A stretch of 64,000 bases of DNA from Phycisphaerales bacterium (GTDB lineage Bacteria; Planctomycetota; Phycisphaerae; Phycisphaerales; SM1A02), in NCBI GenBank assembly GCA_030748575.1, contig JASMLR010000001.1, positions 197,900 through 261,899 of the forward strand, read 5' to 3'. How positions within the stretch are numbered: the stretch's first letter is position 1; each line of letters starts with the position of its first letter. The notes below the pieces were generated by a model that saw only the letters and a program-made list of their open reading frames with translations, was not told where the DNA came from and ran no database searches. Shown here in pieces: positions 1-64,000 of the stretch. The position numbers were made by a program, and so were the translations under genes.

Positions 1-1514
1 TCGCCCAGATAGGTGCCGGCGCAGTTTGCCTCGGTCGTGACCGAGCAGGTGGTGTCCACGCAGCAGCCGCCGGTCGGGTCCGGGTTGGCGCAGTTGACCG
101 TGCCGCAGGTCTCGTCCGGTTGCCAGGTGCCACCCGCGTTGACGCAGCTTGTTTCAGAGACGTTGTAGCAGGAGCCACCCAAGCAGCACACGCCGCCATT
201 GCCGCCGCTTCCATACGGGTTCAGCGTGTTGAGCGACGAGACGCCCGATCCACTCGGATCGAGCCATTGGCTCATGAGGCTGAAGGACTGATAGAGCGAC
301 TTGCCAAAGTAATCGTCGTCGTCGTTCGTGCAGAAGGAGTTGCCGCAGCACAACGCGCCGACGAGTTGATGGTTGGCGTTGAAGAGGCCGGAGCCCGAGG
401 AGCCGTAGTACGTGCGGCCCTCGTCCCAGTTGATGCCCCAGTACTGGCTGGCTGAATACGCCTGCTGGACCGAGGAGATTCGCTTCTCGGCCGTGTTGGG
501 GTGGTGGATGCACACGCCGCCCGAAGGGGGCGAGCTCGATCGGCTCCACCCGGCAAACGTGATCTCCCAGGCGGGATTCGGATCGTTATTGAGGCGGATC
601 AGGCAGAAGTCCGTGGTGCTGTTCTCGGTCAGATAGGTTGACCCCGAGGTGTACATGGACAGCGGCCCATTGCCGTTGCCGCCGCTGTCGCCACCGGTGC
701 GGCAGTACGAATTCTCGTGGTTCCAGTACACGACGACCGACTGGTCGTTCCCCGCCGAAATGCCGCAGTGCTCTGCGGTGAGAAAGTACGGTGTCTCGTC
801 CTGGTTCGTGTTGTTGATCATCGTGCCGCTGCAGGTCCAGTAGCCGCTGACGGTGTAGACACCGGCCGCGGGAATCTCGTCCCACCAGTCGTCACCCAGC
901 GGGCACTTGACGTCCACGTTGCAACTCTCTGAAGAGCCGCGGTAGGGCGGGGCGCCGAGACCACGATAGCCCTCGTTGATGGCGGTCAGTTCGATGTTGT
1001 TCTGAACGTCCAGACGCTCGTCAGCGTCCACGGTGATTTCAATGATCACTTCGTCGCCCCAGATGACGCGTGACCAGTACTCGCCGGTAAAGGAGTTGTC
1101 CAGAACGGTGACGTCCCGGGCGACGTCAACGCCGTCGTATGAGTACAGCGACATGACCGCCGACTCGGGCAGTTCGAATCGACCGAAGCCGAAGTTGATG
1201 TGGGCGGCGCCGGGTGAGAACACGCGAAGTCGCCACATGAGCCGCCCGTCGCTCAGAAGCTCCCAGGTGCCGTCGGTGGCGGGGGTGATGGAGACCTGAT
1301 TCGGGACCGCAATGCGTGCCGGAAGGCCGTCCATGGCTCGCTGGTGATCCTCGATCTCCAGCCGCTCATAGTCCGGGCCGGCCAGTTCAACCATGGACAC
1401 CGCTTCCAGCGGCAGGTGGCCATCGGAAATCCCTGCAGGCTTCGCGGCCGCCAGGGCAGTCATGGTCAACAGGCCGGCGGCGCCGACCACGGACAGACAC
1501 GATCGTTGAGACAT
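1..1514 (-). CDS. Secreted trypsin-like serine protease with Cys-rich module (3' end off window)
   Basis: This gene is missing from the ORF track because it has no stop codon inside the window; I read it by translating the reverse strand from the ATG at 1514. It begins MSQRSCLSVVGAAGLLTMT, a signal peptide, so the protein is exported. The protease domain shows the S1-type triad: TAEHCGIS (His), STTDFCLIRL (Asp) and GSSGSGLF (Ser). The style is that of lysyl-endopeptidase-like bacterial S1 enzymes. After the protease domain come Cys-rich modules (GGVCCLGGSCYNVSETSC, then TGGCCVDTTCSVTTEANC) and the frame is still open at base 1. The next gene (1714-4638) is a close relative in the same orientation, so this is a tandem duplicate. 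By analogy with it, a dockerin-like C-terminus probably lies outside the window. The substrate is unknown. Confidence 0.88.
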   Translation of the reverse strand, partial: MSQRSCLSVVGAAGLLTMTALAAAKPAGISDGHLPLEAVSMVELAGPDYERLEIEDHQRAMDGLPARIAVPNQVSITPATDGTWELLSDGRLMWRLRVFSPGAAHINFGFGRFELPESAVMSLYSYDGVDVARDVTVLDNSFTGEYWSRVIWGDEVIIEITVDADERLDVQNNIELTAINEGYRGLGAPPYRGSSESCNVDVKCPLGDDWWDEIPAAGVYTVSGYWTCSGTMINNTNQDETPYFLTAEHCGISAGNDQSVVVYWNHENSYCRTGGDSGGNGNGPLSMYTSGSTYLTENSTTDFCLIRLNNDPNPAWEITFAGWSRSSSPPSGGVCIHHPNTAEKRISSVQQAYSASQYWGINWDEGRTYYGSSGSGLFNANHQLVGALCCGNSFCTNDDDDYFGKSLYQSFSLMSQWLDPSGSGVSSLNTLNPYGSGGNGGVCCLGGSCYNVSETSCVNAGGTWQPDETCGTVNCANPDPTGGCCVDTTCSVTTEANCAGTYLG

Positions 1515-1713
1515 CGGTTGGGGGCTCCTCTTTCGGGCGTGGCGGGGGTCCTTCATGGCTACCCGCGCAGCGCCCCTCGTCAACGAATACGTCCGTTGAT
1601 CGCGTCAGATCGGTTCCAGATGGGGGGTGGATTCAGCCAAATCCGGCCATTCGGGGCGGGATCCTGCCCCACCCCAGTTCACGGCTCAGGCGGCAAGGCC
1701 ACCGCCGCGACGC

Positions 1714-4638
1714 TCAGAGGCCGCAGCCATACTCGGCCAGCAGCGAGAGCAGGTCGTCGACGTCGTACGTCTGGCCAAATCCACCGATGAGGATGAGCAG
1801 ATCGTCCACGCCCGTGACCCCGTCGCCGTCGAGATCCCAGTCGCACCCGCTCTCACACTCGTCCGGGACGCCGTTGCCGTTGGCGTCGTTGCTCTCGCCG
1901 CCTGCAATGTCACAGGCATCGGGAATGCGGTTGGCGTTGCAGTCCTGCTCGCCCTGCCAGGTAATCAGCGCCGATGCCGTGTCCTGCCAGGTTTCGCCAG
2001 ACGCGTCGCGGCCCTGGAAGAGTGCCTCAAAGAGAATCTCTGAGTCATGCTCCAGAGACGTGAGCCGCGCGATCAGGACGCCGCCGCGCTCGTCACAGGC
2101 GGTGTCCGTGAACGCCCTCCGCTCGCCCTGGGGGTCGGTCATGAGGCAGAACCACGTGCCGTTGTCTGCCGCCAGGGAGCCTCCGCTCTCGAACTCCGTC
2201 CAGTCAATGCCGATGGTGTTCAGCGCGTTGCTGCTGAATGGGTCGCCCGATGCGTCGATGCATCCGATCGTCACGCGGCTGTCCCACTCCAGATCGGGCG
2301 CGATGGGAATGAAGTCGGGATTGACTTCCACCGACGTTGGCCCGCCGTATGGACTCTGGAAGAATCCGGTTGTGGACGCGATGGTCTTGGGCTGGGATGT
2401 GTTCCCCGCGACCGCGTCAAGCCGCCATCCGACGGGCAGTTCCGCGTAGACGTCAACCGTGTAGGAGGGCGCCCCGCTTGAGAGCAGGTCCGTGCCTCGG
2501 ACAATCCATCGAATGTCGATGGCGTCTCCGCCACCTCCCCCGCAGGGATTGCCTGAACAGTCGGTGTCGTCTCCGAGGTAGATCCCCCCGGCCGTGTCAC
2601 AGTCCGCTTCCGCCATGACTTCACAGGTGCCTGACAGGCAGCACCCACCAATGGCGGTCTGGCCGCACGGGTCTGCGGAGCAGTCCGTTCCGTCGCCGAG
2701 GTACGTCCCACCGACCCCGGCGCACACCGCTTCGGTCATCACGGTGCAGGTGATGCCTGTGCAGCACCCGCCGGTCGGGTCGGCGGTGCCATTGAACGTC
2801 AGGGTGAGTGTTCCAGCCCCCGTGCCAGCCTGCCATCCGCCGAGCCGCATCCAGTACATCTGGCCGCTCGTGACCTCAAGGTCAAGTACCTGACTGTAGT
2901 ACTCCTGACAGGTGGCATCAGCGTCATCTGCGTCACCGTTGCAGGCGATCTGGATCAGGTCGTCGCACGTGGGCCCTTCGTACACCACAAGGGAAGTGTC
3001 GTACGAGGAGGCATCGCATGTGGTCAGATCCAGGGTGCCGGTCCCGGTCGCGATCCACTTGAACCAGTGGTCGGGGCTTGCGTCCCAATCGAGGAAGGTG
3101 TCGTCGCACTGGCTTTCGTCCGGATCGCCGAACCCGCTGTCGGTCGCCGAGGTCGTGTCGAAGTCGTTGGGGCCTTCCATGGCCAGCGCAGCCGTCTGGC
3201 AGGTGTTTCCGTTGTTGGGGCTGCAAGGATTGCCTGCGCAAGTGACGTAGTCGCCCAGGTACGTTCCGCCCGAGGCGTTACATGCCTGCTCAGTCACATA
3301 GGAACACTGCCCGCCCATGCAGCAGGCGCCTTCCGGGGTCCCGTTGCCTCCGCCGGGGAGGCGCGTGTCGATCCCGGTCGGATTGGACCCCGCCGGGTCG
3401 AGGTAGGCGTCGAGGGCCGACCAGGCGCCGGCGAATCCGCGGCCGTAGTAATCATCGTCATCATTCCAGCAGTAGGAGCCGCCGCAGCAGAGCTGCCCGA
3501 TGGCTCGGTGGTTGGCGTCAAAGAGCGGGGATCCACTGGACCCGGGCGCGGTGCGACCGGCGTCCCAGTTGACCCGCCAGTACGTCCCGTCCATCGTGGT
3601 CGAGTCGGGGAAGCTGATTCGTTTCTCGGCGCACTCCGGATGATGGATGCCCGCGCCGTTGGCTGCCGAGTTTGATCGTGACCACCCGGCGAACGACACC
3701 CCCCAGGAGGGGTCGGGCGGGCTGGAGAGTTCAACAAGCATCGTGTCGTAGGTCGAGTTGCCCACGAGGCGTGTGCAGCCGGTCGTGTAGGCGCTCAGCG
3801 GCCCGTCTCCTACGCCACCGCTGTCTCCGCTTCCGGGCTCTCGGCAATAGGAGTTTTCGTGATTCCAGTACACCACGACGGTGTGATCGTTGTTGGGTCG
3901 AATGCCGCAGTGGTCCGCTGTCATGAAGAGCGGCCGCTCGTCTTCGGCGGTGTTGTTGACCATGAAGCCGGTACAGGTCCAGGAGCCCTGGACCGTGTAG
4001 ACGCCCACCGAAGCGATCTCGTCGCGCCACGCGTCTGCTTCCGAACATGCAACGTCGATGTTGCACGATTCGGACTGCCCTCGCTGCGGCGCCGCGCCGA
4101 GGCCGCGATAGCCGGCATTGACCCACGTCAGCCGAAGGCCGTCTTCCAGGGCGGCGCGGTCCTTGCGGTCGATCGCGATCTCGATGAGGATCTCCTCGCC
4201 AAGCACGATCGGGGTCCAGAAGCCGCCTTCGGAGCCTGCGTCCGCGGCGGTGAGTGGCCCGATGCCATCCAGGCCGTCAATCGAGGACACATGCGCGACG
4301 GCGGAACGGGGAAGTTCAAACTGGTCAAATCCGAGGTTGAGATGCGCCGACCCTTCGGCAAAGACGCGTAGCTGCCAGAGCAGACGCTCGCCCGGCAGCG
4401 AGGCCCAGGACCCGTGGCTGTGGGGCGTGGCGGACACCTCGTTGGGCACGGCAAACCGCAGTGGAAGGCCCTGCTGGTCGCGGGCTGCGTCCTCGGCTGC
4501 GATCGCCTGGTGGTCGACGTCCGAGACGCGGAGCAGGTGCACCGCCTCCAGAGGAAGGTGGCCCCGCGCAGCCACCGCTGAGCCGGCCACCAGGCCGGCC
4601 GACAGCAGGGATGCTGCAATACCGCTCAACGCCTTCAT
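1714..4638 (-). CDS. Large secreted trypsin-like protease with Cys-rich modules and dockerin-like C-terminus
   Basis: About 974 aa. I chose the ATG at 4638 (MKALSGIAASLLSAGLVAGS) rather than the track start, because GAGGAGA lies just upstream and a clean signal peptide follows. The N-terminal third is an S1-type protease with His in TADHCGIR, Asp in STYDTMLVEL and Ser in GSSGSPLF. It is followed by a Cys-rich module (GACCMGGQCSYVTEQAC), a beta-rich region like a pre-peptidase C-terminal domain, two more Cys-rich modules (GGCCTGITCTVMTEAVC; GGCCLSGTCEVMAEADC), another beta-rich region, and a C-terminal calcium-type repeat (DLDGDGVTGVDDLLILIGGFG) plus a half repeat. Family knowledge says such repeats are common at the ends of Phycisphaerae exported proteins. 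Proteolysis outside the cytoplasm is likely; the target is not visible. The upstream tandem relative at 1-1514 shares the whole protease architecture. Confidence 0.9.
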   Translation of the reverse strand: MKALSGIAASLLSAGLVAGSAVAARGHLPLEAVHLLRVSDVDHQAIAAEDAARDQQGLPLRFAVPNEVSATPHSHGSWASLPGERLLWQLRVFAEGSAHLNLGFDQFELPRSAVAHVSSIDGLDGIGPLTAADAGSEGGFWTPIVLGEEILIEIAIDRKDRAALEDGLRLTWVNAGYRGLGAAPQRGQSESCNIDVACSEADAWRDEIASVGVYTVQGSWTCTGFMVNNTAEDERPLFMTADHCGIRPNNDHTVVVYWNHENSYCREPGSGDSGGVGDGPLSAYTTGCTRLVGNSTYDTMLVELSSPPDPSWGVSFAGWSRSNSAANGAGIHHPECAEKRISFPDSTTMDGTYWRVNWDAGRTAPGSSGSPLFDANHRAIGQLCCGGSYCWNDDDDYYGRGFAGAWSALDAYLDPAGSNPTGIDTRLPGGGNGTPEGACCMGGQCSYVTEQACNASGGTYLGDYVTCAGNPCSPNNGNTCQTAALAMEGPNDFDTTSATDSGFGDPDESQCDDTFLDWDASPDHWFKWIATGTGTLDLTTCDASSYDTSLVVYEGPTCDDLIQIACNGDADDADATCQEYYSQVLDLEVTSGQMYWMRLGGWQAGTGAGTLTLTFNGTADPTGGCCTGITCTVMTEAVCAGVGGTYLGDGTDCSADPCGQTAIGGCCLSGTCEVMAEADCDTAGGIYLGDDTDCSGNPCGGGGGDAIDIRWIVRGTDLLSSGAPSYTVDVYAELPVGWRLDAVAGNTSQPKTIASTTGFFQSPYGGPTSVEVNPDFIPIAPDLEWDSRVTIGCIDASGDPFSSNALNTIGIDWTEFESGGSLAADNGTWFCLMTDPQGERRAFTDTACDERGGVLIARLTSLEHDSEILFEALFQGRDASGETWQDTASALITWQGEQDCNANRIPDACDIAGGESNDANGNGVPDECESGCDWDLDGDGVTGVDDLLILIGGFGQTYDVDDLLSLLAEYGCGL

Positions 4639-5017
4639 CTGATGGGCCTCTCCTCGACCTGATTCTCGATCACACGCTCGCACTCCGGGTCTCTCTTCGC
4701 CACGCACTGCTTCGGGTCAGCAGGAAAGGGCCAGTAAGAAGCCCGGCATCCGACCGACTGCTCCACACCCACGATTCCACACCCGCTGTTCCTCACTCGC
4801 GCCGCTGCCTCGGCAGGCGGTGAATCCGAGATCGCCCCCTGATCGTACAGCAGAGGCCCGAAAGTACACATGCCCGTTCGGCCCGGGCTGCCAAAAGGAT
4901 GCCCCCAGATGTCCGCATTGCGACCTTCTTTTGCCAGAGAGGTGGGCGAACTGGTCCGCGTAATCGTTACGACAGGCCCAGAAGGCCTGCCCGGCTCGGG
5001 CTGCTAGGGTGCCGCAC
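4639..5017. other. Divergent intergenic region, no gene seen
   Basis: The 379 bases between the protease gene (leftward) and the inositol-monophosphatase-like gene (rightward) must hold both promoters. The short ORFs listed here have no recognisable protein character. I see no convincing -35/-10 pair, hairpin or RNA gene. Confidence 0.5.
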
Positions 5018-5800
5018 ATGACGGTTTCCCCGAGTGTGACAGAACAGGAGCATGCCGCGGCCTGCGCCGCAGCTCAGGCTGCCGGGCGGGTACTCGCGGG
5101 CTCCACGGCTGAGGTGCTTGCGTCCGCCGGGCGGGACATCAAGGCGCAGGCCGATCTGGACGCCGAGTCGGCGATGATGGAGGTACTCCGCCCGCTGGGG
5201 CTGCCCATTCTGAGTGAAGAAATGGGGGCAGATGAAGGGTTTGCGTTGGATCGAGATGGGTGGATCATCGACCCGCTCGACGGCACGATGAACTTCGTTC
5301 GGGGGATCCCGATCGCCTGCACCTGCGTGGCGTTGTGGCGAGGTGGCCGGCCTGTACTGGGGGCCATTCACGAAGTGGCGCTCCATCGGACCTGGTCCGG
5401 GGGGGTTGGCCGGCCGGCCGAGGTCGACGGTCGCCGGTGCCGCTGCGGGGTGGCCGAAACGCCGGCGGAGGCGGTGCTGGCCACCGGCTTTCCCCGGGGC
5501 ATGGACTTCAGCGAGGCGTCGCTTGCTGCGTATGCCCGCCGCATGTCCTCGTACAAGAAGATTCGCATGATCGGGTCGGCGGGCCTGTCGCTGGCCTGGG
5601 CAGCGGGCGGGTTGGTCGATCTCTACCTGGAAGACGATATTTTCATCTGGGACGTTGCGGCGGGTCTGGCGATTGTCGAGGCGGCGGGAGGCGCCGGGCT
5701 GTTCACGCCGCCCGACTCCACCTGGCGAACACGCGTGGTGGCAGGTGCATCGCGGCTGGCCCGCAGCGAGTGGTCAGCGAGCGGTCGACCGACCCCGTGA
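5018..5800 (+). CDS. Inositol monophosphatase family phosphatase
   Basis: A 260-aa Mg-dependent sugar-phosphatase-fold protein. The family signature is complete: LPILSEEMG (about 63-70, metal-binding Glu), DPLDGTMNF (about 85-93, two metal-binding Asp) and WDVAAG (Asp at about 212). The family includes inositol-1-phosphatase, histidinol-phosphatase and 3'-phosphoadenosine-5'-phosphate phosphatase, and sequence alone does not settle the substrate. The track starts at a GTG (5009). I prefer the ATG at 5018, which has AGGGTG about 7 bases upstream. The 3' end overlaps the end of the convergent neighbour by about 27 bases. No operon partner is visible. Confidence 0.85.
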   Translation: MTVSPSVTEQEHAAACAAAQAAGRVLAGSTAEVLASAGRDIKAQADLDAESAMMEVLRPLGLPILSEEMGADEGFALDRDGWIIDPLDGTMNFVRGIPIACTCVALWRGGRPVLGAIHEVALHRTWSGGVGRPAEVDGRRCRCGVAETPAEAVLATGFPRGMDFSEASLAAYARRMSSYKKIRMIGSAGLSLAWAAGGLVDLYLEDDIFIWDVAAGLAIVEAAGGAGLFTPPDSTWRTRVVAGASRLARSEWSASGRPTP

Positions 5801-7087
5801 CACGGCGTCTTCAACCGCCTCCCATCCGATGATGGATCGAAGCATGGCCAGGGCCCGCTGCGTTTCGGCCTGCACAGCCTCATCCGTCGAGCGATCGGTG
5901 GATTCGATTGACTGGTCGGCCGCCGCGATGCCGCTGGCCACTCCAAGCGACCGCAGGTGACCGAGTCCGTCCTGACGAAGGAACGTGTCGAACCCGCGTT
6001 GCCGCGCCTCGCCAATCCGCTGCTCGTGCTGCCGCAGCAGCGCCGCAAGCCTGACGTCCTTGATGTCCTCCTGGTCGAGGCACCATCGGATGGCGACCAT
6101 GGCGTCCGTCGGGCGAAAGTACCGCGGAAAGGCCCGTTTCATCGCCGTGTGGTACAGGTCGTCACGCTCGTCGTCCACTGCGTTCTGAAGCGCCGCCAGA
6201 TACGCGAGGGTGCAATCGCGGACGGCCCGCGACGCATCCAGCCGCGCCGCGTGGATGTCGGCGGCATGGACGGGGCGTTCTGCTGACGCCTCCGCGAGGG
6301 CCGCATCGGCTGCGTCGCGGGTGTCCATTGCGGTGTCGACCTCGGCCCGCCATGCCGCCAGGGTGGGCTCGATGCGCTCGACCGCCGCCACGGAGAGCGG
6401 CGGGCGCATGCTGATGATCAGCGCATCGAGGTCGAGACCTTCACCTTCAATCCAGTTGGCCTCCAGACGGCGGCGGCGGACCATGCGCTGGGTAAACGAC
6501 TCAAAGTCGTCGAGTTCGGTGTCCAGCAGGATGACTCGAATGTTCTCGATGAGTTCCTGATGCAGCGCGGCGGCGTCGGTCTGGAAGGCCCGGAGCCTCT
6601 CCGTGTGATCGGTTGCGTTTCGGCGGTCGTGCAAGCGTTGCCTGGCGTCCACGACCGCTGCTCTGAGCGTCTCGGCGCTCTGCTCCCGCCGCTTGATGCG
6701 GGCGCGAGTCCGCGCGGCCTCGTACGGCGACGCGCCCGCCATGGAGGCGCGCAACTCCTTGATGCGGCGTGCTTCTTTCTCGGCGGCGCGATGGGCCTGC
6801 TTCCACGCGGAGTCATCGCCTCGTGGGGCGGCCATGCGGGAGGCGTGAATGGCCACGAGCCGCTGCCAGTCCCACCCGAAGTCCTCGATGAGCAGGGCCA
6901 CGGTGCGCTGCCGCGGTTGGTCGGCAATCTCCACGGATTCAATGAGCGGCGCCGTATCGGCGACGGTCCACGGCATGGGCATGGACGGTGTCCAGGCCGC
7001 TGTGCCTGCAGTCGATACCGCGGCGGCCAGCAGGAGCGTGAGCAGCGAGACCATCGAGCGAGTATAGGGACGCGTCCGCGACGTCAC
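5774..7087 (-). CDS. Exported alpha-helical protein of unknown function
   Basis: About 437 aa. The N-terminus has basic residues followed by MVSLLTLLLAAAVSTAGTAA, a signal peptide. The rest is helical and charged, rich in Arg, Glu and Ala, with likely coiled coils between about 90 and 330. I do not recognise a characterised family. It shares a loose pattern with the 795-aa protein at 58046-60433, notably a stretch of the form RAFPRYF...I...L...E...R near its C-terminus, so the two may be distant paralogues. The GTG at 7087 overlaps the stop of the upstream oxidase gene (GTGA), suggesting translational coupling. An internal ATG at 7054 is the alternative start, but it would drop the basic n-region. 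Confidence 0.7.
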   Translation of the reverse strand: MTSRTRPYTRSMVSLLTLLLAAAVSTAGTAAWTPSMPMPWTVADTAPLIESVEIADQPRQRTVALLIEDFGWDWQRLVAIHASRMAAPRGDDSAWKQAHRAAEKEARRIKELRASMAGASPYEAARTRARIKRREQSAETLRAAVVDARQRLHDRRNATDHTERLRAFQTDAAALHQELIENIRVILLDTELDDFESFTQRMVRRRRLEANWIEGEGLDLDALIISMRPPLSVAAVERIEPTLAAWRAEVDTAMDTRDAADAALAEASAERPVHAADIHAARLDASRAVRDCTLAYLAALQNAVDDERDDLYHTAMKRAFPRYFRPTDAMVAIRWCLDQEDIKDVRLAALLRQHEQRIGEARQRGFDTFLRQDGLGHLRSLGVASGIAAADQSIESTDRSTDEAVQAETQRALAMLRSIIGWEAVEDAVSRGRSTAR

Positions 7088-8217
7088 GCGTGGGGGGCGA
7101 GGAAGTCGATGTCGAGGGCCGATTGGCCGCTCAGCGCCAGGTCGGCAGCGACTTCACCCAGGACGGGCTGGAATTTGAAACCGTGCCCGCTCAGGCATGA
7201 CACGATGGTGACCTGCGGATGGTCTGGGTGCAGGCCGATGCGGAAGTGACCGTCCCGCGAATTGGCATAGAGGCACGTATGGACGGTGCCAGCAGGTCCG
7301 GCGGCGGAGGGGAGCCAGCGGGCCAGGTGCGGCGCGACGTCCATGGCGTCGTCATCGCGGACTGCCATGGCGGGCACGTCATCCGGGTCGACGGTGGGCC
7401 CGGGCCAGTGCCTCGCCGCCTTGAAGCCCTCGGGCCCCGGGAGTCCGGGCATGCGTGGGAAGCCGTACAGGAGCGATGCATCGTTCAACTCGATGGCCCA
7501 GACCGGAAGATCCGGCGCGTCGATCCGTGCCTCTGCCGGCGCGTCGAACCAGACGAGAACCTGTCTGGACGGTCGCATCTCAATCGCGGGAACGCCTACG
7601 AGCGGCCCCGGCCAGGCGCCGGTGCACAGGACGAGCGCATCTGCCCTCATCAGGCCCTCCGACGTGTCCACTTCCACGCCCACGGTGTTGGCGCGCCAGG
7701 CTGAGACGGTGACCCCTTCACGGAGTCGGGCGCCTGCCCGCCGCGCGATGGTGGCATGGGCAGCCAGCGCCCGCTCCGGAACGATCAGTCCCGCAAGCGG
7801 CTCGAAGAGTCCGACCATGTCGTCGGTACAGTCGAACACGGGCCAGCGGTCCCGAATGACCGTGGCGTCAACAACTTCATGCGGCAGCCCGTGGGCCTGC
7901 GCAGCAGCGATGGAGTCCGGGGCGAATGAAGAGTCCCGCCTGGAGATGTACAGGCCGCCCGTCTCATGAAAGATCGGCTCGTCGACCTGCTGATTGAGCT
8001 CCATCCATCGGGATCGAGCGGCCCGGAGCAGTGGGACGTACCCGGGATGTTCCGCGTAGGCCAACCGAAAGGCGCGGGACTGGTGGGCGCTGCCCCCGCG
8101 GGTATGGCCGATCTCAAACTGATCCAGCCCGATGACATCGGCCCCGCGGCGGGAGAGTTCAGCGCAGGCTGCGGTCCCGGCGCAGCCAAGCCCGATGACG
8201 ATGACTCGGGGGGACAT
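7084..8217 (-). CDS. FAD-dependent amine oxidase, monomeric sarcosine oxidase / N-methyltryptophan oxidase family
   Basis: 377 aa, the usual length for this family. The N-terminal VIVIGLGCAGTAACAEL is the ADP-binding Rossmann motif. GSAHQSRAFRLAYAEHPGY matches the family's conserved region after the FAD site. Near the C-terminus a Cys in TCLYANSRDGHF sits where monomeric sarcosine oxidase attaches FAD covalently, and SCLSGHGFKFQPVLGE is the conserved C-terminal flavin-binding segment. Members oxidise N-methylated or other secondary amino acids, releasing formaldehyde or imine plus H2O2. The exact amine here is not predictable. It lies just upstream of, and overlaps, the helical exported protein gene, and it diverges from the metalloprotease gene with 67 bases between starts. 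Confidence 0.85.
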   Translation of the reverse strand: MSPRVIVIGLGCAGTAACAELSRRGADVIGLDQFEIGHTRGGSAHQSRAFRLAYAEHPGYVPLLRAARSRWMELNQQVDEPIFHETGGLYISRRDSSFAPDSIAAAQAHGLPHEVVDATVIRDRWPVFDCTDDMVGLFEPLAGLIVPERALAAHATIARRAGARLREGVTVSAWRANTVGVEVDTSEGLMRADALVLCTGAWPGPLVGVPAIEMRPSRQVLVWFDAPAEARIDAPDLPVWAIELNDASLLYGFPRMPGLPGPEGFKAARHWPGPTVDPDDVPAMAVRDDDAMDVAPHLARWLPSAAGPAGTVHTCLYANSRDGHFRIGLHPDHPQVTIVSCLSGHGFKFQPVLGEVAADLALSGQSALDIDFLAPHA

Positions 8218-8284
8218 GGTGGCCCCATCCTACGGGCGGGTGTCCGGTGCGGTAGTCTGCGGGCCAGTGGGTTGGAGGAGTTCC

Positions 8285-9385
8285 ATGCGGCCAAGTCAAA
8301 TCGTGGGTCTGTGCCTGGTGATTTCCAGCGGTGGTGCGAGCGCATCACAGGTGGATGAAGCGCGTCTGATGGCCGAGGCGGCCACCTTTGATTGGACGCT
8401 TGAGCGGGCCGACGTGGTCCAGATGCGCGTCGTGTTCCACATCATCCGTCACAATGACGGATCCGACGGGCTGTACTACTGGCAGGACGTCGTGGAAGAC
8501 TCGCTGGCTGACGCGAACGCCAACCTCGCTGGCGCCGGCATCGAACTGGTGCTCGAAGGCCAGCCCCGCTTTCTCGACGACAGTTCGTTGTACTGGATCT
8601 ACTGGGACTGGGACGACTATGACCAGTTCTACGAGCTGATCAATACCGACTCGGTGCCGGGTGCCATCAACGTCTATCAGGTGCCGAACCTGCTTCAGGA
8701 TGGCGAGCGGACCCCGGGGCTCTCCACGATGCCCGGAGACCCGCTTGGGCAGGGGATCGTGATCAACAACTACTCAACGCCAGGGCTGTTCGGAGATTCA
8801 GCGACGTTCTCACACGAGATCGGCCACTACCTGCATCTGTACGACACGCAGGAGAACTGGATGGACCCGCCCGACGAAACACCTCCGGCCGGATGGTGGG
8901 GCGTCGAGTGTCCCGACGCATCCAATTGCGCCACGGCGGGCGATCTCCTGTGTGACACGCCCACGCACCCCGGGTTGGCCGACACGGTCGATGGGGACTG
9001 TGCGTATGTGGGCGATTCCTATCCGCCCGAGGACTCGGGCTGCGGCGATGCTGTGGCGTATGCGCCGCTCACGGACAACATCATGAGCACCGCGCCGGTG
9101 TCGTGCCGCACGGCGTTCACGTGCGATCAACTGAATGTCATGTCGTGGTCCGCGCGGAACGAGCGTGCCGACCATATCGTCGCGAACCGTGCAGCCTGTC
9201 TTGGCGATGTCTCTGGCGATTGCGAGGCCGGAATGCCTCCCGACGGAGTGGTCGATGAGGTGGACGTCGCGTCCATGGTGTCCCAATGGGGCGGAACATC
9301 CCCGGCGTGGGATCTGGATCAGGATGGCGTTGTGGGCGTCTTGGACCTCATCATGCTGCTGGAGGCATGGGGGCCCTGTTCCTGA
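8285..9385 (+). CDS. Secreted M43-like (pappalysin-type) zinc metalloprotease with dockerin-like C-terminus
   Basis: About 366 aa from the ATG at 8285, which is preceded by GGAGGAG; the track ORF extends upstream without support. The signal peptide is MRPSQIVGLCLVISSGGASA. The zinc motif is SHEIGHYLHLYDT, followed by a Cys-rich loop (GDLLCDTPTHP) and a Met-turn-like DNIMST, the order seen in pappalysin-type metzincins. The third zinc ligand position, normally His in this family, reads Asp here (LYDT). The C-terminus carries two dockerin-like units (GDVSGDC..., then DLDQDGVVGVLDLIMLLEAWG). Extracellular or surface protein processing is likely. The gene stands alone, divergent from the oxidase and convergent with phoX. 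Confidence 0.85.
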   Translation: MRPSQIVGLCLVISSGGASASQVDEARLMAEAATFDWTLERADVVQMRVVFHIIRHNDGSDGLYYWQDVVEDSLADANANLAGAGIELVLEGQPRFLDDSSLYWIYWDWDDYDQFYELINTDSVPGAINVYQVPNLLQDGERTPGLSTMPGDPLGQGIVINNYSTPGLFGDSATFSHEIGHYLHLYDTQENWMDPPDETPPAGWWGVECPDASNCATAGDLLCDTPTHPGLADTVDGDCAYVGDSYPPEDSGCGDAVAYAPLTDNIMSTAPVSCRTAFTCDQLNVMSWSARNERADHIVANRAACLGDVSGDCEAGMPPDGVVDEVDVASMVSQWGGTSPAWDLDQDGVVGVLDLIMLLEAWGPCS

Positions 9386-9430
9386 CCGTGATGTGCCTGC
9401 ATGATCCTCGGACACGCTTCTCAGCCGCAG

Positions 9431-10843
9431 TCAGGCGCCAGCACCCGGACGAATCGCCAGCGTGATGCCCGGCCGCTGGTAGTTCACAAAGAGCGTTTCG
9501 CCGCCCGGGCTGTAGCAGCAGCCGGCAAACTCCGAGTTGTTCAACGCGTTGCGGGCGATCGGGTACACCAACCCGGCGGGCGTCACGCCGAGCAGGAACT
9601 GCTCGCCACCGCCGTCTTCACAGACGACCAGATCGCCGCCTGGTGACTGGGTGATGTTGTCTGCGTTTTCGAGCACGCTTGGGTCGTCGGGTTGCAGGAA
9701 GAGTTCCAGCACGCCCGGTCGCTCCCGCTCCAGCGGTGTGCCCTCGATCTCTGGTGGCGCCGGGCGGTATCGCCACAACTGCCCGGCTTTGGCCCGGCCA
9801 CCGGTGGTGCAGGCGAAGTAGACCTCCCGCTCGCCGTGCCACATGCCCTCGGCGCGAGCGAACCGCGCCGCACCCTTTTCAAACGCCTGATACCGCAGGG
9901 CATCCTCCGGGCTGTCCACGTCTTCCAGATCGATCCAGTGCACCGGCCGGGTGTCGCCCGGTCGCATCGGCGGCACACCTTCCCAGTCGCGAAGGTCTGC
10001 AGACAGACGATCGGTCACGGCCAGCGCCTGCAGCGTGCCTCCTTCGAGCAGCCGTGTCGGGTCCTCGGGGAGATACCGGTACAGCACGCCGTCATCGAGG
10101 TCTTCAGTCAGGTACACGATGCCGGTCTCGGGATTGACCGCGACCGCCTCGTGCCGAAAGCGGCCCATCGGCTTGATGGGCCGCGGCGCGACCAGTCCTT
10201 CTTCGATGTTCGAAGGCACCTCAAAGCAGTACCCGTGTGGCTCACGCCACGGCAGGCCATGCTCGGGTCCGACGGTCGTCTCCTCGCAGGAGATCCAGGT
10301 TCCGCGAGGCGTCGGGCCACCAGCGCAGTTGTAGTCGGTGCCTGCGAGGATGAGCCGGTGCGAACGCAGTTCCTGGCGGGCCGTGTCGTACACGAGCCGT
10401 GTGCATCCGCCTCGGGACGGCAAGGGGGTGCCCAGTGGCGTGCGACCGAGGTCGTACACCTTGCGGCGGTCCACCAGATCCAGCCCGCCCTGATCGAAGG
10501 GGCCGGAGGTCTTGCTGGCGGGAGACACTTCGTGATTGCGAATGAGCACGGTGGTACCGCCCGGGCCGGGGAAGGCGGCCATGCCGTCATGGTTGCCCGG
10601 GACCAGCAGCCCGTCATCCATCACCGCGGCGGTCCGAGAGAACATGTGGTAGGTCCAGCCGCGAGGAAGGTCCAGCACCCCCGCCGGGTCCGGGACGAGG
10701 GGTCCCACAGGGCCGACCGGGCCGCCTGCCGGCAGGAGGGAGGCTGAGGCCTTGCCAAGCCATCGCTGCCGGAGTCCGCCGAAGGCAAGCGTGACACCGG
10801 CGGTCAAGTGCAGAAAGGCGCGTCGGTCCACATGGTTCATCAT
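9431..10843 (-). CDS. phoX: PhoX-family alkaline phosphatase (DUF839)
   Basis: 470 aa. The N-terminus, MMNHVDRRAFLHLTAGVTLAF, has a twin-arginine motif followed by a hydrophobic segment, as expected for Tat export of a cofactor-containing PhoX enzyme. Diagnostic blocks are present: LIRNHEVS, GTDYNCAGGPTPRGTWISCE, GRFRHEAVAVNPETGIVYLTED and FANxQ-like FVNYQRPG near the end. PhoX enzymes hydrolyse phosphomonoesters outside the cytoplasm using Ca and Fe, usually under phosphate limitation. A pho box was not identified. The gene diverges from the lipid-kinase-like gene with about 100 bases between starts. The DUF839 family also contains members of unproven activity, so the substrate is an inference. 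Confidence 0.82.
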   Translation of the reverse strand: MMNHVDRRAFLHLTAGVTLAFGGLRQRWLGKASASLLPAGGPVGPVGPLVPDPAGVLDLPRGWTYHMFSRTAAVMDDGLLVPGNHDGMAAFPGPGGTTVLIRNHEVSPASKTSGPFDQGGLDLVDRRKVYDLGRTPLGTPLPSRGGCTRLVYDTARQELRSHRLILAGTDYNCAGGPTPRGTWISCEETTVGPEHGLPWREPHGYCFEVPSNIEEGLVAPRPIKPMGRFRHEAVAVNPETGIVYLTEDLDDGVLYRYLPEDPTRLLEGGTLQALAVTDRLSADLRDWEGVPPMRPGDTRPVHWIDLEDVDSPEDALRYQAFEKGAARFARAEGMWHGEREVYFACTTGGRAKAGQLWRYRPAPPEIEGTPLERERPGVLELFLQPDDPSVLENADNITQSPGGDLVVCEDGGGEQFLLGVTPAGLVYPIARNALNNSEFAGCCYSPGGETLFVNYQRPGITLAIRPGAGA

Positions 10844-10943
10844 GCGAGGATACCGGCGTCTTGGTGGCCCGCCCGAAGCGGACCTGCAGACCTCCGGAAT
10901 TCACGCGACGCATCCGAACCAGTCCGCTACGGTGCCACGCCGC

Positions 10944-11858
10944 ATGCGAATCCTCATCGTGGCCAACCCGATCTCCGGTGAGGGCCGTGCCCGCAGGCAC
11001 AGTGAGGCGTTGGCCGGGGCGCTCGCGGGCCGCGGCCATGACGCCATCAGCCTGGCAAGCGAGCAGGCCGACGCAGCGATGTGGTTGCCCCGCCATCTGG
11101 ACGGGGCGGACGCCATCGCCGTGGTCGGTGGAGACGGCACGGTGCGGTCGGTGGCGGCGGTTGTTGCGGGCTCGGGCGTGCCTCTGGTGCATGTGCCGCA
11201 GGGCAATGAGAACCTCTTTGCCAGATCGCTCGGCATGGGGCCGCGGATCGAGGACACCGTGCGGCTGCTGGAGCGCGGTGATCGCCACGAGGTGGACATG
11301 GCGGTTGCCAATGGCCGCGCGATGTTGCTCATGGCGTCGATGGGGCTCGACGCGGAGATCGTGGCCGATGTTGCAACGCGTCGGAGGGATCGCGTGTCGA
11401 ACATGGACTACCTCGCCGCCGCCGGCCGCGCGCTGGTCGGCTGGAGGCCGACGGCGGTGACGGTTCGGGTCGACGGCGAGGTGGTCGTCCCAGCGCAATC
11501 TGGCTGGGTGGTTGTCAGCAACGCGTCCATGTACGGAGGAGGCATCAATCCGGCGCCGATGGCGCGGATGGATGATCGGCTCCTTGACTTGACGTTCTTT
11601 CGGGCATCCTCGGCCCTGGAGATGGCCGCGTGGTTTGTTCGGTGCCGCCTGGGTCTGCAGCGTGAGGCGGCCGGATTCGTCCACCGCCGCGTTCCCGCCG
11701 AAGTCGTCATTGAGGCTGCATCGGTGTCCCGCTGGCAGCTCGATGGAGATCCGCCGCCAGCGGCGTCGGCTACGCGGTCGTTGACGGTCAGACTTGCGTC
11801 AAGCCGTCTGGTGGTGCTTGGTTCCCCGCACGGCGGGACGGCTGCGGCTCGGGCGTGA
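10944..11858 (+). CDS. Diacylglycerol kinase-like lipid kinase
   Basis: 304 aa from the ATG at 10944 (MRILIVANPISGEGRARRH), the canonical start of the DAGK catalytic domain; the longer track start lies over the phoX promoter. The ATP-binding signature AVVGGDGTVRSVAAV is present at about 64-78. The next loop reads VPQGNENLFARSLG, where most relatives have a GTxND/GTEN motif, so the Thr is replaced by Asn. Family members phosphorylate diacylglycerol, sphingoid bases or related lipids, and which one is meant here cannot be read from the sequence. It is cytoplasmic or membrane-associated, with no membrane segment visible, and is monocistronic by spacing. Confidence 0.85.
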   Translation: MRILIVANPISGEGRARRHSEALAGALAGRGHDAISLASEQADAAMWLPRHLDGADAIAVVGGDGTVRSVAAVVAGSGVPLVHVPQGNENLFARSLGMGPRIEDTVRLLERGDRHEVDMAVANGRAMLLMASMGLDAEIVADVATRRRDRVSNMDYLAAAGRALVGWRPTAVTVRVDGEVVVPAQSGWVVVSNASMYGGGINPAPMARMDDRLLDLTFFRASSALEMAAWFVRCRLGLQREAAGFVHRRVPAEVVIEAASVSRWQLDGDPPPAASATRSLTVRLASSRLVVLGSPHGGTAAARA

Positions 11859-11970
11859 TTCTGGGCGGTTTGAAGGGTGCAGGGGGCGGCCCCCTGAGAT
11901 TCGGGTTGCCTTTACGGCTGGGCGGGGTAGGCTGGGCCGGGTACAGAGACATGAGCAGGAGACTGATCAC

Positions 11971-12675
11971 ATGCGTATGAGCTTGATTTGCAGCATGGTG
12001 GCATTTGCTGCGGCGTCGGCGGTGGCCGGCCCCGTGTTCGACGAACCACCGGGCGGTGATGCGGGGACCACGCGTGAAGACGCCAAGGATGTGAAGGCAT
12101 CCAACGGCGGATCCGTCGGCGTGATTACAGGTTCGCTGACCGGGTCTTCGGGGCTGATGGGGGGCTACGGTGACTATCAGGATGTGTATCGCATCTACAT
12201 TGAGGATCCCATGCAGTTCCGCGCCGAGACCGCCTACCTCGGCGGGGGCGAGGCGTTGCGGGATCCCATGTTGTTTCTGTTCAACGAAGCGGGGCAGGGC
12301 ATCATCGCCAACAACGATGTTGATGACGGCGTCCTAGGTTCCAAGATTCACAATGACGCCGGCAACGGTGAGTACTTCTTCACCGAGCCCGGCATTTACT
12401 ACCTGGCCATCACCTCGGCGTTGAGTGAAGCCACCGCTGAGGTCGGTGGGGATCCGCTGGCGCTCTTTGAGATGGGGCTCCCGAGCAACCAGACTGGCAT
12501 CATTCAGCCTCGCGAAACATGGTCGCAGTACTCATGGACCGCCTGGACGACGCCTTCGGATTTCTCCAACTTCGGTACGTATGAGATCATGCTGAATGGC
12601 GTCGGGTCCGTACCTGGACCGGCAGGCATGGCGGTGCTTGGCTTGGCCGCTATCGGCCGCCGCCGTCGCCGCTGA
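11971..12675 (+). CDS. Exported protein with PEP-CTERM-type sorting tail
   Basis: 234 aa from the ATG at 11971, preceded by AGGAGA; the track start further upstream is not supported. The signal peptide is MRMSLICSMVAFAAASAVAG. The mature part is acidic and resembles pre-peptidase C-terminal (PPC-like) beta domains, with GDYQDVYRIYIEDPMQFRA and a DPMLFLFNEAG motif. The C-terminus, SVPGPAGMAVLGLAAIGRRRRR, is a tripartite sorting signal: a proline motif, a hydrophobic helix and an arginine cluster. Such tails are processed by exosortase-type enzymes, and none is encoded in this window. The last 26 bases overlap the 3' end of the convergent kinase gene. The function is unknown, probably at the surface or in the matrix. 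Confidence 0.8.
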   Translation: MRMSLICSMVAFAAASAVAGPVFDEPPGGDAGTTREDAKDVKASNGGSVGVITGSLTGSSGLMGGYGDYQDVYRIYIEDPMQFRAETAYLGGGEALRDPMLFLFNEAGQGIIANNDVDDGVLGSKIHNDAGNGEYFFTEPGIYYLAITSALSEATAEVGGDPLALFEMGLPSNQTGIIQPRETWSQYSWTAWTTPSDFSNFGTYEIMLNGVGSVPGPAGMAVLGLAAIGRRRRR

Positions 12676-15220
12676 CTTCGCTCGGCGGCTTTGAACGATC
12701 ATGGAACTGCGCGGCGACGGCGTGATCGCCCCGCGCGAGATGGACCCGTTCCAGTGACGAGGCGCACTTGCGGACTTGCGGGCTGCGCTCGCCGGCATGC
12801 ACCGTGAAGGCCTCCATGGCGGCCTGCAACAGAGGCTCAGCCGCGTCGAACGCGCCGCGTTCCAGGGCGAGGACCCCCTCGAGCCGAAGGAGCGCCGCAT
12901 CGACCCGCGGAGGCAGGCCTCCGCGGCTCCGTTCGGCGGCGATCCCGGCCTCGGCAGCCATCAACTCCCCCGTCCGGAGGTCGAGTTCGATCGCAATCAG
13001 ACGTTCGTCTCGATAGGACGGATGTCCCTCGGGCAGTCGCCCGCTCCGCAGTTGCTCGGCCCGTGAGAGATGGCCGCTGGCCGCGGCCGTGTCGCCCCGC
13101 GCAAGGGCCAGCCTGGCCAGCGCGGCCTCGGTGTTTCCCATCGACGTCCTGCTTCTCTGCAAGGTCTTGACCCGGAGCGCTTCGGCGAGCGACGCTTCCG
13201 CCTCGTCCAGCCTGCCGAGCCGCGCGAGGCAATCGCCGATGTTGTGTCGAAGCGCGGCCACACGCCAATCGCGGCTCGGATCCTCCGAGTCCAGTTCGAC
13301 GAGCGTGACGGCCTCCCGCAAGTGGGGGAGCGCCGCTTCCGGGCGGTCCACCACGTGACCGACGGCGACGCTGTTCAGGACGTTGCTCAGTTCGATGCGC
13401 CGTCGTCTGGCGTCGACCTCGCCCCGCGCTTCGCGGACGAGTGTTCGGTGCCGTGAAAGCGCCTCGTCGAACTGGGTCGCTGCCTCGTCGCTGCGCCCGG
13501 CTCGGCGAAGCGACGCAGCCAGGTGGTGCATGGTGACAGCCGTCTCTTCGCTGGAGGGCGCGGTTGCTCGCCTGTGGGCCAGCGCTGCGGCGTAGTCTTC
13601 GACCGCGCGGTCGTAGTCGGCCTCCTTGTATCGAAGCCGGCCCCGCAGATGCAGCAGCCGCCCGGCCGTGGCACTGGGGTGCGCCGCGTCCAGATGGAGC
13701 CCGGCCGCAGCAGCGTCAATGGCGGCGGCGGCGTCGTCCCAACGCGCGTTTCCAATGTGGTTTTCGGCCAGGTCCAGACGGACGGCCGCGGCAATCTCGG
13801 GGTACTCGACCAGGTCATGGTCGACGACCTTGAGCCACCGCTGAAGCATCTCATCCATGCTCGCCGCGGCCATGGCCTGATCGATGTTCTCAGCATCGGC
13901 GGCGCCAAGAACGCTGGAAACCATACCGACGGTGCCTCGCAATCGTTGATTGGCCGCAGCCTCTCGCCCCCACGCGACGAACATCGTGATGCCGAAAGCG
14001 ATGAGCAATGCGACGGCACCGCCACTGAGCCCCACCGGAAGCCAGTGTCTGCGCAGAAACTTCCGCGCGACATACCAGGCGTCGTCTCTCATGGCTTCAA
14101 TCGGCTCGCCCCGCAGCCAGTGTCTGAGGTCGCGTGCAAGATCCGCAGGCCCCTGATATCGGCGATCGGGATCCCGATCGAGCGCCCGCATCAGGATGGT
14201 CTCTACGTCGCGGTCCAGCGTCGCGTCTACCGAGCGGGGCGGCGTGGGCGTCGCTTCAGCAATGGTGCGGACGACGTCGGCGATCGATCCTTCCAGTACG
14301 AATGGTCTGCAGCCCAGAACCGCCTCGTACAGAATGACCCCCAGCGTGAAGACATCAGTGCGGACGTCAATGCGGTCCGGATCGCCCGAGACTTGCTCAG
14401 GGGCCGCATACGCGAACGTCCCCATGAACTCACCGGCGGTCGTGACTTCGATGCGAGAGGAGTCCCACTCCGAATCATCGACCGGCTTGGCCAGACCGAA
14501 GTCCAGGACGTGAGGGCAGCCATCGGCGTCGACCAGAATGTTGTCGGGCTTGAGGTCGCGGTGAATGACGCCCTTCATGTGGGCGGCGGCGACCGCGTCG
14601 CACACGTCGGCGATGAGTCCCACCGCCAGACGGCGACGGGCCGCCTGGCCAAGGCCGTCTCGGCGGCCCAGCCATCCGTCGAGTGTTTCGCCGTCGACGA
14701 ACTCCATGGCGAGCCAGGCGCGACCGTCGGGCGTCGTCCCACTGTCGTACACCGTGACAATGCCGGGATGGTTGAGCGCTGCCACCATCTCGACTTCCCG
14801 CTCAAACCGAACCAGTTGACGTTCCGAAGCGAACGCGCCGCGGAGGAGCACTTTGAGTGCGACCTGCCTCCGGGTCGCGGTTTGTCTGGCGAGAAAGACC
14901 GCACCTTGAGCGCCGCGGCTCAGTTCCCGCTCGATCTCATAGCCCGCGGCCTGTGGCGCCTCGACGATGGATCCGCCGCCGAACACCCCGGCCTTGTGCG
15001 CGGCCGCGAACTCGTCAAGAAACCGATCCTCGGAAGCGTCGATCTCACGCGATCCGACGGTGGCATCGACATCCACGCGGCGGTGGTGCTCGATCTCCTC
15101 GGCAACGGTTCCGTCATCGACTTCGGCGAGGTATCGCTGAATGTCCAGAGACATCGTCCCCCCGAGCGCGATCGCCCGAATCTCGTCGGGAGTCGGTCGG
15201 CGGGGGGGCGAAGGACTCAC
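12650..15220 (-). CDS. Ser/Thr protein kinase with transmembrane segment and TPR-rich C-terminal domain
   Basis: 856 aa. The kinase domain runs from about 94 to 370: glycine loop LSRGAQGAVFLA, ATP Lys123 (VALKVLL), catalytic HRDLKPDN at 220-227, DFG at 240-242 and APE at 273-275, all intact. A single membrane span lies at about 393-417. It is followed by a long helical region with tetratricopeptide-like repeats (for example HHLAASLRRAGRSDEAATQFDEAL), presumably on the far side of the membrane and available for protein or ligand sensing. The GTG start overlaps the stop of the sigma-factor gene (GTGA), so the two are translationally coupled. An ATG 66 bases downstream (MSLDIQRY), after a G-rich stretch, is an alternative start. 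Kinases paired with ECF sigma factors are a known planctomycete arrangement. Confidence 0.9.
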   Translation of the reverse strand: MSPSPPRRPTPDEIRAIALGGTMSLDIQRYLAEVDDGTVAEEIEHHRRVDVDATVGSREIDASEDRFLDEFAAAHKAGVFGGGSIVEAPQAAGYEIERELSRGAQGAVFLARQTATRRQVALKVLLRGAFASERQLVRFEREVEMVAALNHPGIVTVYDSGTTPDGRAWLAMEFVDGETLDGWLGRRDGLGQAARRRLAVGLIADVCDAVAAAHMKGVIHRDLKPDNILVDADGCPHVLDFGLAKPVDDSEWDSSRIEVTTAGEFMGTFAYAAPEQVSGDPDRIDVRTDVFTLGVILYEAVLGCRPFVLEGSIADVVRTIAEATPTPPRSVDATLDRDVETILMRALDRDPDRRYQGPADLARDLRHWLRGEPIEAMRDDAWYVARKFLRRHWLPVGLSGGAVALLIAFGITMFVAWGREAAANQRLRGTVGMVSSVLGAADAENIDQAMAAASMDEMLQRWLKVVDHDLVEYPEIAAAVRLDLAENHIGNARWDDAAAAIDAAAAGLHLDAAHPSATAGRLLHLRGRLRYKEADYDRAVEDYAAALAHRRATAPSSEETAVTMHHLAASLRRAGRSDEAATQFDEALSRHRTLVREARGEVDARRRRIELSNVLNSVAVGHVVDRPEAALPHLREAVTLVELDSEDPSRDWRVAALRHNIGDCLARLGRLDEAEASLAEALRVKTLQRSRTSMGNTEAALARLALARGDTAAASGHLSRAEQLRSGRLPEGHPSYRDERLIAIELDLRTGELMAAEAGIAAERSRGGLPPRVDAALLRLEGVLALERGAFDAAEPLLQAAMEAFTVHAGERSPQVRKCASSLERVHLARGDHAVAAQFHDRSKPPSEVSGDGGGR

Positions 15221-15822
15221 GGGCCATCTTCCTCGTACAACGCTTCGAGTTGTTGAACCGTCTCCTTGAGCCGCTTGGCAATGCGACTCTTCGCGAGGTA
15301 GACATCGTTCTCGGTCATGTCCAGTTCGGCGGCCACCTCGGCAACCTCCCTCCGGTGGAAGACGAGCATCTCGAAGGCGCGAATGGTCTTGTCAGCGGTC
15401 TGGGACTTCGCCTGCAGGTCGGCGAGCGCTTCCCTGAGAATGACATGGCGACGTTCTGAGGCCCAGAGGTCCGCCCACTCCCCATCGGTGGGCATCGTGA
15501 TCAGGGCCGATTCACCGCGTGCTTCCTTTCGGACGCCGCGTTTGCGGTGCGTGTCGGCAATCCTGGTGCGGGCAATGGCGAGGATCCAGGATCGCATGCG
15601 ACCGCGGTCGCGGTCATAGCGGCCATCTCTGTACTCGGAAATGACGCGAAGCATGGTGTCCTGGGCGACATCGAAGGCGTCCTGTTCGGCAAGCCCGAGC
15701 CGTCTGGCCATGCCGATGATGATGGGGCGATACCGCCGGTCGAGAACCTCCCACGCCGCGTCGCCGTCATCGGCGTGCAGCCCATGCAGAAGAGCCGTGG
15801 TGGTATGCGTGACGTCAAGCAT
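15217..15822 (-). CDS. ECF-type RNA polymerase sigma factor
   Basis: About 201 aa from the ATG at 15822 (MLDVTHTTTALLHGL); the track starts at a TTG five codons earlier. Region 2 is visible as WEVLDRRYRPIIIGMARRLG followed by DAFDVAQDTMLRVIS, and SWILAIARTRIADTHRKR is the region 2.4-like DNA-melting/-10 segment. Region 4 is EVAAELDMTENDVYLAKSR, a helix-turn-helix for -35 recognition. The gene sits directly before, and overlaps by four bases, a membrane Ser/Thr kinase. This suggests that kinase signalling controls the sigma factor in place of a classical anti-sigma factor, which I do not see here. Confidence 0.88.
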   Translation of the reverse strand: MLDVTHTTTALLHGLHADDGDAAWEVLDRRYRPIIIGMARRLGLAEQDAFDVAQDTMLRVISEYRDGRYDRDRGRMRSWILAIARTRIADTHRKRGVRKEARGESALITMPTDGEWADLWASERRHVILREALADLQAKSQTADKTIRAFEMLVFHRREVAEVAAELDMTENDVYLAKSRIAKRLKETVQQLEALYEEDGP

Positions 15823-15861
15823 GGCGGTCGACCCCAAGGTACCCGAAGCGGGCTCCTGCGC

Positions 15862-16935
15862 TCAGAGGATGCCTTCGGCTCTCGGATACGAGCCCAGAAC
15901 CCGCAGCAGCACACAATGGGCTTCGGCGCGAGTGATGGCGTCGGCGAGGGGCGGGTCATCACGGTGAGCATCGGCGTCAATGAAAAACGTGTACTCCCAG
16001 TTCACGCGGCCGCTCGGTCTCTTGTCGATGTGGCTGAGATTGACGCCCGCCTCTCGAAACTCGCTCAGCACATCGACCAGAGCGCCCGGCGCGTGCTTGG
16101 TGACGAACATGATGGAAGTGCGATCGTTTCCAGTTGGGTCAGGTCGCTGACGCCCCAGTACGAGGAACCGTGTCACGTTGTCGGGCTTGTCGCCGACACG
16201 CTCGGCCAACACATTGACCGAGTAGATCGACGCGGCCAGCCGCGAGCCGATCGCCGCCGTTCCGGCTTCCCGGGATGCACGCTGCACCGCAGCCGCTGAT
16301 GACGCCGTCGGAATGAGTTCCACGCCCGGGAGGTGGCGTGCCGTCCACTTTCGACATTGGGCGAGTACCTGCGGTTTGGACGCCACGCTGGTGATGTCAC
16401 CGAGATCACAGTTGGCCAGGAGGCAGTGCGAGACCTCGACGAGTGATTCGGCGCAGACGCCCGCCTCGTACTCGACAAACGCGTCGAGCGTATCGGTGAT
16501 GCCGCCCACGATCGAATTTTCCCACGGCACCAGACCGTAGTGTGCCGTTCCCGAGATCACCTCGCGGAACACGGCGTCGATGTCCGGTGTCTCGACGCCC
16601 TCGACCGAACTACCGAAGTGCCGGGTCGCAGCGACGTGGCTGAAGGAGCCCGGAGGACCGAGATAGGCGATCCGAAGGCCCTGCTCGATGCTGAAACTTC
16701 CCGACATGAGCTCACGCCAGATGGCCTCGAGCGTCCTGCCTGACAGTGGCCCGGGGTTGAGCTGGCGGATGCGGTCGAGCACGGCCCGCTCGCGGTGCGG
16801 CGCGTAGACGGGCGTGCCATCCCCTCGTTTGATGCGACCGATGTCCTCCACGACCTTTGCTCGCGTGCTCAAGAGCCGCACAAGTTGCTCATCGAGGGTG
16901 TCGATCTCTTCGCGGAGGGTGTTCAGGTCGGTCAC
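15862..16935 (-). CDS. pheA: Bifunctional chorismate mutase / prephenate dehydratase (P-protein)
   Basis: 357 aa, the family's usual length. The N-terminal 85 residues are an AroQ chorismate mutase helical domain (TLREEIDTLDEQLVRLLSTR, then GRIKRGDGTPVYAPHRE). Prephenate dehydratase follows from IAYLGPPGSFSHVAA to the TRF motif in DNVTRFLVLG. The C-terminal ACT domain contains LSHIDKRPSGRVNWEYTFFID, the phenylalanine-binding ESRP-like region, so feedback inhibition by Phe is expected. The enzyme converts chorismate to phenylpyruvate in phenylalanine synthesis in the cytoplasm. The GTG start overlaps the stop of the upstream MFS transporter (GTGA), an unexpected partner. Confidence 0.95.
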   Translation of the reverse strand: MTDLNTLREEIDTLDEQLVRLLSTRAKVVEDIGRIKRGDGTPVYAPHRERAVLDRIRQLNPGPLSGRTLEAIWRELMSGSFSIEQGLRIAYLGPPGSFSHVAATRHFGSSVEGVETPDIDAVFREVISGTAHYGLVPWENSIVGGITDTLDAFVEYEAGVCAESLVEVSHCLLANCDLGDITSVASKPQVLAQCRKWTARHLPGVELIPTASSAAAVQRASREAGTAAIGSRLAASIYSVNVLAERVGDKPDNVTRFLVLGRQRPDPTGNDRTSIMFVTKHAPGALVDVLSEFREAGVNLSHIDKRPSGRVNWEYTFFIDADAHRDDPPLADAITRAEAHCVLLRVLGSYPRAEGIL

Positions 16936-18149
16936 GGATTCACCTCCAGGTCGCCGGGTTGCGTGTCAACCTGCGGCCTCGCAAAGATGAGCATTCCGAG
17001 CGCGCCGGTGACGACGAATGCGGCGAGCGCTGCAAACGCGGCGTCGAATCCACCGAACGTATCCGTCAGCCATCCGGTCAGGAGGGGCGTGGTCAATCCA
17101 GAGATGGAGAAGCACGTCACCATGATGCCTGTGGCCGTGGCCGCATCGCCTGGAAACAGATCGGTGCAGATCGCATAATACGGCGCGTTCGCTGCCATGG
17201 AGAAGCCGATGGCGAGTGAGAGCATGATGATCGCCAGATTCTGGTCGTGCGTGAAGATCAGGGGAACGAAGCACAACGCGCCGATCAACTGAAAGAACCA
17301 GATGGGATGCACACGAGCCGATCGGATGCATCCGGTTCGCATCATGTGTTGGTCCGAATACCAGCCGACCAGCGGAATGAAGAGGCACGCCAGACCCCAC
17401 GGGGCGGTGCTGAACCAGCCGATCTTCGTCAACTCCATGCCCCACGTCTGTTCGAAGTACCCCGGGATCCAGGTGATGCCAAACCAGAGCACATACCCGA
17501 AGGCAAAGAAGGACCACGACGTGGCAAGCAGGGTCGGGTTCCGAAGCAGTTTCCACCAGTCCCGCCTTGGTTGGGCTGCCCCGCCTCCCCGGGGCGGGCG
17601 TCGATAGATGATCGGCAGGACAATGCCCAGCAGCAGGCTGGCTCCTGCCAGCGCGATGAAGGCCCACCGCCAACTGAAGTCGGCGATGAGATGCGAGAGC
17701 AGCGGGCCGCCCAGCAGCAGGGCCGCGGGGACGCCGACCACCATGATGCCGACGGCGCGGCCGGCCATTCGCGGCGGCATCCAATCGGCGACGGCGCGAT
17801 TCATGGCCGGGAAGTTGACGCCTTCTCCCAGGCCGAGCACGACCCGCATTGCCAGGAAGAGAATCCAGACCTCGGCCAGGCCCAGCGCCGCCATGGCGGC
17901 CGACCAGAGCAGCAGGCCGATGGTCCACACGAGCCTGACGCCGAAGCGGTCCAGCAGCAGGCCGCTCAGGCCATTGACGGCGAGCGCCCCGAGGGCGAAG
18001 AGTGAGATCGCCAGGCCGAACGCCGTGTTGGAGAGGCCGAACTCCTGCTTGATCGGCTCGATGGCGAAGGAGATGACGACGCGGTCCAGATAGTTGACCA
18101 GGCAGAGCACCAGCGCCAGGGCCATGACGGCCCACGCGCGGCGGGCCAT
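16932..18149 (-). CDS. MFS transporter, anion:cation symporter (ACS)-like family
   Basis: About 405 aa if started at the ATG at 18149 (MARRAWAVMALALVLCLVNY). The protein has about 12 hydrophobic segments split by a cytoplasmic loop (YRRPPRGGGAAQPRRDWW). The opening NYLDRVVISFAIEPIKQEF and the loop LDRFGVRLVW match transporters of the hexuronate/glucarate/organic-anion group. The ligand is not predictable. The track ORF begins at 18230. A strong GGAAGGAG lies upstream, but it is placed for a start near GVHSIS and not for the ATG, so the true start is uncertain. The gene diverges from recQ and is translationally coupled to pheA, which may mean co-regulation with aromatic metabolism. Confidence 0.82.
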   Translation of the reverse strand: MARRAWAVMALALVLCLVNYLDRVVISFAIEPIKQEFGLSNTAFGLAISLFALGALAVNGLSGLLLDRFGVRLVWTIGLLLWSAAMAALGLAEVWILFLAMRVVLGLGEGVNFPAMNRAVADWMPPRMAGRAVGIMVVGVPAALLLGGPLLSHLIADFSWRWAFIALAGASLLLGIVLPIIYRRPPRGGGAAQPRRDWWKLLRNPTLLATSWSFFAFGYVLWFGITWIPGYFEQTWGMELTKIGWFSTAPWGLACLFIPLVGWYSDQHMMRTGCIRSARVHPIWFFQLIGALCFVPLIFTHDQNLAIIMLSLAIGFSMAANAPYYAICTDLFPGDAATATGIMVTCFSISGLTTPLLTGWLTDTFGGFDAAFAALAAFVVTGALGMLIFARPQVDTQPGDLEVNP

Positions 18150-18228
18150 CGGTTGTGTGGATGTGGAAATGCTGTGAACTCCTTCCTCGATCCCCGGCGG
18201 GCGGGTGCCCCACGATACTGTAGCCCGC

Positions 18229-20061
18229 ATGCAGGGATGCGCAGGCGAGCCGGCGATGGACCGGGTGCTGGACGTGGTTCGTCACGTGTGGGGGTGGGAC
18301 GGGCTGTACCCCATGCAGCGAGAGGCCATCGACGCCGCGTTGGCCGGCCGCGATTCGCTGCTCGTGCTTCCGACGGGTGGCGGCAAGTCGCTGTGCTATC
18401 AGGTGCCACCGCTGGTCGACGGCGGTCTGGCCGTCGTGGTGTCGCCGTTGATTGCCCTGATGAAGGATCAAGTGGACGGGCTGCAGCAGGCGGGGGTGGC
18501 CGCTGCGTGCCTGCACGGGGAACTCCCCGGCCACGAGCAGGCCCGCACCCGCGCCATCGTTGCCGCCGGTGAGATGAGCCTTTTGTACGTCACACCGGAG
18601 CGACTGGTGTCGCCCGGCTTCCTGTCAAGCCTCGTCGAGTGGAATCCGAAGAGGATCGCCGTGGACGAGGCGCATTGCATCAGCCAGTGGGGGCACGACT
18701 TCAGGCCTGAGTATCGAAGGCTGGCCGAAGTTCGGTCGGCATTGCCGAACGTATCACTGCATGCCTGCACAGCGACGGCGACGGTGCGCGTTCGGGAGGA
18801 CGTCCTGTCTCAACTCGGGCTGCGTGACCCTCTGGTGCTGGTCGGAGACATTGATCGACCGAATCTCACGTATCGGGTGACTCCAAGAACAGACACCCGG
18901 CGGCAGGTTCAAGAAGCGCTTTCGCGGCATCGACGGCAGGCGGCCATCGTCTACTGCGCCACACGAAAGCAAACGGAGTCCATGGCGACGGCGCTTCGAA
19001 GCGAGGGGTTCGCCGCAGCGGCCTATCACGCGGGACTTGACCGCCGGACGAGGACCAGCGTCCAGGACGACTTTGCAGCGGAACGCATTGACGTTGTGGC
19101 GGCGACCGTTGCTTTCGGCATGGGGATCGACCGGTCCGACGTGCGGTGCATCGTGCATGCGTCCATGCCAGACAGTCTGGAGCGATATCAACAGGAGACG
19201 GGCCGAGCCGGTCGGGATGGACTGCCGTCGGAGTGTGTGCTTCTGTTCTCAGGCGGAGATGCGGCGCGATGGCGGCGATTGCATGAGGGTGAGGACGACA
19301 CGGCTCTCGTTCCGTTTCGCCACGCCATGCTTGAATCGATGCAGTCGTACTGCGCAACGGCGATATGCCGGCGGCACATGCTCGGCCGCCACTTCGGGCA
19401 GCCTCGCGAGGAGCAGACATGCGGTTCGTGCGATGTGTGCCTCGGAGAAGTGCGTGTTCTGGAAGACGGCACGCTCATTGCGAGGAAGATTCTCTCAGCC
19501 GTGGCGCGGACGGGCCAGCGGTATGGCGCTGGGTACATCGTGGACGTGCTTCGGGGTACGGGCCTCGATCAGGTCATGCGGAGAGGGCATGACGGACTGT
19601 CGGTCTTCAAGTTGCTGGCGGAACACTCCAAGGGGGAACTCATGGATCTGGTCTGGCAGCTCGTGCATCTGGAGCATCTCCAGCGGGCAGGCGACGAGTA
19701 CCCGGTGCTGGTCATCAGTGCATCGGGCATGGCCGTCATGCGGGGTGAAGTGCAGGTCGATCTGATCGCCCCGCCCAAGCGGCCGGTCCGAGGGGCTGCC
19801 GGGGAGGCGGCGTCATGGGAGGGTGTGGATCGGAGTTTGTTCGAGCACCTGAGGTCGGTGCGGCGGCGGCTGGCGGCGGAACGGGGTGTGCCGGCCTATG
19901 TGGTCTTCGGGGACGCCTCGCTGCGAGATATGGCGCGGAGCAAGCCGCTGACCCGGGAGGCATTCCTTGAGATCAAGGGCGTCGGGGACCGCAAGCTGGC
20001 AGACTTCGGCGAGGTGTTTCTCGAGGCGATCTCGGGGTGGGATGAGGGGAATCCTGCCTAA
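18229..20061 (+). CDS. recQ: ATP-dependent DNA helicase RecQ
   Basis: About 610 aa. It has all three expected parts: a superfamily 2 helicase core with Walker A LPTGGGKSLCY, DEAHCISQWGHDFRPEY and motif VI QETGRAGRDG; an RQC region with the zinc cysteines (CRRHMLG...CGSCDVC); and a C-terminal HRDC domain (LFEHLRSVRRRLAAERGVPAYVVF). RecQ unwinds DNA 3' to 5' in recombination and replication-fork repair. Possible starts are a GTG at 18205, the ATG at 18229 (MQGCAGEPAMDR) and an ATG at 18256 (MDRVLDVVRHVWG), the last preceded by GGCGAG. The gene diverges from the MFS transporter. Confidence 0.95.
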   Translation: MQGCAGEPAMDRVLDVVRHVWGWDGLYPMQREAIDAALAGRDSLLVLPTGGGKSLCYQVPPLVDGGLAVVVSPLIALMKDQVDGLQQAGVAAACLHGELPGHEQARTRAIVAAGEMSLLYVTPERLVSPGFLSSLVEWNPKRIAVDEAHCISQWGHDFRPEYRRLAEVRSALPNVSLHACTATATVRVREDVLSQLGLRDPLVLVGDIDRPNLTYRVTPRTDTRRQVQEALSRHRRQAAIVYCATRKQTESMATALRSEGFAAAAYHAGLDRRTRTSVQDDFAAERIDVVAATVAFGMGIDRSDVRCIVHASMPDSLERYQQETGRAGRDGLPSECVLLFSGGDAARWRRLHEGEDDTALVPFRHAMLESMQSYCATAICRRHMLGRHFGQPREEQTCGSCDVCLGEVRVLEDGTLIARKILSAVARTGQRYGAGYIVDVLRGTGLDQVMRRGHDGLSVFKLLAEHSKGELMDLVWQLVHLEHLQRAGDEYPVLVISASGMAVMRGEVQVDLIAPPKRPVRGAAGEAASWEGVDRSLFEHLRSVRRRLAAERGVPAYVVFGDASLRDMARSKPLTREAFLEIKGVGDRKLADFGEVFLEAISGWDEGNPA

Positions 20062-20150
20062 TACCGGGGCACATGGTTGCATCCAGACCCGTTTCGGTGT
20101 CGTATGGAGGGCTGCCGAGGTCTGGCCCGGGGGCGGTTGTGGTTTGCCCC

Positions 20151-20178
20151 AGCCTGTTTCCCGAGCCTGTTTCCCGAG
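20151..20178 (+). repeat. Tandem 13-bp duplication upstream of the deiminase gene
   Basis: The unit agcctgtttcccg occurs twice in immediate succession, followed by two more bases of the unit, 29 bases before the ATG of the deiminase-like gene. It may be a recent slippage event or a pair of binding half-sites. Confidence 0.6.
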
Positions 20179-20206
20179 TGAGGGGTGGATTTGAGAGGAG
20201 CCCTGG

Positions 20207-21832
20207 ATGTACACCCAGTTGTGTCGAGTCGCCGCCGGCCTGGTGGTCTGCGCCGCTGTCCCGCATGCAGTTGCTGAGGGGCCCGTCCTGCGGGACGGTG
20301 TGCTTCACTATCCGGAGGGTGTGGCGGTGCCACGATCGATGACATCGATCGAGGCGGACTGGGTTGCTGAGCACCCGCTTGGCGGCGACCGCATGGCGAC
20401 ATCGCCGCCGGTCGGACCCGTTCGGTGCGCGAGCGAGTACGAACCCATGGCTGGCATCCTGCTCGCGTGGGAGGGTGGCAGTTCGTACACCAACATCGTC
20501 CGGCAAATGGCGGTTGCGATCACCACGACGGGGGACGCGGACGTCTGGGTGGCGTGCGACAGCAGCAGCGAAGCCAATTCGGTGAACTCGACTCTCTCGG
20601 CCTACGGCGCCGATATGGACCGGGTCCACACGGTGATTCGGTCGACGGACACGGTGTGGATTCGTGATTACGGTCCGCGGTACATCTTTGAAGGCGACTG
20701 CCGGGCTGTCGTCGATCACGTCTACAACAGACCGCGGCCCAACGATGACAATTACTCGTCGTACTTCCGCACCCAGGTCGGGCACGCCTACTACAAGCAT
20801 GATCTTGTGCACGGCGGCGGAAACTACCACGTGAATTCGGTCGGAGCAGCGGCCGCGACGGAACTCATTCTCAACGAGAACTCGGGCATGAGTCAGTCGC
20901 AGATCGTTGATGTGTGGCGGGACTATCAGAACGTCGAAACGTACATCCACGACGCATTTCCGACGTCGGTTGACTCCACGCAGCACATCGATATGTGGAT
21001 GCAGATCATCGGCGATACGGAGATCATCATCAGCGACTGGCCATCCGATTCAGGCAGCACACAGGACCAGATCTGTGATGGTGCCGCGGCCTACTATCAG
21101 GGCCAGGGGTGGACGGTCCATCGAACTCCGGCATTCGACACTGGTTGGACGCACTTCACGTACACCAACATGGTGCTCTGCAACGGGCTCGTTCTGCTTC
21201 CGAAGTACAACGACATTTCCGACACCTATGACAATCAGGCGCTCGCGACCGTTCAGGCAGCGATGCCCGGTCGGCAGGTCGTCCAGATCACGTGCGATAA
21301 TCTTGCGTACTCCGCTGGTGTCATGCACTGCATCTGCATGCACATGCCAGCGCACGCCGGTGGTGTGAATCCGACGACCTGTGTTCGAGGCCCGCTCGGA
21401 GGGACGTTCGATCCCGGTGATCAGGTGCCCGTGCAGTGGATCTCGGACGACGACATGTTTGACGTCCAGAATGTCGACATCGACTTCTCGTCGGATGGCG
21501 GATCTTCATGGACGCAGGTGGCGAGCATGACCGCGGATGACGGCGTCTGGGTCTGGACGGTTCCGGACGTGGCGACCACGGAGGGCATCATCCGGGTCGT
21601 GGCTCGGGACGGCGACGGCAACATGGGTGGCTCCGAGAGCGGCGCGTTCAGCATCGAGGGAAGTGCGGTTCCCGGAGACGTCGATGGTGACGGCCACTGC
21701 AATGTCAACGATCTGCTCCAGGTCGTCGCGTCGTGGGGTCCGTGCAGCGGACCGTGCCCGGCGGACATCGACGGCGATGGGGAGGTCGGTGTGAACGACA
21801 TCCTGCTGGTGCTTGGCTACTTCGAGAACTGA
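20207..21832 (+). CDS. Secreted agmatine-deiminase/peptidylarginine-deiminase family protein with dockerin-like C-terminus
   Basis: 541 aa, started at the ATG with GAGGAG eight bases upstream. The signal peptide is MYTQLCRVAAGLVVCAAVPHAVA. The guanidine-modifying fold is clear: STDTVWIRDYGP (Asp at about 154), LVHGGGNYH, TQHIDMW (His at about 260) and the nucleophile region GVMHCICMHMPA (Cys at about 375). In cytoplasmic relatives the last block is GGGNIHCIT. A beta-sandwich region (QVPVQWISDDD) follows, and the protein ends in two dockerin-like units (GDVDGDGHCNVNDLLQVVASWG; ADIDGDGEVGVNDILLVLGYF). The predicted reaction is deimination of agmatine or of arginine residues outside the cell. 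A second Cys two residues after the presumed nucleophile is unusual. Confidence 0.87.
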   Translation: MYTQLCRVAAGLVVCAAVPHAVAEGPVLRDGVLHYPEGVAVPRSMTSIEADWVAEHPLGGDRMATSPPVGPVRCASEYEPMAGILLAWEGGSSYTNIVRQMAVAITTTGDADVWVACDSSSEANSVNSTLSAYGADMDRVHTVIRSTDTVWIRDYGPRYIFEGDCRAVVDHVYNRPRPNDDNYSSYFRTQVGHAYYKHDLVHGGGNYHVNSVGAAAATELILNENSGMSQSQIVDVWRDYQNVETYIHDAFPTSVDSTQHIDMWMQIIGDTEIIISDWPSDSGSTQDQICDGAAAYYQGQGWTVHRTPAFDTGWTHFTYTNMVLCNGLVLLPKYNDISDTYDNQALATVQAAMPGRQVVQITCDNLAYSAGVMHCICMHMPAHAGGVNPTTCVRGPLGGTFDPGDQVPVQWISDDDMFDVQNVDIDFSSDGGSSWTQVASMTADDGVWVWTVPDVATTEGIIRVVARDGDGNMGGSESGAFSIEGSAVPGDVDGDGHCNVNDLLQVVASWGPCSGPCPADIDGDGEVGVNDILLVLGYFEN

Positions 21833-21862
21833 ACGCGCCAGGCCGCTTGTGGCGTCAGGTTG

Positions 21863-22315
21863 TTACGACAGGGCGCCACGCAGCGTATAGGCGAGAATCT
21901 GAACGACCTGATCGGGCGTGCGGCAGACTGCCTGCGCGGCGGCGTCCACCTCCTTGAGGGCGTGGTCCAGGTCTTCGTCGTGCAGCGTGACGAGGGGAAC
22001 GCCGGATGCCACGGCAAGGCCTGCGTCAAATGCGGTGTTCCACTGCCGGTACTGCGCGCCGAAGCGGGCGACGACCAGGTCGGCCGCTCCGATCGCCGTT
22101 CGGGTTCGGATGGCGTTGATCCCGGCTCCGCAATGATCCCGCCAGAAGGCGGATGGTTGCGGACCGAGAATCGCTTCGCCGCAGTCATCGCTTGCGGCAT
22201 GGTCCGTTACCGGAGATCGCACTTGCACGTCCAGGCCCTGCGCCGAGATTCCATCCTCGATGGCGGATCGCCACTGCGAGTGGATTTCACCAGCGAGGTA
22301 CACGGTAAAGGCCAC
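21863..22315 (-). CDS. ytoQ: YtoQ family protein
   Basis: 150 aa with a GTG start. The opening FTVYLAGEIHSQWRSAIE, the middle INAIRTRTAIGAADLVVARFG, and QWNTAFDAGLAVASGVPLV match the conserved layout of Bacillus YtoQ, a small protein with a nucleoside 2-deoxyribosyltransferase-like fold. Its biochemical function has not been established as far as I know. It begins two bases after the greA stop codon on the same strand, so it is probably co-transcribed with greA. Confidence 0.85.
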   Translation of the reverse strand: MAFTVYLAGEIHSQWRSAIEDGISAQGLDVQVRSPVTDHAASDDCGEAILGPQPSAFWRDHCGAGINAIRTRTAIGAADLVVARFGAQYRQWNTAFDAGLAVASGVPLVTLHDEDLDHALKEVDAAAQAVCRTPDQVVQILAYTLRGALS

Positions 22316-22317
22316 GG

Positions 22318-22785
22318 CTACGAGAGGATCTCCATGATCTCGAAGGTCCGCTCACCCCTCGGGAGGTCGACTCGAATCGTCTCGCCCACCTTCGCCTTGA
22401 AGAGGGACTGCCCCAGATTGGATCCGCTCGTGACTTCGACATACTCCATGTCAAAGCGGCCGGATGCCTCTCCGACCAGTTTGTAGAGTTCTTCGTCCTC
22501 GGTGTCGACGTCCTTGAGTTTGACCGTGCTGCCGATGAAGACCATGCCGTCGGGCGCTTCGGAGGGATCTGCGACGACGGCGCTGGCAAGTTTCTGCATG
22601 ATCATTTCGATCTTTGCCTGGTTCATCGCCTTGTCCTCGCGGGCTGCGTGGTACTCGGCGTTCTCCTTGAGGTCGCCGAGTTCTCTCGCCTTGGCGATTC
22701 GCTCGGTGATCTCGCTGTCGGCCTGGTTCCGATCGGCGAGTTCCTGCTCAAGTCTGGTCTTTTCTTCGACGGTGATGTATTCCAT
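22318..22785 (-). CDS. greA: Transcription elongation factor GreA
   Basis: 155 aa from the ATG at 22785 (MEYITVEEKTRLEQELADRN), with GGAGG positioned upstream; the 341-aa track ORF is a spurious extension. The N-terminal coiled coil ends in the acidic tip GDLKENAEYHAARE (about 37-50), whose Asp and Glu promote transcript cleavage in backtracked RNA polymerase. The C-terminal FKBP-like domain includes FIGSTVKLKD and GSNLGQSLFKAKVGE. It diverges from the Ppx/GppA gene and leads directly into ytoQ. Confidence 0.95.
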   Translation of the reverse strand: MEYITVEEKTRLEQELADRNQADSEITERIAKARELGDLKENAEYHAAREDKAMNQAKIEMIMQKLASAVVADPSEAPDGMVFIGSTVKLKDVDTEDEELYKLVGEASGRFDMEYVEVTSGSNLGQSLFKAKVGETIRVDLPRGERTFEIMEILS

Positions 22786-22971
22786 GCCGGCCTCCAAAAA
22801 CAGGTCGTCCCGGATCGACCGGGACGCAGGGCCGATGGTGGCGACCGAGGACGGATCCGTCAAGCCTCGGCCGCTGAGAACAGCCCTCAGGCACTGGAAT
22901 TGGCCAGGAATTGACTCGGCTCGCGGCCCGAGATGCTGGCGATGTGCCGCCGGCGCGGCGATCATCCGGGC

Positions 22972-23916
22972 ATGCGCGTGGCTGCGATTGATGTCGGGTC
23001 CAACGGGATCAAGCGGTCCGTGGCCGAAGTCTGCCGCGGCGGGGGCCTGGAGGTCCTGGACCGCGGCCGGTTCCCTATGCAGATCGCGGCGCTGCTCGAT
23101 CGGGACGGAGTCATCGGCTGCGATGGGATCGCCCGGATTGCCGCGGCCGTGGCGGCGCAGTGCGGGCAGGCGCGGGCCTATGGCGTCGACCGCATGGCGA
23201 TCGTCGGTACGGCTGCTGCGAGGGAGTCCGCTGATCGCGCGGCCTTGCAGGCGGCCGTTGAAGCCGCAGCCGGCCTGCCGCTTGTGCTCGTGACCGGGGA
23301 GCAGGAGGCCATGCTGACCTGGGACGCGATTCAGGCGCGGCATCGCCCCGAGGGCGCCGCCGCCATGATCGACGTCGGTGGGGGAAGCACCGAATTCGTT
23401 GTCGCCAGCGGAACCACGTCACTTCAGGTAGCGAGCGTTCCCGTGGGCGCCATTGGACTGGCTGATCGCTTCGCGGCAGAGGGCGCCTGGTCTGCCGAGC
23501 TGCGTCTTCGCCTTTCGGCCCATGTCAGGACGCAGGTGCAGCGAAGTGTCCCGCGACCGGCAGAGGCGCCGGCAGAGGTGTACGTGACGGGCGGAACGGT
23601 TGCGGCCCTGGCCATGATGAATCTTGGAGGCGTGCCCTTGCCCTCAGATCGGGGCCCGCTGCTTGCTCGGATCGACGGCGCACCGCTGGAGGCATCCGCC
23701 GTTGAGCGGTGGCTTGGCCTGCTTGCCGCCTCCGGGTGCTCTGAGCGGGCGGCGACGTTTGGGATCGAGCCGGCGCGGGCTCGCATTCTGCCGGCCGGGT
23801 GCCTCATTCTGCAAGAGGCACTGTTGTGGATGCGGGCAGACGCGGCCTGCGTCAACGAACTGGGCATCCGCGATGGCATCATGCTTCGGCTTGCTGAGGG
23901 CCGGCCGGTGTCTTGA
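22972..23916 (+). CDS. Ppx/GppA family phosphatase (exopolyphosphatase-like)
   Basis: 314 aa. I chose the ATG at 22972 because MRVAAIDVGSNGIKRSVAEV is the first strand of the actin-like ATPase fold. The phosphate-binding loops are DVGSNG (about 7-12) and MIDVGGGSTEFVVAS; the family Glu appears in VLVTGEQEAMLTWDAI. The protein has only the N-terminal Ppx/GppA core, without a C-terminal HD domain. Relatives hydrolyse polyphosphate or pppGpp, and the choice between them is open. The usual S/T after GSN (GSNS) is Gly here. The gene diverges from greA and is convergent with the ferredoxin gene, five bases apart. Confidence 0.87.
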   Translation: MRVAAIDVGSNGIKRSVAEVCRGGGLEVLDRGRFPMQIAALLDRDGVIGCDGIARIAAAVAAQCGQARAYGVDRMAIVGTAAARESADRAALQAAVEAAAGLPLVLVTGEQEAMLTWDAIQARHRPEGAAAMIDVGGGSTEFVVASGTTSLQVASVPVGAIGLADRFAAEGAWSAELRLRLSAHVRTQVQRSVPRPAEAPAEVYVTGGTVAALAMMNLGGVPLPSDRGPLLARIDGAPLEASAVERWLGLLAASGCSERAATFGIEPARARILPAGCLILQEALLWMRADAACVNELGIRDGIMLRLAEGRPVS

Positions 23917-23921
23917 CGGAA

Positions 23922-24527
23922 TCACCCGTGCCAGAACGGCCGCGACGGCAGGGGCTGGTGATCAATGGCATTGCGGGGCGCCGGGCAGACCTGCATGCAC
24001 ACCCCACACCCGGTGCAGGCCTCCGCATGAATGTGGGGGCGATCGGCCTCATCGACGTCGATCGCGCCGGGAACAGGGCACTGATCAACGCACAATCTGC
24101 ACGGCTGACCCTGCCAGGCGAGGCACGCAATGGCGTCCACCCTGGCCGTTGCCATCGTCAGCGGCAATTCGGTGCGGAGCACGCCCGGCTCGCACGCAGT
24201 GATGCATGGGGTCTCGCTGCACATGACGCAGGCCTGCCGCATTGGGTCAATGTACGGGGTGCCTTCGCGCTTCTCGCCGGCTTCGGCTGGCGCCCATCGG
24301 ATGGCCCGAGGCGGGCACGCCGTCACGCACTCGCCGCACCGGGTACACGACGCGAGGAATTGCCCTTCAGCGACGGCGCCCGGAGGACGCTGGAGGATCC
24401 GGAGTGCCATGTCCTGCCTGCGGACACTTCGCCCGGCAGCGGCGCCCCGCTGGGCGGCGTCGCGGATGGGCTGGAAGAGTTTGCCGCGAAAGAGTTCACG
24501 GCGGCTGATGGAGCGTTTGTCCGCCAC
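23922..24527 (-). CDS. NapG/MauM-type ferredoxin with four 4Fe-4S clusters
   Basis: About 201 aa if started at the GTG at 24527 (VADKRSISRRELFRGKL). The track's ATG at 24611 would overlap the divergent MFS gene, so I prefer the shorter form, but the start is not certain. Four Cys clusters are visible: CTRCGECVTACP, CVMCSETPCITACE, CRLCVDQCPVPG and CTGCGVCMQVCPAP. This matches NapF/NapG/MauM-type electron-transfer proteins, which serve periplasmic nitrate reductase or methylamine dehydrogenase. No partner reductase is in the window, so its donor and acceptor are unknown. SRRELFRG near the N-terminus resembles a twin-arginine stretch, but no hydrophobic segment follows. Confidence 0.82.
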   Translation of the reverse strand: MADKRSISRRELFRGKLFQPIRDAAQRGAAAGRSVRRQDMALRILQRPPGAVAEGQFLASCTRCGECVTACPPRAIRWAPAEAGEKREGTPYIDPMRQACVMCSETPCITACEPGVLRTELPLTMATARVDAIACLAWQGQPCRLCVDQCPVPGAIDVDEADRPHIHAEACTGCGVCMQVCPAPRNAIDHQPLPSRPFWHG

Positions 24528-24577
24528 CCACGCATGGTACCGACTGCAAGGCACCACACAGGCGTTACTATCGAGTT

Positions 24578-25903
24578 GTGAAGGGACGAGTAGTAAAGGG
24601 ACAAGGCCCATCGATCGAACCGCCGTGCGATCTGACGTGTGAATATCCGGCGGGCCGGGGCAAGGCCTGGCTCTTCTGGGCGCTTCCGGCGTTCTTCTTC
24701 CTGTACGAGTTCATGCTTCGCGTCTCACCCAGCGTGGTGGCCCCGCAGCTGACGACCGAGTTTCATGCCAATGCAGCTGAGTTCGGGTTCTCCATGGGCC
24801 TGTACTACTACGCCTATGCGCCGATGCAACTCGTCGTCGGCATCATGCTGGACCGCTTCGGGAGCCGCAGACCCTTGGCGATTGCCGCCCTCATCTGCGC
24901 TGCCGGTGCCGCGGTGTTTGCTGTTGCGCACTCGCTCGAAATGGCCGGCGCAGGCCGCCTGTTGGCGGGCATCGGGTCAGCGTTTGCATACGTCGGAACG
25001 ATTTACGTTGCGAGTGTCTGGTTCCCGCGGAGCAGGTTGGCGCTCATTGCTGGTGTAACCGCGGCATTGGGGATGGCCGGTGCGGTGGCCGGCGAAGTCG
25101 TGCTTGAGTGGATCGAGGATGTCGTCACCTGGCGGCAGTCGTTCTGGGGGTTTGCCATTGCAGGCGTTGTACTTGGCGTCGGGATGTGGCTGCTCGTTCC
25201 CAAGCGGCCCCGCTGGTTTGAAGAAGTGTCGAGGAAGTCCAGAACACACGATGGCGTGTTCCATGGCCTCGGATGTGTGCTCCGGAGCCGCCGCACGTGG
25301 GCACTCTCGTGTGTGGCGGGCCTTCTCTACCTTCCTGTTGGCGTGTTCGGGGCGTTGTGGGGGAACTGGTTTCTGGAGGACGGGCTGGACATCGCCTCGC
25401 CGGCAGACGCCGACGCGATGCTGTTTGTTGGGCTTGGCATCGCAGCCCCGGTGCTGGGCTGGGTCTCCGATCGCTTCGAGCGACCGAGGCTTGTCCTTCA
25501 GGTTGGCATTGGTGCAGCCTTCGCCGCAACGGTGCTTCTGCTTCTTCTGACTCCTGCGCAGAAGTGGGCGGCCATCCCACTCCTGCTGGTGCTGGGCCTT
25601 GGTGTCGGTTCGATCGTCGTTGCATTTCCAATGGCGATGCATCTCAACCCGCACCATGCTCGGGGGACGGCCATCACCTTCATCAACTTCTCTCAGATGC
25701 TGCTTGTGGGGGTGGGGCAGTGGCTGATCGGGGTGTTTCTCGACGCCGACGCACACGTGGCGCATCATGCGGCCAAGGTCGTCGGGCCAGACTCGTTCAG
25801 CCTCAACGACTTCCGAGTGGCCTTTCTGGTCCTCCCGATCGGCCTGGTGGTGGCCTTCCTCTTCACCTGGATGCTGCGGGAAGGTGTCGAACACCAGGCT
25901 TGA
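24578..25903 (+). CDS. MFS transporter
   Basis: 441 aa with a GTG start. No other plausible start precedes the first membrane helix (AWLFWALPAFFFLYEFMLRV). About 12 hydrophobic segments are visible, and the MFS signature after helix 2 reads MLDRFGSRRPLAI. A second-half copy, LGWVSDRFERPRLVLQ, supports the duplicated fold. The long hydrophilic linker WFEEVSRKSRTHDGVFHG separates the halves. Substrate unknown; the general look is that of organic-anion or sugar-phosphate type permeases. It diverges from the ferredoxin gene and is followed after 51 bases by an exported protein. Confidence 0.83.
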   Translation: MKGRVVKGQGPSIEPPCDLTCEYPAGRGKAWLFWALPAFFFLYEFMLRVSPSVVAPQLTTEFHANAAEFGFSMGLYYYAYAPMQLVVGIMLDRFGSRRPLAIAALICAAGAAVFAVAHSLEMAGAGRLLAGIGSAFAYVGTIYVASVWFPRSRLALIAGVTAALGMAGAVAGEVVLEWIEDVVTWRQSFWGFAIAGVVLGVGMWLLVPKRPRWFEEVSRKSRTHDGVFHGLGCVLRSRRTWALSCVAGLLYLPVGVFGALWGNWFLEDGLDIASPADADAMLFVGLGIAAPVLGWVSDRFERPRLVLQVGIGAAFAATVLLLLLTPAQKWAAIPLLLVLGLGVGSIVVAFPMAMHLNPHHARGTAITFINFSQMLLVGVGQWLIGVFLDADAHVAHHAAKVVGPDSFSLNDFRVAFLVLPIGLVVAFLFTWMLREGVEHQA

Positions 25904-25907
25904 TCTC

Positions 25908-25921
25908 ACACGGATCCGTGT
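25908..25921. repeat. Perfect 14-bp palindrome ACACGGATCCGTGT
   Basis: It lies four bases after the stop of the MFS gene and 33 bases before the ATG of the next gene. It could be an operator for the downstream gene or the stem of a weak terminator. No T-run follows it, which argues against an intrinsic terminator. Confidence 0.45.
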
Positions 25922-25954
25922 CATACTTGAGTTCGGGCGGGCTGGAGGTGCGCA

Positions 25955-27430
25955 ATGCGTGTATTGATCACGGTGGCATGCTTGGTTGGGCTGACCGCAA
26001 CGGGGGCCATGGGCTATGACGCCGGGGGCGGTGAGCAGCGGCTGCTTGAATCGGTCGACGTGATGCGTATCGTGTTCTCGCCGTCCAAGATGACCTCAAG
26101 CGTCCGTGTTCTACGGGGCGCCTGCCCTCAGGAAGAAGCCACGCACACGGACTCAGACTTCGGTCCTGGGCAGTATGTGGTTCAAGCGGGTTTCGCTGAG
26201 GACGAAGCGGCAGCTGCTTCCTGGACCGTGCCGGCCGACCGCTTTCCCCTGCGATTCGATCTAGCCGAGATCATGTTTGCAACGTCCGGGGCGACCCAAT
26301 CCACGACCACGCAGTGGGGCGTCGAGATCTGGGAGGGCACGCCTGCCAGCGGCACGATGGTTGCGAGTTTCGCTTCCGATGATCTGATCATTCCGCACCT
26401 GACCATGCCTCCCGGCACCTCAGGGACGATCATCCAGTTCTTGATCGACCCGAACGATCCGGAGCAGATCTATATCAACGACAACGGAACGCAGTCGTAC
26501 ACCGTGGCGTTTCGAATTCTCCATCACAACCAACCGGGCAATCCGTGCATTTCCTCACCCCCGACGTCGGCCAATGCGTTTCCAACGACGGATACAAGCG
26601 GACTGCAGGCGGCCTCCGGAAACTGGATTGACATGGTGACCGGCTCGTTCTGCGTGTGCGGTGAAGGGTGGACGACGTTCCAGCAGCTGCCGGGCATCTG
26701 CACGCCCAGTGGCGACTGGGTGCTTCGCTCGTTCTACACGCCCTTCGGGTGTGAACCCGCGAGCGGGGCGTGCTGTCATGTCGACGGATCGTGCGATGAC
26801 ACGAGTGAAGACGCATGTCTGATCGCGGGCGGAGCGTGGCAGGGCGATGGGACGGACTGCGGGTCCACCGAGTGTCCTCAGCCCCAGGGCGCGTGTTGTC
26901 TTGAGGCGAGCGGAAATTGCGTCGACTCAGAGGCGGATGTGTGCGCTGCGTTCGGGGGCGTCTGGCACGATGGGGAAGCGTGTGCGACCTTTGTGTGCTT
27001 CCCGATCGGGGCCTGCTGCCTGCCGGATGGCGCGTGCCTGGACGATCAGTCACCGGAACAGTGCGACGCCGCGGGAGGCGCGTTCCAGGGTGACGGTACG
27101 GACTGTGGCACAACCGACTGCCCCGCACCCACGAGTTGGTGCTGCACCAATGCCGGGGGCGACTGCTTCGTGCTTGAGGAGGCCGACTGTCTCCTCTTCG
27201 GTGGGGATTGGGGGCCACCTGGAGGCACGTGCGAGGACGCAGACGCGTGTGACGACGGCGATCCGTGTCCGGCCGATGTCGACGGTTCGGGCGACGTCGG
27301 CGTGGACGACCTGCTGCAGGTCCTCGGTGATTGGGGCCTGACGGGCGCGTCGCCCTCGGATGTCAATGGTGATCTGGTCGTCAATGTCGACGACCTGCTG
27401 ATGGTCATTTCGGCGTGGGGGCCGTGCTGA
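25955..27430 (+). CDS. Exported Cys-rich protein with dockerin-like C-terminus
   Basis: 491 aa with GGAGG upstream of the ATG and the signal peptide MRVLITVACLVGLTATGAMG. The first half is a beta-rich region without a family I recognise. From about 265 to 430 there are four Cys-rich modules with a shared plan (GACCHVDGSCDDTSEDAC, GACCLEASGNCVDSEADVC, GACCLPDGACLDDQSPEQC, SWCCTNAGGDCFVLEEADC), each ending in a GG-x-(W/F)-x-GDGTDC-like half. The end has two dockerin-like units (ADVDGSGDVGVDDLLQVLGDWG and SDVNGDLVVNVDDLLMVISAWG). The same module type occurs in the two serine proteases at the left edge. Likely a surface or extracellular protein; no catalytic motif seen. Confidence 0.85.
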   Translation: MRVLITVACLVGLTATGAMGYDAGGGEQRLLESVDVMRIVFSPSKMTSSVRVLRGACPQEEATHTDSDFGPGQYVVQAGFAEDEAAAASWTVPADRFPLRFDLAEIMFATSGATQSTTTQWGVEIWEGTPASGTMVASFASDDLIIPHLTMPPGTSGTIIQFLIDPNDPEQIYINDNGTQSYTVAFRILHHNQPGNPCISSPPTSANAFPTTDTSGLQAASGNWIDMVTGSFCVCGEGWTTFQQLPGICTPSGDWVLRSFYTPFGCEPASGACCHVDGSCDDTSEDACLIAGGAWQGDGTDCGSTECPQPQGACCLEASGNCVDSEADVCAAFGGVWHDGEACATFVCFPIGACCLPDGACLDDQSPEQCDAAGGAFQGDGTDCGTTDCPAPTSWCCTNAGGDCFVLEEADCLLFGGDWGPPGGTCEDADACDDGDPCPADVDGSGDVGVDDLLQVLGDWGLTGASPSDVNGDLVVNVDDLLMVISAWGPC

Positions 27431-27463
27431 CGGCAGATACGCCCGCGGCAAGGTTCAGGCAAT

Positions 27464-27487
27464 TGGCCGTCTGGGTGGCCGTCTGGA
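27464..27487. repeat. Tandem 12-bp repeat (tggccgtctggg/a x2)
   Basis: Two adjacent 12-base copies, differing in the last base, lie between the convergent ends of the Cys-rich protein gene and the PEP-CTERM-type gene. Probably a slippage duplication; no coding role. Confidence 0.55.
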
Positions 27488-28249
27488 TCAGGCGCGACGA
27501 CGCCGGCGACCCCGGATGCCGGCTGCGGCGAGCACCGCGAGTGCGGCGGGGGCGGGAATGATGACGGTGACCGTCGCGTCAATCGCGATGACGTCATCGG
27601 TGAACCCGACGGTCTGCTCGACCTGCCAGCCCGCTGCACCGCTGAACGTGATGAGTTGAAGGACTTCATCACTCATGTCGTGCAGTCCGAGGTCGTTGAA
27701 CTGCAGGTAGAGACTCTGGCCGATGGACAAGTCGGTCATGGACATCGCTTCGTACGAGATGTCGGCTTGCCACTGGAAGGCCCCGACGCCGACGAGAAGA
27801 TCGCCGCCTCCCGGGGAGACGACCCATGTGCCGCCGGCGTCCAGATTGACCATCGTGGTGTCGATGCCTTCCCAGACAAGTTGGCAGCCCAACACCGATG
27901 TCGGGGGGGTGCCAGGGGCCGTGCCGTCCACGCCATCAAACAGATTGATCAGCGACAGGCCCTGCTCGGTTTCGGCGAGCATGATCGACAGATGCCCACG
28001 CGTCTCGATTCCGGCGGCGTTGAGGCTGTCTTGAATCTCGCCGAGGTCCGCCGGGGAGATCACCGAGCCGCCCTCTGCAAAGAGTCCGGGAATGCTCCCC
28101 GCAGTCAGGTCGATCGTCTCACCGTTGAGTGTCATGCTCAGAACGGTCTGCTCGGCCACGGCGGGGGCCGCCATCGCCACAGCAAGGCCCACTCCGGCCA
28201 CGAGGGCCGGCATGGCAAGGGCGTTGTCTTGACGCTGCACCCGGTTCAC
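27488..28249 (-). CDS. Exported protein with PEP-CTERM-type sorting tail
   Basis: About 253 aa from the GTG at 28249, which gives a basic n-region (NRVQRQDNALA) before the hydrophobic MPALVAGVGLAVAMAAPAVA; an internal ATG at 28213 is the alternative. The mature protein is mostly beta (TVLSMTLNGETIDLTAG onward) and I recognise no domain. The C-terminus IPAPAALAVLAAAGIRGRRRRR is a PxPA-hydrophobic-Arg sorting tail of the same kind as in the protein at 11971-12675. Function unknown; it probably ends up anchored or released at the cell surface. It is convergent with the Cys-rich protein gene. Confidence 0.75.
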   Translation of the reverse strand: MNRVQRQDNALAMPALVAGVGLAVAMAAPAVAEQTVLSMTLNGETIDLTAGSIPGLFAEGGSVISPADLGEIQDSLNAAGIETRGHLSIMLAETEQGLSLINLFDGVDGTAPGTPPTSVLGCQLVWEGIDTTMVNLDAGGTWVVSPGGGDLLVGVGAFQWQADISYEAMSMTDLSIGQSLYLQFNDLGLHDMSDEVLQLITFSGAAGWQVEQTVGFTDDVIAIDATVTVIIPAPAALAVLAAAGIRGRRRRRA

Positions 28250-28427
28250 GTGGCGTGGATCCTCATCTCCCTCCGCAGAAGACCCTGTCCGAACAGGGTT
28301 TGCGGAGATTCGGGGCCCCAGCATACGATCCCGGAGCCCCGATTCCAAGGAGAGATGCGTCAGGAACGCTCAACGGATCCATCAAACGTGTGATTTCGGA
28401 GGATCTGGGGGGGTTGTGGGGAGATTT

Positions 28428-29870
28428 CTAGAGCAGCGGGCTCATCAGGCCGGCGAGATTGCGGACCAATCGCCCTGGGATCCGCTGCTGGAGCCAGATG
28501 TCCGGGTCCACAGGCCGGCTGTCATTGAGATAGGACTTCTGGAGAAATCGGAGGGAGCTTGCGAAGTCGTCGCACCAGCCGAACAGGCTGACTTCAAAGT
28601 TGAGTTCCAGGCTCCGGCGATCGAGATTCGCTGACCCGAGCATAAAGAGGGTGCGGTCGATGGTCATCGTTTTTGCATGCAGAAGACCGGCCTGATACTC
28701 CTGAATCTCGACGCCGGCCTTGATCAGCCCCGCGTAGTGACTTCGACTTGCAAGGCTGACCAGATGCGAGTCGTTGCGGGCCGGGACAATCAGAGTTGTC
28801 TTCACCCCCCGCATCGCCGCGGTCCGAAGGGCCGACTCGGTCGCGGCATCCGGAACGTAGTAGGGCGTCGTCAGAATGAGTTCGTCACGGGCGGCATGAA
28901 AGCACGCCTGCAGCATCTGTGTCAGTGCTTCGTTGTTGAAGTTCGGCCCCGTTCCGATGACCTGGCAGGAGGCCCTGCCAGGCGCTTCGGTGATCGGGGC
29001 CTCGAGCAACGCGGTATGGGATTCGCCGACCGACACTTGCCAGTCTTCAAGAAAGAGCCGCTGCAGATCCCGCACGGCCGGTCCGCGGAGTTGTGCCATG
29101 CAGTCGACCCAGGGGGCGTATCTCGCTTTCGGCGCGAAGGCGGGCGAGGCAATGTTTCTGCTGCCCACCCACCCGATCTCGTTGTCGATCACGGCGATCT
29201 TGCGGTGGTTGCGCAAATCGAGGCGGGCGAAGATCAGCCGGAAGAGCCGAGCCGGAAGCATCTCGGCAACGTGTACGCCACCGGTAGCAAGATCACGCCG
29301 AAGGTTGGACTTCAAGAACGCTCTGGAGCCGGCGGAATCCACTTGCAGGCGTACGGCCACGCCGCGGGCTGCGGCCCGCAGGAGGGCCTCCGCGATGTGC
29401 TCGCCGACATCATCGACGAGGTAGATATAGGTCAGAAGGTGGACGGTATCGGTGGCGGCGTCGATGTCCCGGACGAAGTCATGGACAAAAGCCTGCGGAC
29501 TTCGGGACAGTTGCAGTGCGTTTCCACCGAGCGTGTCTGACTCGCTGATAGCGTTGGCGAGGGAGAAGACCCGGTCATACGGCGGGGGGATCTCAGGTTG
29601 CATGTGGGCGACCACCTCGGGTCGCCCAATCTGAGTCTTGACTGAGTGCGAGTGGACGATCGCGTGTTGACACCTGCGGACACCTGCGATCCGAGGCCCG
29701 CCAAAAAACAGATAGGCGACGGCCCCGACAAAGGGTGTCAGCACGATAAAGACGATCCACGCAAGACGGGCGTCGCCGGTCCCAGTCTGCCGCAGAAGCA
29801 GCAGGCACACCAGCCAGACACACAGGACGATGTGGGCGATCAGAGAGACGGTTGGCCAGAGCACGGTCAT
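28428..29870 (-). CDS. cls: Cardiolipin synthase (phospholipase D family)
   Basis: 480 aa, the family's usual length. Two N-terminal membrane segments (SLIAHIVLCVWLVCLLLL and WIVFIVLTPFVGAVAYLFFG) precede two HKD catalytic motifs: HRKIAVIDNEIGWVGSRN and HAKTMTIDRTLFMLGSANLD. Bacterial ClsA-type enzymes join two phosphatidylglycerols into cardiolipin at the inner membrane. It follows ftsQ on the same strand with a 28-base gap, so it may be read through from the murC-murB-ddl-ftsQ cluster. Confidence 0.93.
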   Translation of the reverse strand: MTVLWPTVSLIAHIVLCVWLVCLLLLRQTGTGDARLAWIVFIVLTPFVGAVAYLFFGGPRIAGVRRCQHAIVHSHSVKTQIGRPEVVAHMQPEIPPPYDRVFSLANAISESDTLGGNALQLSRSPQAFVHDFVRDIDAATDTVHLLTYIYLVDDVGEHIAEALLRAAARGVAVRLQVDSAGSRAFLKSNLRRDLATGGVHVAEMLPARLFRLIFARLDLRNHRKIAVIDNEIGWVGSRNIASPAFAPKARYAPWVDCMAQLRGPAVRDLQRLFLEDWQVSVGESHTALLEAPITEAPGRASCQVIGTGPNFNNEALTQMLQACFHAARDELILTTPYYVPDAATESALRTAAMRGVKTTLIVPARNDSHLVSLASRSHYAGLIKAGVEIQEYQAGLLHAKTMTIDRTLFMLGSANLDRRSLELNFEVSLFGWCDDFASSLRFLQKSYLNDSRPVDPDIWLQQRIPGRLVRNLAGLMSPLL

Positions 29871-29898
29871 GCCTCCTGGCTGCCGGGCACCGTGGAGG

Positions 29899-30771
29899 TC
29901 ATCGTCCGACGACGTGTGAGGCCATCGTCAGGTCGAGTACCTGCGGTGTGTTCATGTCGATCCGCCCGTGGGTGCGAAACCCGGACTCCAGGCGAAAGAG
30001 TTTGCGGTCGGCCAGGGTTTCCAGCGGCGTTTCCTCTCCGGGTGGAGCGCCCCAGACGATGCGTGTGCCCATGGTGGTCCACAGGATGAGCCTGCCACTT
30101 CTGTCGAAGTCGCTGACGTCAATCGCCTCAATCTGCGTTGCCCACGGTTGCCCACGCAGCAGGCGGTGCAGGCGGAGCGCTGCCTGCATGTCGTCGCCGG
30201 GCCAGTGCCGCTGAGCGCGGCTTGGTCGATTCTCCGCTGGAGATCGAATGGCGATGACATGCGTGCCCGGCTCCATCTGAATGCCCTCGGGAAGCGGTTG
30301 CCCTCGGGGGCCGATCACGACCTCGCCAAAGTCGTCGTGTACGGTCGCGATCGGCTGCAGAAACGTCGCTTCCACCTCAATGTCCCCCGACGCAGTCCGC
30401 TGCACTCGGGTGACCGATTCGAACCATCCTGAACGCTCAAGGGCGCCGTGGATCCCCGTCAGCAGCGGCCGGCCCGACACGGTTCCCTGCACCTGCCTGC
30501 TGGCGACACGGCCAAGGTGCGCAACGACGGAATCGCCGACCCACGTTGGCGTGCCCAGAAAGCGGATCTCTCCGGGAGGCGGGGCCGCGTCCGCCGCGGT
30601 GCGGCGGAGCGTTGGCACGAGGATCATGAGGGTCACCGCGAAGGCGGCCAGCACGGCCCATCCGCCGGCATCACCCCGAAGGTGGCCCCCAACCCCTTGA
30701 ATTCGGTGTCGGAGGGAGGAGGTCCCCGCCTTCTTCGTGTGCTTCTTCCTGCCCTTGAATGATCCTGCCAT
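29899..30771 (-). CDS. ftsQ: FtsQ-type cell division protein
   Basis: 290 aa with a basic cytoplasmic tail (MAGSFKGRKKHTKKAG), one membrane span (about 39-56, WAVLAAFAVTLMILVP) and an extracytoplasmic part. The segment GIHGALERSGWFESVTRVQRT has the pattern of a POTRA strand-helix. Overall similarity to model FtsQ is weak, and the call rests on architecture plus position directly after ddl in a murC-murB-ddl order, which is where ftsQ lies in classical dcw clusters. FtsQ recruits FtsL/FtsB to the division site. No ftsA or ftsZ follows; the next gene is cls. Confidence 0.65.
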   Translation of the reverse strand: MAGSFKGRKKHTKKAGTSSLRHRIQGVGGHLRGDAGGWAVLAAFAVTLMILVPTLRRTAADAAPPPGEIRFLGTPTWVGDSVVAHLGRVASRQVQGTVSGRPLLTGIHGALERSGWFESVTRVQRTASGDIEVEATFLQPIATVHDDFGEVVIGPRGQPLPEGIQMEPGTHVIAIRSPAENRPSRAQRHWPGDDMQAALRLHRLLRGQPWATQIEAIDVSDFDRSGRLILWTTMGTRIVWGAPPGEETPLETLADRKLFRLESGFRTHGRIDMNTPQVLDLTMASHVVGR

Positions 30772-30857
30772 GACGCACCAACGTCTCCTGACGGCGTGGA
30801 CCGCCGCATGGTGCTCTATCGGTCGATTGGCGGCGGTTTCAGCACCCTGGTGACCAA

Positions 30858-31745
30858 TCAGTTCAGGGCAGCGCGAACCAGGCGGTCACAGAGGGCCGCC
30901 AGAGACCACCCGGCTGCGGCAGCGGCCATGGGCAGCAGCGAGTGGCTTGTGAATCCGGGCATGGTGTTGACTTCCAGCATCCAGGGCCCGTGTTGGTCCA
31001 GCACAAAGTCAACCCGGGCCAGGTCCGTCACGTCAGCGGCCTGGCAGAGCCGGAGGGATCGCTCCGCCAGCCCGGCCCGAAGCGAATCGGAGAGTTGGGG
31101 GTCAACGGTGTAGGTCGTGTCGTCGCGGAGGTACTTGGCGTCATAGTCGTAGAACGGGGTCGCTGGGGAAATCTCAATGACTGGCAACGCCACGCCGTCG
31201 ACCACGCCGACGGTCAGTTCCCGGCCGTCCACACGCTTCTCAACCATGGCAGCGCCTCGCAGTCTGATCAGCGCGTCCACGGCTGCGGCCGTGTCGGACT
31301 CCGAGTGGCACATGGAGAGGCCGAGGCTCGACCCCTCCGCAACTGGTTTGACGACCACCGGCGGATCGATGGAGACCGCACGTGCTTCCGTGAGGACGGT
31401 CCATGGGGGCGTCTCGATGCCAATGTCAGCGGCGAGCGTCTTCAGCGTGTGCTTGTCCATGCAGAGGGCCGCCGCCTCCGGGCCGGCCCCGACAAACGGT
31501 CTTCCGTCGGCCGTGAGCAGTCGCTGCAGCGGCCCGCCTTCGCCCCACGGGCCGTGGAGGACGGGCACAAGGACATCGCCCGGCAGTCGCGTGATGGCTT
31601 CCTGATCCGGCTGGTCGATCACGACATCGTGCACATGCCATCCGGCCTCCCGAAGGGCGGCGGCGACGGCCGTCCCGGACGCAATGCTCACCTCCCGCTC
31701 GCCGTCCGGGCCACCCATCAGGACCGACACGATGGGTGCGCTCAT
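30858..31745 (-). CDS. ddl: D-alanine--D-alanine ligase
   Basis: 295 aa of ATP-grasp fold. Landmarks are the N-terminal VLMGGPDGEREVSIASG, VLHGPWGEGGPLQ (active-site loop), VVVKPVAEGSSLGLSM (ATP binding), DYDAKYLRDDTTY (omega loop) and the metal-binding end VDFVLDQHGPWMLEVNTMPGFT. The enzyme makes the D-Ala-D-Ala dipeptide for peptidoglycan in the cytoplasm. Its start overlaps the murB stop by four bases, and ftsQ follows 86 bases later. Confidence 0.95.
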   Translation of the reverse strand: MSAPIVSVLMGGPDGEREVSIASGTAVAAALREAGWHVHDVVIDQPDQEAITRLPGDVLVPVLHGPWGEGGPLQRLLTADGRPFVGAGPEAAALCMDKHTLKTLAADIGIETPPWTVLTEARAVSIDPPVVVKPVAEGSSLGLSMCHSESDTAAAVDALIRLRGAAMVEKRVDGRELTVGVVDGVALPVIEISPATPFYDYDAKYLRDDTTYTVDPQLSDSLRAGLAERSLRLCQAADVTDLARVDFVLDQHGPWMLEVNTMPGFTSHSLLPMAAAAAGWSLAALCDRLVRAALN

Positions 31746-32674
31746 GCCCGCCCTCTCGTCCAGACGACGACTTCCGGATGAAGTTCGATGCCACTGTGCG
31801 CGCGAACACGAGATCGAATCTCGTCGATGAGATTGCGGACGTCGGTGGCGCTGGCACCTGGCGTTGTGACGATGAAGTTGGCGTGGTGGTGGCTGACACA
31901 GGCGCCCCCAACCGTCAGTCCCTTGAGCCCGGCCTGGTCAATGAGCGCGCCGGCGGACAGTTCGGTGTCCGCGTCCGTTGGATTCCGAAAGGCGCATCCG
32001 GCGCTGTGGTCCGCCATGGGTTGGGTGGACCGCTTGTGCTGGAAGACCTCCATGACGCGTTCTCGCACGCGGATGGGGTCATCCTCGGCCAGCGTGATCG
32101 TGCTCTCAAGAACAATGCCCGCGGGCAGGTCGCTTCCCCGATATCGAAAGCCGAGGTCCGCCGCATCAAACACACGCACGTCTCCGTCCATCGACAGGTG
32201 GGTTACCGTGCGAAGGCACTTGCTGATGTCGCCCCAGGCACCGCCCGCGTTCATTCGGATGGCACCGCCGATGGTGCCCGGAATACCCGCCATCATCTCA
32301 AAGCCGCTGAGGCCCCTTCGTTTCGTGTCCTGAACAAGGCGAAACAGATCGGCGCCGGCGCCGACCGACGTGGCGTTGATCTCGCCGCTTGCCGAATACT
32401 TCACCTGGCGGAACGCCGGCGCGTCCAACTTGACGACCACGCCGCCGACCCCCGCGTCGTCCACCAGCAGGTTGGCGCCGCCGCCAAGCACGCGAACGTC
32501 GATGTCGTCACGCCGGCATCTTCGGACCAGTTCAACGAGGGCATCGGAGTTCCTGGGAGACACGAGCAGATCGGCTCGCCCGCCGATGCCGTACCAGGTC
32601 ATGGCGCCGATCGGGGTGTCGAGCGAGACGTCGACGTCGAGATCTCCCAGGAGCGATGACCGCGAGATAGTCAT
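31742..32674 (-). CDS. murB: UDP-N-acetylenolpyruvoylglucosamine reductase
   Basis: About 310 aa from the ATG at 32674, which overlaps the murC stop as ATGA; the earlier track start lies inside murC. FAD-binding blocks TWYGIGGRADLLVSPRN and LGGGANLLV, the middle GIPGTIGGAIRMNAGGAWG, and SAGCAFRNP define a MurB. The last block carries Cys where many enzymes have the catalytic Ser (SAGSxFKNP). It reduces UDP-GlcNAc-enolpyruvate with NADPH to form UDP-MurNAc. It is translationally coupled on both sides. Confidence 0.95.
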   Translation of the reverse strand: MTISRSSLLGDLDVDVSLDTPIGAMTWYGIGGRADLLVSPRNSDALVELVRRCRRDDIDVRVLGGGANLLVDDAGVGGVVVKLDAPAFRQVKYSASGEINATSVGAGADLFRLVQDTKRRGLSGFEMMAGIPGTIGGAIRMNAGGAWGDISKCLRTVTHLSMDGDVRVFDAADLGFRYRGSDLPAGIVLESTITLAEDDPIRVRERVMEVFQHKRSTQPMADHSAGCAFRNPTDADTELSAGALIDQAGLKGLTVGGACVSHHHANFIVTTPGASATDVRNLIDEIRSRVRAHSGIELHPEVVVWTRGRA

Positions 32675-34125
32675 GAGGTCGGTTCCATGAAGTCTCTTGC
32701 GATGGTCCACACTGGGCCTGCGCCCATGACGACCAGCAAGTCGCCCGCTTCAAGTGTCGCCTCGAGGTTGGCGATGATTCGGTCGAAGTCCGGTTCGTGC
32801 GATGCGCACACCCCTCGTTGGCGTACGCGGTCGACCAGATCTCCAGCGTTCACCTTCTTGCGTTCGGCGGCAGAGTCGCGAACAAAGTAGATATCGGGCA
32901 CGATGACTTCGTCTGCGGCTGCGAAGGACTCTGCAAACTGGTCGAGGAGGAACCGCGTCCGGCTGTGCTGATGGGGCTGAAAGACGCACACGAGCCTCCT
33001 CGGGTCTTCGGCAGCGCGAAGCGACCGAAGCGTCTTCTCGATCTCCGTCGGGTGATGGCCGTAGTCCGTGTACACGGTGACGTCGCCCCGTGGGAGCGTC
33101 CGAACTCCGAGTCGCTCCATCCGGCGGTCCACGCCTCGGAATCGGGCGATCGCATCAGCCGCGGCGTCCCACTCCGTTCCCAACTGGTGTGCCAGAATGA
33201 CCGCTGCGGCCGCATTGAGGGCGTTGTGAGCGCCGGGCATTGTGTTGGTCCATTGGGTGACCCACATGCCGTCTCGAAGGATGCCTGCCCGTCGGACGGA
33301 GGCGTCCCAGACGACCTGGTAGTTCGCTTCCGGGTGAAACCCGAATGTGGAGACGTGGCAGGCCAGCGGTGGCGTGATGGCGGCGCGGCGGGCGCCATCG
33401 TGGGCGATCAGCAAAGAGCCACCGTCCGCAGCGGGCGGCAGCAGGGCCGCGAACCCCCGAAAGGCATCGACGATCTCGTCCAGCCCCTCGTAGATGTCTA
33501 GGTGATCCTCTTCAACGTTGTTGATCAACCCGACCGTGGGGCGGTGCTCATGAAACGAGCGATTGAACTCACAAGCCTCTGTGATCAGGATGCCGCCCTC
33601 GCCGGCGTGTGGGCCGTGGGGGACCGTGGCTGCCCCACGCCGGCTGCCGCCTCCGATCTGCTCGCAGTGAGCCCCGATGATGAACCCGGGGTCGAGGTCG
33701 GTGTCGATGAGAATCCACGCGAGCATGGCGGCCGTCGTGCTCTTGCCGTGGGTGCCGGCAATGCTGACGCCAAGGCGATCCTGCTGGACCAGTCCCAGTG
33801 CCGCCGCATAGTGAATGCAGGGGGCGCCGCTGGCGGCTGCGGCGACCCGCTGCGGATGGTCTTCGGGGACGGCCGCCGACGCGATCATCAGGTCGGGTGC
33901 TGCGGGGAGGCTGTCGCCGCCGATCTGCACGTTGATGCCGTCGCGGTTGAGTACATCGGTGACGGGGGACCTGGTTGCGTCCGAGCCGGCAACCTCAAGG
34001 CCCCGGGCCTGAAGTATGCGGGCCAGGCCGGACATGCCGCACCCGCCGATGCCGATCATCCACACCGACCCTCCGGCCCGGGGGAGGGCCGCTATCGGTG
34101 ACTCTGGCTGGTCGCTGCTCGGCAT
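32671..34125 (-). CDS. murC: UDP-N-acetylmuramate--L-alanine ligase
   Basis: 484 aa. MIGIGGCGMSGLARIL is the UDP-substrate Rossmann domain, SIAGTHGKSTTAAML the ATP P-loop, and NVEEDHLDIY the conserved Mur ligase central motif. The C-terminal domain contains TDYGHHPTEIEKTLRSLR and VFQPHQHSRTRFL, specific to MurC. It adds L-Ala to UDP-MurNAc in the cytoplasm. It is the first gene of the murC-murB-ddl-ftsQ cluster and diverges from the NtrC-type regulator with 66 bases between the starts. Confidence 0.96.
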   Translation of the reverse strand: MPSSDQPESPIAALPRAGGSVWMIGIGGCGMSGLARILQARGLEVAGSDATRSPVTDVLNRDGINVQIGGDSLPAAPDLMIASAAVPEDHPQRVAAAASGAPCIHYAAALGLVQQDRLGVSIAGTHGKSTTAAMLAWILIDTDLDPGFIIGAHCEQIGGGSRRGAATVPHGPHAGEGGILITEACEFNRSFHEHRPTVGLINNVEEDHLDIYEGLDEIVDAFRGFAALLPPAADGGSLLIAHDGARRAAITPPLACHVSTFGFHPEANYQVVWDASVRRAGILRDGMWVTQWTNTMPGAHNALNAAAAVILAHQLGTEWDAAADAIARFRGVDRRMERLGVRTLPRGDVTVYTDYGHHPTEIEKTLRSLRAAEDPRRLVCVFQPHQHSRTRFLLDQFAESFAAADEVIVPDIYFVRDSAAERKKVNAGDLVDRVRQRGVCASHEPDFDRIIANLEATLEAGDLLVVMGAGPVWTIARDFMEPTS

Positions 34126-34191
34126 CGCCGGAGTCTATGCGGGCGAAGCCCGCCGCGGGCCCGCTTCCGCGGCGAAGGTATCCTCCCCCGT

Positions 34192-35574
34192 ATGAGCCAA
34201 CGCGATCTTCATGATGTTGTCCACGCCCAGATTCTCGTCGTCGATGACGAAGCCGACCATGCCGACACGATGGCGGAGGCGCTCAGACGCCTCGGGCACG
34301 TCTGCACGATTGTGACCTCGGCCTCGCAGGCCGAAGAGGAGCTCAAGTACGGCAACTTCGACGTCGTCGTTACCGACCTCTCCATGGAGACCGAAGAGGC
34401 GGGCCTCCGCGTACTCTCGCTGACCCGCGAACACCAGCCCGAGGCTGAAGCGCTCATGGTGACCGCTCACGGGGACATCGCCACGGCCAAGGCCGCGCTC
34501 CAGGGGGGGGCCTACGACTTCATCGAGAAGCCCCTTGATCTGGAGGTGTTTCGCAACCTCGTTCAGCGTGCGGTGGAGACGGTCCGGCTGCGGAACGCCA
34601 ACTCGCGTTTGCAAGATCGCGTCGAGGCGGCGTGGGGCTTTGAGGGCATCATTGGGGAGTCGCCTGCGATTCGAAAGGTCATCTCGACCATTCGCCAGGT
34701 GGGCCCGAGCACCATCCCCGTGCTGATTACCGGCGAGTCCGGAACCGGCAAGGAACTGGTTGCGCAGGCTGTCCACAATCAATCCAAGCGTGCCGGGAAG
34801 CGGTACGTCACCTTCAACTGCGCTGGCCAGAGCGAGAGCCTGCTCGAGGACCAATTGTTCGGCCACTCCAGGGGTGCTTTCACCGGCGCCGACAAAGACC
34901 GCGAGGGCGTGTTCGAGTACGCCGACAAGGGCACGCTCTTCCTGGATGAGATTGGGGACATGCCGCTCACCATGCAGTCCAAGCTGCTGCGTGTGCTGGA
35001 GAGTGGGGAGGTCATCCGGCTCGGAACCAACGCGGCCCAGCACGTCGACGTGCGGTTCGTCAGCGCGACCAATCGTGATCTGCGGAGCCTCATCGACGAG
35101 AGCGGGTTCAGGGAGGATCTCTACTTCCGGATCAATGGCGCCGAGATTCACCTTCCGGCCCTGCGTGAGCGCCGCGAGGACATTCCACTGCTGATCAATC
35201 ATGCCGCTGGACGGTTTGCCGCGGAAATGGACCGGCCGGCGCCGGACTTCACCGAGCCGGCCATGATGCGACTCATTTCGTACAACTGGCCGGGCAACGT
35301 GCGGCAACTCTTCAACGTCGTGCAGCGGATGATCGTCATGACGGAGGGCTCCCGCGTGGATGTGGGCGACGTCCCCGACGACATCAGGCTGCACGAGGAT
35401 GACGAGCACCTGCATCTGGGAAGCCTCGCGGGCGTTGGGCTGGATCGCCTTGAAAAGGAAGCGATTCGCCAGACACTGGTGATGACCGGTTCCAACCGTG
35501 AGCAGGCGGCAGAGATCCTCGGGATCGGCGAGCGTACGCTCTATCGCAAACTCAAGGAGTACGGGCTCAAGTAG
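34192..35574 (+). CDS. Sigma-54-dependent response regulator (NtrC family)
   Basis: 460 aa in three domains. The receiver domain has ILVVDDEAD, phospho-acceptor Asp62 (VVVTDLSM) and Lys113 (IEKP). The AAA+ domain has Walker A GESGTGKE at 181-188, GAFTGA at 228-233 (sigma-54 contact) and LDEIGDMP (Walker B). The C-terminal Fis-type helix-turn-helix is [20 protein letters not shown]. When phosphorylated, such proteins activate promoters used by sigma-54 RNA polymerase. No histidine kinase gene is adjacent, so its partner is encoded elsewhere. It diverges from murC and its 3' end overlaps that of the DDAH-like gene by eight bases. Confidence 0.95.
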
Positions 35575-36358
35575 CCTCGCCGCCGTGGTCTGTGAAGATC
35601 ACGCTCTTGCACGTCAGGCTCCCCTCTGCCTTTGCCAGTTCCGTGGAGGGTACGGTCACCAGGCGAAACCCTCTCGCTTCCAGCCGTCCGGCAGTGTGTG
35701 GGAACTGGGACGGGAACAGCACCGCATCGCCGATTCGAATGGCGTTGCCGGCGAATGGTTCGTCCGGGTGCGTCTCGATCACATCGAGGCCGGAGAAGTG
35801 GGAGACATCCACCCACTCGGAGTTGGCAAGGATCGTGCCGTCGCCGAGGTAGGTTGCGGCAGTCTTCAGGTGCAGCGCGCCGGGGACGGGGACCGCCACC
35901 ACGCTGTAGCCGTGGGGTTGCAGAAGCGATCGCAACTGCGAGATTCCCTCGTCATTGGTGCGGGTTGATCGGCCGACAAAGATGGTGTGGTCGACCTGCA
36001 TGACGTCGCCACCTTCCAGCGTTCCGGGCGGTTCGATGGCCGCGACGGTCCGGTACCTGGACACCGTCTCCACGGCGGAGTCGACTTCGCCGCGTCTGGA
36101 CTCGGCGCCAGGTCTGGTGCGTACCGCCAATTCGTCGACGACGACCAGGATGTCCTCGACGAAAACGGCATCGGGGTGATGGTGGAGGGGCTCCAGATCG
36201 ATCACCGTCACACCCATGCTGCGAAGGGCCGAGACGTATGCAGCATGCTGCGCGGCCGCCTCGGCGTGGGAGAGGGGCTCGCGAGCCATGTGCGTCAATT
36301 CGCACTCTTGAATGGATCGGCTGACCTGTCGGGTGAGGGCGAGCAGCATGGCGGCCAT
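35567..36358 (-). CDS. Dimethylarginine dimethylaminohydrolase-like amidinotransferase-fold enzyme
   Basis: About 263 aa from the ATG at 36358 (a second ATG at 36349 is possible); the 436-aa track ORF is an artefact. Landmarks of DDAH are PDAVFVEDILVVVDELA, PGTLEGGDVMQVDHTIFVGR, the catalytic His in ALHLKTAATYLGD, and the C-terminal nucleophile Cys in GSLTCKSVIF. Members hydrolyse methylated arginines to citrulline and methylamine, or act as arginine deiminase-like enzymes on free substrates. There is no signal peptide, so it is cytoplasmic. It diverges from the metallophosphoesterase gene. Confidence 0.85.
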   Translation of the reverse strand: MAAMLLALTRQVSRSIQECELTHMAREPLSHAEAAAQHAAYVSALRSMGVTVIDLEPLHHHPDAVFVEDILVVVDELAVRTRPGAESRRGEVDSAVETVSRYRTVAAIEPPGTLEGGDVMQVDHTIFVGRSTRTNDEGISQLRSLLQPHGYSVVAVPVPGALHLKTAATYLGDGTILANSEWVDVSHFSGLDVIETHPDEPFAGNAIRIGDAVLFPSQFPHTAGRLEARGFRLVTVPSTELAKAEGSLTCKSVIFTDHGGEAT

Positions 36359-36424
36359 GGTACAGGTTCTGCGGCCCAAATTCGGGGCGGTGCACGAAGT
36401 TCGGATTGGTGAGATACTCGCCGC

Positions 36425-38359
36425 ATGATGTACATCAGATTGTCCGTGGCCGTCGTTCTCTCCTGCAGCTCCGCCGGATTCCCGGCCCATGATCAGGGCG
36501 TTCTGACCGACCGCCCGGAACCGCTTGCGCTTCCGATACCGATTCAGGACGACGCCTTCCTCTTCTCCGTGTTCGGTGACAGAACCGGAGGCCCGCCTGA
36601 AGGCATTGAAGTGCTGCGGCAGGCCGTCGAGGACACAAACCGCTTTGACCCGGATCTTGTGATGACCGTCGGTGATCTCGTGCAGGGCTACAACACGAGG
36701 CCCGCGTGGCTCACGCAGATGACCGAGTTCCGAACGGTCATGGCTGGCCTCGACTGTCCATGGTTCCCGGTTGCGGGCAATCATGACGTCTACTGGCGAG
36801 GCCCCGGCAGACCGTCCAATGAACATGAAGGCGACTACGAGGCCTTCTTCGGCCCGCTCTGGTACGCCTTCGATCACAAGGGCTGCCGGTTCATCGTGCT
36901 CTACACCGATGAAGGCGACCCGGAGACCGGCGAGAAGGCGTTCTCAAAGCCGGCGGCCCAGCGGATGAGTGCTGAGCAGCGAGCGTTTCTTGCGTCGGCC
37001 CTTGAAACGGCCGCCGACAAACGGCATGTCTTCGTGTTCTGCCACCACCCCAGATGGCGCGGGGGCGGATATGGCGACGATTGGGAGTCGGTACACGACC
37101 TGCTTGTGGAGGCGGGCAATGTGACAGCAGTGTTTGCCGGGCACGTCCATCAACTCCAGTCCGACGGTGTCAGGGACGGCATCGAGTACATGACGCTGGC
37201 GACCGTCGGCGGCCGGCTGTCCGACTCGAATGCCGCAGCCGGCCATCTCGATCATGTGCTGCACGTCATGGTTCGCGACGAGGGGGTGGCCCTGGCAGCC
37301 GTGCCGGTTGGCGATGTCATCGATCCGCGGGGGATGACGTCTGAGCACAACGCTGCCGTCGAACGCCTGGTGCGTTCGGCACCTGTGTTTCCTCCCATTC
37401 ACGTTGGTGGTGACGGCGTGTGTGAACAGCGGGCCGATGTCGTCCTGGCGAATCCTTGTGACGTTCCTGTGACGTGGACTGTGCAGACCGCCGCGAGCGA
37501 CGCGCGGTGGCGGGTCCGGCCTGACCACCTGCATGAGACGCTTGAACCCGGCGAGACGGTCACCATTCCCTTTTCGCTCCAGCACCCCGGGCCACTCGAC
37601 GCGGGGTGGTCGGCACCCGATCTGAAGATGAGGGTCGATTTCACAGACGACGCCGGAAACTGGCGGGTGACGGATCTGGGCACTGACACGGTGTGCGTGG
37701 CGACGGACTTGCCGGCGGCGACGCAGTCGGGCGTGCTGACGCTGGCCGGCGGAGCGTCGTCCGCTCGCGTGCCCTCCCCGTCCATTCCGCTGCCGGACGG
37801 ACCGTTCACGCTTGAGACGTGGGTGCGACCGACCGATCTCTCAGGGCGAAGGGGACTTCTCGCCAAGACGGAGGGATCGGAGTACGGACTCTTTGCATCG
37901 GACTGGAGGCCCGCGTTCTACGTGCACCTCGACGGATCCTACGCCGAGGTGGAGTCGGCGACGAAACTCACGGCCGATACATGGCACCATGTTGCCGGCG
38001 TCTTCGATGGAGCCGAGATCAGGCTGTATGTGGACGGCGTGTCTGTGGCGCGTTCAGACGCGTCCGGCGTGAGGACCCGCAACGAGTACCCGTTGGTCGT
38101 TGGCGGGGATGTGGGAAGCCGTGGCCGGTCGATTTCGTGCATTGAAGGAAGTATGGACGACGTTCGGTTGTCGGCTACGGCGAGATATACGGGCGCCGCG
38201 TTCACGCCGCCAGACACGATGCAGCCAGACGCCGACACGACGGTGCTGCTGCCATTCGACCGGGCGGTGGGCCCGTTTGCGGCAGACCGGTCCGGGAACG
38301 AGGCGCATGCGACACTGACGTCAGGCGCGGCCATCCGCGAGGGCGTTACTCGAGAGTGA
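36425..38359 (+). CDS. Exported metallophosphoesterase with C-terminal LamG domain
   Basis: 644 aa. The N-terminus MMYIRLSVAVVLSCSSAGFPA is a signal peptide. The calcineurin-like domain (about 45-290) has all the metal-binding blocks in order: VFGDRTGG, TVGDLVQGY, VAGNHDVYW, CHHPRWRGGG and FAGHVHQLQ. A beta-rich middle region follows, then a concanavalin A-like LamG domain (about 460-640) with FTLETWVRPTDLSGRRG, WHHVAGVFDGAEIRLYVDG and SMDDVRLSATARYT. The likely role is hydrolysis of extracellular phosphodiesters or phosphomonoesters, with the LamG domain binding glycan or surface material. A 14-base 3' overlap exists with the convergent pilin gene. Confidence 0.88.
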   Translation: MMYIRLSVAVVLSCSSAGFPAHDQGVLTDRPEPLALPIPIQDDAFLFSVFGDRTGGPPEGIEVLRQAVEDTNRFDPDLVMTVGDLVQGYNTRPAWLTQMTEFRTVMAGLDCPWFPVAGNHDVYWRGPGRPSNEHEGDYEAFFGPLWYAFDHKGCRFIVLYTDEGDPETGEKAFSKPAAQRMSAEQRAFLASALETAADKRHVFVFCHHPRWRGGGYGDDWESVHDLLVEAGNVTAVFAGHVHQLQSDGVRDGIEYMTLATVGGRLSDSNAAAGHLDHVLHVMVRDEGVALAAVPVGDVIDPRGMTSEHNAAVERLVRSAPVFPPIHVGGDGVCEQRADVVLANPCDVPVTWTVQTAASDARWRVRPDHLHETLEPGETVTIPFSLQHPGPLDAGWSAPDLKMRVDFTDDAGNWRVTDLGTDTVCVATDLPAATQSGVLTLAGGASSARVPSPSIPLPDGPFTLETWVRPTDLSGRRGLLAKTEGSEYGLFASDWRPAFYVHLDGSYAEVESATKLTADTWHHVAGVFDGAEIRLYVDGVSVARSDASGVRTRNEYPLVVGGDVGSRGRSISCIEGSMDDVRLSATARYTGAAFTPPDTMQPDADTTVLLPFDRAVGPFAADRSGNEAHATLTSGAAIREGVTRE

Positions 38360-38837
38360 CAAAGCCCGTGTCGGCGTCGACGCTGACCAGGCGGGTCGAT
38401 GCGCCATAGTCGACCTGTACGGTGCGGGCGAGGCCGCCGGGAGTCTCCAGCCCGCCGAGCGGATCAAAGATGATGAGCGAGCCGCCAGGGCGAACCAACG
38501 CGCCAGCGCCAAAGGAGGCACGCCCTTCCCCGCATCTGACTGCCAGTGTGCGACCTGCGGCTCCATCATCGATCCGATCGGTGAGCGGGACGCCGGGCGC
38601 GTCAGCATCGACGATGCGCCACCCTTGTTCGTCTGCATCGATTGACAATGCAACGCGGAGGTCCGGGCGGCTCAGTGCCAGCATCTGGGCGTGCTCAAGG
38701 TCGGACGCCAGCAGCCGGGCTGTTGCGTCGGTCGTGACGCTGTCGCCGCGTACGGCCATCGGCATGAGCAGCGCGCCAAGAATCGCAAGGATGGCTACTA
38801 CGAGCATCAATTCAAGGAGCGTCAGCCCTCGTCGCAT
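38346..38837 (-). CDS. GspH-type minor pseudopilin
   Basis: 163 aa from the ATG at 38837, one base overlapping the upstream stop (TGATG). The class III (prepilin) signal is MRRGLTLLELMLVVAILAI, cleaved before the Leu-Thr-Leu-Leu-Glu helix by a PilD-type peptidase. The rest is a small beta-rich C-terminal domain of GspH/FimT type. It is the last of four coupled genes (GspI/PilV-like, PilW-like, PilX-like and this one), which together look like the minor pilin tip complex of a type IV pilus or type II secretion pseudopilus. Confidence 0.85.
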   Translation of the reverse strand: MRRGLTLLELMLVVAILAILGALLMPMAVRGDSVTTDATARLLASDLEHAQMLALSRPDLRVALSIDADEQGWRIVDADAPGVPLTDRIDDGAAGRTLAVRCGEGRASFGAGALVRPGGSLIIFDPLGGLETPGGLARTVQVDYGASTRLVSVDADTGFVTLE

Positions 38838-40336
38838 CACGGTTGCTCCTGCCCGTCGGCGGCGGCCAGTGCTGCTGCTTCCCACGCCCCGGTATCGCCA
38901 CCGCACCGCGTCATGGCCAACTCCACGGGGACCGGCCGGTGGACCCACCATCCGTCGACGGGCGACGTGATCGCTGTGTCACGAGGCCGCGAGAGCAAGT
39001 CGGAGAGCCGTTGAATCATGTCCGCCCGGCCGGCCGTATCGAGCCCGTCGTCGTGAAGGTCCATGAGATCAAGTCGGTCGACCAGTTCGGCCAGCGGCTC
39101 CAGCCCCCGACCCGACTCCGTTCGGTGGTCGAAGAACAGGCGGGCGCCGCGGCGAAGACGCAGCGACCTCCCGGCGACCCGACCAAGAAGTGTCGACCGA
39201 TTGATGTCGATTTCGGCAGCCGGTGCTTCGATCACGCCTTGAACCAGGCTGCACCGCTCGATCTCCCACTCCTGATCGTCGGCATCGATCGGCGCGGTGA
39301 TGAGGATGTTGTCGGGGTTCACCCAGGTGACCTGATTCTGGCGCCACGTCCCCCAGTGCGGGCCGTCGTTCTGCCGCGTGCCGATGACCGCGTCGCGCAC
39401 GCGGAGATCGCCCGCGACGATCAGCCGAAGCGTGACGCCCTCTGCGACTTCGATGGCGCTGTGGGGGTGCATCTCAAAGTCGCCGGCTACTCGAACGGTG
39501 CAATCCTGTTCGATGGTTACCGTGGCATGTCGGTCGATCGTCAGGTCGCCAGTCACGGCGCGATCCCCACGCACCACGACCGTGGCATGGTCGTCGACGT
39601 GCACATCTGTTGGATCGGTGTCATTCTCCATGGCGGGGGGGAGGACCCGCTGCGCCAGCCCAATGGGGCCGAGGATGGTGGGGAGCGCCGTCGGGGACGC
39701 GTCGCCGCCGGAGGCCCAGCCGCTGTGGTGGTCAACGTGCATGCGAAGTTCGCCGTTACGCACGTCCCGCTGCGTGCGACCCGAGAGAGACACATCTCCC
39801 AGTGAGGCCAGAACCCGAGCCCCTCGGCCCGATCCGTTCCAGGACTGCACACGGGCCTGAGCGCCGATCTGAAGATCTTCGGTTGCGTACATGGCGTACC
39901 CGGACAGATCGGACGCGGTGTCCTCATCGAAGGGGTGGACGGTGGCCAGCCCGCCCGCCGTCTGCGTCATTCCGCCGACGGTCGAAGTGGCCTCGAGCCG
40001 GACCAGATTGGTTGCCAGCGTGGGGGGTTCGCCCGTCACTTCGTCCAGAACGCGGACGTCGACCGTGCCATTGTCCATGACGTGCCCCCGGACAATCCAG
40101 CCATCATCATGCACGCTTCGCCAGGGTGCTTCGGATTCAAGAATCGCGACGGTCATTTCCAGCCCGCTCTGCGCCGCAGCGCGTGCCGCGGATGCGCGCG
40201 AGGCATTTGATGCCACCAGCGTGGAATTGTCCTGCGCGGCCAGCCAGCCGAGGACCAGTGTCATGGCGGTCGCCATGGCGACCAGCACCATGAGCAGGGC
40301 AGCGCCGCGGCGCCTTCGTGGTACGGGTCGAGTCAC
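38837..40336 (-). CDS. PilX/GspK-like membrane-anchored pilus assembly protein with beta-helical domain
   Basis: 499 aa with a GTG start that overlaps the previous stop (GTGA). The N-terminus RRRRGAALLMVLVAMATAMTL has the PilX/GspK-type anchor: it starts with GAALLMV and lacks the canonical Glu at +5. The middle, from about 230 to 380, is a series of beta turns (HVDDHATVVVRGDRAVTGDL, DRHATVTIEQDCTVRVAGDF) like polymer-forming or right-handed beta-helix proteins. At 499 aa it is longer than usual PilX. Its place inside the minor-pilin gene run supports a structural role at the pilus or pseudopilus tip. Confidence 0.75.
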   Translation of the reverse strand: MTRPVPRRRRGAALLMVLVAMATAMTLVLGWLAAQDNSTLVASNASRASAARAAAQSGLEMTVAILESEAPWRSVHDDGWIVRGHVMDNGTVDVRVLDEVTGEPPTLATNLVRLEATSTVGGMTQTAGGLATVHPFDEDTASDLSGYAMYATEDLQIGAQARVQSWNGSGRGARVLASLGDVSLSGRTQRDVRNGELRMHVDHHSGWASGGDASPTALPTILGPIGLAQRVLPPAMENDTDPTDVHVDDHATVVVRGDRAVTGDLTIDRHATVTIEQDCTVRVAGDFEMHPHSAIEVAEGVTLRLIVAGDLRVRDAVIGTRQNDGPHWGTWRQNQVTWVNPDNILITAPIDADDQEWEIERCSLVQGVIEAPAAEIDINRSTLLGRVAGRSLRLRRGARLFFDHRTESGRGLEPLAELVDRLDLMDLHDDGLDTAGRADMIQRLSDLLSRPRDTAITSPVDGWWVHRPVPVELAMTRCGGDTGAWEAAALAAADGQEQP

Positions 40337-40965
40337 GGCGTCTCCTCCGTCGGTGGGTCATGCATGCGAATGGAATCGCCCAGGCTGTGTTGAAACGTGT
40401 TGTCCGCGACCGCGAGCGTGAAGGTCGCTTCGACGGTGCGTTGGTCCATCGAGGCGGCCCGGCGAGACTGGGCCGAACGGCCGCCGGGTGTGTTGAACGC
40501 CCACTCGGGTACACCGTGAATCAGGTCCAGCGACCCGGACCGGATGGTCGCCATGAGTTCGAGTTGCCGCAGTTGATCCCACCAGTCCACGGCGGTCGGG
40601 TTGGCGTATGGCTCATCAAGAACGTTCTGGGGGTCTGTGAGCCACTGGATCATGACGCGATCGTCGTCATCATCATGATGCACCCACCGGACTTCGGTGG
40701 CGTCTATGGCGTCGTCACCATCGGCATCTTCAAGCCACAACACGAGCCGGGAGGCCTCGCAGTCAAGGAGGCATCGACACCGCGTGACGTAGGACGAGAG
40801 CCGCGCCTGAGACAGGCCGGCCCGGAGCGTGGAACTCCGCGTGTCGTGGTGATCGATCATGCCTGCCGACAGCGACGACATCATGGCCGTGACGCCGGCG
40901 CCCACCATGCCGGTGATCGCGATCGCCAGAAGCGTTTCCAGCAGTGTCATGCCTCGTCGTGTCAC
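40333..40965 (-). CDS. PilW/GspJ-type minor pilin
   Basis: 210 aa from the GTG at 40965, which overlaps the upstream stop (GTGA). The track ORF extends far upstream without support. The prepilin signal is VTRRGMTLLETLLAIAITGMVGAG. The C-terminal region is acidic and Asp-rich (DADGDDAIDATEVRWVHHDDDDD), which suggests a calcium-binding loop. It also has a single CRCLLDC Cys pair. It is translationally coupled to its neighbours on both sides. Confidence 0.82.
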   Translation of the reverse strand: MTRRGMTLLETLLAIAITGMVGAGVTAMMSSLSAGMIDHHDTRSSTLRAGLSQARLSSYVTRCRCLLDCEASRLVLWLEDADGDDAIDATEVRWVHHDDDDDRVMIQWLTDPQNVLDEPYANPTAVDWWDQLRQLELMATIRSGSLDLIHGVPEWAFNTPGGRSAQSRRAASMDQRTVEATFTLAVADNTFQHSLGDSIRMHDPPTEETP

Positions 40966-41504
40966 TGCGGCACCTCCGCAAGAACCTGTGGGAGTGGGAG
41001 GAAGCGGTTGAGGCGGTGCAGCGATCGATCTTCCTCGTCTCTGGCCTCGATGGAGACGTCGACGCCGTACACGGCGGCGCCCAACGGGGGCGGGACGAAG
41101 TGCAGCCGCCGCTCTATGGCGACGCGAAGGGAGCATGACTGGTAGCCATCGGGAAGCAGCGGGAGCAGTGGATTGCGGCCCGCCCTGATGTTGCCCGGTT
41201 CCTCCATATGCCCGTCCCAGCCGCCAGTGTCGGCCGGCGTTGTGAAGTGGCTGAACCACGCCTCACCGTCAGAAAATTCGTCCGGACTGATTCCGGTAAT
41301 CCTCGCCATCAGCATGTCGCATGCGAGCGTGGCGGACACACCGCGCCGGGCGGCATCGCTCTGGGCTGCGCCGGCGGATACGGCTGACATGACGGCCGTG
41401 ACCACGATCACCAGGATCGCGGACGCAAGCAGGGCCTCAAGCAGGGTGAGGCCACGGCGGGCACCAGGTGGCGTGTGAGCCAGCGTGGAGGCGGGGCAGA
41501 CCAT
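40962..41504 (-). CDS. PilV/GspI-type minor pilin
   Basis: About 180 aa from the ATG at 41504 (the track start at 41747 lies inside the divergent gene). The prepilin signal sits after a short leader: PPGARRGLTLLEALLASAILVIVV. The mature domain is about 150 aa, with only Cys in ACDML and SCSL. As the first gene of the four-gene coupled run it probably carries the shared promoter, opposite the LptF/LptG gene with about 139 bases between starts. Confidence 0.8.
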   Translation of the reverse strand: MVCPASTLAHTPPGARRGLTLLEALLASAILVIVVTAVMSAVSAGAAQSDAARRGVSATLACDMLMARITGISPDEFSDGEAWFSHFTTPADTGGWDGHMEEPGNIRAGRNPLLPLLPDGYQSCSLRVAIERRLHFVPPPLGAAVYGVDVSIEARDEEDRSLHRLNRFLPLPQVLAEVPQ

Positions 41505-41643
41505 CACTCCAAGGTCGGATTCGCCGGCGGCCCAACCCAGCGAAAGTGTGAGCGGGCTCGCTACGCCCGCAGCAGGATCCGGCACAACCCGCACAGGCCG
41601 CATCCGGGAGGCACGCCGGGGGCAGGTCGGGGATACTGTCCGG

Positions 41644-43272
41644 ATGCCGTACAGGCTCTTCTGGTACACGACGGTCGACCTGCTTCGGGTCATCTGCTTC
41701 GCGGCCGCCGTTCTGGCGGTGGTGACGGCATTTGGGGCCGTTATCAAGCCATTGAGCGGCGATGCGCCCCTCTCCGCAGTTCAGGCGATCAAGTACGTCG
41801 GCTTGTCGTTGATTCCGATGATGCAGTACGCCCTGCCGTTTGCGGCAGGATTCGGCGCGACGATCGTCTTCCACCGGATGGCGTCCGAGAACGAGATCAT
41901 GGCCATGTCGGTCGTGGGCATGCGGTACCGATCGATTCTCGCGCCCGTGCTTGCGATCGGCCTGGCGTTGGCGATTCTGATGGCGATCCTGGTCCAGTCG
42001 GTCATTCCGCGGGTCTATGCGGTGATGGGCCGCGTGATCGCGGGGGACGTCACGGCCCTGTTCGAGCACGCCGTGCATCAGGGCACGCCCGTTCGATTTG
42101 GCGACATGGAGATCTGGGCGGAGTCCATGCGGGTGCAGGCCGAGCCCTCCGGCTCGGATGCCACGGAGCGGATCGAGCTGACTGGAATGGTCGCGGCCAG
42201 AATGGGCCCCGACGGCTCGATCGAGTCGGACGTATCGGCCTCCGGGGCGGTGCTGGACCTGTACGAGCGTGAGGGCATCATGCTCATTCGGATGGCCATG
42301 GACGACGCGGTGTCATGGGAGGCGGCCGCGGGCAATCTCCGAGGATTCCCCCGGCTCGAACCCACCCACGCCATCCCGGTTCCGCTGCCTGAACGGACCG
42401 AGCCCATGGCCATGACCGGCTCGGAACTCAAGGCCGTGGACGCTGATCCCGCCAGATACCCCGCGATCGCGTCGCAGTATGCGCGGCTCGACGACACGCT
42501 GCGTCAGATGCGGCAGCGAGAGGACATGGATCGGCGGCTCCAGGCTGACGGGGAGGTCACGCTTCCCGTGGCCGATCGGACCGGGCACACCTGGCGGATC
42601 GACGCTGCGCGATTGAAAGGTGGCGTGCTGCGGGGCGGGAAGCATGCCCCGGTACGCATCACGGAGGTGGACGCGGACGGGACGGCGGTCCGCGCCTTTC
42701 TGCCTCAGCGGGCGCTGCTGACGCTACAGGACGGAGGGCTGGATGGACGCGACCGCAGGTTGGCATTGACCATGGAGGATGTCGAGGTTCGCGATCCCCC
42801 CGACGCGGCCCGCCCCAACCAACGGGCGGCTGTGACCATTGCCAACCTCCGCCCCTTCGGGACCGACCAGAATGGTGAGGACGCCGAGCCGGCGGCCCTG
42901 CTCGAAGCGGCCGAAGCCGCGGCCGGCCGCTCGAAGGCGGTTGCGGCCTCCCTCCGAGGGATCGAACGGTCCACACGCAGTCTTCATGGCCAGGTGACCA
43001 GCCGGCTCTGGCGTCGATGGGCCATGGCTGTGACGGCGGGGCTGCTGCCCATTCTTGGGGCGATCCTCGCCCTGAACATGCGGGCTGCTCAGCCGCTGGC
43101 CATCTATCTGGTCGGCTTTGTCCCGGCACTGCTCAATCTGGTGCTGATCTCGGGAGGGGGCGGGTTCATCCGGCAGGGTGACCCGATGTCCGGGCTCGTC
43201 GTCATGTGGAGCGGCAACGTCGTGCTCGCGGCGATTGCGGCGGTCGGCTGGTGGAGGCTTGCCAGGCACTGA
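41644..43272 (+). CDS. LptF/LptG family permease (long form)
   Basis: 542 aa from the ATG at 41644 with GGGGAT upstream. The layout is that of YjgP/YjgQ permeases: an N-terminal membrane half (YRLFWYTTVDLLRVICFAAA; YGLS-like QYALPFAAGFGATIVFHRM then ENEIMAMSVVGM), a large soluble domain, and three C-terminal helices (MAVTAGLLPILGAILALNM to LVVMWSGNVVLAAIAAVGWW). In Gram-negative bacteria LptF and LptG form the inner-membrane channel that extracts LPS for LptB2. It is longer than the usual 360-400 aa because the soluble domain is expanded. The next gene, three bases on, is its partner. Confidence 0.87.
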   Translation: MPYRLFWYTTVDLLRVICFAAAVLAVVTAFGAVIKPLSGDAPLSAVQAIKYVGLSLIPMMQYALPFAAGFGATIVFHRMASENEIMAMSVVGMRYRSILAPVLAIGLALAILMAILVQSVIPRVYAVMGRVIAGDVTALFEHAVHQGTPVRFGDMEIWAESMRVQAEPSGSDATERIELTGMVAARMGPDGSIESDVSASGAVLDLYEREGIMLIRMAMDDAVSWEAAAGNLRGFPRLEPTHAIPVPLPERTEPMAMTGSELKAVDADPARYPAIASQYARLDDTLRQMRQREDMDRRLQADGEVTLPVADRTGHTWRIDAARLKGGVLRGGKHAPVRITEVDADGTAVRAFLPQRALLTLQDGGLDGRDRRLALTMEDVEVRDPPDAARPNQRAAVTIANLRPFGTDQNGEDAEPAALLEAAEAAAGRSKAVAASLRGIERSTRSLHGQVTSRLWRRWAMAVTAGLLPILGAILALNMRAAQPLAIYLVGFVPALLNLVLISGGGGFIRQGDPMSGLVVMWSGNVVLAAIAAVGWWRLARH

Positions 43273-43275
43273 ACC

Positions 43276-44391
43276 ATGACGAGACTCGACCGTCACATTG
43301 CCGCTCGCGTGCTGCTCAACTTTGTGCTGCTGTTTGCTGCCCTGTACCTGTTTGCGGCGACCGTGGACATCATTCTGAATCTGGATGAGTTCACTAAAGC
43401 GGCCGAGCGGGATCTGAGCGAGGATTCGGGCTGGCTGAGCAGGCTGGCGCTGGCCATGTACTACGCCGCGAACTACCACCTTCCCCAACTCTTCCAGTTC
43501 TATGCGTGGCTGTACGGCGTCGTACTCATTGGCGCCGCGGCGTTCACGCTCTCACAGATGAGCAGGCACCGGGAACTGGTCGCCATCGCGGCGTGCGGCA
43601 TGAGCCTGCGAAGGGTGGCCGCGCCGATTCTGGGGGTCGCGGTTGCGATGGGCGGTCTGCAGATCCTGAATCAGGAGTTCATGCTGCCCCGGCTGGCGCC
43701 GCTGCTGCTCAGAACCCACAAGCACGCGATGCAGGAGGCGGTCGATGCGTTTCCGGTGAAGTTCACCGACGACGCGGATGGCAACCTCCTTCAGGCGGCC
43801 TCCTTCGATCCCGGCACCGAGACCCTCAGGTCGCCCGGCTTCATTCAGCGAGATGAGGCCGGCCGCACGACGCACCGATGGTGGGCAACGGAGGCTCAGT
43901 GGAACGAGGCGGAGGGGGGCTGGGATCTCGTCGATGGGCGGGTCGTTGAGATCGCGCCCGACGGACGGGGCTCCACGACCGCAGCGGCCACACCATTCCT
44001 GAAGACCGATCTCTCGCCGGTTCGGCTGACCATGCGTCGATACGGCCAGATTGCCGGGATGCTGTCGCTCGGCCAGATCAGTGACATGCTTCGGTGGCCC
44101 GATGCCCGCGAGGCGGCGGCGCTGCGGCGAAGTGCGGTGTCGCGATTCGCCGTCGTGGCGCTCAATGTTCTGATTCTGATGATCGGACTTCCGTTCTTTC
44201 TGGATCGAGAGCCGGGGGGGCAGTTTGCGCGGGCCATTCGGTGCGCCGCAGTCGTGCTGCCCGTCTACTTCACGGCGGCCGGCATCATGCTCGTGCCGCT
44301 GGGATTCGCAGGGCCGCTGGTGGGGGTGCTCATTCCCGTCCTGGTGCTGCTCCCCATCGCGATGGCTCGAATGGGTCTGGTCAGAACCTGA
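43276..44391 (+). CDS. LptF/LptG family permease
   Basis: 371 aa, the standard size. It starts MTRLDRHIAARVLLNFVLLFAALYLFAATVDI, with the core helix pair FYAWLYGVVLIGAAAFTLSQM then HRELVAIAACGMSLRRVAAPI, matching the conserved LptF/G motif. The C-terminal helices end at LLPIAMARMGLV. Three bases separate it from the preceding LptF/LptG gene, so the two are translated together and are presumably the two halves of one transporter. The ATPase LptB is not in this window. Confidence 0.88.
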   Translation: MTRLDRHIAARVLLNFVLLFAALYLFAATVDIILNLDEFTKAAERDLSEDSGWLSRLALAMYYAANYHLPQLFQFYAWLYGVVLIGAAAFTLSQMSRHRELVAIAACGMSLRRVAAPILGVAVAMGGLQILNQEFMLPRLAPLLLRTHKHAMQEAVDAFPVKFTDDADGNLLQAASFDPGTETLRSPGFIQRDEAGRTTHRWWATEAQWNEAEGGWDLVDGRVVEIAPDGRGSTTAAATPFLKTDLSPVRLTMRRYGQIAGMLSLGQISDMLRWPDAREAAALRRSAVSRFAVVALNVLILMIGLPFFLDREPGGQFARAIRCAAVVLPVYFTAAGIMLVPLGFAGPLVGVLIPVLVLLPIAMARMGLVRT

Positions 44392-44540
44392 TTCCGTATG
44401 CGGCTCATCATTCCCGGACCCACACCCACGCCGCCGGCGTGGTTGGAGTCGCGAGGCCCTTCGGGCCGACAAAGGATCGCCGGCCCGTGCCAATGCGGGT
44501 TGGCGTCGCTTCGCGGGCGGTGACCGGCTGCGGAGGCGAG

Positions 44541-44553
44541 GGGCAGGATGCCC
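44541..44553 (+). promoter_or_regulatory. GGGC-AGGAT-GCCC hairpin in the fliW leader (candidate CsrA site)
   Basis: A perfect 4-bp stem displays AGGAT in the loop. CsrA prefers GGA in the loop of a short hairpin. The site is about 50 bases before the fliW start and in the presumed 5' leader. The binding is my inference. Confidence 0.4.
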
Positions 44554-44587
44554 GCCCGATGCGTCGGGTCTGAGCGGAGGCGCCGGT

Positions 44588-44598
44588 CACGAGGAGTG
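44588..44598 (+). promoter_or_regulatory. CAC-GAGGA-GTG hairpin around the fliW ribosome binding site
   Basis: The ribosome binding sequence GGAG (44593-44596) has its GGA in the loop and its last G in the 3 bp stem, with six bases between it and the ATG at 44603. If CsrA bound here it would block translation initiation. The stem is short, so the evidence is modest. Confidence 0.35.
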
Positions 44599-44602
44599 CC
44601 GC

Positions 44603-45055
44603 ATGCGGGTCCACACCACGCGATTCGGTGCCGTCGAAGTCGGTGAAGACCGGCTCCTCGACTTCCCGACAGGGCTGCTTGGTTTCTCCAGTTTCACGCG
44701 GTTCGCACTGTTGCAGCCTGACGAAGACGGCGTCTTCTACTGGCTGCAGTCGGTTGACTCGGCCGAGTTGGCGTTTGTCGTGACCGACCCCAGTCGTTGG
44801 TGCGATGAGTACGAGGCGACCGTGCGGCGAGAGCACATGGACCTGCTCGAACTCGACGAAGTGGTCGATGCGAGAGTTTTCGTCATCGTGAACAAGTATG
44901 ACGACACATTGACGGCGAATCTCCAGGGGCCTCTGGTCGTCAATCTGCGGAACCGCAGGGGCATGCAGATTGTCCTTTCGGATCAGCGATGGACCACCAG
45001 GTGGGAAATCGCCCGGCTCCAGCAGCCTGCTTCTCCGCAACGCGCCACCGCCTGA
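44603..45055 (+). CDS. fliW: Flagellar assembly factor FliW (CsrA antagonist)
   Basis: 150 aa from the ATG at 44603, with GGAG six bases upstream; the long track ORF is in-frame readthrough of upstream sequence. It has the family features: RLLDFPTGLLGFSSFTRFAL, FYWLQSVDSAELAFVVTDP, and the C-terminal PLVVNLRNRRGMQIVL. In Bacillus, FliW binds CsrA and frees its target mRNAs until flagellin takes FliW away. It lies directly upstream of csrA (30-base gap). No flagellin or other flagellar gene is in the window. Confidence 0.93.
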   Translation: MRVHTTRFGAVEVGEDRLLDFPTGLLGFSSFTRFALLQPDEDGVFYWLQSVDSAELAFVVTDPSRWCDEYEATVRREHMDLLELDEVVDARVFVIVNKYDDTLTANLQGPLVVNLRNRRGMQIVLSDQRWTTRWEIARLQQPASPQRATA

Positions 45056-45073
45056 CTTTTCTGCCAGATCAAG

Positions 45074-45085
45074 GGAGCCTGCTCC
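45074..45085 (+). promoter_or_regulatory. GGAG-CCTG-CTCC hairpin sequestering the csrA ribosome binding site
   Basis: GGAG, the likely ribosome binding site of csrA, pairs with CTCC immediately before the ATG at 45086, with a four-base loop. This suggests translational control of csrA or coupling to fliW translation. Confidence 0.4.
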
Positions 45086-45301
45086 ATGCTCGTGCTGTCA
45101 CGTCGCCGGGAAGAGTCGATCGTCATCGGCGAAGATATTCAGATCACCATCGTCGATGTGCGTGGTGACAAGGTACGACTGGGCATCGAGGCGCCTGCGT
45201 CGGTGTGCGTACACCGCAAGGAACTTCGAGAGGCAATCCGCCGCGAAAACGAGCAGGCTTCGGGGATCGACCAACTGCCTTCGGTGAACCGCAGCGCGTG
45301 A
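45086..45301 (+). CDS. csrA: Carbon storage regulator CsrA
   Basis: 71 aa. The typical opening MLVLSRRREESIVIGEDIQI and the RNA-binding ending VCVHRKELREAIRRENEQ are intact, including the key Arg in HRKE. CsrA is a small dimeric RNA-binding protein that represses or stabilises mRNAs by binding GGA motifs near the ribosome binding site. It is probably transcribed with fliW, its antagonist. Confidence 0.96.
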   Translation: MLVLSRRREESIVIGEDIQITIVDVRGDKVRLGIEAPASVCVHRKELREAIRRENEQASGIDQLPSVNRSA

Positions 45302-45314
45302 GTTCTCTGGCCGG

Positions 45315-45530
45315 CTAGTGCCCGCACCCGCACCCGCCGCCGCAGCATCCTCCGGAGGGTGGTGTGCGTTCGGGGGCCGCCGCGGCGTCGACCGAGAACA
45401 GGCTCTGGACCCGCTCCCAGGTTCGGCCCCGGCCTTCGGGGTCATCGACCGGTGCGTCGGCGTCCCGCATGGGGCGAAGCAGCGTCAGGAGCGACCCGTC
45501 TTCAACGCATCTGTACTCATAGAGCGGCAT
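45315..45530 (-). CDS. FmdB-like zinc-ribbon protein, degenerate
   Basis: 71 aa. MPLYEYRCVEDGSLLTLLRPM has the FmdB/YfaC-type opening, but most of the pairs of Cys that build the zinc ribbon are missing: only one Cys remains in the usual CxxC region. Instead the C-terminus has a Cys/Gly-rich run (GGCCGGGCGCGH), seen in other FmdB relatives. It may bind metal through this tail. It follows the CGL gene by 11 bases on the same strand and is probably the third gene of the CBS-CGL operon. Confidence 0.65.
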   Translation of the reverse strand: MPLYEYRCVEDGSLLTLLRPMRDADAPVDDPEGRGRTWERVQSLFSVDAAAAPERTPPSGGCCGGGCGCGH

Positions 45531-45541
45531 CGCGGGGCTCC

Positions 45542-46744
45542 TCAGCAGGCCTTCAGGGCCGCGTCAAGGTCGTCGAGAAGATCAGACACGTCCTCAATCC
45601 CGACGGACAGCCGCACCAGTGTGTCGCTGATGCCCAGTGCGGCGCGGTGATCTGCGGGGACGGACGCGTGCGTCATGATGGCGGGATGGTTGACGAGCGA
45701 CTCCACGCCGCCGAGCGACTCGGCCAGCGTGAAGACCCGGAGGGCTTCTAGGAATCGTCGGGAGGCGGCCAGATCGCCCGCAAGTTCAATCGTGATCATG
45801 CCACCACCGGCAGGCCGCCCCTCGATCTGCATCTGGCGGCATGCCACGGCGTGCTGCGGGTGGATGGCGTGCGTTGGATAGATCACCGATTGAACGGCCG
45901 CGTGCGAGGCCAGCATGTCGGCAATGCGGGCCGCTGACTCGCAGTGTCTCCGCATTCGAAGGTCGAGCGTCTTGATGCCGCGGAGGACCAGATACGAATC
46001 GAATGGTCCCAACACGGACCCCACCGAATTCTGGTGAAACCGCAGCCGCTCCGCCATCTCGGCGTCGCCCGTGACCAGAACGCCCGCCACGACGTCGCTG
46101 TGGCCTCCGAGGTACTTGGTGGCCGAGTGCATGACGACGTCGAATCCGACTTCCAGCGGCCGCTGAAGGATGGGGGTGGCAAAGGTGTTGTCGCACGCGC
46201 ACGGAATGCCACGCTCCTTCGCCATCGCTGCGATCGCCTGAAGGTCCGCGATCTTGAGCATGGGATTCGTCGGTGTTTCGACCCAGATCAGTTTCGTGTC
46301 GTCTGTCAGCGCCGCCTCCATCGCGGCGGGGTCGGAGAGGTCGGCAAAGTCAAAGTGCAGCCCCTGCGAGCGGGTCCGAACCTGCCGGAACAGACGGTGT
46401 GTGCCGCCGTACAGGTCGTCCATAGCGAGCACCCGATCGCCGGCCGTGAGCGTGTCCAGCAGGCACGAGATGGCGGCCAGACCGCTGGAAAACGCGAAGC
46501 CCCCGAACGAGGCGTCCTGAGACTCGTCCAAGGTGGAGCCCTCAAGCCGTGCGATGGCCCGCTCCATGGCGTACCGCGTCGGGTTATGACTGCGGGTGTA
46601 CTCAAAGCCCTGATGCGTACCGGGCGACGCCTGAGCGTAGGTGGAAGCGAGGTAGACCGGCGGCATCACGGCGCCGGTGGTGGGGCATGGACATTGCCCC
46701 GCATGCACGGACATCGTGCCCAGTCCCTTGGGGGTGCTCTTCAT
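45542..46744 (-). CDS. Cystathionine gamma-lyase/synthase family PLP enzyme
   Basis: 400 aa. It has the gamma-family features: YASTYAQ-like VYLASTYAQAS, YTRSHNPTRYAMERAIARLEG, the PLP lysine in VMHSATKYLGGHSD and AESLGGVESLVNHPA near the end. Members convert cystathionine to cysteine (gamma-lyase) or form cystathionine from a homoserine ester. Since a cystathionine beta-synthase gene precedes it with a single-base gap, gamma-lyase is more likely: together they make cysteine from homocysteine (reverse transsulfuration). Confidence 0.9.
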   Translation of the reverse strand: MKSTPKGLGTMSVHAGQCPCPTTGAVMPPVYLASTYAQASPGTHQGFEYTRSHNPTRYAMERAIARLEGSTLDESQDASFGGFAFSSGLAAISCLLDTLTAGDRVLAMDDLYGGTHRLFRQVRTRSQGLHFDFADLSDPAAMEAALTDDTKLIWVETPTNPMLKIADLQAIAAMAKERGIPCACDNTFATPILQRPLEVGFDVVMHSATKYLGGHSDVVAGVLVTGDAEMAERLRFHQNSVGSVLGPFDSYLVLRGIKTLDLRMRRHCESAARIADMLASHAAVQSVIYPTHAIHPQHAVACRQMQIEGRPAGGGMITIELAGDLAASRRFLEALRVFTLAESLGGVESLVNHPAIMTHASVPADHRAALGISDTLVRLSVGIEDVSDLLDDLDAALKAC

Positions 46745-46745
46745 G

Positions 46746-48137
46746 TCAGGTGGCCATCCGCTTTCGGAGGTAGGAGATGAGGTCGATTCGTGTAATCAGA
46801 CCGAGGTATCGCTCGCCGTCCATGACGATGGCGATGCGATCAGCCCGGAAAATGGAGGTGAGCGCTTCGACCCCGTCGCTGGCGTTCACGGTCTCAAGCC
46901 GTCGCGTCATAAAGTCCGAGACTGGGCGATCGAACCCGGGGTTCTCTCTCGTCACCGCCATGAGCACATCGGACTCGTCGAGGATGCCTACGAGCGCCTC
47001 GCCGTCCAGTACCGCCATCTGGCTGACGTCGTAGAGCCGCATCATTTTGATCGCCTGCATGACGGGCGTGTCCGGCGTCAGCGTGTAGTCCTCATGCTCC
47101 GTGTGCCGACGGGCGACCAGATCTCGAAGGTCGCCCGCTGGCTTCTGCTCGAGAAAGCCCTGATCACGCATCCAATAGTCGTTGAACATGCGGCCGAGGT
47201 ACTTGGAGCCGTGGTCGCACACAAATGAGACCACCGTGTGTGGCTCGGACTGTTGGCGGCACCACGTCAGGGCAGCAGCCAGGAGCGTGCCGGTCGAAGA
47301 CCCCGCCAGCACACCCTCCCGCTTGAGCAGTTCGCGAGCCGCCTCGAATGCTTCGCCATCCGTGACGGCGATGGCTTCGGAAATGAGTTCCAGGTCAGCG
47401 ACGTCCGGAACGAAATCCTCGCCAATACCTTCCACAAGCCACGTGCCCGCCTCCACCGTGCGACCTTCGTTGACCAGCGGCGTCAGCATGGACCCGGCCG
47501 GGTCGGCGAGCACGATCCGTACGTCGGGATTCTGTTCCTTCAAGTAGCGGCCGGCGCCGGCGAGCGTGCCGCCCGAGCCGATGCCACCGATCAGGACATC
47601 AATATCGCCCCCGGTCTGCTGCCAGATCTCCGGGCCGGTGCCGCTGTAGTGCGCCGCGGCGTTGGCGTCGTTGGTGAACTGGTTGACGTAGAAGCCGCCG
47701 GTTTCACTGGCAATTCGGGCCGCGACCTCCTGGTAGTAGTCAGGGTGCCCCTTCTGAACATCCGACCGCGTGATTTGGACGGTGGCCCCGAGTGCTCGAA
47801 GATGCGCGATCTTGGCCTCGCTCATCTTGTCAGGGACGACCACGGTGACGCGGTACCCCTTCAGTCCGCCGACCAGGGCGAGCGCGATGCCGGTGTTCCC
47901 GGCGGTCGCTTCGATGATGTGGCCGCCCGGTTTCAGGTCGCCGCGTGCCTCGGCCGACTCGATCATGGAGATCGCAATGCGATCCTTGATGGAGTTGCCC
48001 GGGTTGCAGGACTCCATCTTGAGGAGGAGCCGGCAGGGCCCCGTGTCGAAGCGAGTGACTTCGAGCATCGGTGTGTCGCCGATCATCGACTCGAGCCCGG
48101 TGTGAATTGGTGCGGTGGCTTGCTTGGTGGTTCCCAT
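46746..48137 (-). CDS. Cystathionine beta-synthase with C-terminal CBS domain pair
   Basis: About 463 aa from the ATG at 48137. The PLP-lysine region is MESCNPGNSIKDRIA, with the phosphate loop GGIGSGGTLAG and the substrate loop EATAGNTGIALAL. The last 120 residues are two CBS motifs (TPVMQAIKMMRLYDVSQMAVL; DGVEALTSIFRADRIAIVMD), which in this enzyme group bind S-adenosylmethionine and regulate activity. It joins homocysteine and serine to form cystathionine, and is followed by the CGL gene one base later. No ribosome binding site is evident; the upstream sequence might give a short leader. Confidence 0.92.
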   Translation of the reverse strand: MGTTKQATAPIHTGLESMIGDTPMLEVTRFDTGPCRLLLKMESCNPGNSIKDRIAISMIESAEARGDLKPGGHIIEATAGNTGIALALVGGLKGYRVTVVVPDKMSEAKIAHLRALGATVQITRSDVQKGHPDYYQEVAARIASETGGFYVNQFTNDANAAAHYSGTGPEIWQQTGGDIDVLIGGIGSGGTLAGAGRYLKEQNPDVRIVLADPAGSMLTPLVNEGRTVEAGTWLVEGIGEDFVPDVADLELISEAIAVTDGEAFEAARELLKREGVLAGSSTGTLLAAALTWCRQQSEPHTVVSFVCDHGSKYLGRMFNDYWMRDQGFLEQKPAGDLRDLVARRHTEHEDYTLTPDTPVMQAIKMMRLYDVSQMAVLDGEALVGILDESDVLMAVTRENPGFDRPVSDFMTRRLETVNASDGVEALTSIFRADRIAIVMDGERYLGLITRIDLISYLRKRMAT

Positions 48138-48230
48138 GAGCCACACAGTCTACCGGTCGTCTTCGTCGCGGGCAGTCCCGTCCCGGGCAGGGAGCGGCAG
48201 TCTGGACAGAGACGCGGCTGGGAAAGAGAA

Positions 48231-48262
48231 AGGGCCGGGACGAGCGAACTCGTCCCGGCCCT
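48231..48262 (-). terminator. Intrinsic terminator after the major pilin-like gene
   Basis: A perfect 14-bp stem (AGGGCCGGGACGAG) with loop CGAA on the plus strand, TTCG on the minus strand, followed in the minus direction by TTCTCTTTCCC. It ends about 28 bases after the pilin stop. It also lies upstream of the CBS gene, so it separates the two units. Confidence 0.85.
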
Positions 48263-48289
48263 CGGGAAGTCACCGGATCACGATCAGGA

Positions 48290-49594
48290 TCAGTCGGCGG
48301 ACAGGACGTCGCGTCCCTTGACACCGTCAATCGTCGTGAAGTGGAACCCGCAGGAGTTGGCGCCACCGCTGTCGTTGCCGTCGCCACTCTTCCAGCGTCC
48401 TTCGTTCAGAAGGTAGCCGTGGGTGCCGGACGGGGAGGAGCGGTGCCAGAGGCCGTCGGGCATGCCGGACTGACCGCCGCCCGCGAGGTTGTCATCCTGC
48501 TTGGCCTGGTGCACGGAGACGGTACGGGTCGACCCGTCCATCATGGCCATGACCGGGGCCGAGTCGTAGTGCGCGTTCATGATGAACGGAGCACAACCGT
48601 TGAAGTGGAAGCCCTCTCGATCATGCGGGTCCATATAGGTGCCCTCGAAGTGCGGGGCAGGAGCGCAGTGGAACGAGTTGTTCTGGAGCATGTTGTGCTC
48701 CGAGAGGAAGGACTTGAGGTTGGAGTACTTCGCCATGTCCATTCGCTGGCCGCGGAAGCCGCCGGCAAAGGACATGGGATCTCGCCATGCCTGGCGGGCA
48801 TAGACCTTGCTGGACATCATGGCGGGCGGCGAGAAGCAGTACGAGGACGGAAGGCCGCTGAGACGGCCGTCGCCACCGACGTTCAGAGCGCCGTTATTGC
48901 CCGACCAGAGGAAGTCCTCGGCGATGTCACAGGCGTCGCCTGTGTTGTCGAGGCAGTTGTTCTTCCGCAGGATCTCCAGCATCGAGGTGTCCTTCGGGGC
49001 GAAGAACAGGGGCGCGCTGGGGCCGCCGACCGCCTTCGAGAGCTGGAAGGTGTTGGGGAACCGATGGCTTCCCAGCGACTGGTCCTTGAGCTGCGAGCCC
49101 GAGCCAGGCGTCTTGACGTCGTGGCCGGGGTTCATCGGGTGCGAGCCATGCCAGGACATGGGAAGGATCAATTCGGGCACGCCCGATCCGCCCCAGGAGA
49201 ATGACCAGCCATCGCCGCCCTCGCCCCACGACACGCCCATGCTCTGATCGACGTAGTTGGTGTTCGAGGCCATGACCTCGATCCACTTCTGAAGAGTCTG
49301 GATGGCCGTACGGCCATTGGCGTATGCGGGATAGGGCGCACCACCGTTTGCCAGAATGTTGAAGTCAAACTCGGACAGGTTGTCCGGAACGCCAGACCAC
49401 AGCATTCGGTAGTCGTTCTCGTAGGCCTTGTTGGTCCGGTGAATCTCGCGGGCATTGACCTTGGACTCATTCACCATCGCCGAGTTACGGGCCGATTGAA
49501 CGGCCGGCAGAATTGTCGTGACGAGGATGCCGATGATCGCCACGACCACCATCAGCTCAATCAAGGTGAAGCCGGTTCGCTTCGTTGTTTTCAT
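48290..49594 (-). CDS. Type IV pilin-like / pseudopilin protein with large C-terminal domain
   Basis: 434 aa from the ATG at 49594, which has GGAAGG upstream; the track start at 49759 is not supported. The prepilin signal is MKTTKRTGFTLIELMVVVAIIGIL with the Gly-Phe cleavage site and Glu at +5. The C-terminal domain of about 370 aa is much longer than in ordinary pilins and resembles planctomycete DUF1559-type pseudopilins, whose function is mostly unknown. The Asn/Gly-rich section FLWSGNNGALNVGGDGRLSG and a run of Cys suggest a folded domain exposed at the surface. It is expected to have its own promoter and terminator. Confidence 0.82.
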   Translation of the reverse strand: MKTTKRTGFTLIELMVVVAIIGILVTTILPAVQSARNSAMVNESKVNAREIHRTNKAYENDYRMLWSGVPDNLSEFDFNILANGGAPYPAYANGRTAIQTLQKWIEVMASNTNYVDQSMGVSWGEGGDGWSFSWGGSGVPELILPMSWHGSHPMNPGHDVKTPGSGSQLKDQSLGSHRFPNTFQLSKAVGGPSAPLFFAPKDTSMLEILRKNNCLDNTGDACDIAEDFLWSGNNGALNVGGDGRLSGLPSSYCFSPPAMMSSKVYARQAWRDPMSFAGGFRGQRMDMAKYSNLKSFLSEHNMLQNNSFHCAPAPHFEGTYMDPHDREGFHFNGCAPFIMNAHYDSAPVMAMMDGSTRTVSVHQAKQDDNLAGGGQSGMPDGLWHRSSPSGTHGYLLNEGRWKSGDGNDSGGANSCGFHFTTIDGVKGRDVLSAD

Positions 49595-49951
49595 GATGCG
49601 CAACCTTCCAAACAGATGCAGCCGATCGACCATCGGTCGGCTTGTGGCCCGCGGTGCGGTGCCTTCTCGAACCCGTCTACGATACCGACACTTCATCGAA
49701 GTGTCGCCTCCACAGCCTCCGAAAGCGGTAAATCCGCACTCCCGACGCAGCAGACCCACTCCCCACGAGCGGTTCGATCAGGCCCGAGTCGGGCCGTATT
49801 GGTGAGCGATGAGACGTGCGACCAGTGCTCACCAGATTGGTATCTCCGCCCACGGGGCGGAACCGGTCACTCACAGCATGCCGGGAATGGTGCCCGATGT
49901 CAACTTTTTGTGCCGCGGTTTGTCGCCCTGAGACGCCGTGGAGAGGGTGTT
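49595..49951. other. Intergenic region between ruvB and the pilin-like gene, no gene seen
   Basis: 357 bases. On the minus strand it has one candidate sigma-70 promoter: TTGACA (49898-49903 on the plus strand as tgtcaa) and CATGCT (49875-49880) with a 17-base spacer. The -10 is poor. No hairpin with a T-run and no coding sequence was seen. Confidence 0.5.
49875..49903 (-). promoter_or_regulatory. Possible sigma-70 promoter for the pilin-like gene
   Basis: TTGACA, a 17-base spacer and CATGCT on the minus strand, about 280 bases upstream of the start codon. The -35 is exact, the -10 matches three of six positions. The resulting leader would be long, so this is a weak candidate. Confidence 0.25.
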
Positions 49952-50977
49952 CTAGGGCTCAAACAGGGGGCTGTCCTGCCCCGGGCAGCCCGCCCGCTCC
50001 CGGCCTGCGGCCGTCAACTGCCTTCCTTGCCGGGTTCTGGCCAGCAGGCCTGCCTGCAGCAGAAACGGCTCCACGAGGTCTTCAAGCGTGCCGGAGTCCT
50101 CTCCGAGGGTGGCTGCAATGGCCTCAAGGCCCGCGGGTCCGCCCTCATAGGTCTCGGCGAGCACCTTGAGGTACGCCCGGTCCAGCGGGTCGAGCCCGAG
50201 ATCGTCGACCCCCTCCAGGCGGAGGGCCTCCGACGCCATCTCGGCGGTGATGATGCCCTCTCCGCGGACCACGGCGTAGTCCCTGACCCGTCGGAGCAGC
50301 CGCAGGCAGATGCGGGGGGTCCCCCGAGATCGCGCTGCCAGCAGGGCTCGGGCTTCGCCTGAGTCCAGCGAGATCCCCATCCGCGCGGCGGCTCGGTCGA
50401 GGATCTCGTCCAGGTCACCGTGCTGGTAAAAGTCCAGCCGATGGGCAATGCCGAATCGGCTGCGGAGCGCGCCGGTGAGCAGCCCCGCGCGTGTTGTCGC
50501 CCCGATCAGGGTGAAGGGCTTGAGGTTGTACGTCACGACCCGCGCGTGCATGCCCCCATCCAGCGTGAAGTCGATCTTGAAGTCTTCCATCGCCGGGTAG
50601 ATGTACTCCTCAACCGCGGCGGGGAGCCTGTGGATCTCGTCAATGAACAGGACGTCACCGGGTTGCATGCGGGTCAGTGTGCCGACCAGATCGGCGCCCT
50701 TGGTGAGTGCCGGGCCCGATGTGACGTAGGCGTGGGCGCCCATCTCCTCGGCGACGATGTGCGCGATCGTCGTCTTGCCGAGCCCGGGCGGGCCGTGCAG
50801 CAGCAGGTGCTCCATGGGGTCGCCACGCGAGCCGGCCGCCTCCAGTGCAATGCCGAGACGATCCTTGAGTTGGGGCTGCCCCACGAACTCCTCGAGCTTG
50901 CGCGGCCTGGGAGCGCCAACCCGCTCGGGCGGGTCGGTGGCGTGCGAGTCGGGGGTGACGATGCGGTCCCGGGCCAT
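49952..50977 (-). CDS. ruvB: Holliday junction branch migration helicase RuvB
   Basis: 341 aa from the ATG at 50977. AAA+ ATPase with Walker A LLHGPPGLGKTTIAH, Walker B VLFIDEIHRLPAAVEEY, and the conserved sensor ATTRAGLLTGALRSRFG. The C-terminal winged helix is EDLVEPFLLQAGLLARTRQGR. RuvB drives branch migration with RuvA in recombination repair. Its gene follows the ribonuclease D gene by two bases. RuvA and RuvC are not adjacent. Confidence 0.96.
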   Translation of the reverse strand: MARDRIVTPDSHATDPPERVGAPRPRKLEEFVGQPQLKDRLGIALEAAGSRGDPMEHLLLHGPPGLGKTTIAHIVAEEMGAHAYVTSGPALTKGADLVGTLTRMQPGDVLFIDEIHRLPAAVEEYIYPAMEDFKIDFTLDGGMHARVVTYNLKPFTLIGATTRAGLLTGALRSRFGIAHRLDFYQHGDLDEILDRAAARMGISLDSGEARALLAARSRGTPRICLRLLRRVRDYAVVRGEGIITAEMASEALRLEGVDDLGLDPLDRAYLKVLAETYEGGPAGLEAIAATLGEDSGTLEDLVEPFLLQAGLLARTRQGRQLTAAGRERAGCPGQDSPLFEP

Positions 50978-50979
50978 AG

Positions 50980-52263
50980 CTACTCCTCGTCTGGTGGCTG
51001 GAGCGTTCCTTCCCGCCAGACGACTTGCAGTGTACGTCCCTCCTCCAGAAGGGGATTCAGCAGCGATCGAATGATCTCCCGCTGCCATGGCGCGCGGCCG
51101 GGAACGTCCTCGGCCCCGGTCAGATACCAGTTGGCAAGTTCGGCGCGGGAGAGAACCAGCCCCGGGGAGATCCCGGCGGAGATGGCCGAGGCGCAGAAGC
51201 CGTGCCAGAGGCCGTCGATGGCGACGCGGTCAGCGGGGCGTTCCTCTCGCGGCTGAGCGGGCACAGGTTGGTCTGTCGCTTCCCTCGCGGCAGTAATGGC
51301 ATCAAGAATGGCCTCGCCCCGTCTGGCCACGAGGGGCCGAGGTATGCCTTTGACGCGAGACAGGGCTTCGATGGACTCGGGCCGGCCTCGCGTCACGCCC
51401 AGGAGGACGTTGTCGGGCAGCACGCCGCGAGGTGGCCTGTCGGTGTCTCTGGCGACCGCGTCCCGAAGCGTGACAAGCGAGGCGAGGATGCGGCGTTCCA
51501 CGGGGCGGAACCGTCGCGAGCCGGCGATCTTCCGTGCCTGGCTTTCGAGGTCATTGACATGCCACGCCGCCTCTTCGAAGCAGGCAAAGGAGGCTGCCGC
51601 CCTCGCCGTATGGCCGAGTGACTCGACGCGATCGGCCAGGAACGCGTGCAGCAAGGGCAGGTAGCGGACGTCGTCGGCGGCGTAGCGGCATTGGCGGCGT
51701 GAAAGCGGCCGCGCGTCCCATGCCGTGAAGGTCATGCCCGGTGGCAAGGGGGCATCGATGGCGCACTGCACCGACTTGGTCAGCGAGCACGGCCACGGCA
51801 GGTTGGCCATGCCCGCAAGAATCTGCGTATCCACGACGCATCGCGGGGGCTGGCCGAGCAGGCGTGTCATGATCTGCAGGTCCTGCCGGCCCGCATGCAC
51901 CAGAGTCGTGCGGTCGGGTGAGGCGAGCAGGCTCAACAGCGGCGTGAGGTCCTCGAATTCGAAGGGGTCGACCAGGAACACGCGGTCGCGGGTGCCGACC
52001 TGAATCAGGCACAGACGCGGGTAGTAGGTCTCTTCGCCAATGAACTCGGTGTCGAAGGCGACTTCGGTGTGCCCGGAGACGTGCTCAAGCACCTCCTGCA
52101 TTCCGGCGGGGTCGGAGACAAGCGTCGCCGGATCTCCGGGCACGAGATCGTGCTGTGGAATGTCGGCCAGGGCGGACTCGGCTGCGTGTGAGGCTTGATG
52201 CTGACGATCCCTTCGGCTGCGGCGAGATCGTCTGCGACCGGACTTGGCGGGACCTGTACTCAT
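50980..52263 (-). CDS. Ribonuclease D-like 3'-5' exoribonuclease
   Basis: 427 aa from the ATG at 52263; the track ORF extends upstream. The DEDD exonuclease core is visible: VAFDTEFIGEETYYPRLCLIQ (DxE), LVHAGRQDLQIM, and the third block RQCRYAADDVRYLPLL, with Asp and Tyr. Two HRDC-like helical repeats follow (VERRILASLVTLRDAVARD; IPRPLVARRGEAILDAI). Ribonuclease D trims 3' ends of tRNA and other small RNAs. The N-terminal 35 residues are basic and disordered. The gene is in a unit with ruvB. Confidence 0.92.
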   Translation of the reverse strand: MSTGPAKSGRRRSRRSRRDRQHQASHAAESALADIPQHDLVPGDPATLVSDPAGMQEVLEHVSGHTEVAFDTEFIGEETYYPRLCLIQVGTRDRVFLVDPFEFEDLTPLLSLLASPDRTTLVHAGRQDLQIMTRLLGQPPRCVVDTQILAGMANLPWPCSLTKSVQCAIDAPLPPGMTFTAWDARPLSRRQCRYAADDVRYLPLLHAFLADRVESLGHTARAAASFACFEEAAWHVNDLESQARKIAGSRRFRPVERRILASLVTLRDAVARDTDRPPRGVLPDNVLLGVTRGRPESIEALSRVKGIPRPLVARRGEAILDAITAAREATDQPVPAQPREERPADRVAIDGLWHGFCASAISAGISPGLVLSRAELANWYLTGAEDVPGRAPWQREIIRSLLNPLLEEGRTLQVVWREGTLQPPDEE

Positions 52264-52331
52264 GGGCCGGCAGGGTACTGCACCGCCCTCGCTGACGCCG
52301 GCGTCAGTTGGCGGACGAGCCCTCGAAAACG

Positions 52332-52364
52332 ACAGGCCGGACGCCGCGGGGGCGTCCGGCCTGT
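52332..52364 (-). terminator. Intrinsic terminator of the chaperonin operon
   Basis: A perfect 14-bp stem ACAGGCCGGACGCC with a five-base loop, followed in the minus direction by CGTTTTCG. It lies about 31 bases after the groEL stop and before the ribonuclease D gene, so it closes the groES-groEL unit. Confidence 0.88.
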
Positions 52365-52394
52365 GAGGTCCGATGGATCTTTGGCGGAGTGAAC

Positions 52395-54020
52395 TCAATA
52401 GTCCATGTCGCCGCCGGCAGGCGCCTTCTCGGCGTCCTTCTTGATCTCCGTGATGGCGCAGTCGGTCGTCAGGAGCAGGCCCGAGATCGACGCCGCGTTC
52501 TCGAGCGCGACGCGTTCGACCTTCGTCGGCACGATGACGCCCGCCTCGACGAGGTCCCCGTACTCGCGGGTGAGGGCGTTGAAGCCCCACGTGTCGCTGT
52601 CCTCGTCCATGATCCTCTGGGCGACAATGGCGCCTTCCATACCGCAGTTCTCAGCGATCTGGCGGATGGGCGCGGTGACGGCACGGCTGACGATGTCGAT
52701 GCCGAGCTTCTCATCGCCTCGGGCCTTCTTGCGAGTGCCTTCAAGGATGCCGCGGGCCCGCATCACGGCGGTGCCTCCGCCGGGAAGGACGCCTTCCTCG
52801 ACCGCTGCGCGGCATGCGTGCAACGCATCTTCGACGCGTGCCTTCTTCTCCTGCATTTCAACTTCGGTCGCCGCGCCCACGTTGATCTGGGCCACGCCGC
52901 CGGCGAGCTTGGCCAGGCGTTCCTGGAGTTTCTCGCGGTCGTAATCCGAGGAGGAGTTGTCAATCTGAGCTCGAATCTGATCGATGCGGCCCTTGATCTC
53001 ACTGGACTTGCCAGCGCCCTCGATGATGGTGGAGTTGTCCTTGTCAATCGTGACCTTCTTGGCGCGGCCGAGATCCTTGATGCCGAGCCCTTCGAGATCG
53101 ATGCCGAGCTCCTCCATGACGGCGGTGCCGTTGGTGAGGGTGGCGATGTCCTGAAGCATGGCCTTGCGGCGGTCGCCGAAGCCCGGTGCCTTGACAGCGC
53201 AGACCTTGAGGATGCCGCGGAGACGGTTGACCACCAGCGTGGCAAGCGCCTCGCCCTCGATGTCTTCAGCGATGATCAGCAGGCTCTTGCCCGACTCAGC
53301 GACCTTGCCGAGAATCGGAAGCAGGTCCTTTGCCGCGGACAGCTTCTTCTCGTGAATGAGGATGTAGCAGTCTTCCAGGACGGCTTCCATGCTCGTCGTG
53401 TCGGTGACGAAGTGGGGGCTGAGCCATCCCTTGTCGAACTGCATGCCTTCAACGAGTTCCACGGTCGTGTCGAGGCTCGATCCCTCTTCCACGGTGATCA
53501 CGCCGTCCTTGCCGACCTTGTCCATCGCCTCGGCGATGATGCGGCCGATGGTCTCGTCCTGGTTGGCTGCGCAGGTGCCGACCTGAGCGATCTCGGTGGA
53601 TCGCTTGACGGGCTTGGACATGGAGGCGAGTTCGTCGCACAGGGCGGCGACGCCGAGATCGATGCCCCGCTTGACCTGCGTGGCGTTGGCGCCCGCGGTG
53701 ATGTTCTTCAGACCTTCGGTGAAGATGGCTTCGGCGTAGACGGTTGCCGTGGTCGTTCCGTCACCTGCGTCCTTGGACGACTTGGAGGCGACCTCTTTGA
53801 CCATCTGGGCGCCCATGTTCTCATAGGCGTCCTCAAGTTCGATTTCCTTGGCGACGGTGACGCCGTCCTTGGTGACGGTCGGTGCGCCGAAGGACTTCTC
53901 AAGCACGACGACGCGGCCTGAGGGGCCGAGGGTCGTCTTGACGGCCTTGGCCAGTTTTTGAATGCCCCGGAGCATTCGCTCGCGGGCTTCAATGTCGTAT
54001 GCGATCTGTTTGGCGGTCAT
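52395..54020 (-). CDS. groEL: Chaperonin GroEL
   Basis: 541 aa from the ATG at 54020, with GGAAGGA upstream. All the expected blocks are present: [20 protein letters not shown], the ATPase motif [36 protein letters not shown] and the [11 protein letters not shown] region. The C-terminal tail is [11 protein letters not shown] without the GGM repeats typical of many GroELs. GroEL and GroES form the folding chamber. Its gene is last in an operon with a receiver-like gene, groES and two 75-aa genes. No CIRCE element was seen in the upstream region. Confidence 0.97.
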
Positions 54021-54063
54021 GGTCCTGTGTTCCTTCCTGTCCACGCTGCTGCGTGGAGGTCTG

Positions 54064-54291
54064 TCATCTGGTGGTCGTCGGAGGTCCGATCTCAATCCAC
54101 ACGATTCGATCGGCGTCGACGACGTACTCGGTCGCCCCGTCCGTCAGTTTGATCAGCCCGTCATCCTCGACGGGCACAAGCAGGGCGCTTCTGACCAGGC
54201 AGTCTCCGGGCGATCCGAAACGAATCCGCACGTCGCGAAGTCCGTTGAGTTCGGCAAGGGCCGTTCTGACCTGATCGTGCTGCATGCCCAT
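54064..54291 (-). CDS. Small chaperonin-operon protein B (75 aa, unknown function)
   Basis: 75 aa. The ATG follows the stop of the previous gene by one base (TGACATG), with GGAG just upstream, so it is translationally coupled. It is followed by groEL after 43 bases. The layout is a short helix ([13 protein letters not shown]) and then beta strands ([45 protein letters not shown]). No family is recognised. It resembles the preceding 75-aa gene in pattern and length: both have a G-[IL]-x-[IL]-K-[TL]-x-x-[AG]-[NT]... strand followed by VDA-x-x-[IV]. This could be a small SH3- or OB-like barrel, and the pair may come from a duplication. Function unknown; the position suggests a role tied to the chaperonin. 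Confidence 0.7.
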
Positions 54292-54292
54292 G

Positions 54293-54520
54293 TCACTCCA
54301 TGTCTACTCGGGCTTGCCACATGGCCGACACGTGGCTCGCGTCGACCCAGATGGTGTTGGCCTTGGTCTTGATGCGGATGCCGTGGGAACTGTGCAGCGC
54401 CTCCACGTCGGTGACGTTGCGCAGTTCGATCGGCTCGTGGTCACCGTTGAGGACCAGGTCCAATTCGGCCGACGTCCCGATCATCTCGGTGAGCACGCTC
54501 AGAATGGGTCCGCGTTCCAT
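54293..54520 (-). CDS. Small chaperonin-operon protein A (75 aa, unknown function)
   Basis: 75 aa, starting eight bases after the groES stop and ending one base before the start of protein B. Layout is a helix (ILSVLTEMIGTSA), then beta strands ELDLVLNGD, EPIELRNVTDVEAL, GIRIKTKANTIWVDASHVSAMW. No known family recognised. The segment GIRIKTKANTIWVDASHV aligns with [19 protein letters not shown] of protein B, and both are exactly 75 aa, which supports common origin. No strong ribosome binding site is visible, so translation probably depends on coupling to groES. Not a secreted protein. Confidence 0.7.
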   Translation of the reverse strand: MERGPILSVLTEMIGTSAELDLVLNGDHEPIELRNVTDVEALHSSHGIRIKTKANTIWVDASHVSAMWQARVDME

Positions 54521-54528
54521 AGGTGTTC

Positions 54529-54819
54529 TCAGTCGATGATGCCGAGGATGTCGTCCTCGGTCATGATCAGGTACTCGGTGCCTTCAATCTTGACTTCGGT
54601 GCCGGCGTACGACGAGAACAGCACGTGGTCACCCTTCTTGACGCTGAACGGCATGTACTCGCCGGTGTCCTTGTTCAGGAGTCCGGCGCCCGTGGCCATG
54701 ATCTTGCCTTCCTTGGGCTTGTCCTTCGCGGACTCGGGCAGGTAAATGCCAGAGTCGGTCCGGTCCGCGGCCTCGGCTCGCTTGACGAGCAGCTTGTCTC
54801 CGAGAGGTTTCACCTTCAT
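54529..54819 (-). CDS. groES: Co-chaperonin GroES
   Basis: 96 aa. MKVKPLGDKLLVKRAEAADRT, the mobile-loop region GIYLPESAKDKPKEGKIMATG and the end KKGDHVLFSSYAGTEVKIEG identify GroES. The start overlaps the stop of the receiver-like gene by four bases (ATGA), with GGAAGGAG upstream in the same gene's end. GroES caps the GroEL chamber. Two small genes lie between it and groEL, so the usual groES-groEL adjacency is broken. Confidence 0.97.
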   Translation of the reverse strand: MKVKPLGDKLLVKRAEAADRTDSGIYLPESAKDKPKEGKIMATGAGLLNKDTGEYMPFSVKKGDHVLFSSYAGTEVKIEGTEYLIMTEDDILGIID

Positions 54820-55346
54820 CTGTCAACGCTCCTTCCAGGGCCGGGGGTATGCCCGGCGGGTGTGATCGGGGAGGCCTGCGACGCGGTCGCGGGCCAGGTA
54901 TCCATGTAATGACGCTGCAGCACACGCCGCAGGGTCTCGAGCAGTACTTCAATGTGCAGGGGCCGGTCGATGACGGCGAAGGCGCCCTCTCTGAGCGAGG
55001 CCACCAGCCCGCGGGCGTCCTCGCGGCCGCTGGCCTGCTTGGGCCGGACGACGATGGTCGGGGGCGAGGGGCTCAGCCTGCGGAGCAGTTGGAGGATTCT
55101 CGGGCCGCCGGCGACCTGCCGGCCTCCGGACGATGCGAGCGGAATCTCAAGGTCCACCACCGCAATATGGACGGGCTGCTGCTGGATCAGCGACGCGGCC
55201 TCCTCCCCGGTGTTGGCCTGCAGGGAGTGAATCCCCATCGGCTCAAGCAGCCGTGGCAACTGCGTGACGGCGGCGTGCTCCCGCCATCCCCCGTAGGAGA
55301 GGAGCAGGTTGAGGCGGGCATCGGGCTGTCGTGATGCGTGACGCAT
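54816..55346 (-). CDS. Receiver-like (pseudo-response-regulator) protein coupled to groES
   Basis: 176 aa from the ATG at 55346 (MRHASRQPDARLNLL), with GGAG upstream in CCTGGAGATTGC. The rest of the 472-aa track ORF lies on the opposite strand of asnS and is not coding. It follows the CheY plan: an N-terminal strand (LNLLLSYGGWRE), the central strand and Asp (VHIAVVDLEIPLA), a third strand (PTIVVRPKQASGRED) and a last strand (GAFAVIDRPLHIEVLLETLRRVLQ). The N-terminal acidic pair is absent, and the usual Thr/Ser and Lys are replaced (R in VVRP, R in IDRPL), so it is probably not phosphorylated in the normal way. The end is Pro/Gly-rich. It overlaps groES by four bases. Confidence 0.72.
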   Translation of the reverse strand: MRHASRQPDARLNLLLSYGGWREHAAVTQLPRLLEPMGIHSLQANTGEEAASLIQQQPVHIAVVDLEIPLASSGGRQVAGGPRILQLLRRLSPSPPTIVVRPKQASGREDARGLVASLREGAFAVIDRPLHIEVLLETLRRVLQRHYMDTWPATASQASPITPAGHTPGPGRSVDR

Positions 55347-55547
55347 GCAATCTCCAGGCGGACCGACCGCCCGCCTTGTCCTGCAAGCCCCGTGCCGAAA
55401 TCGGGCCGGCGGGGAGGAATTCGGCGGGATCCCGGCGGCGGAGGTGGCCACGATCGGGCCAGCGGGCCTCTGAGACTGCCGATCTGGCGGAATCGGGCCC
55501 CTTGACGCCGCCGGCTCCGGGGAGGATGCTTCGCCACCTATGCCAAC

Positions 55548-55561
55548 GGCCCTGCAGGGCC
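55548..55561. repeat. Perfect 14-bp palindrome GGCCCTGCAGGGCC upstream of asnS
   Basis: It ends 19 bases before the asnS ATG. As it lies in the divergent region between asnS and the receiver-groES operon, it could be an operator acting on either unit. It could also be a chance GC-rich palindrome. Confidence 0.35.
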
Positions 55562-55580
55562 CCAGCCCGGAGTTCGCCCG

Positions 55581-57005
55581 ATGACCGCCACACCTGCCGT
55601 CCACACCATCAAACAGGTGCTCTCGACCACTGGTTGCGGGTTGGGGGACGCCGTCGAGGTTCGCGGGTGGATACGGACTCGGCGGGATTCCAAGGCCGGG
55701 CTGTCCTTTTTGCAGGTGCATGACGGCTCCTGTTTCGATTCCCTGCAGGTGGTCGCGCCGGGTGATCTGCCCAACTACGCCGACGATGTGCAGCGGCTGA
55801 CCACCGGATGCTCTGTGGTGTGCCGAGGGGTGCTGGTGGAGTCCCGGGGCAAGGGCCAGTCGGTCGAAATGCAGGCGACCGAGGTCAACCCGGTCGGGTG
55901 GGTGGAGGATCCGGACACCTATCCGGTGCCTGCCAAGCGGCACACCTTTGAGTACCTGCGGGACGTTGCGCATCTCCGGGTGCGGACGAACACGTTCTCG
56001 GCCATCGCTCGCGTGCGGCACTGCCTGGCCCAGGCCGTGCACCGGTACTACCACGAGCACGGGTTCTACTGGGTCCATACGCCGATCGTCACGGGAAGTG
56101 ACTGCGAAGGCGCAGGTGAGATGTTCCGAGTTTCCACGCTTGATCTGGAGAATCTTCCGCGTGATCCATCCGGGCAGATTGACTTCTCTCAGGACTTCTT
56201 CGGTCGCGAGACGAATCTGACGGTGTCCGGGCAACTCAACGTCGAGTCCTACTGCCTGGCCCTGAGCAAGGTGTACACCTTCGGTCCCACGTTCCGCGCC
56301 GAGAACTCGAACACCTCAAGGCACCTCGCAGAGTTCTGGATGATCGAGCCCGAGATTGCCTTTGCGAATCTCGACGACGACGCGGATCTGGCTGAGGACT
56401 TTCTCAAGTACATCTTCAGAGCATTGCTCGAAGAGTTGCCGGACGACATGGGATTCTTCCGGGACCGGATTGACGCGACCTGCATTGATCGACTCGAGGC
56501 GTTCGTGGAGTCCTCCTTCGAGCGGATGGATTACACGGACGCAATCACGCTGCTCGAGAAGGCGGTTGCGGGGGGGCACACGTTCGACTTCCCGGTGCGT
56601 TGGGGCATCGATCTGCAGAGCGAACATGAGCGGTGGCTGACGGAAACGCATGTCGGACGGCCTGTGGTGGTCATGAACTACCCGAGAGATATCAAGGCCT
56701 TCTATATGAGACAGAACGACGACGGCCGCACCGTTGCGGCCATGGACGTGCTTGCTCCGGGCATCGGGGAGATCATTGGCGGTGCCCAGCGCGAAGAGCG
56801 TCTGGACGTCCTTGACGCCCGCATCGCGGAGATGGGTCTGGATGCCGAGGACTATGGGTGGTACCGCGACCTCCGCAAGTACGGCACCGTTCCCCACGCT
56901 GGCTTCGGGCTCGGGTTCGAGCGGACCATTGCGTATGCGACCGGCATGGCCAATGTGCGGGATGTGATTCCGTTCCCCAGAACGCCTCGATCAGCAGCCT
57001 TCTGA
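55581..57005 (+). CDS. asnS: Asparagine--tRNA ligase
   Basis: 474 aa class II synthetase. The N-terminal OB fold has [26 protein letters not shown]. Catalytic motif 2 is [22 protein letters not shown] and motif 3 [15 protein letters not shown], with the class II ending DVIPFPRTP. It charges tRNA-Asn directly. It diverges from the receiver-groES-groEL operon with about 235 bases between starts. Confidence 0.96.
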
Positions 57006-57217
57006 TCGGAACGTACATTCTCGGACGCGGAGCAGGGGGGCCGCGCAGCCACTGCGCAACTCCGCCGATAAGCGGTGTTTTGAGCCCACGCGAAAACAAC
57101 TGCCAGTCGAGTGCTTGTCCTCACCGATGTGTCCCTCGTTCGGGGAAGACATCGCGGCACGGTTGCCGCGGTACAGATCAGTCCCCGGATTCGTCCGGAC
57201 GTTCAAGGAGCCGACCA

Positions 57218-57913
57218 GTGAACACGCAGGCGATGGTGGAACGCCTCTTCCCGATGCTCATTACCGGAGACCGCACAGGAGCGCGGTCCACGGTGCAGGA
57301 GTGGTTGAGCGAAGGGCTCGCATCCGAAACGATGACTCAGGAAGTCTATTGGCCGCTTCTGGACATGGTGAACGACCTGTTCCGCCGTGACCAGTTGACG
57401 ACGCTGGCACATCATTACGCCACGCGACTTCTGCGGAGCCTCGTCGATCAGGCGCAGGCTTGCTACACCCAGAAGGACCGATCGGGTCGTTCCATGATGC
57501 TGTTCTGTGGCGACACGGAAGCCGATGACCTGGCCGCACAGATCGTGGCCGATCTTGCAGAGGCCGGCGGATACACCGTGTCGTTCGGCGGTGGCGGCAT
57601 TGCCTACGACGAATTGCTCTCCGCCGTGCAGGAACAGCAGCCCGACGTGCTGCTGATGTTCTCGTCGGCTGCGTCGGATGCGCCGAACATCAGGCGGCTC
57701 ATCGACACACTTCGTGAGGTCGGTGCGTGCCCGAACACGCAGATCGCCGTTGGTGGTGGCGTATTCAATCGGGCGGAAGGGCTCGCCGAGGAAATCGGTG
57801 CGGACATCTGGTCCGACACGCCCGCTGGAATGCTCCACAGCATTGAAACGCAGCCAACCCGCCGGGCGACAGCGGAGCAGCGTACGGTTGGCCAGGCCCG
57901 AACGGCGGCCTGA
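57218..57913 (+). CDS. B12-binding-fold (cobalamin-binding-like) protein
   Basis: 231 aa from the GTG at 57218 with AAGGAG seven bases upstream. The N-terminal 85 residues are helical (TVQEWLSEGLASETMTQEVYWPLLDMV, HHYATRLLRSLVDQA) like the helical module that precedes the B12 fold in MethH- and CarH-type sensors. The Rossmann-like domain follows: SMMLFCGDTEADDLAAQIVADLAEAGGYTVSFGG, DVLLMFSSAASDAPNIRRL and AVGGGVFNR. The usual DxHxxG signature, whose His coordinates cobalt, is replaced by EADDL. The protein may bind cobalamin by another mode, or not at all. It stands alone downstream of asnS and is followed by a strong terminator. Confidence 0.75.
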   Translation: MNTQAMVERLFPMLITGDRTGARSTVQEWLSEGLASETMTQEVYWPLLDMVNDLFRRDQLTTLAHHYATRLLRSLVDQAQACYTQKDRSGRSMMLFCGDTEADDLAAQIVADLAEAGGYTVSFGGGGIAYDELLSAVQEQQPDVLLMFSSAASDAPNIRRLIDTLREVGACPNTQIAVGGGVFNRAEGLAEEIGADIWSDTPAGMLHSIETQPTRRATAEQRTVGQARTAA

Positions 57914-57960
57914 TCCGGCCCAGCGAGCGACCGCTCGCATATCAATAATCTCTCCTCCGA

Positions 57961-57991
57961 ACGGCGGCGGGCCACATCGGCCCGCCGCCGT
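57961..57991 (+). terminator. Hairpin after the B12-fold gene (probable terminator)
   Basis: A 13-bp perfect stem ACGGCGGCGGGCC / GGCCCGCCGCCGT with a five-base loop, 48 bases after the stop codon. It is followed only by CGTTC, so it is a stable hairpin with a weak T tail. Termination is likely but not assured. Confidence 0.6.
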
Positions 57992-58045
57992 CGTTCATGC
58001 TGGCAGTCTGGCCTATCATGAACACCGGACAGAAGGAGCGGATGA

Positions 58046-60433
58046 GTGGTCAGATGGGTATTGATTGTGATGGTCCTGGCCATGGCCGGTGGAGCACGAC
58101 CGGCCCAGGCGCAGGAGTACCCATTCTTCGTTCAACCGATGAGCGTGCAGGATGTCCGGTTGATGTGCCGGCAGCTGGAGTTGTCTCGGGAGCAGCAACT
58201 CGCGGCTCTCACGAACTATGAGTCGTACAACCTCGCGTTTGAGGAGTTGCAGAACAAGGAAGTCAAGGTGGTCATGGATCACCTGATGGATCTCTTCACA
58301 CGCGTTCGTTGGTGGGGCGGAGAGTTCGAGATTCCAGAGCGTGACGAGGTCAATGCGATCGTGCGAGAGAGCCTCGCGGCCATTCGAGCCTTTGGAAAGA
58401 TTGACGATCGGTACTTTGACACACTCATTCCTTTGCTGAGTGACGCGCAGCTTGCCGGACTTGAAGGCGAGCGGGATCGCCGGGCGCTCGGCCGGCTTTC
58501 AATGCTGCATCAAAGGCTCGTTGGAGAGATCAACGATGGAGCCAGCCCAGACCTGTTAGGAATCATGCGACGTGTGGACATCCCTCGAGATGTTGATGCG
58601 CAGGTAGACGCGGTGCTTGCAAGCCACGCCAAGAGGTCACTCACGGTGCTGACTCGATTTGAGGTGGCATCCAAGGAGGCAATCGACCAACTACTTGATG
58701 AAGTGGACGCGCTTGGGCTTCGCGACATGGACATGGCGGCGATGATGATGTTCGCCGCCGATGAAGAGAACCAGTCCCGCATGATTGCTATTTTCGACGA
58801 GGTGACCAAGCCGCTTCAGGAGCGTGCTGCCCTCATGGCCAGGGAGAATCGTCGAGCGTATGACGACCTGATGGAACTGCTTCCTCCCGAGCAGGCGGCG
58901 GACCTGCGGGGCCGGTTCATCGGGCGTGGATATCGCGATGCCGACCGGGGGTTGGGGAAGGCGAGAAGTGCCTTGAAGCGGCTGTCGGAGGAAGCGGAGG
59001 GGCAGCCCCATCAGGCTGACCTTGACGCGGCGGTGGCCGAACTCGACAAGGCGTGGGACAGCCTCGCCACGAAGTACATGGCGGCGCTGGATGCCCAGCG
59101 GGCCTATCGCACCATGGCGCAGTTGCAGGGAGAGGTCGCGCTGGAAGCGGAAGATCGCGTCGCAGCCGCTGAGCGGCAACGCGAGGCCACGCTTGCGAAG
59201 GCCAAGAAGGTTGTTGATCGCTACAGCACCGAGGAAGAGACGGCGTCGGCGGAGGGCAGGAAGGATGGCGCGGGCGGCGGAGGCCGGAAACCGCTGACCG
59301 ACAAGCAGGCTGCGGCCAAGATGAGCATCGAGCCCCTGAGCGCGGAACAGATTGGACAGTTCGGTAGATGGCTCGGGGCCGATGAAGATGCGCTGACGCT
59401 GATCGGAGCCATGCACGAAGCCTACGAGGCCGAGGCTTGGTCGGTGCTGTCGGGGCACGGCAGACGGGCCGCGGCCGCAGATGGCGAAGCGGATGAAGAT
59501 GAAAGTTGGCGTGACCGGCGAGCGCGATGGCGGGACGCCCGTGCGACTGCCAGCAGTGCGTTCGATGAGGTTGAAGAAACGCTTTTCAGCGACCTCGTAC
59601 TTGCGCTCCCGGACTCGATCGATCGAGATCGCATCGCCAGACTGCGTGAAGCAATGAGGCGGTCGCGGAACCGCCAGCGGATTGCCGCCGAAGATTGGGC
59701 CCTTCGCTCCGCTCAGGAATCGGTGATCGACCTCGTGATCGTGGTGCTCGGGACGGATCCATCTGACCTCACGCCGGACCAACGCACTTCAATTCTCGAT
59801 GGTCTGATCGCATACGACCAGAAGACCATGCCGCTCGTCGAGGAACTGGGGGAGAGGACCGAGAAGGTCCGCGCACTGGAGCGGCGGCTCTGGTCGGGGA
59901 CCGAGGAGTACGACGCCGAGGTTCGGCAGGCCATGCGACGAAAGTGGGAGTCACGCCGTGAGGAAGTCACGGAAGTTGCTGCCAAACTCGCCAGACTGAA
60001 CCGTGAGACGGCCGAAGGGATCATTGCCAGCCTCCCCGACAGCGCGTCCTGGGCCATTCAGGATGCCTATGAGCGTGCGGCGTATCCCGAGGTGTTCAAG
60101 ACCGAGCGGAGCGTCGATCCCGTCATCGAGCAGCTGACGATGCTCGAACTCACCCCCGATCAGCAACGCCAGATCGAATCGCGGGCTGCGGCGTATCGCG
60201 AGGCCTGGTTGGATCTGACGCGGCAGATGGTGGCGGCGAAGCGGGACAAACCGGCCGGCCGATCATTTCCACCGACCCGCGAGAGTCTGACTGCGGACCT
60301 GCTGATGGTCAGGCTTCAGTACGGCAGAGCCCAATTGGACCAACGGACGCTTGTGCAACTCGAACTGTTGCTTGAGCCTGCGCAGGCCGCCGAGGTGCCG
60401 GCATTCGCTGACGCCGAGGAGCAGGGTGGATGA
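58046..60433 (+). CDS. Large exported helical protein with LTxxQ-type motifs, unknown function
   Basis: 795 aa with a GTG start and AAGGAG seven bases upstream. The signal peptide is VLIVMVLAMAGGARPAQA. The mature part is almost entirely helical, highly charged, with likely long coiled coils (about 290-400 and 490-600) and a disordered stretch near 410-425 (GRKDGAGGGGRKP). Three stretches resemble the LTxxQ motif of CpxP/Spy-type periplasmic chaperones: LELSREQQLAAL, IEPLSAEQIGQF and LELTPDQQRQIE. It is first in a four-gene operon whose genes overlap by four bases. A periplasmic sensor or chaperone-like scaffold is plausible; no enzyme motif is seen. Confidence 0.75.
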   Translation: MVRWVLIVMVLAMAGGARPAQAQEYPFFVQPMSVQDVRLMCRQLELSREQQLAALTNYESYNLAFEELQNKEVKVVMDHLMDLFTRVRWWGGEFEIPERDEVNAIVRESLAAIRAFGKIDDRYFDTLIPLLSDAQLAGLEGERDRRALGRLSMLHQRLVGEINDGASPDLLGIMRRVDIPRDVDAQVDAVLASHAKRSLTVLTRFEVASKEAIDQLLDEVDALGLRDMDMAAMMMFAADEENQSRMIAIFDEVTKPLQERAALMARENRRAYDDLMELLPPEQAADLRGRFIGRGYRDADRGLGKARSALKRLSEEAEGQPHQADLDAAVAELDKAWDSLATKYMAALDAQRAYRTMAQLQGEVALEAEDRVAAAERQREATLAKAKKVVDRYSTEEETASAEGRKDGAGGGGRKPLTDKQAAAKMSIEPLSAEQIGQFGRWLGADEDALTLIGAMHEAYEAEAWSVLSGHGRRAAAADGEADEDESWRDRRARWRDARATASSAFDEVEETLFSDLVLALPDSIDRDRIARLREAMRRSRNRQRIAAEDWALRSAQESVIDLVIVVLGTDPSDLTPDQRTSILDGLIAYDQKTMPLVEELGERTEKVRALERRLWSGTEEYDAEVRQAMRRKWESRREEVTEVAAKLARLNRETAEGIIASLPDSASWAIQDAYERAAYPEVFKTERSVDPVIEQLTMLELTPDQQRQIESRAAAYREAWLDLTRQMVAAKRDKPAGRSFPPTRESLTADLLMVRLQYGRAQLDQRTLVQLELLLEPAQAAEVPAFADAEEQGG

Positions 60434-61035
60434 ACACCCGCCCGGCAGTGTTGCTCCTTTCGGTGGGAGTTGCCGCCTGCAGCGTGTCGAGCCCGACGTC
60501 CCCGCGCGGGGCGGCCGGCCCCGACGCAGCCCTCTCTGCCGAACCAGCGGCGACCGGCCCTCTCAGGGTGATCGTGCAGCGACCGATTCGTGATCGTTCG
60601 GGCAGTGGAGTGCCATCGGTGGACGATCGGACGCTCGTGGCAGTGCTCCAGCCTGACCGGGCTGTGTGGCTCGCGTCGGCTCGGCTGGACACCGACGCGG
60701 CGCTGTCGCTGGCGGCGGCTATGGCCGCGTCGCTGCGGGAAGCGCCGCCAGCTGCAAAGTCGGACGTCACGTTGTCGGTCGCGTCCAGCATGCTTCCGCC
60801 TGAGGTCTCGGGCAGGCGGGTCATCGACGGCGGCAGGTGGCGGTGGATCGGCCGCACGGGGACCGGGCCTGCGACCCGCTGCCATATGTCCCTTGATGAT
60901 GCAGACGGGCGCACGCTTGCGAGGCTTACGATGGACACCGCAGCAGCGAGGGCGCTGATGCAATCGCTCAATCTCACCATTCGAACGTCACCGGCGCGGC
61001 TCACCGGAGCCGCAGTGATGGAGCATGAACCATGA
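60430..61035 (+). CDS. Putative lipoprotein, unknown function
   Basis: 201 aa; the ATG overlaps the previous stop (ATGA). The N-terminus MNTRPAVLLLSVGVAACS has a lipobox-like LSVGVAAC, so it is probably a lipid-anchored envelope protein. The rest is small, with a beta-rich region (LRVIVQRPIRDRS, RTLVAVLQPDRAVWLASAR) and no family I recognise. The stop overlaps the next start (ATGA). Confidence 0.65.
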   Translation: MNTRPAVLLLSVGVAACSVSSPTSPRGAAGPDAALSAEPAATGPLRVIVQRPIRDRSGSGVPSVDDRTLVAVLQPDRAVWLASARLDTDAALSLAAAMAASLREAPPAAKSDVTLSVASSMLPPEVSGRRVIDGGRWRWIGRTGTGPATRCHMSLDDADGRTLARLTMDTAAARALMQSLNLTIRTSPARLTGAAVMEHEP

Positions 61036-62264
61036 CACTTCTGGGCCTTGCCGCTGTGATGATCGCCGGACCTGCCGAGATGCAGCCTGGTGCTGTCATG
61101 CGTGTCTGGCAACTCGACCAGCGGCTTGCGGCACTGGCACCGCTGGTACCCGGGCAGGATCCGAATGTCTGGCTTCGCGTGGACGCGATTGACCTGTCCG
61201 ATGAACGAGGGGACTTCGGGCCTCTGAAGGATGACTTTCTCGCGCTCATTGATGGCGAGTTGCTGGTGAAGCGGGGGGGTGTGCACGAGTTTCGGCTGAC
61301 AAGTGACGATGGTTCGCAATTGTGGATCGGCGGCCACCGTGTCGTGGACAACGACGGGCGCCATTCCGCGCAGGCTCGAGTTGGTGAGGTTGACCTTCCT
61401 GCGGGGGCGCACCCATTTCAGGTGAAGTTCTTTGAGGGCACCGTGTCCTGCAGGCTCGTGCTTGAGTGGCGTCCTCCCGGAGCGGAGTCGTTTGAACTTG
61501 TTCCGAGGGAGGCGATGCGCAGCCACTGGCCGACCACGCGGCCGGTGACCGCGGGGCCCAAAGCCGCCGCGCCGCGGCTCACGGAGAAGCACGACGTCGG
61601 TCCGGAACCCGCCGGGCCTCACAATACCCTGACTGATGCGCAGCGTGAGGCGGGATGGCGGCTTCTGTTCGATGGCGCGCAGGCTGACCCGTGGTGGCGA
61701 GGTTTCAAGCAGACCGAGCTTCCGGAGGGGTGGGTGGTTGAGGGCGGCATGCTCATTCGAGCCGGGAGCGGTGGAGACATCGTGACCAGAGACCAGTTCG
61801 ATGACTTTGATCTGTACGTGGACTGGATGGTGCAGCCCCGTGGCAACAGCGGCATCTTCTTCAACGGTTCGGAAGAGGGGAACGCGATCTGGGAGACGGC
61901 GCCGGAGATGCAGGTGCTTGACAACATCGGCCACGGCGATGGCGTCACGGCGCTCCAATCCGCGGGCGCGAACTATGCGTTGCACGCGCCGCAGGTTGAC
62001 GCCTCCCGCGTTGCGGGGAAGTGGAATCGGGCCCGCATCTGCGTCCAAGGCGATCACGTTCAGTACTGGCTCAATGGCATCAAGACCGCGGACTACGTCA
62101 TCGGGAGCGACGACTGGAAGCGGCGGGTGGCCGGGAGCAAGTTCATCCACATGCCGGCTTATGGCACCAAGGCGTCCGGCCACATCGGCCTGCAGGACCA
62201 TGGCGACCGGGTCGCATTTCGGAACATCCGAATTCGAACCCCGGATGGAACTGGCGCGAAGTGA
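61032..62264 (+). CDS. DUF1080 (3-keto-disaccharide hydrolase) protein with N-terminal PA14-like domain
   Basis: 410 aa. The weak N-terminal signal is MTLLGLAAVMIAG. Residues 30-155 resemble a PA14-type carbohydrate-binding domain (FLALIDGELLVKRGGVHEFRLT, DGSQLWIGGHRVVDNDGRH). From about 205 on it has the DUF1080 fold: WRLLFDGAQADPWWRGFKQ, LYVDWMVQPRGNSGIFFNG, PEMQVLDNIGHGDG and GHIGLQDHGDRVAFRNIRIR. DUF1080 members hydrolyse 3-keto-glycosides or act as laminin-like domains; they are very numerous in planctomycetes. The start overlaps the lipoprotein stop, and its own stop overlaps the start of the haemoglobin gene. Confidence 0.85.
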   Translation: MTLLGLAAVMIAGPAEMQPGAVMRVWQLDQRLAALAPLVPGQDPNVWLRVDAIDLSDERGDFGPLKDDFLALIDGELLVKRGGVHEFRLTSDDGSQLWIGGHRVVDNDGRHSAQARVGEVDLPAGAHPFQVKFFEGTVSCRLVLEWRPPGAESFELVPREAMRSHWPTTRPVTAGPKAAAPRLTEKHDVGPEPAGPHNTLTDAQREAGWRLLFDGAQADPWWRGFKQTELPEGWVVEGGMLIRAGSGGDIVTRDQFDDFDLYVDWMVQPRGNSGIFFNGSEEGNAIWETAPEMQVLDNIGHGDGVTALQSAGANYALHAPQVDASRVAGKWNRARICVQGDHVQYWLNGIKTADYVIGSDDWKRRVAGSKFIHMPAYGTKASGHIGLQDHGDRVAFRNIRIRTPDGTGAK

Positions 62265-62680
62265 GCGGCCTTCCTGCCGGATCGGGCGTGGGCGACCTCT
62301 TCGACGGCGACCACACGCCCTTCGACGCTATCGGTGGCGAGCACGCGGTGCGCGGGCTTGTCGACGCGTTCTACGACCACATGGACCGGGACGAGGACGC
62401 AGCCACCATCCGAGCGATGCACGTGGATCTGTCGCAGTCACGTGACAAACTGTTCTGGTTTCTCTGCGGCTGGCTTGGCGGCCCGCCCATGTACGTTGAG
62501 CGGTTCGGCCATCCGCGGCTCCGCATGCGCCATGCCCACTTCAAGATCGATCAAGCCGCGCGCGATGCGTGGATGGTGTGCATGGGTCGGGCGATGGACG
62601 ACCGTGGTATCGACGGGTCCTTACGAGCGTTTCTTGACGCCCGATTCGATCACCTCGCCACCTTTATGATCAACCGGTAG
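62261..62680 (+). CDS. Group II truncated haemoglobin (TrHb2/HbO)
   Basis: 139 aa from the GTG at 62261 (VSGLPAGSGVGDLFDG), which overlaps the stop of the DUF1080 gene as GTGA; the long track ORF is not real. The family pattern is clear: VRGLVDAFYDHMDRDEDAATIRAMH (B-helix Tyr/Phe region), KLFWFLCGWLGGPPMYVERFG and the proximal His in LRMRHAHFKI (about position 91). The WLGGP and the G8 Trp (DAWMVCM) match TrHb2. Such proteins bind O2, and some handle NO or peroxide. The 3' end overlaps the convergent exonuclease gene by 11 bases. Confidence 0.9.
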   Translation: MSGLPAGSGVGDLFDGDHTPFDAIGGEHAVRGLVDAFYDHMDRDEDAATIRAMHVDLSQSRDKLFWFLCGWLGGPPMYVERFGHPRLRMRHAHFKIDQAARDAWMVCMGRAMDDRGIDGSLRAFLDARFDHLATFMINR

Positions 62681-64000
62681 GTGCCGTCAGTCCGAGCGTC
62701 GCGGCGAGTTGCCGCCCCCAGTCCTCGGTCGCGTCGAGATGGCTGCGGTCTTCGTCGCTCAGATCCGAGTCTGCTCGAGTTGCGTTCAGATGCTCAAGCC
62801 AGTCTGGCCACGCCACCTGATCGCGGCCCGGCGGTGCTGCCAGGCGGGCGGCGCACCGCTCCCGCCACCGCCGCCGTTCCGTATCGTCCAGCGTGTCCGG
62901 GAAGTTCCGGGCTCGGTAGTGCAGAAGCAAGTCGGGGAGGCGGCGATCCGTCAAGGTCCGTTCGAGTCCTCGAAGTTCTTCGGGAGCGGCAGTGGAGATG
63001 GCCTCGCACTGCCGTCGCTGGGCATTGTCGATGAACCCTTCGTAGAGCATGTCGTCCGCATCGGTGGGCGGCGGGAAGTCGCGTGTAAACGCCACCGCGA
63101 TGCGGTCCGCGAGATCTGCAGGGGCCTTTGCGAGCATGGCATAGTGTCGGCGGCATGCGTCAAGATCAAGGCCGATTCGGGACGTGTCTATCGACGCCAT
63201 CAACGGCTTGCTCGCTTCGAGCACGAAGGGGGCATGGTTGCTCTTGATGCCCTTGAGGGCGAAGCGTTCGACGCCTTCCGGGAGGTCGTCCCTGCTGACA
63301 AAGGTCCGCGCGTGGATCGTGTCCGGATCGGCCTCGAGCAGTTCGGTCGGATCGTGCCGCAGGTCCCAGGCGATGAACTCCTTCTTGTTCTTCGCATCGC
63401 GTGAAACGACGTGTACGAGCGAGGCGCACCCGACTGCGTTGGGAATCTTCGGCGAGACGTGCAGCAGAGGCTTGCCGGACGTCAGCCTCGCCTGCGCCAC
63501 CTTCGTCTCGGTCAACTCCATCGCCGAGGCCCAGAGGCGGGGTTGTCGATCACGCATCAAGCGTGCGAAGTCGATCGACGCTCGGACGTCCGCGAGTGCA
63601 TCGTGCGCGCCGCTGTGTTCGATGCCGTTTGCGGGCGCAAGCATGTCCAGTTTGAAGGCGGGCGAGCCATCGGTTGGCGCGATCGGCATGTTCGACCCGG
63701 CCCAGTTGTCATCGACGTAGGCGGGCCACACGATGCCATCCGGCCGGAGTGCATAGCACGCGCGGGCGACGTCGATCAGATCCCAGAAGCGGCAGCCGGC
63801 CTGCCAACTGTGCGAGTACGGGTCCAGGAAGTTTCGCCAGAATCCGAAGCGGCTCACCGTCTCATCGAATCGAATGCTGTTCCAACCCAGCGAGGTGGTG
63901 CCGGGCGTGTTGAATTGTCGGTGAATCTCACCGAAGAAGTCCCGTTCGGTCTGGCCCTCGACCGCGGCGTGCTGCGGCGTGATGCCCGTGATGAGCACGG
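62670..64000 (-). CDS. sbcB: Exodeoxyribonuclease I (SbcB), N-terminus off window
   Basis: The 442-aa track ORF starts at an internal Met (LITGITPQHAAVEGQ). In E. coli ExoI the corresponding residues are about 65 in, so the N-terminal DEDD residues lie beyond base 64000. The rest follows ExoI closely: LGWNSIRFDETVSRFGFWRNF, ARACYALRPDGIVWPAYVDD, ANGIEHSGAHDALADVRASI (third and fourth acidic/His residues), then the SH3-like and C-terminal helical domains (LLHYRARNFPDTLDDTERRRW). It degrades single-stranded DNA 3' to 5' and takes part in recombination and mismatch repair. Confidence 0.92.
   Translation of the reverse strand, partial: VLITGITPQHAAVEGQTERDFFGEIHRQFNTPGTTSLGWNSIRFDETVSRFGFWRNFLDPYSHSWQAGCRFWDLIDVARACYALRPDGIVWPAYVDDNWAGSNMPIAPTDGSPAFKLDMLAPANGIEHSGAHDALADVRASIDFARLMRDRQPRLWASAMELTETKVAQARLTSGKPLLHVSPKIPNAVGCASLVHVVSRDAKNKKEFIAWDLRHDPTELLEADPDTIHARTFVSRDDLPEGVERFALKGIKSNHAPFVLEASKPLMASIDTSRIGLDLDACRRHYAMLAKAPADLADRIAVAFTRDFPPPTDADDMLYEGFIDNAQRRQCEAISTAAPEELRGLERTLTDRRLPDLLLHYRARNFPDTLDDTERRRWRERCAARLAAPPGRDQVAWPDWLEHLNATRADSDLSDEDRSHLDATEDWGRQLAATLGLTAPTG

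Follow-up and report, generated by a model that had tools for sequence, protein, structure and literature searches.

Two conserved families of predicted small beta-barrel proteins encoded between groES and groEL in the Phycisphaerales

The main groES and groEL genes of a Phycisphaerales bacterium are separated by two small genes, A and B, that are under purifying selection, keep their place across several families of the order and are predicted to encode small beta-barrels. These proteins are tentatively interpreted as protein-binding, optional accessory factors of the main chaperonin, a reading to which we assign a probability of roughly 0.4. GroES/GroEL is usually viewed as a fixed two-component machine, and in the canonical operon the two genes are normally adjacent. 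Two conserved, unannotated families found only between groES and groEL and in a single order, A and B are direct candidates for a role as further parts of the chaperonin or in a novel form of feedback control.

Results

The operon is located in the window (the whole 64,000-nucleotide stretch of DNA that was analysed) and its features are collected in Table 1. On the minus strand the gene order is receiver-domain gene, groES, A, B and groEL, and the intergenic gaps of 8 nt (groES-A), 1 nt (A-B) and 43 nt (B-groEL) confirm the coordinates of the original prediction, which described two genes of 75 codons in the same orientation between groES and groEL. The tight spacing of A and B within the genus fits coupled translation. 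The GroES and GroEL of this operon are ordinary by Pfam, as in the canonical arrangement, from which the locus differs by the one or two extra genes between them and by the receiver-domain gene upstream. Besides the groES of this operon, the source genome (2.38 Mb, 97% complete) carries two others (L001 and L003; contigs C33 and C66), one inside a groEL-groES-groEL cluster and the other divergent (29% identity). A and B are absent from the neighbourhoods of both, and the second groES loci examined (groEL-groES-groEL), have neither gene.

Table 1. Features of the main groESL operon and its surroundings (positions in the window)
Feature	Position	Strand	Evidence
Receiver-domain (response-regulator-like) protein, 176 aa	54816-55346	-	Pfam Response_reg E 5.7e-6, below gathering score; conserved position
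groES, main co-chaperonin, 96 aa	54529-54819	-	Pfam Cpn10 E 2.6e-32
Gene A, 75 aa, predicted small beta-barrel, first gene after groES	54293-54520	-	AF2 model, purifying selection
Gene B, 75 aa, predicted small beta-barrel, directly upstream of groEL	54064-54291	-	AF2 model, purifying selection
groEL, main chaperonin, 541 aa	52395-54020	-	Pfam Cpn60_TCP1 E 1.2e-71
Hairpin in B-groEL spacer, just before groEL ribosome-binding site	54036-54059	-	Seen also at loci lacking A and B

A and B are real genes under purifying selection. Within the genus dN ranged from 0.02 to 0.29 with dS near saturation in most pairs, and for A and B alike most comparisons gave a dN/dS of ~0.06-0.2, computed at these near-saturated values. 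Homologues with 40-80% identity hold the same operon place across genera and families. The codon conservation in related genomes whose absence would have counted against the original prediction is thus present (dN/dS ~0.1), and as a general explanation non-coding ORFs are refuted by it. It is accordingly extremely improbable that the ORFs do not code for protein or are simply in decay, even though B is frame-disrupted in one genome of the source genus (L007) and missing from four others. The equal length of 75 codons, exact in this genome, is a coincidence there, as homologues of A span 72-94 aa and those of B 67-78 aa.

The linkage to the chaperonin genes expected of an accessory factor was constant. 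Among all loci fetched, 102 of the 103 distinct A or B genes are flanked on the same strand by groES immediately upstream and by groEL immediately downstream, the single exception being cut by a contig end, and with one exception among the genomes listed there is one copy per genome. A pattern scan with B, covering the genomes of 85,462 species of bacteria and archaea and reaching fairly close relatives, returned 47 loci; groES lies upstream in all 47 and groEL downstream in all but one (contig end). By title nearly all of these are Planctomycetota or Phycisphaerales MAGs. The few under other titles (Limnohabitans, Hyphomonas, Chitinophaga and Vicinamibacteraceae) are read as mislabelled bins, as is supported for L097 (titled Vicinamibacteraceae) by coordinates identical to those of G047, a relative in the Phycisphaerales. 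The unusual insertion noted in one genome is therefore conserved well beyond it.

Among the near relatives, A occurs in 27 and B in 31 of 61 genomes. Across 400 genomes sampled from the order, B was present in 183, from families f1, f2, f3 and f4, and the much narrower A in 60, all from f1, with one additional weak partial match in f6 (E 2.7e-4). In a sample of 392 genomes from the phylum B was found in 14, every one from the Phycisphaerales; neither gene was found outside this order in that sample or, at the sensitivity of the pattern, in the scan of species genomes. Neither A nor B lies between groES and groEL in families f5 and f6, several f1 genera and two genomes of other orders. Incomplete genomes could inflate absence counts; in these cases, however, the groES-groEL interval is intact and short (16-165 nt).

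On a GroEL tree B requires ~13 changes and A ~7, counts taken from a short search in which many forks are weakly supported. Read most simply, this history has B gained once, at the base of f1-f4, A gained later within f1, and numerous losses in place. Conserved yet repeatedly lost, A and B are maintained but dispensable, and their absence from f5, f6 and several f1 genera indicates that neither is a core part of the chaperonin. Association (coevolution) tests of A/B presence over the GroEL tree had no power, as independent supported pairs were too few. The repeated natural losses provide ready comparisons.

Small genes have entered the interval between groES and groEL on more than one occasion, as extra ORFs occur in f4 and in one f2 genome. 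The f4 loci (L048-L051 and L097-L099) contain, between B and groEL, a third conserved ORF of ~81 aa (LHIVSDTTVPHLPFGRLHVQ...) that has no match in Pfam or NCBIfam. One f2 genome (both L059 and L068) has a different small ORF (MTAYEMAAYLDSLPN...IDADEVRYIRHIEEIPS) between groES and B, the last strand of which looks similar; it also matches no Pfam or NCBIfam family.

By our reading, A and B define two new single-domain protein families. Neither had been recognized in the original prediction, and Pfam and NCBIfam contain no family for either. A match of A to ARL2 among PDB sequences (E 0.02) was taken as chance. The suggestion that the two are paralogue-like was not supported by a pairwise profile comparison: the alignment of A 6-65 to B 8-64 had an E of 0.07 and a probability below 1%, and the hhalign score of 12.7 compares with a maximum of 20.7 and a median of 10.7 among 200 decoys (shuffled-column profiles). 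Paralogy is not supported, since sequence homology does not rise above the decoys; the two have the predicted fold alone in common, and the distribution of A is much narrower than that of B. The similar strand that had been pointed out does align in register, from the helix to the last strand, but with a score below the best decoys.

Residues 42-73 of B resemble DUF3107 (PF11305), at 15.6 bits against a gathering score of 27, with a match in 15 of 29 B members (best E 9e-4). At E 0.04 the B profile also reached TB9.4, along with a protein whose deposited name is 'Small RNA-Binding protein'. What B shares with this family (TB9.4/Rv3208A; PDB 7rur, 7rus and 9nip 'SRB') is an alignable C-terminal beta hairpin; the match covers the C-terminal half of B and stays below the gathering cut-off, so that B does not score as a DUF3107 member along the whole domain. 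The helix of DUF3107 is at another place in the chain. In the literature collection searched, nothing relevant was found on genes between groES and groEL, on DUF3107 or on TB9.4.

The proposed plan of a helix followed by beta-strands agrees with the AlphaFold2 (AF2) models, in which each protein has one helix and five strands. The model of B (pLDDT 89.5) places the helix at 5-12 and strands at 20-25, 30-33, 47-50, 55-58 and 63-69; that of A (pLDDT 78), moderately confident and built from ten sequences, has a helix at 5-14 and strands at 19-25, 31-33 with 36-41, 47-52, 56-60 and 65-71. A short helical turn lies between beta4 and beta5 in both. In Foldseek searches of the PDB the first match of A was Listeria Hfq (E 0.10, probability 0.93, TM 0.51) and that of B was Synechocystis Hfq (3hfo; E 0.08, probability 0.97, TM 0.53-0.59); the list for B contained numerous further Hfq chains. 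Held against the Sm fold (helix, beta1-5 and a 3-10 turn before beta5), the models have the expected strand order, with Hfq matches that are marginal (E ~0.1). Marginal Foldseek scores are usual for barrels of 75 residues, and the two separate predictions agree. A and B are thus predicted to be small beta-barrels in the Sm/Hfq strand order. In sequence conservation, beta3 to beta5 are among the top stretches of A (3.4-3.75 bits, mean 3.1), and strand 36-40, beta3 and beta5 among those of B (3.5-3.8 bits, mean 2.75), where beta4 is average.

With Hfq and the bacterial Sm proteins (PF17209), the models of A and B share the N-terminal helix, the five-strand Sm order and the short turn before the last strand. 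The two proteins differ from Hfq in having no profile match, in lacking YKHAIST, in being acidic and in being confined to the groESL operon. At E <= 1, searches with 25 A members and 29 B members brought up neither Hfq nor an LSM family. At the position of the Sm2 motif YKHAIST, A has N-x-IWIDASHVSA and B has YxVDAERVAW. The median pI is 5.0 for A and 5.1 for B, acidic like the GroEL and GroES of the source genome. The Foldseek lists also contain comparable small barrels, among them the YgdR/DUF903 lipoproteins, the Rho inhibitor Rof and Leptospirillum 3na2, from which A and B differ in sequence and setting; to our knowledge none of these is a groESL gene. A search of a viral fold library gave generic small proteins of unknown function only. 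Caution in naming such proteins Hfq before testing is advised by the case of BB0268/FlgV, which had been annotated as Hfq but was subsequently found to be unrelated and not to bind RNA (PMC11607428).

Discussion

Encoded between groES and groEL and nowhere else in the genome, A and B probably serve the chaperonin. Four families retain the arrangement, and the second groES loci examined lack both genes. In the mechanism we propose, A and B would each assemble into a ring or small oligomer, probably through the edges of beta4 and beta5; in Sm proteins these edges pair between subunits to form a ring. The barrels would then act on protein partners, most likely the GroEL and GroES made with them or the clients of these, and would either modulate GroEL/GroES or bring clients to them. 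Oligomerisation, contact with GroEL/GroES and an effect on folding are all inferred. A precedent for an Sm protein that works via a protein partner is Synechocystis Hfq, for which binding to PilB1, the pilus motor, was reported (PMC6755745). Against an accessory role, f5, f6 and several f1 genera do without A and B, the fold matches are marginal (TM 0.5-0.6), and vertical inheritance plus co-regulation could also account for the fixed position. A more specific version, in which an Sm-type hexamer or heptamer docks on the sevenfold ring of GroEL or GroES as an optional, clade-specific third and fourth subunit, is considerably less probable than the accessory role in general.

Two other explanations deserve weight, though each is rather unlikely. 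A and/or B may be Sm-like RNA binders that either autoregulate the groESL transcript or, when induced by stress, take the place of the missing Hfq. The predicted fold is what such a protein would have, no Hfq exceeded the cut-off in the 61 relatives (5 of 14 control genomes were positive) and the source genome gave no Hfq hit; further, the half of B that weakly resembles DUF3107 does so in a family whose solved members include the 'Small RNA-Binding protein'. If correct, these would be Sm-like proteins in a lineage where no Hfq was found. The acidic charge, the absent Sm2 motif and the failure to match Hfq or LSM profiles speak for protein rather than RNA as the partner, and the barrel that the original prediction suggested as binding either one stands with its RNA-binding option weakened. 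Replacement of Hfq was rejected, as the sampled relatives are without Hfq whether or not A and B are present; families f5 and f6 lack all three, which is no replacement pattern. The hairpin before the groEL ribosome-binding site, found in 9 of 9 genomes of the source genus with differing sequence, was rejected as a conserved RNA target since hairpins also occur at loci without A and B and the median z is only -0.2, and scanning for an Rfam element found none. Alternatively, A and B may work in another stress pathway and reside in the groESL operon for co-expression, never touching the chaperonin, which we also regard as doubtful. That they were lost repeatedly while the rest of the operon stayed unchanged is consistent with this, as are the unrelated-looking small ORFs of f4 and the f2 genome, as if the interval accepted co-expressed genes. 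Such genes would be expected to have copies elsewhere, in other stress operons or after groEL, but every copy examined lies between groES and groEL. Of these readings, the optional accessory factor acting on proteins is preferred.

Regulation of the operon may involve its first gene. Scans for a CIRCE element, Rfam families and a sigma-70 promoter found none. The receiver-domain gene, which overlaps the start of groES by 4 nt, keeps its position immediately before the main groES in the Phycisphaerales families checked, whether or not A and B are present; it is missing upstream of groES in two genomes from other orders and at the second groES loci. The receiver-domain protein may be an order-wide regulator of groESL.
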